From positions 26,827,608-26,891,607 of the forward strand of contig NC_088300.1 of the NCBI RefSeq assembly GCF_032854445.1: a DNA stretch of 64,000 nt, read 5' to 3'. The notes under the pieces were generated by a model that saw only the letters and a list, made by a program, of their open reading frames with translations, did not search any database and was not told the DNA's origin. Within the stretch, counting starts at the first letter, position 1. Every line of letters begins with the position of its first letter. This DNA comes from Liolophura sinensis (taxonomy: Eukaryota; Mollusca; Polyplacophora; Chitonida; Chitonidae). Below are positions 1 through 64,000 of this stretch, one piece after another. Both the position numbers and the translations under genes were made by a program.

Positions 1-100
1 GCATGAGCTGGACTTGAACTCACAGCGACCACATTGGTGAGAGGCTCCTGGGACATTACGCTGCGCTAGCGTGTTAACCAACCGAGCCATGGAGGCCCCA
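1..100 (-). repeat. SINE head, cut by the window edge
   Basis: Reverse complement of the tRNA-like head, including A box, B box and the GGGGCC 5' end at 96-100. The 3' domain would lie beyond the window start. Confidence 0.85.
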
Positions 101-267
101 TGAAACAAGTTTATAGCAATGAGGTTTGAGTAGTGTTTAATGTTGTAATGGAGAATTTTTACTTTTATCATAGCAGTCATTTGGATAAATGGATGAAACT
201 AAATTGTCAGAATAAACCACTGGCCTATGGAGAGATGTTGTGATTTGGGCTGTACTCATAAACATTT

Positions 268-345
268 TTACTTATACCACAGCAGCCCGCCAGCATAATG
301 GTGGCAGGAAACCGAGCAGAGCAAGAGGGGAAACCTGGAGCATGA
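268..345 (-). repeat. SINE fragment (central domain)
   Basis: Reverse-oriented remnant: CTTATACCACAGCAGCCCGC, then CAGCATAATGGTGGCAGGAA, then degenerate sequence. Confidence 0.6.
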
Positions 346-1825
346 ACAAGAAATAACAAGAGTTTCAAATCAATGCCCAAGTTAAAAATTCATGGAACCG
401 AAAGTCCACTGAGGGATTATGGTAAGTTTTACTTACAAAGTAAACTGGTAATTAGATCTGCACCAAAATTTATTTCATGAAAAGCCATTAATACTAAAGT
501 AAGCACAGATAAATCGGTTCCCATAGCAGAAATTGTTGGGAACCGAAAAAACGTCTCCCACCATTTCCCAGGTCAAAAGTAAATGGAACTGAAAAAGTGT
601 TTCCCACAATTCTGAAATCCTCATGCCTCTGTTTGGACTCTTCATCTAATTAAGCCTTTGTAATGTAATAAATACTGTATGTAACAAACATTGTACCTAA
701 CAACTTTTCTTTTTCTAATTGCTGCACAACAGGTAAGTGTTCTCTTTGAGTTCCATATCACTTTCAACACTTTTCTTTTCCTCAAAACCTACCTGAGTCC
801 CCGCCAGCAATGGAGGGATGAAGGGTCTTCAGATACAGGCTTAGTGTGGCCATTGTGACAATCACAGACAGCTGAACATCGGGTAACCAACGGCGATCCC
901 ATAAACTAGTTCGAACACTTTCAATCCTGTCAACACCACATACATGTATCTTCAATAAGGTGCCAAGAAAATTTTAAATTACCCATTCTAAGAGAAATCT
1001 GAATATAAATGTGGGTCACTGTCCAGAACCAATTCTTATGTAAATTCTAAAAATGTAAAGGAACCAAACTATATGGCATCATAAAAAATATGCTCGCTGG
1101 GGTGACCCTTTGAAAAACAGACAGTACTATGATGGTTTTATTCAGATTTTTTTTCCCTTGTTTTTCTCACAATGTTAATTTCCCAATCAAAAATCCCAAT
1201 CTTTTCGTAAGACCAAATAAGGCAGCAAAGAATTTTACACCGGCCAACAATATTGTTTCAGACACGTCATGGGATCTGGTTGTGGTGGTGGCGGGAGGCG
1301 GGGAGGGGGTGTTGTCAGGCAGCAATCTCTTGGTTAGGAGCCAATAGTCACCAGCAAGAACAATGTTTTAACTGGATGAGCTACTGAGCTAACACCTCAA
1401 TAGTTGTGTTCCACTGATAAGAAATGATCACAGACAAAAGACTGGCTTTGCTCAACTTCTCATTTAGTTATAAAATGACACAGAGTCTAATAAACTAGTG
1501 ATACCAGCCCATTCAACCTGTAAACTTTTATAAGAAGGAATTTCAACTGAATCATTTTCAAGAGATTATATACATGTACGTTGAAGGCAAAGAAAAGGCA
1601 CATAAAGATTACGTGATAAGAAAGACATCCTTTTTTTATTCATAGCGAATCAACATATTTTTTAAATTTATATACATGTATACTTTTTGCATTGTTTGAT
1701 TTGGAATTTTAGGGTTAGGGTTTTTGACAGTTTTGATTAGAGCACACAGAACATATGTTCCAAAGACACCATATTTCTCTGGCTTACCTAATAACGTGGA
1801 AGCTTTTTGTAACGTATTAGTTATA

Positions 1826-2032
1826 CCCGATTTATTTATCTGATTGGTGTTTTACGCCATACTCAAGAATATTTGACTTATACAGCGGCAGCCAGCATTA
1901 TGGTGAGAGGAAACCCGGCAGAGCCCGGGGGAAACCCACGACCATCCGCAGATTGCTGACAAACCTCTGCACGTATGCCCAGAGAGGAAGCCAGCATGAG
2001 CTGGACTTGAACTCACAGCCACTGCATTGGTG
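1826..2032 (-). repeat. 5'-truncated SINE with 13-bp target-site duplication
   Basis: Reverse orientation; the tRNA A-box half is missing. CGTATTAGTTATA is duplicated exactly at 1813-1825 and 2033-2045. The truncation therefore arose during insertion and not by later deletion. Confidence 0.9.
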
Positions 2033-2339
2033 CGTATTAGTTATAATGATAAACCATGATAATGAATAACTGATGTGAGATATTATATATCAAATTACCT
2101 TGAACATGAATCATCTGTACGGTATTCTCTTGCATGGTTTCTTGATGGTGAAAAGGAGTTCTTTTTGTTTTTTGTCATTGTGACAAGATCTTTTTTTGTC
2201 TGTTGTCCAACCGTATGACCGTCCACAGATTTCTTACTTCGGTCAGTTGGTTAAATCAATCTGAGATGCTGCCACCTTCACTCAGCATTCTAGAGCCACC
2301 TAGGACAAAAAGAGGAACTGTAAGGATCCTCCATAAATA

Positions 2340-2540
2340 CGATTTATTTGATCAATGCTTAACGCTACGCTCAAGAATTTTTCAATTATATGGCAGTGGT
2401 CTCTTTTATGGGTGGAAGAAGCCAGTGTGCCCTGAGGAAATCACTGACCTTTGCAGGACAAACCTCTTGACCTGCAAGTGCACCAAAAACAGCCTGAGCT
2501 GAATTTGAGATAATTATCTCATTGATCAGGGCCTGACGAA
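2340..2540 (-). repeat. Old, degenerate SINE copy
   Basis: A reverse-oriented series of family landmarks in the right order but heavily mutated (TTATTTGATCAATGC, CGCTCAAGAATTTTTCA, CAGCCTGAGCTGAATTTGAG, CAGGGCCTGACGAAG). Confidence 0.5.
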
Positions 2541-2794
2541 GAGCCAGCACTTTTGATCCTGCATAAAGTTGCAGACTTTAAAATCTGAGATTTTAAGATT
2601 TAAGATTAGTTGATAGTTCAGCAGCTCAATTTTAATGTTTTTTCTTCCAAAAGTGATGGCAGCATAAAATATTTTTTCATTCGGACACCCTACGCCTTCT
2701 GAAATGAAAGATGTGACACATGCAACCTTATAATTTTAGTTTTGTTTCATACAAATAATGTGTATCAGTCAAAGGAAATTTTTTTCTTAGTTTG

Positions 2795-3160
2795 GATTTA
2801 TTTATTTATTTGATTATTAGTTTCAAACTTTTATGCCATATATTTCACTTATATAATTGCGGCCAGCATTGCAGTGATAAGATTGACTTATTTTATTTGA
2901 TTCTTGGTACGCAATACTCAAGAATATTTCACTTATATGATGGCAGCCAGCATTATGGGGTGGGGGGGGGGGTGGGGGGGTGGGGGGGAAGGAACCAGGC
3001 AGAACCCGGGGTAAACCCACATGGTGATAGGAAACCTAAAACACATGACTATGGTTGCTGACAGATCCTCCCACGTGAGCGGACACAAAGCCAGCATGAG
3101 CTGGACTTGACCTCACAGTGATAACATTAGTGAGAAGCTCCTAGGTCATATAACAGAGAG
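2795..3160 (-). repeat. Two adjacent SINE copies, one with a G-run expansion
   Basis: A tail-end fragment (about 2795-2878) is followed by a nearly complete reverse copy (about 2886-3160). The position that normally reads ATTATGGTGGGAGGAAACC in reverse copies has grown into a 34-base run of G with isolated T (about 2957-2990). Confidence 0.75.
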
Positions 3161-4028
3161 CTTTCTTCCATGAATCACTAAAATGCATGCAGTTTAATGT
3201 TCAGTCTTAGCCAGGCCTACATTGAGGACAAGCTGAAATTAGGACAGATGAAAAATCTTAATCCCATCTTCATGCACAGAGACCAACACCTTTGATGAAA
3301 ATTTTCTTTCGCACGAGTTCTTCGTCTGTGCAGAATGTTGAATTGCTATTTGTTTTCCCCATAAAGCAGTATTTAACCTTTGGCCATTATAACAAAAGCT
3401 TAATGCAGTATCTAATCAACGAACATGATGTAATAGGCCTACTGACATGCCTATTTCTTCCCGAGACTTATCAAGCAGACAAGAAGGGAGATTTAGCAAT
3501 AAATTGGACTTTATAATTTGTTTTTTTTTTTTTTTCAACTTGAAATGTTTCAGTGAAGGACCCCATCGATCTTGCTTGCTTTTCTATACATTACGTATTT
3601 CCTGGTGTAGGGTCTACATATAACCAAGCTGTAGCAACGCGCAGGCATCAACTGACACTGCTGTGAGTGTGACAACTTCATCCCACATGTTAGTGGCTTT
3701 GGCCTAGTTACGAACCCGGCACTTGTTAGAACAAATGTGTCTTTACAGTTGTGAGAATAAATGTGTCGTGTCTTAATTTAACCAACTTAATTTCGGTGCC
3801 TTCTTCCCCGCTTGTGTGTGGCATGAATACAGGCGTCTTGGGTCAAGTTGCCATTCTTGTCATTATTTGAAAAAAACCGGAAATAATAGGACATGAAGGC
3901 AAGGTACGCGTCTCGTGTTTGACCTTGAACTGTCAACAACAACAGCTGCGGTCAAAAGGAAAGGCCGAGGAGAAAACGTGCGCTCGCCTACACCACGCAG
4001 TTTGACAGATCTGCGTGACGCTCTGAAA

Positions 4029-4037
4029 ATGACTTCC
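4029..4037 (+). CDS. UGP2: Candidate first coding exon of UGP2 (Met-Thr-Ser)
   Basis: ATG-ACT-TCC is followed directly by the donor GTAGGT at 4038. It ends in phase 0, matching the phase-0 acceptor at 19866/19867. Joining them gives a 504-aa protein of the expected length. The preceding 120 bases are unusually rich in CG dinucleotides for this window, as at a promoter or first exon. The implied first intron is about 15.8 kb. This is inference: any short ATG-GT segment in phase 0 could serve, and no transcript is available to decide. Confidence 0.35.
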
Positions 4038-6735
4038 GTAGGTATTTTAGACGGATGCAAAGGTTTTAAGGAACAGATATCATCATTTGCGTCTTGAGTG
4101 AATCACAGGGACTTGTGTGCACTGAGCCACAATTACAACAACGCTGCAGTAATGATAGAAATTTGGATCATTCGTTGATCACTGGCCTAAAATAATAGCT
4201 GTCATGGCAAGCTTTACCGAAACCATCAGTGGTTTTAAATCCACAAGAATTTCACAGATTTGGTGAATGAGATTTATTCTGTTCAAAATTAGACAAAGAA
4301 CTGAATGTACACTCTACATGTACATATAACTGCGGTCTGGTTCATCTTGGGTCTGTTCCATTCGCTCCCCAGTGGCCACTGGAGGAGTTAGTGGCCGTTG
4401 ACATGTCGTTCCTCTGGCCACTGGAACCACAGAGTCTGAAGTGTGTGGCGTGTATTGTAACATCTTAACTCATGCGACTTGACACAACTTCCGGACATTG
4501 GGATGTCACACTGCATCCTCCCATGGCCACTGAACCTGTCACCAGTGGCGGTCAGTTCAATGAATGGAACGCACCCCAAGATGGGCTCAGTGGGTCAGTG
4601 TGCTGTTTTAAATTTCTGGCATTCATCGTAACACTGAGTCTATCATCTTTCTCCAACTCAATGGAACTGATCACAATGATGTCTGCACTGACAGCAGAAT
4701 TTTAAAATAGCACACTTAGCCCATGTAGCTGCAGTCCTACATAATATTAGACATACATTTTAGTCTATCCATGATCTATATGGACTAATAGATGTGCTGT
4801 TTTAAAGGAATTATAGGTAAAACGCCCGCTAGCAAGAATACCAGCTACCAAAATGACTTCTATATGAAATGAATGTGTAGGCTAGTACCATGAGGCTAAA
4901 TTTTTGCATGCAGTAAATGCTGAAAAGTACAGATAATATTTGTATATATAATCTAAATAATTTGACACATTTTCCTCGTACTTAGAGCCATTAGTAGTGT
5001 CAGTATCTCAGATGATTAACAGTGTCATCAGCACAGCTGCCAAGTTTAGAGGTAATCTCTACCAGGCTGTTTCAAACAGCACATAGTCACACAGAGTTCC
5101 AAAAATGCACATTTCATCAATTTGTATTACTAAAATACATCCTGTAATGTACAAATGAATACTTTGAACCATCCAGGCGAAGTTAAACAATACACTAAAT
5201 CGGGTTAACTGAATATATTTTAAACAATTTCTCATGTTGATGACACCAAAGTGTTTTCATCACTTATATATCCCATAATGTTTAAAGTGCTTCATAAACA
5301 TGAAATTGACACTGCTAGTAACATATACATGGCTAGCAGTTAGCAGATGTTTTGACATGGTCTCAAATGCTGTGTATGCTGAGATGCTATAATTTCCAGT
5401 TATTATTTGTTAAAGAACGTGATTGAACTATGGTGATTGGTCCCACTCAGATTAGCCTTGTTTAGACTCATTATTGCTAGTAGAAGGCTAATTCCAACAG
5501 GTTCTGTTGAGTTGTTGGTTTGCTTTGCACATACTGTGTGAGTGTACAGTCCATACATGCATATGGCTTGGTCAGCTAGTCCTTACAACCCTTTTACATA
5601 GGAATCCTGACAAGTGCTAACACATGCATTATACAGTATGTTTTTAAAGACTTTGTTTTTAGCTACATTATGTGTGGTTTGTGAACAGTTCTGACATTAA
5701 CAACATCAGTGTACTGTTTTGTCTGAGCAAATAGTGTTTGTTTTGTAACACATTACCATGTATGTTTACTTGTTCCTTCACATGTGTATTAGGATGTTGA
5801 ATGTTCAAGGGCAAATAACTCCCCATTTTCAGGACGGAAATGTGCATAAGGGAGATAATCCACTCCACTAGGAGAGTTTACAAAAAAAATTAGTAATATC
5901 ATTGACTTATGGCTTACAGCTTATTGAAGATGGTTATTAGGGCAGACAATTCCAAGTGATGTGAAGTTTATGGTTAATGTACTGTTTTGGGCTCAGATGT
6001 GATATGCATGTGTCTATTAGGAAAGGATTGAGCCCTTGTTGTGTACTTCTTATTGTATACCAGGTAATGCAACAGTGGTAATCTGCAGTTTGGATCAGTG
6101 GATGGAAAGTGGCACTTTGTTTAATGTATGTGTATGTAGTCAGTCATTGTTCTTGTGAAAATATTTCTGTGTATCCAAATGATCATTCTTACCCAAAAAT
6201 CAGACTTGCAGTACAATGAAGAAATCTTTTGTAATAATAACATTTACTCATTTGGTGGACCTTTACACACTGGGTGATACACAGTATGTTGTGAACCTTT
6301 ACATATTGCAGTAAAAAAAATATTGTCACATTCTTCAGTTTTAAGTCTTAATTGCTTCTTAATTACTATTTTGTGTTCACATTAAGACAAGGTTTGTTTT
6401 AACATCTCACATCAAAGATTTGCCTTTAATGCCCAACGAAAGCTACTGTACAGTTTGATAAGAGTTGTGGATATTCTATTCGAATGAAGCATATAAATCT
6501 TAAGGTATAATCTTCAATAAGGTAACATTTTATCAGTGACACTGGTACATCATAGGAATGAAATGATATACTGACAAATTTTAAGTTGAGTCAGGCAAAT
6601 GTATGGGAAATGACAAGTTTGAAAGCAAATGAGGTTCATGTGTGTTGGTGTGTTGATCATTATTGTGACACTTTATGGACAGCCTCAGCTGTATCCCTTA
6701 TTCACTTTTTTACAATTATGTTTTATCTAAAAAAA

Positions 6736-6828
6736 AATTCCACCCACCATAATGCTGGCCGCCGTCGTATAAGTGAAATATTCTTGAGTACGGCATAAAA
6801 CACCAATCAAATAAATAAATAAATAAAG
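6736..6828 (+). repeat. SINE 3' domain, 5'-truncated
   Basis: Starts at CCACCCACCATAATGCTGGC and ends in an AAATA tail. It is bracketed by CTAAAAAAA (6727-6735 and 6829-6837), a possible target-site duplication in an A-rich context. Confidence 0.8.
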
Positions 6829-8833
6829 CTAAAAAAAGAATATAAAAAATACTGTGTATTGAGCTACATGTGGCATTTTGAAGGTATGTAGGGCAAAACA
6901 TCTTTGATTCCCTGCAATATTCCTGGTTTCAACTCTGTTTTGTTTATTTTAAGTGTAAATGTTAGCGTAAATGTTTAAGGGATTCACGTATTAAGCCGAC
7001 GTTATAAATTTATTTATCTTTACTGGTAAGCTCAAGTCTTGGGTAGTTTTGTTACCACATCTGTTTTTCTAAAGGATTTTTTCTCAACAAAACACCTGTG
7101 TAAGATTAAATTACACTTTTGCAGTGATGTCATAGCTGCTCTGTTGTCACATGACTGGAGTACTCAAAGTGAATTTAACGCCAGCAAAAATCTGGAAAAA
7201 GATTTTACCATAAAAAAGATGAAAAAAGTCTTTCTGACAAAATAATCAGAATGTGCCCTGTAGCACATAAAACTGAAAACTCATTTAAATTCGTCATTTT
7301 GCCCTTTTAGCCTCATGTTATTTGTCACATTTTAGGTTCCATGCATAGAAACCAAATGCGCGAAAGTATGAATAGAATCTCAAAATTTATAGGCAAAATG
7401 TGCAACCTATGCGGCAAAAGTTGTACTGGGTCATGTACTGTAATATGGGTCAGAAAATGTCAGGTATGCAGTATCTGGCCAGGTAAACCCATCTTGTTGG
7501 ATTATTGTACTCTGAACAGTGAGAGAACAGTGATGATAATCAATGATTAAAGATTTTTTCAGTTTTCATCAAACGCTTCCCCTCACCTGTTGCCACAACA
7601 GTTCCTGTAATCAATTTCTTCTGCCCTTCCCAGTCTTTATAAGTTCAAAAACACAAAATTTGAGAGAATTTATTATTCCTTTACTAAGGAGGACGCCAGA
7701 TAACTACACACTGGGATGAGCGGGTATAAGTAATGCATTCACTGCTACACATGTATTTGCCAAGAGGCATAAGTACAGGTGCACTGAATTAGCTTGAGAT
7801 ATGATTAAAATTTTACTTATGGTCCTCAATTTTTCTTTCTAAAAAGTATCATATTTTATTATTTTAATGAGATTTCACCAAATGACAAAGAACATAATGA
7901 CAATACTGGAGAAATGGCTTATGTGAGTGGAGGCAACCGTTTTGAGAATTTTATCCAGTCACACACGTGCCGTGCATCTGTAGCTAAACTATTTACACAG
8001 GGCCCATGGTGCTCCCTGTAAATGATATAGTAGGCCTACTGTATCAACAGTTCAAGCAGTGGAAGAACTATTCTTCCAGTATGTCCAGTATCCGAGAAAA
8101 TTATATTTATCACTTGGGCCTTTATCGCTGAAGCTAGTCCACAACCTTTATCTTCCATAGGCTAATGTTTAGACTATTATACAGAAAATACCTTTGACGT
8201 TAGAGATCTAAAGTAAACGTGACATTACCCTGCTGTCAATAATGGAGACATGCTGATGCTGCATCAAGACAAAGTTTCACTAAATTTTTACTGGGTTGAA
8301 AAAAAGCTGAAAAAAAATTTAATGCTGGCATAAACATTAGTCACTTTAATTTTCATAAGAAAATGTAAAACACGAGATATGTAAATCATTATTTCTTTAT
8401 ATCCCTGATACAAGTTACCATTCCCATCTACATACACCCCCCCTCCCAACACACACACTTACACCATTCAAGGTTTTCATACTCTACTGATACGTTAACA
8501 GTGTAGATTTATTTAGGTTGAAATATTGATTTTTATTGATTAATGAAGTAGACTAAAAATCTATGTGCAGTGTATGGATGGATTGTGATCTCCTTTTTTT
8601 TCTCTGGGTCCAGCAGGTGGCGGCTGAAATTAAGGATAGGCATAAAACACTTTGATATTAGCAGGCTGCCAGGTTGTAAGGAGCTGTATGTGCACAGTGT
8701 GTTACTCTTCGCGTTCTCCTAAGGCTAAAGTATCTCATCTTCAGGCAGTAGTGACCTCTAGGAAATTTCAGTTATCTGCAGTCCTCAAGCAAACCTGAAT
8801 TGAAGGTGTTGAGTAAAACTTTAGAAAGCTTTA

Positions 8834-8857
8834 CATATATATATATATATATATATA
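8834..8857. repeat. (TA)n microsatellite
   Basis: An uninterrupted run of about twelve AT/TA units. A similar shorter run lies at about 32765-32780. Confidence 0.9.
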
Positions 8858-11800
8858 GTTTTAAGTATCACAAACTATTCAACCCAGATTTGAGTGTATA
8901 AATTTCTCGCACCACTGCTTCTGGTCGGAGTAATTATAGTGATCTGGCATATATGTTCAATGGAATTTTTGGGAAAAATACCTGGTTATAGCTATGTAAG
9001 TATTGTCATCTTCCTTGTGTAATGATGAACTGTTGAGCAATTCTATCAGAACCACAGAACAACCAATTTCCATAAAAGAAGTGATTTTAAAGTTTTACAT
9101 CAAGACGTTTGTTCTCAAAATTTATTTAGAAGTTCTTTTCTCCATATTTTAGTGAATCATGTTTAAATAACTTTTGTGTTTTCAGAGATTTAGAAATGCA
9201 GATACTGCTACATGTATATATCTATATATCTTCAGTTAGAATTTTTTTGTTTTTTTCGATATCTGATATTGAAATGTCCTGCATATGTACAATGCAGTAT
9301 GTATGACAGTGGGATGGAGTGGAGGGGGAGGGGGGGGTGCGTTATTATATGGTTTGTAACATCCAACACAACCTTGGGTTTAGTTGCGGTTTAATGCGGC
9401 ACTCAAGAAAAAACTGATACATGTAGTTCTAAGGGTAGGATTGAACCAAGACCTTGTGTGTCTGAAAGAAGTTGAAAGAAAAACTTCTTGAAGGTGAACT
9501 GCAAAGGGTTTTTATCTGTAACTGAAAGTTATCATGGTGATCCATAATTGTAGTGCATTTTTCTGGTATTTTATAATTGTGTATGCAGTTTGTACATATA
9601 GCTTACATATATGGTTTGTCACTGGCAAGACAAAAACTGCACAAATTTGAACAGACTTTAATTTGCTTAAAGCTCCATGGTATGTTGGTGGATTTTGGAA
9701 TGTTCTGACGTCAAAGTGGCCCTCCCCAGTAGCTCATTGACCTCACAAACCTCACAAAAACTGCTACATGGTTTGTAAACATGAATGACAAAGCAAAACC
9801 GATTTACGTGGCAACATTCTAAAACCAAGGACATTTTCAGTAGAACATTTCATGTACGTTGGAAAGGTGTAAAGATTTATTTTCAAAACATTTAAAGAAT
9901 TTGTACAAAGGGTACTTTCAAAATCTCCCACAATGACGAGGCGATGTTGGAAAGTTCACAGCCTGTCCTTCCTTTAAAAATTCATGTGTGTAATTTACAT
10001 TTACTGGAGTTGCACTCACCATGGGTTCAGAAGGTCAGAGTTGTCAGCTTTAACATTGAGTCAGGGGAAAGGATGCACTATCTCTGAACCTTTTCAGTCT
10101 TTGAAGGTGTTCGTTAAATGAGGGATGGGTGTTAAAATGTCAGCTTTTGTCACATGTCAGAGAAGTCCAAAACCAGGTGAGCTAGTGGAATTGCATACAC
10201 GTGTACATGTACCAGGAGCTCACATGTACATGTACTTGATATGGGTTTGGCATGTCAAATATGCCTGTGCATGACGTCTTTTTATAACAAAAATTGAATT
10301 CAGTTTTTGTCAGATCTTACCAATGTGTTGTAAGATTTGACCTTGGAAAAATCTTTGTCTTCCTCCTGAGCCAAGTTTTTAAGGCAATATATTTAACCTT
10401 ATAACCTTAAATCTCTTTTACAGTGTGTTTATGTGCATATATCTACATTTATTACAAGCCATTCAAAGAGGAGAACTTCAAAGAGAGTATTTCACAAACT
10501 GTATATATACAGGTATATACTGTACATTGTTGAAGTCAGTTGTATAAATTTATATTCTCAATAAGGTTACCCATGAACTTGATCCCCAAACTGACATGCA
10601 TTGAAATATTTGCTGATCTTGAAAACATATGTAATATATTACATATATCTAGAGAGATTTATATGTGGTTGCTCCTCGTGATCTGTTCAGTACTTGACTC
10701 TATCTGCATCTATAGGGGTATTTGACGACCAAGCCAGCATGGACAGAAGGAACAGTTATGGGTTGTTAGAGTTCTGGGCAAGTTTTATCTTTGTATTGTG
10801 CACTCAGTCTAGTAAAACTTCATGTATTTGTTTGTTTATTTTAATTCTGACACCCAAAGCCCTAGAATTGGGTAGAGAGTTTCAAGCTGTCTGTTAAACT
10901 TGTTTCACTGGAAGCAGTCCTTCTGTCAAAGTCCTGTGATAGTTTCATTGTTTTGGCATTTGTTACTAAGCAGTTTTTAACGAAACTGGAAGCCAGTCTG
11001 AAAAAAAAAACCCAAAAAAGCTCTAGAACTGGCTGCAGTTTCATGGCTTCCAAGCAACCTGCACAAATGATCTTCATTGCAGATATGACAATGTTTGTAA
11101 CAGCTGTTTAGCAACATAGCAGTGATGGTATATTAAGATACAAAGTTCTCTTTGGGAAATCTTGGATGATTAACTCAAGAACATTGTAATTGTCCAGTTA
11201 CCTTCTAAATCTAGGTTAAATGAATGAACTTAAATTTCTATTTTTGAAATAGCGTGATGTCATTTAAACACCTCTAGTGAAAAAATGGTTAATTGTAGGT
11301 GAAATATGTTCGGGCTCCGTGGAAAGTATGTATATTAGACTACAATCTGGTAAAATTTTTAGCTCATAGTTTTTGATTTACAGGTCATTGTCATATATTC
11401 CACTAATTGCAAGGTTTGGTTTCAATGGATTTTAATGTCTTTTTCAAATATTATTTAACTTACTAATGTAACATTGTGTATGAGGAAAATCTGCTCGTAC
11501 CCCATTAAGCAGAGAATTTCAAAGGTGGATTCCACCTACATGTACTGAAGGAGCAGTGCTTATGTCTGGGTCCTGTATGATATTCCTCCAGCATACCTCA
11601 CGGCACTTAGAAACAAAACAACCCACAGGTAGATGTGTGCCTAGTTATGTGCTCTATCAGGCACACTTTGACCACTGCTAAAGTTAGATCAAGGGGAAAA
11701 GTACTCACGGGTTATCATTTGTCTTCCGGGTAAGTAGTAGGCCTACAATACATGTACATGTCAAATTTGTAGTGGTATTTTGTTGAATCCATTGTTCTAA

Positions 11801-13330
11801 CACGGTGAAAATAGGAGACACTGAATAGGCCATTTTAAGCAGATTTTTGTTTTAACAGCAAACAAAATGCAAAAAACATTGAATTTTTATGTAGGATTAG
11901 GTTGATGTACGTGTTAGGGCTGGGGTTTACTCTGGACGCCTCACATGAAAGTGAAAGCTTCTTGACTAAAGTGTTAAACAGATGTTTTCAAACCTTATGT
12001 GGCTTGATGTCGCCATGTCAGCATGTAGTCTGGTGGAGAATACTATACAATACTCTAATTAACTTTCGCGTCACTGAACAGTTAAAAGTGTATATTAATC
12101 ATTCAAAAACAACGGAAAACCTCAAATAAACCAGAATCATTTTAAAACTTATGTTAGTCTCTTTTTAAAAACGTACAATACATTTATAGTGTATCAAAAG
12201 CAGCATGTTTTGTGAACATGATGCTGCACAAATGTCCTGGAATAACCATCAAAAGGACTTTGAACCTGTAGGTTGTTATTATTGACGTGTGTATGATAGA
12301 AGGGATTGAGTAGGGGTAATGGGGATAGAAAATATGTGAAAATATGTGCTAAGCCATAAGTGCTCATTGCAGAAATAAAGTATAGCCTGTTCGGGAATTT
12401 AATGATTCACTCGTTGTCAGAGAAAGTAAAGTTTGAGAATGAGAGCCATATGCCCTGTGTATTCAAGTGAGTATCCACAGCTTCAATCTGTACAGTTCAA
12501 ATCATCCAACTTCACATCATAGAGCTAACCAAATATACATGTACTCGCTGAACTACTTCATGTATCTAAACAATGTGTAAAATGCCAAGCCGTATTTGCA
12601 CATCTGTCTAGGTGGCTGAACAGACTTGACACTACTAGGATTTTCTGGATAAACCTGGATTTGTGCCTATCTCATGTTAATACAGAAAGTGACTTGTAAC
12701 ATCAAACAGGCAATTCCTGGTTGTGCTCTACTCTGTTTCGAGGTAGTGTATACACCCTAATGTTGATGTACAGTATGGGCGTACTCATCCTTTAGTAGAA
12801 GTGTTTAGTGAAGCTATCATTACTTTAATTATTTCTGCTGCCCTTGGAATTCAGGAAAGTTGTGTTGTACTACATATATACATGTATGCCGTACTAAGCA
12901 GCTGTAGAATTTAGGCTAATGACACTAATCCTTGTTTACTGTTCAAATATTTTGAGATTGGTTCAGGCTGTGGAACAATTTTCAAATTTCATTATCATTA
13001 TTTTACAATGGTGTCACATTTTGCAACAGATTTAGGTAAAAAAGGAAACGGTGAGTTCCGATGCATGGGCTAATATGACAGTTGTGGTGAATCAAAAGCT
13101 CATTTTGATACTTTAATGAAATAGTGTCAAAAAGGCTTTCATGATTGGCTTAGAGGTATATCTAGGTCACTTCAGTGATAAACTCAGGCAAAGTCTCTTG
13201 AGCTTTCCATGGACAAACATTTGCAAGCTTTATTGTACATGTACATGTAGTTCTGGCCTTAAAACTGTCAAGTGCAGTGTACATATAGACATATATGCTT
13301 CTTCAACCCAGCTGAAAGCTATCTAAACCC

Positions 13331-13625
13331 TGGTGGCCAGCAAGTTACTGTTGCTTGTGTCACACAGGGTGTTCAGTTATTTATCGGAAGGAAAAAGCTC
13401 TCTTTGCCAAGCTGTCACAGTGTCTGGAACGAAATACTGCAGGGATTGCCTGTATAAACGTGTAGATGTACATGTAACTATTGGAATACTATGGCCAACT
13501 GTTGCATGTAGCACGCAGGGTGTTAAGTAAATTTGCCAGAAACCTATCCATGCCAAGCTGTCACACAGTGTCCTGAGCAGGCTACTACAGGCGTCATTGC
13601 GTATACTTGTAACTATTCATTGCAT
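13331..13625 (+). repeat. Diverged tandem duplication, about 151-bp period
   Basis: ACTGTTGCTTGTGTCACACA at 13347 and ACTGTTGCATGTAGCACGCA at 13498 start parallel stretches. Both contain CAGGGTGTT, TGCCAAGCTGTCACA, AGTGTC and a GTAACTATT end. Confidence 0.75.
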
Positions 13626-14071
13626 GTACCATGGATACTTACCAGTTTCAAGTAAGTTGAGGTTGTCAGTCGTATCAAGTAAATGCCTGCCTGTTAAATT
13701 TGTCTCTCACTTGTTCAGAATTTCCAATTTCTTATTCTGGTTTTAGTTTTTATTTCATTTGTTGTTATTTTTTTTTATTTGACGTGTGAAAGATGTAGCT
13801 TAAGTTGTGCAATGAATGAATGATATATTTGATTTACATATATACATTTGCATACAAAATGTTATAAACATGTGCATTTCCCCTTCTGCTGAACTATGTG
13901 GCATTAACTGTAGAAATGAAAAGCATTGGTCTGTTTATTTTATCCAAACACTGTAAGAGTTTATGTCAATCATTTAAAAGATGCGGCAACATAGGTGCTG
14001 AGAAATTATGTTGTAGATTTACCTTGAATAAATATTTATTTAATTAATGGTTGTTTGACACTGTTCTCCGG

Positions 14072-14228
14072 CCGTACATAGGAAGGTGTTGCAGCAACCT
14101 ATGGATGATTGTGGGGTTCTCCCAGGCTCTGCCCAGTTTCCTCCCACCATAATGCTTGCTGCAGTCATACATATGAAATATTCTTGAGTACCGTGTAAAA
14201 CACCAATCAGATAAATAAATCAATCAAT
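14072..14228 (+). repeat. 5'-truncated SINE
   Basis: Begins within the middle domain (CGGCCGTACATAGGAAGGTG) and runs through the 3' domain to a mixed AAATAAATC/AATC tail. Confidence 0.8.
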
Positions 14229-14267
14229 CAGTCAGATCGACAATACATGTATTACACATAATAGTTA

Positions 14268-14745
14268 CAGTGTGATCATGTCATGCTTATCACATACTTA
14301 TTGCTTGACAACCAGCACTTCCTCATTAACATTTGAGAGGGGAACATATCGGAAGAGTAGTTACTTGTTACGAATGCTCATGTCTACAGAACTTTATGAT
14401 CTGTCAACCCTGCTCCACAGCATATTCCACCTGCTTTGAAAGTAACATCAGATGCTTCAAATTGGAATGAAAAGTAACATAGTAACAAGTGCTTGGACAT
14501 TTGGTGTATGGTATCCATGAATTATGTATCAGTGATGATAACAGCATCTGTAGTTTTACTCTTTGGCTCCTCTTGGCTTTTGTTGCCTCTTCCTCCGGTT
14601 CATTACTTGTTAGACAAAGACTGACACTGTATATGTTTCAGGGTGCTAGACAAATCAAATGCCTGGAGAGTGAATTGGGCACAACCACCTTTCACACATG
14701 TCATCGTCGCATAGATTGCCACCCTCATCCATAATCAATGCAAAT
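14268..14745 (+). repeat. Unclassified dispersed repeat, copy A
   Basis: Shares ordered blocks with 49995-50490: TGACAACCAGCACT, CCTCATTAAC, CATATTCCACCT, GAATGAAAAG, then a strong block from TGTTTCAGGGTGCTAGACAA to CACCCTCATCCATAATC. Class unknown. Confidence 0.6.
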
Positions 14746-15467
14746 GCAAACTATTTGCACATTTTCTATTCATTTCAGTGATCATAAATGTACTTATGCA
14801 TCATCACGGCTTTGTTAAACATTCAATCAATCTTTTTAATACTTTACACCACTACTACTTTTTATAGTTATAGGTTACACTCTTCTTTATTAAAGCCCTC
14901 CTGTACAAAGTACAGTGGGAGCTTACGTTACCCCGGACATCTGTGTCCATGTTGGCATCCGGTAACAATTAAAGCAAGTGACAGGGGTATTTTCACCATA
15001 CTGATTTAACCCTGCCATTTAGGCAGCAATTTCTATTCATTCAGAGAAGGTATTACGTGCGTCTGTATGAGCGCCAGGCTAAAATTTAATGGATAGATAG
15101 CAGACATTTATAATGATGAAAGGTTTAAAAATTTTAGGTTTTAGGTTACACCTTCAGTCTGACATATAAAATTCACGCAACTAATTGACTGCAAAACTGG
15201 TATTAGACACCCATAAGAGGAACACACCTTCCTTGTATCAGTGTGATATGTGTAAATGCAAAGTGTTGTATTAGGTCAATGCATGAAGTATGTTTTGAGC
15301 TCATACCACCCTTAATGTTTACCTTTACATTGATCTGGACATTGAAAATTCATTGTTAACTAAGAGTTTAAATTTATTGTTGACAAGAAAAATAATATGC
15401 ATTCTAGATTATTTATTAAAGGGAATCTAACGCGAGATTTATTGTTGCTTGACTTTTTATGTACCTG

Positions 15468-15603
15468 ATTGCTCAACGATTTCGCGTATGAACTGATCTG
15501 GTAACTTTCAGTGCAATTTATGCACATTTTTAATTTGATTTTGGAAACAAAAACTACATTGGTTGAATTGGCCTATTTCATGGCTTACAGAAAGTGTTAT
15601 TTT
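15468..15603 (-). mobile_element. MITE-like element, family 1, reverse copy
   Basis: AACTTTCAGTGCAATTTATG, then AAACTACATTGGTTGAATTG and GGCCTATTTCATGGCTTACA, matching the reverse complement of the 21065 core. Confidence 0.55.
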
Positions 15604-16353
15604 GTCAATCTACACAGAATAATGCCTTCAGAATATGCTTGAATAAAAACATTGCAAACATGTGAAAAGATTAGCAGTAATATCCAGACTACCAAGGGTT
15701 GTAGATCCATCATTGATGCACTGCATGTGTGTTGATTAATGTAATTTACAAAATTCATGACTTCAGTGTCTTTTGTGTATTAGAATCAATAAGAGGGTGA
15801 ATATTAAAGGATAAGACATTGTCTGGTGATTTATTTAAAATGTATTTCCAGTGAAAGACTTCTGTTTAGGTATTTTAACCTGCCATTAAATACTCTTTGT
15901 ATTATTTCCAGCAGGTAAGAATGTAACAAAACTAGCTTCAGTGCATCATTATTGAGAGCATTCCAAGAGTAAGGTTTTATGTTTCGCTTTTCAGTTTTCA
16001 TTACATTTTCAAGAACCTTAACTTATTAATATGATATGTCTACTGTTTAATTCTGAGATGGTAAATGTTTTTTTTTTTCTCAAAACTACAAGGTTTTTGA
16101 TTGAGCCAATTTCAAGTTCAAATTCAGTATACATGGAACCTCAGAGTGTTGTCAGGTTTTGTGTTTGTATCACTCAGTCTTATACATGTACATGTACTTT
16201 TATCAGGGTGTCGACATCACTAGATTCCATCTATTAATTAGCCCGAGGTGAAGGTTTATGTTTTGGTCAGCTACACGATGTCTTTGGAGACATAATATCT
16301 TTATGAAACTTAATTTTACTGATGATCAAATTTTTATGATATTTTATGTATCT

Positions 16354-16370
16354 CCCCCCCCCCCCCCCCC
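16354..16370. repeat. Poly-C run
   Basis: Seventeen C in a row. Other homopolymer runs are C12 followed by A13 at 17200-17224, C15 at 33379-33393 (39 bases past the UGP2 stop), and an A run near 42358-42372. Confidence 0.9.
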
Positions 16371-17727
16371 GAAAGGTTATCAAGGTTTGGACCTAACTAA
16401 TTTCTATGTACATGCAAGTAATCTCATAGGAAGATTTTATGTTTGTCAACTAGTCAAGGACATATATACATGTAGTTTTCACTGGATTTAAGGCTTTATG
16501 AATATGCTTGGAACATGTCCACCTTTGTAAATCTGAAATAATATATGAATTTGGGTAAGAATGTCAGGTTTTAGTTGGGTCATCCCCTGCTGATTGAATT
16601 CTATAATTTGAGTGGATAAAGGGGTATCATAGTGTTGGAGTTTCTGGTTTTGTTTGTGGCTACATGAATGCAGTGTCTGGTCACTGCCATTTAAACTGGA
16701 GTGCTATTTGGTGAGTTGCTTGGTTTCTCATAACCATTGTTTGACTAAAGTCATTGGGGCTAATATAAATGATATTTTGTGACAGGCTTGTAAGCACAAT
16801 ATCTCTTGAACTCTTCAAGCAATGTTTATCAAACTTGCGTTGCACCTTGTTACATGTATGTAGAAGAATGATAATGTTTTTCCTTGACCTAAATTTTTTT
16901 TTGGTGGAGCTGGGTTGGATCATACCAATTACTTTAAAATGGTACTTACAGCAATGAAACAAAACTGGTTGGCCTGGTGTCAGGATAACGTGCACTGGTG
17001 GGGTGTCATGTCAGCTATATGCATAATAACTGAGGGATATTTAGTTCATTGCATGGCACTTTAAACAAATAAGATAGCAAGGTATCCTTTAGGTTTAAAA
17101 TAACCAAGAATAAAGCATTGGCAGTGTGCGATGGGAAATAACCCTATCAACTTCGCCCTAAACTTGATTTAAACATTCAACCCTGCAGGACCAGTGCCAC
17201 CCCCCCCCCCCAAAAAAAAAAAAACGTGTGGATTACATTTTCTGTAAAATTTGAACATTTGTTACATCTAACAGCCAAATACTATATTTCACATATGGTG
17301 TAGCATGTGTTCCAGTGACACTCTCCATCCTGATTGATTCATGCACTTAATAGTAAAGCTGAACTTGAGAAGGTTTTTATGGGAAATTCAACCAATCTCT
17401 TATCGTAAAAAAAAACTTGTGGCATGTGAGACATATATAATGCTTTTGTGTGCTCTGAAAGTACATTTTTATTGACATGTATCAAACTTTAGGTGAAAAA
17501 TGAATAATTCATGTAATGGTATCTCCCAGCTTGTATTTTCAAAGAACATCTGCAGTGATGCATTGATTTTTGTTCGACAATTGGTAGCAACAGTTGGGAA
17601 TAGCAGCTGTTGAAAAAATTTGTTTAGCTTTGGTTTTGGTGTCAAGGGGATTGATAAACCAGTTTTAAAAATAAAACTTTTCTCCAACAAGGGAAAAAAT
17701 GAGTAGGAGCCTACAGTGCATATACAT

Positions 17728-17806
17728 GTATTTATTTACTTAAGTGATCAGTGTTTTACGCTATACTCAGGAATATTTCACTTTTACACCAATCAAATAA
17801 ATGCAC
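17728..17806 (-). repeat. Composite SINE tail fragment
   Basis: A reverse-oriented 3' end (TATTTATTTACTTAAGTGAT to TTTCACTTTTA) abuts a forward-oriented tail fragment (CACCAATCAAATAAATGC). Confidence 0.6.
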
Positions 17807-18796
17807 TGTACGTAAATGCAGACCTCCCTTCACCAAAGCCAAAGTTTGACCAGCATGCAGTAGATTTCAGGTTGTAGCCTTATTATTTATCGGGGCAATC
17901 AGATGTGGCCAGCTTATTGCTCCAGCCAATTGGGCTCCGACCAGGCATTTGCTGGACTGCCTATTGATCAATGTGTCTACCCTCTGTTTTTCAACCAGGT
18001 GATAAGATCGTTAAGCTGGGGCATTGTCTATTATCTGTACACGTGGTAAGAAACAGATGGACAGCTTTGTACACATGCACCTTTATGCATATAATGACCT
18101 ATGTGGATGTGGCCGCTGTGGCTTTCTTTCTTTTATTGCCCTGACAGCCATTCCATGATAACTGAAATGATATTTGCATGAAAATAGTATCTTTATATGT
18201 CATCATACTAGCAAATAGAATGATGAGTGAAAAGAATGCTTCAGGTAGACCAGACTGTAAAGTACATGTGGCAATACATGCACATTTAGGCCAGTGTTTG
18301 AACTTGTAAACTGTACATGTACATGTATAAACTGTTTATTGGAGTATATGACAACTGCATATTGGTATATGTAGCTTGTTTGATACAAGTACTTTGTGAA
18401 GCCAGCTGCTTATCTGTACATGGTACCCATGATCATGCACATGTGCGTACAGGTAATACTGTTTCGTTTGAAGTTGTTATCAATACATGTACATTTATCT
18501 GGCTTTATAGATGTGATGCCTGTGTAATAAGCAGGTTTTGAGATATGATGGTATACAGAAAATAGAAAACTGTTTAAACAGGATAAGATTGATCTTCTGA
18601 ATCATGTTTTTGGGTAGGTTTGGGTCCCCATTGTTGCCAAAAATAAGGATATTCTGTCACTAGTTTGATCTGAACACAAATACTGCCATGTTATAAGATA
18701 TGGAAGTAGCCCTATCTTGCCCTAAAGCGACGTCATTTTGCATTGGAATGTCGCTCTGTTCTCGTAAAGGCATAACTCGAAAACTGCGTATTAAAC

Positions 18797-19010
18797 CAAC
18801 TCGTCATCTTTGTGAGCCTCAGATAGGTTTTCAGTACCAAAGGGTGATGTTGCTTGAGGTTATTGATCACTAACTTCGTAAAAAGTGGTGACTTGTATAC
18901 GAAGCCAGCTGTTCAACTTTGCGAGCTAGAGATAAGACTTGTATAGATAAGGGTAATATTGGTTGGTGCTGTCGATAACTGACTTCGTAAAAAGTGGTGA
19001 CTTATATAAA
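18797..19010 (+). repeat. Diverged tandem duplication, about 109-bp period
   Basis: ACTTCGTAAAAAGTGGTGAC occurs at 18873 and 18982. The preceding parts (TTTGTGAGCCTCAGATAGG and TTTGCGAGCTAGAGATAAG) also match in order. Confidence 0.75.
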
Positions 19011-19524
19011 TAGGGATGGTCCCGTGTAATGCATGTTTCTAGACATTGCAGAAGTGCATTCAAAGACTATTATCAGAAGTCTTGACTGGTTGATAATTCT
19101 TGAACTTGCGTGATTTAGTGAACAAAGGATTGTGTGTGCGGTCTAAACCAATATTGGGATGGGCTGAAATGATGCATGCTAAGAATCAAGCATCAGTATA
19201 AATGTAATTGTCAGTGATGCTGCATTTGTAAATCACTGATATGATTATGATGTAACTTACTGAAATGATATTACAATCAAGAATAAGTTGTATCAATAAA
19301 CAGATGTGTATCAGTTTCTAAGCTTAGAAAGTGTAATTCAGTGTTCTCATCAAACCTCTTTTCTGCAATAAAATGGCAGGTAACTCTGTCTATTCTGTAG
19401 CTGCAGTTTACAAGGGTAACACCAGAATTAAAAACCCTATATGAAGTCTCTCATTAAAGTGTTCGTGCTGTTATTAAACATGGAGTACATGTAGTGTAGT
19501 TCCAGTTCTGCAGGAATGGTTTAA

Positions 19525-19805
19525 ATATACTGCTGACATGGCATACTGTGCACACAGCTGAAATACATAGAGACTGATGAAATATATTGATGACTTGGCT
19601 AAGGTATACTGTTGAGATGGCATAAATGTTCTGATGATGTAGTTGAAATATTGCTGATATGGCTGAAAATTATTGCTTACATGGCTAAAATATATTGTAG
19701 ACATGGCTGAAAATTACTGCTGACATGGCTGAAATTTACTGCTGACATGGCAAAAATATTTGGTGACCTGACTGAAATATTCTGCTAAAATAGTTGAAGT
19801 ACAGT
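19525..19805 (+). repeat. Degenerate short tandem repeat upstream of the first confident UGP2 exon
   Basis: About a dozen imperfect 22-26 bp units around GACATGGCTGAAATTTACTG, ending about 60 bp before the acceptor at 19866. Confidence 0.75.
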
Positions 19806-19866
19806 GAAGAAAGCATGGCTTTAACACAGATCAAAACATAAGCTGGTATATCATCATTGGTTTCAG

Positions 19867-33341
<13,475 letters not shown>

Positions 33342-34748
33342 TTTATTCAACTTGTTCTTTCTCGCCCAACACTGACCTCCCCCCCCCCCCCCCTCTTCCA
33401 ACCCTGACAGCTTAATAGTTAGGCTAGCCATTGTTATGCTGAGATAGACAGTAACCTGTGGGACTGTACAAGTTTGGGAATTTTCTTAACATGCTGACAA
33501 TGTTTTAGTTTGTGTACAAGAGGTTTTTAGTAGTTGGCTGTTTTCTGAATCAGATTTTCTGAAGCACTAGTACTAATATTAGTACAGGGCAGGAATGTTA
33601 TTTTATCATTAACCTTAATAAGAGACATTAATTTTATTCTGAAGATTGTTTTCATACATGTACAGTCTAGAACAGGACAACTGGTACATCTTTATTAGGT
33701 TATAAACAATTTGTCATGCCCGTTTTAAGTTGTCGTGAATTTTTTGGACTGGTGTCAATAGTCTGTGATTGAAAAAGCTTGATGCTACATGTGTTGTACC
33801 ACACACATGTATCACATTATCTTCTAAATACCAGGTTTGTCAACCGTGTTTGTTTCCGCCCCAGTTCTTTATTTGATGGAATATGTGTGATAATTTTCAC
33901 ACAACTAATGATCTTTGTCATACGAATGTGTATGTTGAAATTTGTTTTTGTTTTTGACTCTGTCAATTAAGTGGAAGCGATTCAGAGATGTGAAAATGAG
34001 AAGAATTTTTGATATACAATCCATAATACGTCCAGTCAAGATAGCAACAGCCATATAAAATTTATTAGTTTCGGATGTTGTTTTGGCTCATATTATAAAC
34101 TTCGAGGAAAGTATTGTTGTTGTTATTGTCTTGGCGGTTCTTTGGTGTAATTTTTATGAAGATATCTGGAGCTATACATTGTAACTGAACTGCCATAGTC
34201 TGTAAAGACTAATAGAGATGAAATCCATGCACTAGTTTGCTTCATTGAATTATTAAGACACGGGGAACATATTTATATATTTTTGTTCATACTAAAATGC
34301 GGTGACTATGAGGCTGTATAAATGGGTGAGAAACTTCATTTAAAAATCAACATTGTAATATAAAGGTATTTCACATCATTTCAGCACTTAAATGTTTCAG
34401 GGTATCCAGTATGTGAACATTCAGATTGCGGATATATGGTGATATTTTTATTTCTGCCAGAATTTTTTTTCTGACTGACTTCACAGCATCTTCATTGAAG
34501 CTATATATCTTTACCCTGCATCTGACTATGTGTAAAAAGAAGTTGGGGCAAGCAGAATCAAGAGGAGGTAATCATGAATAAGAAATTAAAAACACAGATA
34601 AAAGTTGGGCAAGAAAGTTTGGTTATATTTTTATGGCCAGATAGTGTTGTTGCCTTTTGTGATGTTATGTAACGTTTGGTTAATTATCATGTAAATGTGT
34701 TCTGCCTGATTAAACAAAGTGTAAGAAACAGGATGTATATCATTATAT

Positions 34749-34863
34749 AATAATAAGTATCAGGTTCGGTATAGATAATTCACCAGTGTAATTTGTATCA
34801 AATTACAATATTATCAATAATAAGTATCAGGTTCGGTATAGATAATTCACCAGTGTAATTTGT
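34749..34863 (+). repeat. 48-bp direct repeat, 67-bp spacing
   Basis: A 48-base segment beginning AATAATAAGTATCAGGTTCG at 34749-34796 is repeated exactly at 34816-34863, in the UGP2 3' flank. Identity suggests a recent local duplication. Confidence 0.9.
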
Positions 34864-35098
34864 TTTCATCTTTTTTTGTCACTTATTGGTATTCTTCTTG
34901 ATTGAAGCATGGCTTTAGTGATGGACACGTCACTATCTTTAATAGTCGTGGTTTTGGGATTTTTTTGTGTGTTTTTGTTGTTGCAGCCTTACTTATTCAT
35001 GAATAACCAAATAACATGATTTAGAATTCAATCTAGATGGTCAAGAAGACAGTGTATATCTGAAGGCATGCAGTGTTTGACTAAGTCTGTGTGGATTT

Positions 35099-35232
35099 CC
35101 TTAATTCCTCAACCTTTTCACATGTGAAAGAGCAACTTTCAGAGAGATATATGCACCTTTTTAATTTGCTTTCAGAGACAAAACTGCATTGGTTGTGTTG
35201 ACCAATGTTAGCACTTAACAAAAAGTATAATT
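35099..35232 (-). mobile_element. MITE-like element, family 1, reverse copy
   Basis: CCTTAATTCCTCAACCTTTT followed by AAAGAGCAACTTTCAG and ATGCACC, the reverse complement of the right half of the 21065 and 49748 copies. Confidence 0.55.
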
Positions 35233-36230
35233 TTAAATAGTGTTATATGTCCTGACATATATACGCCTGTTTATGCTGTATATACTGTCCATTGAGGTTA
35301 CATGCAGTCAAGTTTCAGTATTATTTAAAGTATGACAATTTCTCTACATCTGACCTTGCCATTTTAGACTTGAAATAGCTTTTATCCTCTTACTGCTGTC
35401 TTTTAATTTTTTTGCAAACAAACAAGGATGGGTTGTTGTGATTGACTCTGTTGAACTGCATACCCATCTGTAAAAGTGTAACAGTTGGATATAAATTGTT
35501 TGCATACATGGAAGATAGACAGTCTTCTTTGGTTTGCAAATGTTTCTGGTCTGAATGTATCCAGCATTTAACTTGAGAGGGAAATCTCACATTTTAGAAC
35601 AATTAATCACACTTTTCATGTCAAGTCTAACAGGAATTCCCACTTTTCAATCACACCTACTTGTGCTGGTCTAATACATTTTTCCTGGTCTCGCAGCCAT
35701 CCCATTGTCCTACCCACACTCTATTTTGCTGCTGCAACAAACACTTTCAGGTTTTGCATGCTACTAACAGCCATCCCCACTTCTTTGTGCTGTTCAAGCA
35801 CACTCTTTCTAGTCACTTTTACATGTTTCATCGTATAGATCTTTAGATAGCCATACCTTCTTCATAGTCACACCCGTACATGTATCATAGTCACACCCAC
35901 GTCACAGACACAATACTTGTGATTTTATTCCACAGTTATCAATTTCTACAGGGTTAGCAAATTTTATATTGAATTCAAAGATAAAAGTAAACTTCTCGTT
36001 TGTCTAGTATTAAATAAAGGCTATGGCTGGTACATGTATTTTGACTTTGATGCTTGTGTGCATCTGAGGCTGGCCATTGTATGTAGTTTCTGGTAAATTG
36101 TGAAGGATTAGAGTCTATGTCTATTGTTACTTCCTTACAGCAATCCTGAAGGATGGGAGCACACTGTCTATATCTATAACTACATTTTGCAGGCTTAGAG
36201 ACGACAAGATAATGTTATTGTGCAGTGCAC

Positions 36231-36612
36231 CTATTTCTTTACCTCCAACCATAAACGGGGCCACCGTGGCAGTTGGTTAGCGCACTAGCGCAGCGTAATG
36301 ACCCAGGAGTCTCTCACCAATGCGGTCGCTGTGAGTTCAAGTCCATTTTATGCTGGCTTTCTCTCCGGCCATACGTGGGAAGGTCTGGCAGCCACCTGCA
36401 GATGGTCGTGGGTTTCCCCCGGGCTCTGCCCGGTTTTCTCCCACCATAATGCTGGCCGCTGTCGCATAAGTGAAATATTCTTGAGTACGGCGTAAAACAC
36501 CAATCAAATAAATAAATAAATAAATAAATAAATCCGACCATAAACCTGACTGCTGTCAAAATTTCTTTAGCACAGCATTAAACACCAACCAAATAAATAA
36601 ATGAATAAGTAA
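36231..36612 (+). repeat. Older SINE 3' domain split by the 36257 insertion
   Basis: Left part (TTTCTTTACCTCCAACCATA, to 36256) and right part (CTGACTGCTGTC at 36546 through the AAATA tail near 36612) together reproduce the CCTCCCACCATAATGCTGGC-to-tail domain with mutations. The younger copy interrupts it. Confidence 0.75.
36257..36536 (+). repeat. Full-length SINE inserted into an older SINE
   Basis: Complete copy with a long AAATA tail, flanked by ACCATAAAC (36248-36256 and 36537-36545). The flanks on both sides are the two halves of another, older SINE 3' domain. Confidence 0.9.
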
Positions 36613-39467
36613 TTATTAGATTGCATGAGGAAAATCAAGAGTGTGCAGTTGGCTTGTACAATTATTCTACGGGTACACAGAAATCATTACAATGTTATAA
36701 GCGATAAGACAACCTTGATGACATCAGTTGTTCCCGGTATACTACACCAGACATTACAAGTTTATCAGCTGTCCTACATGAAGATACAAGGGTGATACAT
36801 GTTTTCATTTGCAAATGTATCATGTTTTTGTGTCTGTTTTCCCTTAGTTAGAGCTATTACTCTAGTACTATAGTCAGGCTACAGGGTTCATTGCGTGTTT
36901 ATCACATGGTGTTTATGTCCATATCATAGCAGGTTATTGTTACATTGTTGAATTGCAGTCATTATTTTCATTCTGTGATAGAAAGAAAGTATGGTATGAC
37001 CCAGGGAGGCCATCCTTAAAAATGTCATTGTTTTGGCATAACCCAATTCTGTCATGACAAATAGGGTAGGCTGGCAGGGAATTCTTTTTCTTCTTCATTC
37101 TGGCTAATAATACTTTTAGGGATTTAAAAAATGGAGAAAAAAACTTTCCTCAAAATCCCATTAAAAATTTCAAAGTAGGGCTCTGTTTTGGAGAGTTGCT
37201 GGGGTTTCACTTGACAAACATATTTTTACTGATGGCCTGATCACTTACTGCTGACCCAGTTTCTTGCAGTGTTTATCATAAATAGCTTTGTCAGGGTTTG
37301 AGCCCTGTATAACGACATCATTTATGAGGACAGTTGTGAAAAACAAGGCTTACGAAGCCTTGTGAGAGAGCTATTACATCTAGGTTTTGTGTACAAGTTG
37401 CACATATACATGTGACAAAACAGTTTTAGGCACAGTCTTCTAGATATTACATGTGTATGAGATACTCTGATGTGTGTGCTTCGTAACGATTGTAAATTGA
37501 ATTGGGTGCCAGGCTTTCTATGCATGGTGCTTCCTCATAAGTATTAGCTTTGTTTAAAAAGATTTTTTTGGAAATATGTATTTTTGTGATCAGTGGTTAC
37601 TGGAGGCTGTCACACAATTATCTTAGTCTGGACCCAGTCACATCTTGTCACTTTTACCAGATGCACTTTATTAGTGTGTAAATAATATAGCTTCCTGATT
37701 ATGGCAGTACAGTATGTGATTTGGAGCACTAGTATTGAATGTTATGCAAGTTGCTGAAGCTATACCTTAGACTGTTTATACTGTATCATACATGCTGTCA
37801 AAATGTACCATGTACCATGTACGAAGTACTAATAGTTTCTGCAGAATAGCCACAAAGTGTAAGGGGTAATGTAGTAATGAATAGTTAAACATGTGGATCC
37901 AAATAACAATTTATCTAAGTTCCAATATATTCAATTTGCGGTGATAACCAATCCTTGGGCTAACATTTGCTTATTTTTAGTAGTCATAAGACATCATAAT
38001 GTTTTGAGTGCAAGGTATTCACATGTATGATATATGCTGCAGTGTTTTAACACCTGTCGTAAGTCATTTAAATAAATAAAATATATACTGCATGGTGAAA
38101 CTGTGGTTGTTTTTCATTGCCTTGTCATTTTGTCATATACCATTACCAAATGGAGGCCATAATCAAATCAGATGTTTAAGTCAGGAAGATTATCAGATCA
38201 CTGGAGAGGTGCAGGAGTTTTAGGCACGACGATTGCTTGATGCAGATAATTTGGGTGGTAAATAAAGTGGTGCTTTTAGTCAGGGAGATTGCCTGATGTG
38301 TGCACATGTAATACATGAGTACAGTTGTTTTAGAAAGAATGCCATGCAGAGTGGTGCTGGGGTTTTAGTTATAAAAATTGCCAGATACATAGAGGTTCTT
38401 AGCTTGTTATGAAAATGAGCTAAGTTTAAGTAAGGATTTTTTTGCACTTGGTCTCTTAATGGACAATGTGGAAAGGGAGAGAATCTAGAAACTCCTTGTC
38501 ACCAGTGTGGGATATTTGGCCGATCCGTGTGTTAGTACATGACTGGTCCAACTTACAAATGGTTTTCACTGACTGGAAAGACTGGCAGTCATTCTGTGTT
38601 ACTGTTTTATTCATGGGATCTACAGAAACTTCAACGCACTCAGCTGTTATTTTTGTTATTAGCATTACACTGAACCCCAACACCATTAGCGTTTACAGCA
38701 TAAACACATCATTCTGTGTCACAGTTGCTCTGCCATTGTAATGCACTGATCATGCCCACAGGGAAATGCATGCAGGCCAGATGGTGTCACAAGAGAGAAT
38801 TCTTCAGTATGAGATTAAACAACAATCAAGTGAATAAATCAGAAGAGAGGCTGAAAGAGTATTGCAAATGAGAAAGTAAGAAATATGGAGAAAATTAAAC
38901 TTCGGTTAAAGAGACTTAATAGAATCTTAATTTTCAAGTGTGACAAGTAGAATACCAGTATAACTCCTTGCAACATATGCTTTGCAATAATGTTAAAGAG
39001 CTGTTATCAGAGAGAATTTAAGAAAATTTATATTCTTGTGACAATGATGATCGAGAAACTGACAGGAAAGTATAGTATACGTGTAACAAAAGAGAATGAA
39101 TATCTATTAGCTCCGGCATCTCTGAACAAACTATTTATGTACATTAAATATTGAGGTCTATTTTTAACCATTTCTGATATTTACCTGCATGTCTGTAAGA
39201 AATTATTAAATGGCACTTGAAGACCACAACTTTTAATTTACTTAAACTACAAACAGGCATATCTTCTGTTTTTCCTGGTATACAATATGAGCTGTGCAGC
39301 GTGTATCGTAGTTCTGAAGCAGGGAAATTCATCTTGAAACACGTGCTTTTGTTTACATCTGTCACTACCCACAGTCCTCTGCGGCTCGAGGCGGAAATCG
39401 CATATTTGCCTTGACGACTACGGGACTCTCGAAGAAGCCAAGGTCGATATATAGGATATTTAGAAGA

Positions 39468-42400
39468 ATGGACAGCGATGATCTTGGGTTCGGGTCTAAA
39501 TCACGAGTATGAAATCATTATATCTTCCGTTTGAAGGGGTGACTGATTTACAGTGATGAATAGAGTCGGTATCTTAACATAGAACTAATAGAATATCTTC
39601 TTAAAAATATGGTGACGGAAAATGGAACATGAATAGTGCTAATTGAACAGCGCGGACTTGTCCATAATGATTTCTTTCTTTTTCACAGTTAAGGTAGTAT
39701 TTTTTATAAAATCCACATTATTTAAAAATTTTTATGTCAAAGCTTTTGATAAGCACCTGAAGACAAAATGATAATCAGACTAGCTGCAGTACATTGTGAA
39801 AACTGATTAGTAGCATAAGCAAGCCACTAAGTGACTCAGTGTCAGTACGTTAGTTTAAAATTCAGACATTCATCGCACAAGCAAGAATGTTGGAAGCAGG
39901 GAGATCTCATTTGCTGTCATTTCAAGCTGTCACTGAGAAAATTTTATTGGCTGACAACAGATGCCATTCAACTATTAAAAAAAAGACAGACATGCTTTTT
40001 CTTAGCAAGACTGTCATTTCCTCCATGTTTTGGATGGCAAAGCAGTTTCACATAACCCATTCCTGTCAGGCTGTACATTGAAATGACACACTGAAAGAAG
40101 AGACGGATCTTGAGGCTAACATTCTTTGTGACACAAGTACATCAGTATCTCTAGAAAGATTTCAGATTCCCACTTACTTACATTACCAGTAGTCGCAACC
40201 AGACTCACCTGGTCAGTTGAATCTTGAATACCATTTGCTTCATTCATTACCCTCATTACCCTTGAATTGGTGATTGGAACTACGTGTGTGGGTTGATTTC
40301 TTAGTGAGATACTGGTGGACTCTTTTTAAATATGTCCAGTGTCATTTGGGAGGACTAGGCTGGCATCATGCTGGTGAGGTTGATGACACACTTCCTTGCA
40401 TTTCAAACAGTTTTACAGAAGTCTTAAACCTAATATGTGGCCTCCGAGGCTGAGCTTGTTAGCGCAACAACACAGCGCAATGATCCAGGTGCCACCCACC
40501 AATGCAGTTGTTGTGAGTTCAAGTTCAGCTCATACTAGCTTCCTTTGTAGCCATACGTGGGAAAGTCTGACAGCAACCTGCGCATGATCTTGGATTCCCC
40601 TGGGCTCTGCCAAGTTTCCTCCCACCATAATGCTTGCTACCGTTGTGTAAATGAAATTTTCTCGAATATGAAGTTAAACACGAATCAAATAAATGCATAC
40701 ATAAATGAAATGTGTATTAATGTTGCATTATTTTGGAATAGTTCCATCAAATATGAATACACTACACATGTTTTTGTTTGATGGGACTACTAAGTGTAGA
40801 ATACAGTTCCCAAATGAAAGTTCCCAAATAAAAAGTTCGCAAGAATTTGTCTAGACTAATTTGATGCATATGGAAAAATTAATACCAACCGTAGAATCCA
40901 AGCTTTCAAGTACATTGTATTTTTGGGTATGGAACATGGTCTATTTCCATCAGTGTTTGTGGTGATTCCAAGTAATACTTTTTTCTTTCAGATTTAAAAT
41001 GAAAATTTGTGTGCCTTTATCAAGAATGTGTTGGATCTGTTTCAGAGTGCTAAATCTGGCAGACGAGCTGGTCGATCAGGCCCCTCACAGGCTGCTTCAG
41101 TAGAGGAGGACAACCTTACCCATGATACCCTAGCTACGGTACATACATTATACTCCTTAAACATGTTTAATACTGCTAATTTTTAGAGATCATGTGTTTG
41201 GTGTCATTCACATTAACTCCGATGTAACTTTATAGTACCATGGATTTTAAAAAAGGACATTTCACATGTTCTTTTAAAATTACACAATTCAAGATCATTG
41301 CATCTGTGTCACAAATTCACACAGTAATTTAACATAATAATAAATTTTTAATTCAGCTGCAACTCTCAGATTTTCCTGAAAAAGTTCACTAAAGAACAAA
41401 CAGAAGTTCATATACGAACTTCAATTGAATATTTAGATTTCTGTGTCTTACATGTTTGATAAGAGATGATTTTATCATTGCCTGGGAACTATGGATATCT
41501 AGATAATAACCAGCATGTTCAGGCGTCTTTCATTATGCATGGCTTGCTTTATTGGGTATTTGGCATACACAAGTAGATTCTACAGTATACATGTATTCTC
41601 CTTTTCTGATCTTTGACAGTGCATTTAAATATTCAAATATTCAGCATGCTCATTTAAATATTCAGCATGTATACATGTTCTAAATATATTTTATAAATGA
41701 CCTGTTGAATGCATTAATTTGAACCATTAAGTGTAATGTTTTATTATTGATATAAAAATGAAATGTCAGAATTTATTTCACAGATAAAAGTGTTATTTCA
41801 CATATTAGATATCACTTTTGTGATGTTTCAGTCTGAGCTCAGCAAGATGACGTCATAACTTAGGTTTAGTCAACTTTATCATTCCTACATTACATGACGA
41901 GACACACAGTCATGCAAGATGTTATCTACCGCGTCATGCTATACACAAGTCTTTGACAGCTTACAGTTAAAGTGTTCAATATAAAAGTCTTCAAATATAC
42001 AAAATCATCATATTGTCAAAAGATAAATAATAAAACAGAGCTTTATGTCTCATGGGTTATCATTTCCACCTCTGATGCAAGCAATATTTAAGGTATTCAA
42101 CCTTCGCTGTCCAATATCCTCTATTCTCTGCATGGACAGAAGACTGCTTGCCTGGCTGAGGTGAAAATTTAAGGTGTATATTTTGTATTATTATGTTTGG
42201 TGTACTCAGAAAGGTGTTTTGAAAATAGAATGATAACTTTATTCTTAATGGAAAAGTTCCAACACAAGAGTAAAATTCTATGGCCTTGAGATGACTTGAA
42301 AAACTTACTCTTTGAGGCTAACTTGTAGGGAAAATACAGCAGTTCCTGCAAAATTGAAAAAAAAAAAAAAAATTGAAATTTCCAGATGACGAGAGTGTTA

Positions 42401-45400
42401 TGATCAGATTTGTCAAATATCAAATTAACTGGTATCAAATGTGATTGATAAAGGCATGTACATAATTAAGTATACTATAACTTGAAAATTATCGAAACGG
42501 TAGAGCTTTCTGATGTAGGGAGGTAACAGAAAATAAAAATATCTTTTTTTAATATTGGCAAAAGTCCTTTGACATCACTACAATGTAAGCTGCGTTAGAA
42601 AAGCAAAATAGCCAGTCAACTGAAATAATGATTTAAATATTGATATAATGATGTGTTTGCCTGACCTTTGAATTAGGAGGCTACATTTCACCTTAATGAA
42701 GATGACGAGGCGATTCTGGAGGGGGTACGGTTTCTCAGTAGAGCTCTTTGTGTCTGCTTATTAATTCACTAGGCGTTTCTGTAGCGATAAAGCCGTACAA
42801 GTCAGCTGTTTAGATTTTGTGTTGGTAGTCAACATTGCCTTAATAATCTGTTTTTTTTTGTGTTCTTTTTTTCTTGCTTATTTGTGTGTATTTGTTACCT
42901 GCTTTATTTTCTTAGTCATACTTTTTTAGTGTACTGGGTGATGAGTGCTTTCACTGTAGTTTAATTGTTGTCACCTGTCAGAGATTTCATGTACAAGTAT
43001 ATGTACCTTAAGTTACATCCAATCATACCTGGTATGCAAAACATAGATTGAGAACATTTTGCAACTTACACAAAGTAAAACCAGATGTTGCCAGGTATTC
43101 AACCCGTTTGTCACTGGTACTGTAATTCTTCAACCTTTTTTGCAAGCATTAATAAGGCATTAATATGTGTAGACAGATTAAATTATACTTTTTGTGGAAC
43201 CCTGGATTAAGGTAAAACCAAATGAAGCATTGCTTCTTGTGAAAATTGCACTCATTAAATTAACATTCTAATCCAGTGATAATGCAGGAAGGAGTACAGA
43301 AATTGTTGTGTATACACTTAAGGAATGTGAAAGTAATGTGCTTGACAAGAACAGAAACTATGTAACAAACTTTAATTTGTCAGTGGCTCCTGGAGTCCAT
43401 GTGGAATCCTTGTATTAATTTGTACTAACACATGCCTTGTTACCATCACATACAAGTAGAACCTTTTTAGTTTAGTCTGTGTGACGTGCTATATCCTAAT
43501 ACTTCAATGCTATAAATGTACTTGTGTCTCTGTCTTACAGCACTATCAGGTGTTGTAGGCTCATTCACATACCAGTAGTAGCACTCGCGTGCTGCTTTTG
43601 CAGGGATAATTAGGGCTTTTATGTATAGGCTGCTACTCTTGGCAGTTGCTATAATGAAGGTCAGAATTTAATCTGCAGTTGTTTGTAGCATCACACAGGA
43701 CAGCTTGTTGCTGTGGATAATGCCATAACTCATAGGAGAGAGTGATTCATAAAGATTCATTATTTTGAAAAAGGAAATGGGATTGTGTCACCAGCATAGG
43801 AGATGTATACTTGAGGTAATAATTCTTCGTGATGTTTTTTGAGAAAATAAAGCAGAAAATTTAAACTAAAAACAGGCGTTCATATAAATAGAGAGAAGTA
43901 TGCCACTGTGACGTATGGAGGTTTGTATGCTCCCTTCATTATTTTGTCATAGACATTATGCCAGCTACAATGTGTGATTGCTTTGTATACTGGACCCAAG
44001 TGGCTGCTTTTACAGAACCGTTATAACCTGAGAGTGTCCAAGAAAACACATATTAAGGACATATACATGTATATCACTTTGGTAAATGCGCCTGATGCTA
44101 AGTTATAACAGGTGTATAAAACTGGTTCCAGTGCAGCACAGGTGACATAGCCATGTTGGATCCTGAACACAAGAATGTCGTAGTCCCTCCTGCAGTGTGT
44201 CTTTCATTATGTGCACTGGACCGTAAAATCCTTTGGTCACAGATCCAACATTGACATGAGTACAAGCCATGTATAGAGAATTCATGTATTGTACACGATT
44301 ATTTGGATCTGCGCTTCAGTCATGTATATTCCGTATGTTTGATTGTACAGAGTAGTGGGGGAGGTCCCCCTGTGCCGTCCAGGAGAGTGTCAGGATGGGG
44401 AGAGGACCCAGCACCCAAGAGACTTGGCAGGTAAGGGCATTTCCAATGCCATGGCTATGAGGCTAAGATTGGAAACATGCTCTTTTTATATAAATATTGA
44501 AGGGTATAGCATGTGTGTGTCACAGTTCTCTAAATGTTCTGGATCATTAGAATACTGTGTTGTCCACACATCCTGTATAGTACAAACCCCTGGTAATTAT
44601 TTTAACCATCTTGATATTATTGTTTTCTTTCAGACGTGGTCTTGGTGAGGGATTTGAGCCTTATGAAGAGTGAGTACATATACCATGATTTTTTAGTCAC
44701 AAACAAAACTAAATGGCTGTCACCTGTATACCATTTTTCATACTCTTGAATTACTGATTATATTATTGTATTGTCCTGTTGTTTGTCTGTACATGCATAA
44801 ACTTTTTGACATTACCGCTATACCTGCAGTGCTGCTTCTCGTGGAGTTCTAAAGTTCCTTCACTTTGTGTCTGTGCCATCAGATGCATTTTGAAAACGAG
44901 CCCAAAAAATGATGCTTTTTATATATTTGTTTTCATATAAACACTATATTTGACGAACTGCTTCATTTAAGCTGAAATTGAAATAGAACAGTCCTGTGTA
45001 TTTCGATCATCTAGACCAAACCTGATGGCATTGTCTTTTATCAACTCTGCCATGATGGGTGTATCTTGAGGTTTCAAAACTATTATTAATACAGAATGTC
45101 TTGTTGTTTGTAGTGAGAGACTGAGACCACGGACACCTGACAAGGGAGAGGAGTCAGATGACAATGGTATTTACCTCTTGTAGATTTTGTATGAGTGAAA
45201 GACTAATTTAATTTCTGTACATTTTTATACAGTTATGGACCAATGCACCCCACATGTATGTTGTCATTACTGTTTTTACGACACAGCAAAGTCTAAATAA
45301 TGTTCCAAATTCACATCTATATTTCTTAGATGTTTCACTCTTTAAACAGCAGGATTTTCTGGTTATCGCGTTTGTTTTTTTTTTTAGGTCATGAAAAATC

Positions 45401-47677
45401 AGGACTTACATATGTTTCTGTTTCTTTAAAACATGAATTGTGTTCTCAGAAAAAATTTTGTTTTCAAGACTAAGATTTCTGATTTCAGACATTCCAGTAA
45501 TTCCAGACTTAGAGGACCAGCAGGAAGATGAAATTACCACAAAAGTTGCTGTGGCTCCTACGTATGTAGTCAGCTTATAAAGGCTTTTGTTTTTGTACTG
45601 CACATACATCAGTTAGAAATAACGATCTCTTCTATCTGTGAATGTTAGGAGATAAAAGTGATTTGTTTGTATTCTTTTATCAAATTCATTCTATGGCAAT
45701 ATTATTATCAGGCTTGAGAAATACAGTATATTTAATTTGACAGTTGTCCCAAAATTTTCCAGAAAAAGTGTTTTAAAGGCAGATGAAGGTCTTACAATAT
45801 TACTTACATTGTAAGTGCTGAAACTTACATTTTCCTCCAGTAATTTTCTACTTTCGCAAACCTCTTTCCTCCCATCATAATGGTGGTGATCGACGTCGAA
45901 TAAGTGATATAGTCTTGAGTATGGCGGAAAACCCCAATCAGGTAAATCCATAAATACAAACAACCTTTCTAAGATCTTCACATCTCTCAGAATCATGCAA
46001 AGTGAGTACCTGGGTCAGTTGTGATGATATTTATGGTCATTTACTTTATGATTGCATCAGAGGTATACATCTGTTGTCTTTTAAATTGGAAATAATCAGT
46101 TTAGATTGTAACAGATTATCAGATGTTGGCTTGTTCCTTCTGTCTTCAGTGTAGCAGTGAACCGAGTGGCGACCTACATAGAGCTGGATAATGACTTGCT
46201 GAGACAGGCGGCCTTCCTCACACTGGTCAGTTTGTTGATGATATTCAGTTTTATGTAAATATTTAAACAATTGCAAAATAATAATGCACAGCCTCTGTGT
46301 TCCATTTTTGAAATATTCAATATCCCCATAAAAATATTTAATGATATTTCCATTCTTGTTGGCAGGACAATGATATTGACTTGAAGATACTGACAAGAGG
46401 TTTATCAGGGGAGGCTGATTTGGTGGAGGTATGATGGTTGGGTACAGTTATTTTAATTATGTGATTTCGCTGAAGGGATTACTGTAATTCTTCAACCTTT
46501 TCACATGTTTGCATGATGTTTATTCAAGCATATTCTGAATGCATTTGTCTGTGTGGTCTGGATAAAATTACATTTTTGTGAAGCCCTGATTCCATTTAAA
46601 CATTCCATATTTGGTTTTTAGGTTCATATTGAGGTGAATTAGCTTCCTGTTTGAGGCTTTTGTTGATCGCATTTTTGGTTTCCATGGCAACTGACAAATA
46701 GGCTTGCCCTAGAACATTAAAGGTTTAGTATAGTGCTGATGAAATGAACGAGAGAGCCACTTTATACATCATTAACATGCTTGTTCAATCCACTTCCACT
46801 GACATTTCCACCAAACACCTATTCAAGGGCTTGAATTTAACTGTTGAATAACCTGGAATTTAAGTACTAATGGCGTGGAAAATCATGGAATATCATGGAA
46901 TTTTAGTATTAATGGACTGGAAAATCATGGAATTTTAGTATTAATGGACTGGAAAATCATGGAATATCATGGAATTTTAGTATTAATGGACTGGAAAATC
47001 ATGGAATATCATGGAATTTTAGTATTAATGGACTGGAAAATCATGGAATATCATGGAATTTTAGGACTAATGGACGGGAAAATCATGGAATATCATGGAA
47101 TATTAAAACTCCATCTCTGTATGAACCCTGATCATGTGATACATCTAATTGTTCCCTGTATCTCAAAGACCTACATCTTTGCCAGAGTACTTGTACAAAA
47201 GTTCTAGAAAGAACAACTGTCTTATTTTCAAGGAGATAGACGGTGTGAATGATTGATAGTTCTCTCTCTCCTGGCAGAAGAAAATGCCTAGCAAGGTAAA
47301 AGTGGGTTGTTGTTTACAAATAATTAACTAATTAACATTAATATTGACTATTCAATAAAAATCTGTGTACCGCTAAAAAAACATTTATGAACTTGTGCAT
47401 AAATTAATCAGGAAAAACTGTTAATTAGGCTTGATTAATTTTATGTTGGTATCATATTGATTGATTAATATATATAAGCATTGACTTTTGAAGTTTCCAT
47501 GTGACTAAAATTTGGTTGCTTCTGGTCTGACAGATATAATTTGACGTGCATTTCCTTGTCATCTTGTAGGAGGATAAAGTGTGGGAATGGGATCGACTTT
47601 TCACAGAGGTGACCTCTGACCTGACGATGACATTGGAAAAAGATGATACAGAAGAAAAGGACTCTGTAGATAGATAG
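39468..47677 (+). CDS. IFT43: Intraflagellar transport protein 43 homolog
   Basis: Subunit of intraflagellar transport complex A, which drives retrograde transport and membrane-protein entry in cilia. Eleven GT-AG coding exons with consistent phases: 39468-39506, 41046-41138, 42677-42724, 44351-44430, 44634-44669, 45114-45166, 45489-45561, 46150-46225, 46366-46428, 47278-47295 and 47570-47677 (TAG), giving 228 aa against about 208 in human. The N-terminal half is polar and charged. The family signature is in the C-terminal half: DIPVIPDLED (about 117-126), TYIELDNDLL, DLKILTRGLSGEADLVE, and VWEWDRLFTEVTSDL (about 197-211). The start MDSDDLGFGS lies in a GC-richer stretch after stops and fits a first exon. 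It lies in the same orientation as UGP2, about 6.1 kb downstream of it, and converges on SPATA17. Exons 3 and 10 are in-frame cassettes (48 and 18 nt) that could be skipped. Identity is secure from the C-terminal half; the two N-terminal exons rest on splice phase and composition. Confidence 0.9.
40438..40702 (+). repeat. Full-length diverged SINE in IFT43 intron 1
   Basis: Head TGTGGCCTCCGAGGCTGAGC, B box GAGTTCAAGTTC, and a 3' domain with many substitutions. Older than the copies with perfect duplications. Confidence 0.82.
43118..43262 (+). mobile_element. MITE-like element, family 1, partial
   Basis: Left end TACTGTAATTCTTCAACCTT, then TACTTTTTGTGGAACCCTGG and a diverged right half. In IFT43 intron 3. 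Confidence 0.55.
45858..45960 (+). repeat. SINE 3' domain in an IFT43 intron
   Basis: ACCTCTTTCCTCCCATCATA through a degenerate tail (CAATCAGGTAAATCCATAAA). 5'-truncated. Confidence 0.75.
46481..46600 (+). mobile_element. MITE-like element, family 1, partial
   Basis: Left end TACTGTAATTCTTCAACCTT, then CATGTTTGCATGATG and TTTTGTGAAGCCCTGATTCC. The right end is lost. In IFT43 intron 9. Confidence 0.6.
46869..47105 (+). repeat. 42-bp minisatellite in IFT43 intron 9
   Basis: Six head-to-tail units built on AATGGACTGGAAAATCATGG plus AATATCATGGAATTTTAGTATT. One unit lacks 10 bases; the last two carry changes. Period 42 is a multiple of three, which creates an accidental open frame. Confidence 0.9.
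47278..47295 (+). CDS. IFT43: 18-nt in-frame microexon of IFT43 (KKMPSK)
   Basis: A pyrimidine-rich acceptor ending CTGGCAG precedes six codons, followed by the donor GTAAAA. Both flanking junctions are phase 0, so including or skipping it keeps the frame. It sits between the exon ending DLVE and the exon beginning EDKVWEW. From memory, the human protein joins these blocks through only a few residues, so this exon may be a lineage-specific or alternative insertion of a short basic segment. Confidence 0.6.
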
Positions 47678-47715
47678 TACGGTGCGATAACCAGCAGTCT
47701 TTTGATTTAAATGTA

Positions 47716-47721
47716 AATAAA
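47716..47721 (+). terminator. Poly(A) signal of IFT43
   Basis: AATAAA lies 38 bases after the stop codon, within an AT-rich stretch. This implies a very short 3' UTR. Confidence 0.7.
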
Positions 47722-49270
47722 AGTACAAGATATTCAAAGATCTTTATGCCATTCTCTTTATCAGGACCCATAGCTTACATCAGAATTTGTTACACACATT
47801 TTCTCTTTAGGTAAATTGATAATACATGAAATGATATATGTACTGGTACTTTTAAGGCCATAATATAATGACAAATGAAATGAATTATACATTCAGTACT
47901 GTTCAGGTATCACACTTCCCTACATTGAAATTATCCCATTGAAAGATAAGTCGTTAATAAATACCACAAATTCATATCCCCAGAGAAAAGCCTGTGCTTT
48001 TAGACAAACATCATGTGAGTCAATACGAAGTCGATGTCCAGTTTAGGAAAATAATCATCAAATTTAAATGTATAGTTGCTTTTGCTCGGCAATATTAATC
48101 CATGAATGTTTTGTGTTACTTCAGTGCAACGTATTTTTAGCGTTTTTCATATTTCATGATGCATAGGGTGTATATGGTTGTTATGTAGTAAGTGAAATAT
48201 CTGGACTATTGGTTATATAATACATGTACATGTATGTCAGTTGAAGACGATTTCCGTCCACATTTATACGTGTATATGCAGGTGCACTCTACTACTTATT
48301 TAACTCTTATTGTTATGTAATAAATTATTTTCGGTGAAAACAAAGACTAAAATTTGTTCCAGTTTTCCATGTGATTTGTTCTTAAACACTGAAAGAATCT
48401 CCTAACATATCCCAACAAGCTGTCAAGGGGTAATGTTCATGTACTTTTCAAAGATCAGTGATTTCCTATGATTTACCCACTGGTTTCCTCCACCAACAAA
48501 CTCAACCTTTGGTGCTTAATGAGGCTTTACAAAAATTCATATTTGCTGGTCACAATGCATCTCAGTTTTAAATTTTAGGAATTTTACCAATTTTAAACAA
48601 GGCTGATAAGGTAATTATTTAAATTATTTTAAAATAATAGCAAAATTGATTGGATTTGTGCTGATCACTTTTTGTGCCAAAGATCTCTGGTATAACCTTT
48701 TTAAGTGAAAAATTTAGTATGGCCTTAAACACTGACCAATCAAATACGTAGGTGACAAGGGAGCCAGCAGGATGTACATTTTGAACAGCATTGTTACAAG
48801 ATTGAATTGAAGTATATTTAGTTATTTGATAAGTGTTTAATACTATGATCAAGACAGGTTTCTTTTTATTGAGTCCTGTTTAAGACCTCAGTAATATTTC
48901 ACTTAAATACATGACAGCAGGGGTGGGGTTTCAGGGGTAGAGGAAAATGTAGAGCATGAGTAAGTAACAGCAGGCATGGGACAAGTGACAAACTTTCCTA
49001 TATGGGATGCTCATACCTTCAGCTGGGGAGTGCAAATGTGTAACTGGTACCTGTATGTGTGTGGAAGGCAAAGAAAGTGATTATAAAGTTCACATAAAAA
49101 AACCACATACCAACAATGTTCTGAGGGCAGAGGAGACAGAAGAATCTCCAGGATTTCATATATTAGGTGTGTCTAATAGTTTATAAACATGCGTCTTAAC
49201 ACTCTGACATCCTCCCTCTATACCCCAGAATTTCAGATTTATGACTTTAACAAAGCACTTAATATATGGA

Positions 49271-49548
49271 GGGGCCTCCGTGGCTCAGGTAGTTAGCGCA
49301 CTAGCGCACATAATGACCCAGGAACCTCTCTCCAATGTGGTCGCTGTGGTCGCTGTGAGTTCAAGTCCAGCTCATGCTGGCTTCCTCTCCGACTGTATGT
49401 GGGAAGGTCTGCCAGCAGCCTGCAGATGGTCGTGAGTTTCCCCCGGGCTCTGCCCAGTTTCCTCCTACCATAATGCTGGCTGCCGCCGCATAAGTGAAAT
49501 ATTCTTGAGTACGGCGTAAAACACCAATCAAATAAATAAATAAATAAA
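49271..49548 (+). repeat. Full-length SINE between IFT43 and SPATA17
   Basis: Complete copy with an internal 9-bp doubling (GGTCGCTGT repeated next to itself). An imperfect target-site duplication, TAATATATGGA versus TAATATGTGGA, lies at 49260-49270 and 49549-49559. Confidence 0.88.
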
Positions 49549-49747
49549 TAATATGTGGAATGAGGCTAGGTAAACAAGCTAGAGTCAAATGGTGAGAGCA
49601 TTGTATCCTGTATTCGTTGCACCATCCAGTTAACCAGAATGTTTCAAAGTTAACTACACCAGTTAAAATGTGTTACAATTCTGTCAGCCAACAAGCTTTA
49701 AGCGGATTGGTGACTACGTAGTATGAGTAATAGTTATAGCATGATCA

Positions 49748-49953
49748 GCTGTAATTCAGACTTTTCGCAAGTTTGCAAGATGTTTGCAAGCATATTCTGA
49801 AGGCATCATTCTGAAATTTATATTTTTTATGAAGCCCTGAATTAGGCAACCCAACCAGTGTAGTTTTGTATCCAAAATACAGTTTAAAGGGTGCATAGAT
49901 CACTCCGAAAGTTGCTCTTTGATATGTAAAAAGGCTGAGGAATTGGGTACAGA
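49748..49953 (+). mobile_element. MITE-like element, family 1
   Basis: Shares GTTTGCAAGATG, ATGAAGCCCTGAATTAGGC, CCAGTGTAG and CGAAAGTTGCTCTTTG with the 21065 copy. Ends in AAAAGGCTGAGGAATTGGGTA. Confidence 0.65.
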
Positions 49954-49994
49954 TTATATAGCCATCAAAGGGCATGCATGGGCCGGGTATAACT

Positions 49995-50490
49995 ATAATC
50001 TGGAATGATCACATGATCATGCTATGAGTTACCACTCGACAACCAGCACTGCATCTTTTACGACCTCATTAACTTATTGAAGTGGGCTGAGCATTTGATT
50101 GTGTCAATAACTTGTATTTTAACTGGTGCAAAAGTTAATCAATCTGTTTCACTTCATATTCCACCTTAAAGCAGAATTCCCAAATCTATAGAACTTTCCA
50201 CATTGACAGTTTTTCTGCTGTTGCTTTTTTGCTTTTGCCAAGATCGAAATGAAAAGCGCCATGGGATCGATGAATTCTGTATCAATAATGTTTATTGCCT
50301 CTGGAGCTGTACTATTTGGTTTTTATTGGTTCTTCCCCTGTCAGTCACCTATTAGGTATAAACAGTGTATGTTTCAGGGTGATAGACCAATGAAATGCCT
50401 AGAGAATGAATTGAGCACAATCCCTTTTGATATTCATCGTACAGTTGCCACCCTCATTCGTAATCGATGGAATGCAGATATGCAGAAAAC
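49995..50490 (+). repeat. Unclassified dispersed repeat, copy B
   Basis: Partner of the 14268 copy. The strongest block is 50366-50470. An open frame at 50249-50554 carries CMFQGDRPMKCLENEL; copy A keeps YMFQGARQIKCLESEL in an equally open frame. Confidence 0.6.
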
Positions 50491-50761
50491 ACATTTTTTA
50501 GCCATTTTTTGGGTCAAAATGCCTCAGTTGTATGATAAATATCTGCAAATTTAAAAAATGTATGAAAATTGGTGCTCATCTTGAAGAATGTCTTCATCTA
50601 CCTGTGTCCTTGGTATTTTGCTAATTCCTCTCGTTTTATAATTTCATTTTGGAATGACTTACTTATTCCTTGATGAATTGGGCTTAAGACTAATAATACG
50701 GAAAGAAAGTATGTGTATTGATAATAATAATAAAGAATGACAACTTCGTAGAAAAGAAACA

Positions 50762-50767
50762 TTTATT
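50762..50767 (-). terminator. Likely poly(A) signal of SPATA17
   Basis: TTTATT on the + strand reads AATAAA on the - strand, about 475 bases downstream of the SPATA17 stop at 51241. No closer exact AATAAA was noticed. Confidence 0.45.
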
Positions 50768-51240
50768 TGGAACATATCATGTAGTACTAAAATAGGAAAC
50801 ACAGACAGACACCCCTACATATAATAGGATCTACATCAAATGAAATATATACATATATGAAAAAATATCCTGGAATTTTTTCTTAAAGCAAAAAAAACCT
50901 TTGCAAAACGAAAATAAGAAAAAAATAACAGATTGACGTATCAGCTAACATCCAAAAAACAAAACCATTCATCTGATCAGTGAAATGATTATGTATTTAA
51001 CACACTTTAAGATCTACATATATTATATACAAAAACACAAAAATTACGTTTTAATAGCTTATATTACGATTCAATGTCACGAGAACTCCAAGGAACAACT
51101 AAGGTGCACTGACTCCTTCATCCAGGTAATTTCATGTCCCCACGACTAGAGCATTTGTATGAACTTGTTTGACGTCATTCAAAGAATCAGCACATGTTGT
51201 TAGTTTCAATGTACATATGTTACATAAGACTTTCCATCGT

Positions 51241-54200
51241 TTAGACTTGTCCCCGAGAATACGTGTCATTCAACTTCTCAAATATTGGAATGGGAGGAAC
51301 CAATGATTTGAAATTCTGGAACAGAAAAACGATATTGTGATATTAAAATTATATGAAAGATTGGTTCAACTTAGTAATGTTTCCTCTTGAGGAAAATTAG
51401 TATATCCGCACCTGTCTTTGCTATGCTGCAGTACAATGCAAATGAAAGGAGTTATATTCTTAAAATGAAAATATTGTAAATCTTCAACCTTTTCAACCTA
51501 TAAAAGCACTTTTTTCCCGTGGAATTTATGCATACAATTAATATGAAAATATGACCGTGCAAATTTTTTTTCTCCACCCCATAGCCCTCACAGAATGTTT
51601 CAAAATATTGGTTGCTGAGGCAGTTGAAAAAGTTGAAGAATTAGGGTAGGCAGTTTTATTTTCATTTTGTCCTACAATAAAACACAAGAGGTCTTTGGAT
51701 TTCGTTGATACAATACTTGACATATATTTAAGTAATACTGATACCTATCTTTGGCATTGATCACTGATCATCTCTTCAGATCTGTAACAATGTATTCAAC
51801 ACACGACGTACTGTAATGTATATAACCTTGACTGTAGCCACTTTGTTTGTACAATAGCAGTCTGATTTTTTTGGCAGAGCCTCAGAGAAACCATAACTTA
51901 TCATGGGTGTATTTGTCAAAACAAACAAATGTTATAAGAATTGACAATAAGGAACTAATGTATTACTTCACTGTTTTCTATTGACAGTTCTCAAGGCTCC
52001 TGACAAAACTCGCTAAGACACTAAGTTTTTTTAAACCTGCACTTAAAACTATGTGTGTTGATTATTATGCTTACCTGCTTCACAACAAACTTGTCAATAT
52101 GTTCTTCCCTGAAGTACTTTGTTCCATAAGGTATATGTCCATACATGGAGGACGAGTGTAGCAGAGGTTGATACTGATCAGTCCCCTTGCTAAAGGGCAT
52201 AAATCTAAAAGATACAGAATAGAAGCCTTATAACAAAAGCATAATAACAATAACATAATACTGAGTTGACTTTTTCTGACACCTGGTTACTTCAACCTTA
52301 AAGTCGATCTGAATGCTCTGTTGTTTACCATACCATCATGTAGCGGTAAAGGACATCATCTTGTAAAACAAACACTGAGGTTAAAGCCTTGGTTACGAAA
52401 ATCAAAGTTAGTTTTAATATCTATTCAGTTTCTCTATTCAAGTGCCAGACTGATAGTATTTTATTTACTTAAATAGAAATATATGTGAAAGACATGCAGA
52501 AGAAAAATCAACTTGAGATTTGTAATGGAATGAATGGTAATGTCTTAATGCCACTCTGGCAGTATTGCAGCTATATTGTGGTGAAATGGTAAATGGAAAA
52601 ATTAACTCGTATGACAGATGTTGAGTCAAGTAATAAAATTCTACAAAATAAATACTTCAGTGATGTGGCACAGAACAGAGCTGTTGCAGGGAGTATTATC
52701 AGAGGTATCCGGATTTAAACTGTTTGACTGACAGGTGATTTTATCATCACTTACATGTCATCATTCACCCTGTCCACCCACTCCTTATTTTTGAGGGCTT
52801 GTCTGGCCTGCTCCAGGGATGTGAAGGACGTCTCCACCCTGAGGCTTTGCTGGAATGGCTTGTATCTCTGCTTCTGTACATCAGCTGGCTCACGGAATGG
52901 ACCCTTCATAACAATCAAACAACAGCTGTATATTTACCCCAGTGCAAACTATAATACAGTATTTGATACTGCCTCTTGCATATACACAATTTAATTAAAG
53001 CTTTTCTCACAAGTTACTAAATCTACATGTAGATATCTGTTACTTAAAAAGTTGATAATGAAAATATAAAAGGGAAACCTGGATGTCTTTCTTAAGGATC
53101 ATAAGGAAATCCCTATTTATGTGGTAAAATGTGACATGATTCAATGGGTAACTCGTAAAAAATTTATGTTCAACTGCAATTTGGACATTATATGTAGCTC
53201 ATCCTCGACTCTCTCATTATTGACAGACGAATGAAGACACTGTGCTATGCTTTTGCTTACTACACATACTGGCAGTATTCAAACCAACATTTGTGTGTAA
53301 CCCTAATGCAGTGTTTCGTGTCTGCTGATAAGTTTGAATGTCTGTGTGGAAAAAGAACACAGAGGGCACTTTACTTCAATACAGCACTCTGTATTGCTCC
53401 TGGAATACTTGGGAGTTGACGAACAACAACCTCATGTAAAATGTTGGCACTCGAAACTCCATTCATGTAAGCAACCAACATGAGAACAGCGTTTTGAATA
53501 CACCTATTGTTACCTGTGGTTTCTGTGGTAATGGTGGCAGCTGTTGTGGACGTGGCAAATTGTAACCCTTCCAGGACGGGTCATACGAATGCTCTGGGGA
53601 TGACTTCTTCTCCACAGGTAGTGGCTTCACACTCTGTAACAAATACTCCATATCCATGGGGTAACTGAGGAAAAAAATCAAAGAAAAAAGTTGAAGAAGG
53701 AAGAAATAGATCGACATATTTATTAGATATGAATCATATAATGATTTAGAGCATATTTTTACAAAAATGTATCAGACTTCCATGACAGAGAGAGGACAAA
53801 GCTAAATATTGGAATTATATTTAATACAATAAGTAAGCAGGTTAGAGACTTGAACCGGTGAAGTTTGGGTTTTTCAGTCCACACCTCTACCGCTAGACTA
53901 AAGGGAAATATCCACCATGATACACATAATAACAAATAACTTTTTACAACCTTTTACATGAAGTAAGCATCATTTTTATGTTTTCTTCTCCTTTAACACA
54001 TTTCATTTCTATTACAGCAGACCCTGTGAGTTCAAGTCCAGCTTATGCTGGCTTCTTCTCCAGCCGTACGTGGGAAGGTCTGCCAGCAATCTGCGGATGG
54101 TCGTGGGTTTCCCCTGGGCTCTGCCCGATTTTCTCCCACCACAATGATGGCCGCCGTCGTGTAAGTGAAATATTCTTGTGTAAGGTGTAAGACACCAATC

Positions 54201-57200
54201 AAATAGATAAATAAATATTACAGCAGATGGACTTATAACTGGAGCAAAACACTGCCCTCGTCTGGTAGCTGACACTTAAACTTCCTGGCACAACTTAATA
54301 ATGAAGCAGCACGAGCATGTGGATTTATGACTGCATCTAGGACATCTACAGGTTTCAGTTTATTATTTTCTGACTGATTTGTTTTGTGTCTTATGAAGTG
54401 CTTCAATGAAAGATTATTCACTTCTTTGATAGCGATCATGTCATGTGTAAAGGAATATATGTCTTATTGCTGAATAATTATACATGTGTATACTACAGAG
54501 AGCCTTTCCTGCCTAAATTAAGTTGGATCAGAGCTGTACATGTTTAGTCTATTGTTCGTTCTTGCTTTTGTTATGATGTCTGTGGACAAACTACTAGTCG
54601 TCTTTCATGGATGATGTATACAAAATACAAATGGTCTTAAAGCTGGACAGAATTTTCCATAGCACAGAGAAAAGCATCCAAAATTTCTAACAGTACGCCA
54701 TGTCACAACCAGAAACTCACGGTCTGAAGGGGGAGTTGTAGATACCAGGCATGGCTATCGTACTGACGAGATGGTGCGTCTTCCTGGCCAGGTGCTCTCT
54801 CTGCTGTCTCTCCGCTATCTCCTTCTGTCTCCTCTCAATAGCCTGCTGCTGCTCAGCAAACTCCTGTAGGTCAGATCTGAGCAAGACAAAAATAGAGTAG
54901 ACTGAATAATTTGTTATACATCATTTAGCTAGGGTATTAGGATATGATCTAGTAAATCTTGAAAAAATGCTATCAGAACTGCTTTACATATACAAGTTTG
55001 TATGCACTTTGAGAGCTTACTTGAAATGATTACATGATCTCCGGTCATATGTGGGAAGGCCTGCCAGCAACCTGTGAATGATTGTGGGCATCCTCTGGAC
55101 TCACAATACTGGCCACCGTTGTACAAGTGAAATGTATTCTTTCAGTATGGTGTAAACACCAGTCAAATAAATTACAAAATGAAATGATTGAAAATCTTTT
55201 ACGCGACAATTTAATACACTTATGACTCTTGTACATCTGATGCAGATATTCCAAAATACTAAACTTACACACACAGAATGTGAAAAGCCATAACTTAGTA
55301 CGTTATTGATACTGTAAGAAACTGATACTGTAATTTAAAATTCAAAGTAAAATTTATCAACTTTTACGTAACTTTTTTCTTATAAATGCAAACTGTCCAA
55401 CTGGAGATCCCAGTGTACACGTTAATCAACTTGATTTATCAGGAAGTGAAGATCCGTTTTTAAAACAAGCAAGCACTGAATTTTTTAGATGTGATAAAAA
55501 CATATTAAAAAACTAGACTGTGCAGCATGCAAGTGAATGAGTTGGTACGCACCTGACTTGTTGATTTTTGAGCTGAAGTGCTTCCAGGTAACGCTTCCTG
55601 CTATAATAGTTAAATACATACTTTCTGGTATAAAATCCTCTCCAATATTTTTGAACCTGAAAAGATTAAGAGTCACTGTGATTATATAATCAAGGTTACA
55701 TTCAGGAATATTACACTTACCGGTATACGATGGCACAAAGCATTTGCTTTTCGCTGGACAACATCGATCACAAGCAGGATATGCATATTCCTGTATCCTG
55801 CAGCCAAAGTCATATGTGTCTGCTGACAAGGTTATCTCTCTTTGTTTGCTTCTGAAAACAATGGCTATGTCACTGAAGTGATTCACCTATACATATCCGT
55901 CTTTTGCACTGAATTGATGGGTCTTTTGCGGGAGAAATTTCTGTATCCTATCACTGAGTAACCATTTCAGTATTAAATTAAAAAATGATGCATGAATTAG
56001 CAAACAACTGGTTTGAAATAAAGGGTCAGGTAAAACTTCATGTACCTGTAAAAAGTTGCTGCAGTTCTACAGTTCTGTAGCAATCCCACATAATACACAA
56101 ATACAAATTGTACTGACAGCAACACTACCATTCTCTCTTATACACACTTTTTTCTTGGCTGATTTTGTTGACAGCAAGTCAGTGAAACTAAATTCCAGGT
56201 ATAATGACAATTTTATGCCTGAAGATAACATAGATCTGTTACAAGCAAATTGTAATAGACGATATTACATGAACATTGACTACTAACTATGTCAGACATA
56301 CCTTTGTGGCCATGGCATTGTAATGGTTCAACTTCATCTGGAAAACTCTGTCCTGTATAAAAGGAACATATTTATGTTTTAGTAAGCAGATTTCTCCAGA
56401 TAACATATTTAATCTATAACGAAGGGGTAAAATATGAACATATGCAACTGCCCAGAACATGTTTAAGCAATCAGGCAAAAATTAAGCTCAAAAAACAAAA
56501 ATGTTCTCACCTTTACCAAGCCTCTAAAGTATCTTCTGCCCAGAAACCCTCTCCATGTTCTTTGTATTGTTGTGGCTAACCTGAACAAATGTCTACAGAC
56601 AGAAAACAGTCACACTCAGCATGAACATTATATACTTGTATATATGTTATTATATGTATGTATGTTAACAAATTCAAAGGTTTAATTGCTTTAATCTCAG
56701 TTTTGGTTGTATTTTTATGTTATAGCAATAAATTTATTTATTTGATTGTTATATATGCCGTACTTATACAATGACAGCCAGCATTATGGTGATAGGAAAC
56801 TTGGCAAAGCCCGGGGGAAACCCACAACCTATAACAATAAACATGTATGTAACTGAGTCAGTTTAAATATTGATTAAGGAGTAACACCTTCTGTCATGGA
56901 TCTCACAACACTCTTCTGTAAGTGTACCCCATAGTCTATGACATAAAACTTGCAAATCAATGACTTACATATACACCGAGTTTTATTCTTACTTCAGATA
57001 AGCCCTTGTAACAGTAGCTCTATACCAAGCCTGTATTCTCACAATGGATTTATATTCCAGCTCCCGATTTTCTTCTGCTTCACTGTAAATAAGTAAGAGA
57101 AATGAAGGAAAATACAATGAACGCCTACATTTAGTGATTTACAGTTAATAGTGTCTGATATTTGTACATTCAGATCCAGTACAACAAAGCTTTCAAAATA

Positions 57201-58002
57201 TTTAAGCCTACAAATAAAAACTCTCCCTTTAGACACAGTTTTACAGCCAGCTATAACTTTATAGCTGTGAATGTTCAAACTTGAAATGAATGAGTAAATT
57301 AATAATTTACAGCTTTATATCACATCAGCAATATCAGAGTCATATATTGTGGTGGGTTACAGAAAGTTTTAGTTTTGAATGAACTCAAAAAGAGACATAA
57401 TATGTGGGCTTGGCTTTTAAAACCGTCCAGGCAAATGGGAAGATCAAGACAACAAAAGACCTGGCATTCAAAGGACGAAAACCAATAGTGATCAGGTACC
57501 AAATCTTAAACAACTCCTTATAGCTCATGACCCTTCAGTGTATAAGTTATTCTAGAATAGCGGTATAAGTATACCTAGTGGGCTACTTGTTTTAGTGATA
57601 CACGGCAATTATAATAAAATATCACCATCTCCTGTATCAGTGCTTGTATTATTATTATTATCTTTTCAAGCCTACAGTTGAAAATTCAAGCCTACAGTGG
57701 TGTGATAACAGGCATCTGAGCACAAAGAAATATTTAAATAATATATATCAACATCATCTGTGACGATATTGTTAACATGGCGAGAGTATTACTACGTGTT
57801 GTTGTTGTTGTTATGAAGTGTATGTGTCTCGTAGGTATGGCTTTATAACAATTACTTTCACCACTGCTTGTGCAATATAACAATTGCTAAACATGGCACT
57901 TTTGTTCATCGTTTTCAATTTAAGTTCCCCTTACTTTTTCCGTCGATACGTGTCCTCAATAATACCATCCACCTGTGATAGCAGTCTCACCATGGTGGCC
58001 AT
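51241..58002 (-). CDS. SPATA17: Spermatogenesis-associated protein 17 homolog (IQ-motif protein)
   Basis: Protein with calmodulin-binding IQ motifs, linked in animals to sperm and motile-cilium function. Ten - strand exons with exact phases: 57935-58002 (ATG at 58002), 56993-57082, 56511-56592, 56302-56352, 55553-55656, 54721-54876, 53514-53664, 52755-52903, 52075-52204 and 51241-51315 (TAA), giving 351 aa against about 361 in human. The start MATMVRLLSQ resembles the mammalian MATLARL. IQ motifs are at about residues 36-52 (VRIQAWYRATVTRAY), 60-76 (TTIQRTWRGFLGRRY) and 97-110 (VQKYWRGFYTRKYV, where Val replaces the usual Ile). A Gln/Glu-rich likely coiled coil spans about 125-165. The family segments MPGIYNSPFR, then GPFREP, then NDDIFMPFSKG follow. 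Head-to-head with the gene at 58336 and convergent with IFT43. All junctions are GT-AG and no disruption was seen. Confidence 0.93.
51474..51648. mobile_element. MITE-like element with both inverted ends, variant core
   Basis: TGTAAATCTTCAACCTTTTC at the left and AAAAGTTGAAGAATTAGGGT at the right form the inverted ends. The inside differs from the 21065 copy. Located in the last SPATA17 intron. Confidence 0.55.
54022..54215 (+). repeat. 5'-truncated SINE in a SPATA17 intron, 12-bp target-site duplication
   Basis: Begins just before the B box (CCCTGTGAGTTCAAGTCCAG). TATTACAGCAGA is duplicated exactly at 54010-54021 and 54216-54227. Antisense to SPATA17. Confidence 0.9.
55032..55179 (+). repeat. 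5'-truncated SINE with internal deletion in a SPATA17 intron
   Basis: TGAAATGATT is duplicated at 55022-55031 and 55180-55189. Part of the pyrimidine-rich central block is missing. Confidence 0.8.
56733..56829 (-). repeat. 5'-truncated SINE in a SPATA17 intron
   Basis: Reverse-oriented 3' domain. It is flanked by TATAGCAATAAA (56721-56732) and TATAACAATAAA (56830-56841), one mismatch. In the sense orientation for SPATA17. Confidence 0.75.
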
Positions 58003-58335
58003 TTCTCACGTCTTGGACTGTCAAATCGACGCCTTGTGGTGGAGATTTACGCTTGGATCTTTCCTTTTTTCAGGATTTGACCTATGGTTGTATATAAAAT
58101 ATTTCTATAAAAAATCCCATACACCCGCTGAAATGATTTCTAAATTCTTTACCACCCTTTTCAGCTTTCCCAGGTTTGAACAGGTTGCCGACAATGCTGT
58201 AGCCCTGTGGTTGCCATAGCAATCACAAACAATATGGCGGACAGGCCGCAGCTGTCATTGACCGGGAGTTAGTGTTTGGAAGTTTTAACAGTTGTACTTG
58301 ATATTAATTAACTGTCGCGGTTGTGCAGAATTACA
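58003..58335. promoter_or_regulatory. Bidirectional promoter between SPATA17 and the 320-aa gene
   Basis: Only 333 bp separate the divergent start codons (58002 - strand, 58336 + strand). The interval holds an X-box-like palindrome GTTGCC-AT-AGCAAT at 58210-58223, a forkhead core ACAAACA at 58225-58231, and an ATGGCGG element at 58234-58240 that resembles a YY1 initiator. The X-box matches the RFX consensus half-sites at 11 of 12 positions. No TATA box is evident. Known biology: RFX and FOXJ1 factors drive ciliary genes through such paired sites. Confidence 0.7.
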
Positions 58336-61047
58336 ATGGCGGTGCAGATTCTTCCAATAACAAGAAAGAAGAGAGTCATCGACAAGTACAAGTGAGTTGC
58401 CATGAATAAAAGGCCTTCATCTTACTGAATACTGCTACTCTGCCAGATGTAGGTTAATTAAGGTTGGCCTATAGCATAACAGGCTACACGCAATAATGTT
58501 AGACCGGCATTAAAAAAAAAAATGTATTAATTGTATTAGTGTTAACACCAGGCAAAGTGGGTGCCTAAAAGAAAAAAAAAATAGTTCTAAACAAAAAGTA
58601 CATTGTACTACCGTGCCGTTTCCGGTAATTAAGATACCCGGTACTAGCTCAGATAACAGTTCTGCATTGTATGTTTTTGTGAAACCATGGCATGGGGCCG
58701 TCTGCTTTATAGTACAAGTTATGTTTTTAAGCATTTGTTTACTATCGATATTATAAAGCATACGATATCATAACAGAAGAGCATCTATAGGCCCCTACAT
58801 GTTGTAAATTATTTCATTTAGTGGCAATATAGGCCTACATGTACGCCAACACAATTAAATTAGGCAAACATTAGATTAACTGTTTCTAATGACATGACCA
58901 GTGTTTATATAGACATTTTTTTTTTAATTATTAGTCTTTATAACGCCATACTAGTACAGCAAGGCTTAGTCATAACATTTCTGCTTCAACAGGTAAGCCG
59001 GATATAGATTTGTCAGACAGGGGCCAGTGCATGTGCTTTAACCATTCTCAGCCAATCAATGCCCCACTGAATCAGTATAGACCTTTCTTTTACACCATGG
59101 TCTAAAGTATCATCAAACCCGCAAAGACTACATGTAGAAATGTTATTTTGTCAAGTTTAACAGTTATTAGCTGTGAAAACTATACTGATACAATACTCTG
59201 AAAGATATACTGGGATCATTTATTTGTCATTGCCATTTTATATATTTGACCCTGCCCTAATTTTCCTGTCCTCTGGGCTCTGCCTGGGTTCCTCCCACCA
59301 TAATGCTGGATGCTGTCATATAAGTGATATACATGTATGTTCTGTACTACTTAAACAGCAATCAAGTAAATAAATAAATAATTTTCACTGTTTCAGCCCC
59401 GACACCTTTCGTGTGATCAGCACAGAGGCAGAAGGTTTGCACAGACCACTCCCAGCAAGCTCCGCGACTCAGCTTCCTTTGTACGATGAACTTCAAGTAC
59501 AGAAACCAACACCGTACGTATATGACAGAGAAACACAGGTTCTACCTAAAGGCCTGCCAGACTACAGGGCTAACCGTCCCCACCCTGAAGCCACAGATTT
59601 CCTCCGTCATAACGTCCTCTTCCTGAATGAACCTGTGTGTAGCGTACACACAGGGGAGACACAGGCGGATCAGGGAAGCTGGTGGCCATCACGGACCTCT
59701 GACAAACCTCTGGAGGCTCCGTCTTATACGGTCAACACCACATTCAGGCAGGATTTCAGAAAGCGAAAAGGTGTCACGCCAGCAGCTACCAGACACTCCT
59801 CAAACCCCAACAAAGAGCCCTCCAAAGGAGCAGGTACAATGTTCACATTAACATAGCTCTCTATTCTATTGATGTATTTTTAATCATACAACAAAATGGT
59901 GTGGTTTTGTGTTTATTTTCTTTCAAAATCACTTTGAGTGTGATATTCACACTAGTATGGTGTTCAGGAGAAACATTAGAGTGAAATGAAGACATTTATA
60001 TCATTTGCTGTAATCTTGTTTTGTATGTGAAGGAATGAAGAAACCACCTAGAAGTTAGTGGTTTGATATTGAATTTTCCAGTGCCAGTGAATTTTCTCAG
60101 AGGAGCTGATGGAAAACAGACACTGTGGAAAGAAGGGTTGTCCTATGAACATCAGTATAACAGTCGCCTTGATCCATCTTATCCAATTAGAGGAAAGGTA
60201 ACAAATTATAAGTGTAACTTTTCTATTGTAGTCAGTTTGATTATTTCTTTAAAACTGGTAGTGGGTAAACAGCCTGACAGAAATGCATAGTTGAATAAAC
60301 ATATTCAGTAAGTCTCACTGTTTATTTCCCCCTTTTTTTGTTGGCAAGGCCTACATGAAACATGTTCACCAAAGACGGATGCATTAAACATTATCTTTTG
60401 AAATCAGTTGAGAAGGTTCACATGTAACCAGAGAGCTTTAAGTCAGCTAAAAATGATTTTATTGGATTTTTTTCGGCAGTGATGAGAGGCTGAAAAGAAC
60501 TTGTAGAACTTAGTAGTTTGTATACTGACTGTTGTTGTGTTAAGTTTCTTGAATGGCACAAATCATAAAGCAGATTATATGTGGATAGGGCATCATTGTT
60601 GATACATTCATGTATATGTATACTTGTAAACAAGCTTCTTGTGTAAATAATGTTTAAAGAAACCTAAAAATCAGAAACATATTTTCTTCACAGAGACATG
60701 GAGCATTTGTGTGGGACAAAATGAACCCGGAGGACAGTCAGCGATTTATCGACCATTACAGTAGTCTAGCGAAACAAGAGAGGGACGTAGCGAACAATCA
60801 GTGTGCTCAAGCCACATGCAGTACAGAAAACTGCAGCGTAACCTGGCCACCAAGTAATGGATCAAGGGAGACAACTCAAGGGCAGACACATACATACATC
60901 CAGAATGGAACTGCAGAATCCAGTTCAAAATGTCAAAACAACAATAATGTATTTCAGGAAGCCAAAAATATGCCATCCAGGCGTCAGTCTGTAACCTTGG
61001 CAACTAGCTGTGGAATGACAGCTGACCTGCCCCCAGTAGATCAATAG
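58336..61047 (+). CDS. Uncharacterised 320-aa protein, probable ciliary or sperm protein
   Basis: Four GT-AG exons with consistent phase: 58336-58391, 59397-59833, 60082-60197 and 60694-61047 (TAG). The start MAVQILPITRKKRVIDKY lies just downstream of the bidirectional promoter. No signal peptide, membrane segment or enzyme motif is visible. The middle part is rich in Pro, Arg and Tyr, with short blocks such as VLPKGLPDYRANRPHPEATD, LNEPVCSVHTGET and QGSWWPS, then GADGKQTLWKEGLSYEHQYN and RGKRHGAFVWDKM. The last 70 residues are polar and low in complexity. Repeated Pro/Tyr/Trp-containing linear blocks without a fold signature resemble microtubule inner proteins of axonemes. I considered the C2orf73 (CIMIP6) family from memory but cannot confirm it. 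Its promoter, shared with SPATA17 and carrying RFX/forkhead sites, supports a ciliary role. Confidence 0.85.
59268..59382 (+). repeat. SINE 3' domain ending next to a splice acceptor
   Basis: TCCTCTGGGCTCTGCCTGGG through an AAATA tail. The tail ends only about 14 bases before the acceptor of exon 2 (59397) of the 320-aa gene. Confidence 0.8.
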
Positions 61048-61195
61048 CTAGCTAGTAGGGATCATCTAAGGGTTTCTCGGAGGATTTCACGTGCTGTGAT
61101 CAGAAGTTTTCATCCCTAACTTGTTCAGTTGTTTAAATGGTAAAAGCATAATCACTACAGCCATCTTACGGTTAGATGAAATTATCTATGACAGA

Positions 61196-61201
61196 AATAA
61201 A
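61196..61201 (+). terminator. Proximal poly(A) signal of the 320-aa gene
   Basis: AATAAA lies 149 bases after the stop codon. A second one at 61734-61739 is the distal alternative, so two 3' UTR lengths are possible. Confidence 0.45.
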
Positions 61202-61733
61202 GAAGTTATAAGTCAAAAATGGGGTCATGAAAATTAGCATCATGCATGAATTTTATAATTATGTATGCCTATGTTATGAAATACATTTATATATATTCAT
61301 ATCATTTAGGAAGACTAGGAGAATAGCACATCAGTATTAGATGAGAGTGATGACAGTCCACTGTGCCTTATCTTTATTTACATAAGAACAGAACTATATT
61401 GAAATATTATGGATACATTATTATCGAACAATCCATCAATCAATCTACATGTAGCAGTATTATACCAATCAAGTGGCAAAGCTTGTAGCACACACAGTAC
61501 ACATTGTAATGGTGTGTTAACCAGAAGCTTATTGTAGATAAGCTTTTGTTCATATTACACAACTCTTTTTGTATTGGTTTTTATATTAATTTAGAGGAGA
61601 TGTTAACTCCTGTCTGTGATATGTTTTTTTCACAATATACACTTATGTTACTTATTTAAACATGTTACTTTGCCAATGTTTCTTGTTGATTGCCAAACAA
61701 ATTGATTTTGCTCAGTACTCTTTTAACAGAGAA

Positions 61734-61739
61734 AATAAA
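61734..61739 (+). terminator. Distal poly(A) signal of the 320-aa gene
   Basis: AATAAA lies 687 bases after the stop, in an AT-rich stretch, with GT/T-rich sequence shortly downstream. Confidence 0.45.
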
Positions 61740-62517
61740 GTATTAATGAAATGTATTTTAGGTTTCTGAGTCAATTTTCTTGTACCCAAACAAGATATGC
61801 AGAATTTGATCATTGAGGTTTCATTTATCTGATTGGTGTGGGCCTCTTTGGGTTGTTTGTTTGCAGTTTACCTTTTCCTTCAATATTATTTTCATTATTT
61901 AATGATAGTGACTTCTTATAGCAGGCTTGTCTCAATGGAAATATATTTACAATGCTGGAAGACAATCGTAAAGACAGATATGACATCCCAATAAGTCCAC
62001 GGACATGTAATGCACACATGACTAACCAGTACTTGGCCTATTCTCTTATGCTGAGAACCATGTGATGAAGGATAAGTAATGTGCATGCATAAAAATTGCA
62101 AAGTTTAGGGTTTCAAGATCTCAGTTACACCCATCAATTAATAAAAATGAAGAAATTAATGCTTGGGTTTTAATGTTGTAATTAAAAATTTTCCAGTCAT
62201 GTGACGAGGAGTCATTTGCTCTACGTACATACACTGTGTCTTCTTGTGGCAGGAGGAGTTCATGCTGCTGCCACTGAATATCATGCCGAAGACATCAGAC
62301 ATGACATGTGTAATACACAACAGTTAGGTCTGTGGGGAGAGGAAACCTGGTGCCTGATGTAAAGGCGTAGAAAACCTAGTCAGCACGGGATTCAAACAAA
62401 AGACCTAATGTCAGACTCAAACTGGTGTCATCAACACTACAAGTACTATACCTGCTCTAACACTCTTGACAAACAATAAGCCATTCAGTAAATACCAAAA
62501 TGTGTAACAAATTCAGT
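61740..62517. other. Non-coding interval
   Basis: Nothing coding seen. A 17-bp SINE tail remnant lies near 61825-61842. A degenerate tRNA-like stretch around 62380-62400 (GGGATTCAAAC) could be an old SINE, too weak to call. Confidence 0.4.
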
Positions 62518-62523
62518 TTTATT
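62518..62523 (-). terminator. Poly(A) signal for the candidate exon at 62781
   Basis: TTTATT on the + strand is AATAAA on the - strand, 258 bases past the putative stop. This agrees with a - strand gene that converges on the 320-aa gene. Confidence 0.3.
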
Positions 62524-62780
62524 ATTAATTTACAAATGAATATGGATTAAACTGGTTGATGTTCTGATGGAAATATTCAGAAAATGTCTGTATGAATTGT
62601 TTTGTGACGTGGCATGAAATTGCTGGCCTTTCCTGTATTATTTAACATTTATATGCAATCTGACACATCCTGATCAGACAATGGCATTTAGGATTCTCAC
62701 AAAATTTTCCCTTTGATCCCTCATCTAAGCCTGCATTTCTTCCAATGAGTCAATAGTTATCTTCCCTACAAGGATCACAT

Positions 62781-62885
62781 TCACAACATCTCATATCCAA
62801 GAGGGTCTAAGTTTTGATTCAACAGGCCAACAGAAGATTCCTGCAAACTTCTTAATAGTTTCTGCAACTGTTCCTTCTGAAACAC
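62781..62885 (-). CDS. Possible terminal coding exon of an unidentified - strand gene
   Basis: On the - strand, an acceptor ending TATGTTGCAG at 62886 is followed by 34 codons and a TGA. The peptide starts VFQKEQLQKLLRSLQ, looks amphipathic and coiled-coil-like, and ends DPLGYEML. An AATAAA on the same strand at 62518-62523 lies about 260 bases downstream, as expected for a 3' UTR. A second frame of the same segment is also open for about 30 codons, so the frame is not certain. No matching upstream exon was found before the window edge. No family recognised. Confidence 0.35.
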   Translation of the reverse strand: MFQKEQLQKLLRSLQESSVGLLNQNLDPLGYEML

Positions 62886-63752
62886 CTGCAACATAGCAAA
62901 TACATTCATTAGTGCAAACAAACTGTCTGCAAAATACTCATAGGCTTTCAATGAGAACTATAAAAAACATTCTGTTACATTAACATTAAGTGCACTATTT
63001 CTTCAAAACACAACAGATAACCCTATAGCATAAAGTAACTCACCTTTACTCTGCCAGTGGTTAGCCTTATTGAGCAAGTGAACTAGTCATGAACATCTGC
63101 ACATGGTTTATCACCATGTTATCAGATAAGTGCAGCAGTACCATTCAGAAGATGATGAGCAGTGGAATGCCATAAACTTGCTCAAGGGGTGGTGCCCGGG
63201 CTTATGAAGGCCGAGGGGATGTGAGTGACAAACTAGAAGCTTGCTTAATATGTGCTAGTAGTGAGCTTGTGGCTTGCCACAGCCATAGCTGGTTTTGAAT
63301 CCAAATTACATGTTTGTTGCTGTCAACTCTGTTTCACCGAAATATCGTAATCAAAGAAGGCTCTTTGTTTTATTTGATGTTTGACTCCTGTTTAATGGAA
63401 TACTGAAGAAGTTTCAATTATACGATTATAATTATAACAGCCAGTTTAATGGATGACCTTAGGCGAGTTACTGACAAACTGTCCCATGTGTGAAATATTG
63501 GTGGTGTGATCAAGTGATCCTCAAGGAACTACATATAGGATCATATTAGAGATCACCATCAACCACCTATTGCCACAAAGGCCCTAAGAATAAATGAAAA
63601 CAGCGGAACGTAGAAAATTTTGGTCCAACAATGGGACACTAAATATGTTTAAATTTCCACTTGTGAGCTCTTCAATGCACTTACTTTATACAGCTGTCTG
63701 TCTTCTGCTGCAATTATATCAGCCAATTGTAAGCACTGGGTATAGAGTTGAC
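62886..63752. other. Non-coding interval before the terminal minisatellite
   Basis: A - strand donor-like GTGAGT follows 63044, but the segment upstream of it back to the nearest good acceptor has stops in all three frames, so no exon is called. Confidence 0.35.
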
Positions 63753-64000
63753 TGTTGTGAAGGACAGTATGGAGCAGAAAACACAGGACTGGGATACAGA
63801 GTGTCCTTAGGGACTGGAGCTGACTCACACGGCCCTCGTCACCACTCTACAACAACAACAATATAAAACAGGATCAGCGAGGGAAACCGCAGGACTGGAA
63901 TACAGAGTGTCGTCAGGGACTGGAGCTGACTGACACGACCTTTATCACCACTCTACAACAACAACATTATAGGACAGGATCAGTGAGGGAAAACACTGGA
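63753..64000 (+). repeat. Minisatellite with about 106-bp period, running off the window
   Basis: AGGACTGGGATACAGAGTGT at 63785 recurs as AGGACTGGAATACAGAGTGT at 63891, with the following GGGACTGGAGCTGACT and CACCACTCTACAACAACAAC also repeated. The next unit appears to begin at the window end. Confidence 0.85.

Follow-up and report, generated by a model that had tools for sequence, protein, structure and literature searches.

In the 64-kb stretch of DNA analyzed here (the window), two genes run in opposite directions from start codons exactly 333 bp apart, and we consider it probable that the interval between these codons is an RFX-responsive bidirectional promoter of the motile-cilium genes SPATA17 and CIMIP6. 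We favor this explanation because both genes encode predicted ciliary proteins and because an X-box-like site, as found between them, is only rarely expected (0.0007-0.006 per 333 bp). The motif, the geometry, both gene identities and the low chance frequency of the motif were shown by the analysis. Mechanistically, an RFX factor would bind the imperfect X-box at 58210-58223, and the occupied site would raise transcription both ways, toward SPATA17 and toward CIMIP6. Such RFX-driven activity would be expected in ciliated cells and sperm precursors, and the adjoining ACAAACA may contribute FOXJ1-type input.

Two predicted ciliary genes arranged head to head

The putative bidirectional promoter (58003-58335) lies between the minus-strand ATG of SPATA17 (58002) and the plus-strand ATG of CIMIP6 (58336). 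With 333 bp between their start codons the two form a head-to-head protein-coding pair less than 1 kb apart, the layout expected of a bidirectional promoter. The initial annotation had described a divergent promoter of 333 bp, and this is the exact distance when read from ATG to ATG. A promoter that is itself a repeat copy was ruled out, as the interval matches the genome once.

On the minus strand, the 5' portion of SPATA17 spans 52757-58002, as judged from exon frames and matches to solved structure chains. Its first coding exon lies at 57935-58002, and exon frames place further exons near 57000, 56500, 55600, 54800, 53600 and 52800. When the joined exons were compared with the PDB, they matched Spermatogenesis-associated protein 17 (9ijj, 3e-35) and FAP305 (7n6g, 1.2e-27), which bears out the name SPATA17 given to this gene earlier. 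In the central apparatus, SPATA17 is the rachis protein of the C1a projection (PMC12297659), and it belongs to the C1a-c-e supercomplex (PMC7999657). A literature search for SPATA17 together with RFX or FOXJ1 returned nothing bearing on SPATA17 regulation.

The plus-strand gene (58336-61047) encodes 320 amino acids in four exons of our splice model (58336-58391, 59397-59833, 60082-60197 and 60694-61047). It matched the Pfam family PF15667 (CMIP6, ciliary microtubule inner protein 6) with 4e-39 and 134.9 bits, well above the curated cut-off of 27, and the genome contains a single match to this family. A PDB search with the CIMIP6 sequence found no relative. By homology the gene is thus CIMIP6, a predicted ciliary protein. 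The initial annotation had left it unnamed and had predicted its co-regulation in the cilium programme from SPATA17 being a ciliary/sperm gene; its membership is now supported by the identity of the gene, independently of the motif, and CIMIP6 can be put head to head with SPATA17. We take C2orf73 to be the human gene of the PF15667/CIMIP6 family. Published work names C2orf73 as one of the Mn-repeat microtubule inner protein paralogues (PMC10973386).

The pair offers a direct test case for one RFX site coordinating doublet-lumen and central-apparatus proteins. One RFX site, whether or not it is aided by forkhead input, might coordinate CIMIP6, a microtubule inner protein, and SPATA17, the C1a rachis, from one 333-bp bidirectional promoter. 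This is a tentative proposal, and we hold it with less confidence than the promoter assignment as such. In human, the SPATA17 and CIMIP6 genes are located on different chromosomes. Their pairing could be old and later have been separated in vertebrates, or it could be peculiar to this lineage. If the pairing were common to other invertebrates, it would represent an RFX-driven bidirectional promoter that vertebrates have lost.

The X-box-like site in the interval

The candidate RFX dimer site is the imperfect palindrome GTTGCC-AT-AGCAAT (GTTGCCATAGCAAT), and sequence and position (58210-58223) agree with the initial annotation. The latter had reported a match to the RFX X-box at all but the last base. 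This part stood: the strict consensus GTNRCC-N0-3-RGYAAC is missed by one base on either strand, with T as the last base, and for this reason we term the site X-box-like. One correction concerns the minus strand: read there, as ATTGCT-AT-GGCAAC, the site fully agrees with the loose Drosophila consensuses RYYNYY-N-RRNRAC and RYYVYY-N1-3-RRHRAC. The restricted Drosophila consensus GYTRYY-N1-3-RRHRAC fails on both strands. Twenty-six bp upstream of the site, on the plus strand, a second GTTGCC half-site (58184-58189) lies without a right half; about 0.6 such half-sites are expected per 333 bp, and its occurrence is hence near chance level.

Without mismatches, GYTRCCNNRGYAAY matches the 64-kb window once, at 58210-58223; dinucleotide shuffles give an expectation of 0.16 matches in the window. 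For scoring we used an RFX weight matrix that is approximate, unpublished and written by ourselves from general knowledge of RFX motifs, and all values derived from it are rough. Under a first-order Markov model, this approximate matrix gives 0.0007 expected sites per 333 bp that score at least as high as the site at 58210-58223. Empirically, five such sites were found in about 262 kb of other loci of the same genome, leaving out two hits from inside this window, which corresponds to about 0.006 per 333 bp. X-box-like sites are thus commoner in the interval than expected (0.0007-0.006, with an approximate matrix), and because of this low expectation the site is probably meaningful. In the window, the matrix scored 18.4 at 46678-46691, 16.8 at 60991-61004 and 16.0 at 58210-58223. 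The second of these sites (GTAACCTTGGCAAC) is located within the last coding exon of CIMIP6.

These other sites bear on the explanation that the motif is a coincidence in a divergent promoter that works without RFX input. X-box-like sites do occur at non-promoter spots in the window, one with a forkhead core (46678-46691) and one in coding sequence (60991-61004), and the consensus at 58210-58223 is imperfect. However, the low expectation per 333 bp and the placement of the site exactly between two ciliary genes speak against coincidence, and we regard it as unlikely.

Alternatively, the X-box might serve one gene only, more likely CIMIP6 with its nearer start codon, while the other gene uses separate elements. 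The 3' edge of the site is 112 bp away from the CIMIP6 ATG, whereas its 5' edge is 207 bp away from the SPATA17 ATG, and a neighboring YY1-like element likewise points to CIMIP6. Against this it must be held that both genes are ciliary, and that RFX sites are near-palindromic and hence have no strong direction. We judge service to one gene improbable, about as much as a coincidental motif, and retain the bidirectional RFX promoter as the preferred explanation.

The element in question, CAATATGGCGG (58230-58240, plus strand), shares two bases with the end of the forkhead core. In an unscored comparison, it resembles the YY1 element found in one class of animal core promoters. The window contains three plus-strand copies of ATGGCGG and no copy on the minus strand. 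In amphioxus, YY1 was scored along with other promoter features (PMC6292497). The YY1-like element may mark the start region of the plus gene CIMIP6; by analogy, its position would put the putative CIMIP6 start near the X-box, as in HEATR2.

The neighboring forkhead core

The forkhead core ACAAACA (RYAAAYA) at 58225-58231 on the plus strand is separated from the X-box-like site by a single base, C at 58224, as the initial annotation had it. Whether this adjacency means anything depends on the background. RYAAAYA is frequent in the window (217 occurrences vs 176 expected from shuffling), and one is expected anywhere in 333 bp with p ~0.67. The probability falls to ~0.06 for a core at most 8 bp away, whatever its side and strand, and to ~0.016 for a same-strand core 0-8 bp downstream. 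Genome-wide, GTTRCCATRGYAAY X-boxes were accompanied by RYAAAYA 23 times at 0-8 bp and 60 times at 40-70 bp. With the latter as control, 18.7 near pairs are expected, i.e., 2.6 forkhead cores per offset near the X-box vs 1.9 in the control, and adjacency is not significantly enriched genome-wide (p = 0.16). The X-boxes in this count are probably for the most part not promoter sites, and a forkhead preference specific to promoters would still be compatible with it.

A composite module, in which RFX and FOXJ1 bind the X-box and ACAAACA jointly and the one-base spacing matters, would attach more weight to the pair. In Fd3F/Rfx targets of Drosophila, mutation has shown closely spaced Fox and X-box motifs to be functional (PMC3414849), and work in elegans can also be cited in favor (PMC10393296). 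By our own count of the listed matches, a spacing of 1 occurs in 8 of the 23 near pairs. We rejected this excess as a spacing grammar, however, since several of these sites have flanks in common and, by eye, seem to stem from a single interspersed repeat present in several copies. Moreover, near pairs are not significantly more frequent than expected (see above), and in Xenopus, Foxj1-bound promoters are depleted in forkhead motifs relative to distal sites (PMC5245798). A composite module thus appears rather doubtful, if slightly less so than coincidence or service to one gene.

The initial annotation had treated forkhead core and X-box as a meaningful pair, and this claim was not supported: apart from the lack of significant genome-wide enrichment, the window has a second, better-scoring pair at 46678-46700, away from the promoter, and Foxj1-bound cilium promoters in Xenopus seldom have strong forkhead motifs (PMC5245798). 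Because RYAAAYA is frequent in the window and not significantly enriched near X-boxes genome-wide, we count the forkhead core as weak evidence; on the present evidence it is indistinguishable from chance. ACAAACA may be functional, possibly with FOXJ1-type input, but we would not expect so. More generally, a forkhead core next to an X-box is poor evidence unless the local background is considered. In the second pair (GTTTCCATGGCAACTGACAAATA), an X-box-like site with a score of 18.4, vs 16.0 for the promoter site, precedes a forkhead core; the pair is located outside the SPATA17-CIMIP6 promoter, 3' of those SPATA17 exons that we could place.

Known cilium promoters and X-boxes elsewhere in the genome

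RFX motifs are a recurrent feature of cilium promoters. In Xenopus, multiciliated-cell genes show an enrichment of these motifs no more than 100 bp from their starts, and the same holds for the promoters of orthologues from human, mouse, zebrafish, fly and a cnidarian (PMC5245798). They are also enriched in cilium promoters of choanoflagellates (PMC10530576). Nearly all Drosophila Fd3F targets have a Fox core and an X-box close by, usually less than 50 bp from the start, and these X-boxes are often imperfect (PMC3414849). The interval between SPATA17 and CIMIP6 resembles Fd3F/Rfx promoters such as nan, iav and Dhc93AB in that an imperfect X-box and an adjacent forkhead core are found near the start of a cilium gene. 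In contrast, the motifs of the Drosophila targets were mutated, tested and found conserved (PMC3414849), whereas the interval described here is known from its sequence; moreover, a single site would here serve two divergent genes.

The X-box of vertebrate HEATR2 promoters is mostly located at position -16 relative to the start, and a further X-box, in some cases a more degenerate one, is close by (PMC4168999). Our interval is similar with its X-box near the presumed start, a weaker second RFX element close by and a loose forkhead core in the region. The HEATR2 X-box, however, is conserved in vertebrates and bound by RFX3 in ChIP (PMC4168999), while the SPATA17-CIMIP6 site is less perfect and comes from sequence analysis. 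An RFX half-site close to the start of a cilium gene is also found in choanoflagellates, although their motif is monomeric and backed by mutant and reporter assays (PMC10530576). Amphioxus bidirectional promoters share the short interval between head-to-head protein-coding genes; they were mapped by CAGE (PMC6292497), whereas our interval is defined by start codons. In Drosophila, an upstream X-box failed as a predictor of RFX dependence when used by itself, and conservation had to be taken into account as well (PMC2375033). Given this failure, the imperfect consensus and the published Fox/X-box pairs, the site is best called X-box-like and the arrangement belongs to a known kind. SPATA17-CIMIP6 is a plausible further example of this kind of cilium switch.

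The same caution applies within this genome. GTTGCCATRGYAAY gave 773 strand hits, in which perfect palindromes count twice, vs 13 for the reversed pattern, and part of this excess sits in an apparent interspersed repeat and in coding exons. Pfam searches with 40 predicted coding segments beside sampled X-box loci returned, among others, TGF-beta, PNISR, sulfatase, bromodomain, RGS and PDZ. The few genes that could be identified there were mostly non-ciliary, and no ciliary signal emerged from these neighbors, with many of the loci being repeats and 3 kb being too short for most first exons. For nine tektin matches, the 2.5 kb preceding the matched exon contained no X-box scoring at least 12; the true first exons may lie farther upstream. 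CLUAP1 and BBS5 had no recognizable first coding exon in the 1.5 kb examined and seem to start in earlier exons. We count against the RFX promoter that the strict consensus is missed by one base, that X-box sequences are so numerous and partly lie in repeats or coding exons, that the sampled neighbors are mostly non-ciliary, and that the nine tektin upstream regions lack an X-box of that score. The X-box sequence alone is hence a poor predictor in this genome, and the site at 58210-58223 gains its weight from its location between two ciliary genes.

A perfect X-box palindrome (GTTGCCATGGTAACCAGATT...) seems to be part of the interspersed repeat (sampled loci L017, L021, L022, L032, L037, L038 and L047, near 1501). 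The repeat could scatter RFX-like sites and may account for part of the genome-wide excess. Individual loci showed further features. Roughly 300 bp upstream of where the matched exons of a minus-strand chaperonin (Cpn60/TCP1) gene begin, there is a strict X-box (G000:C1:72043633-72043646). Another locus combines an X-box with a forkhead core (L055:2390-2737); an RGS-domain gene, by eye possibly RGS22, has an exon about 1 kb away. At G000:C1:47689403-47867546, GTTGCCATGGTAAT sites follow each other every ~30-40 kb in one orientation, as if in an array of a long repeated unit. Within the window, the plus strand at ~19915-31000 contains exons that by eye resemble UDP-glucose pyrophosphorylase.
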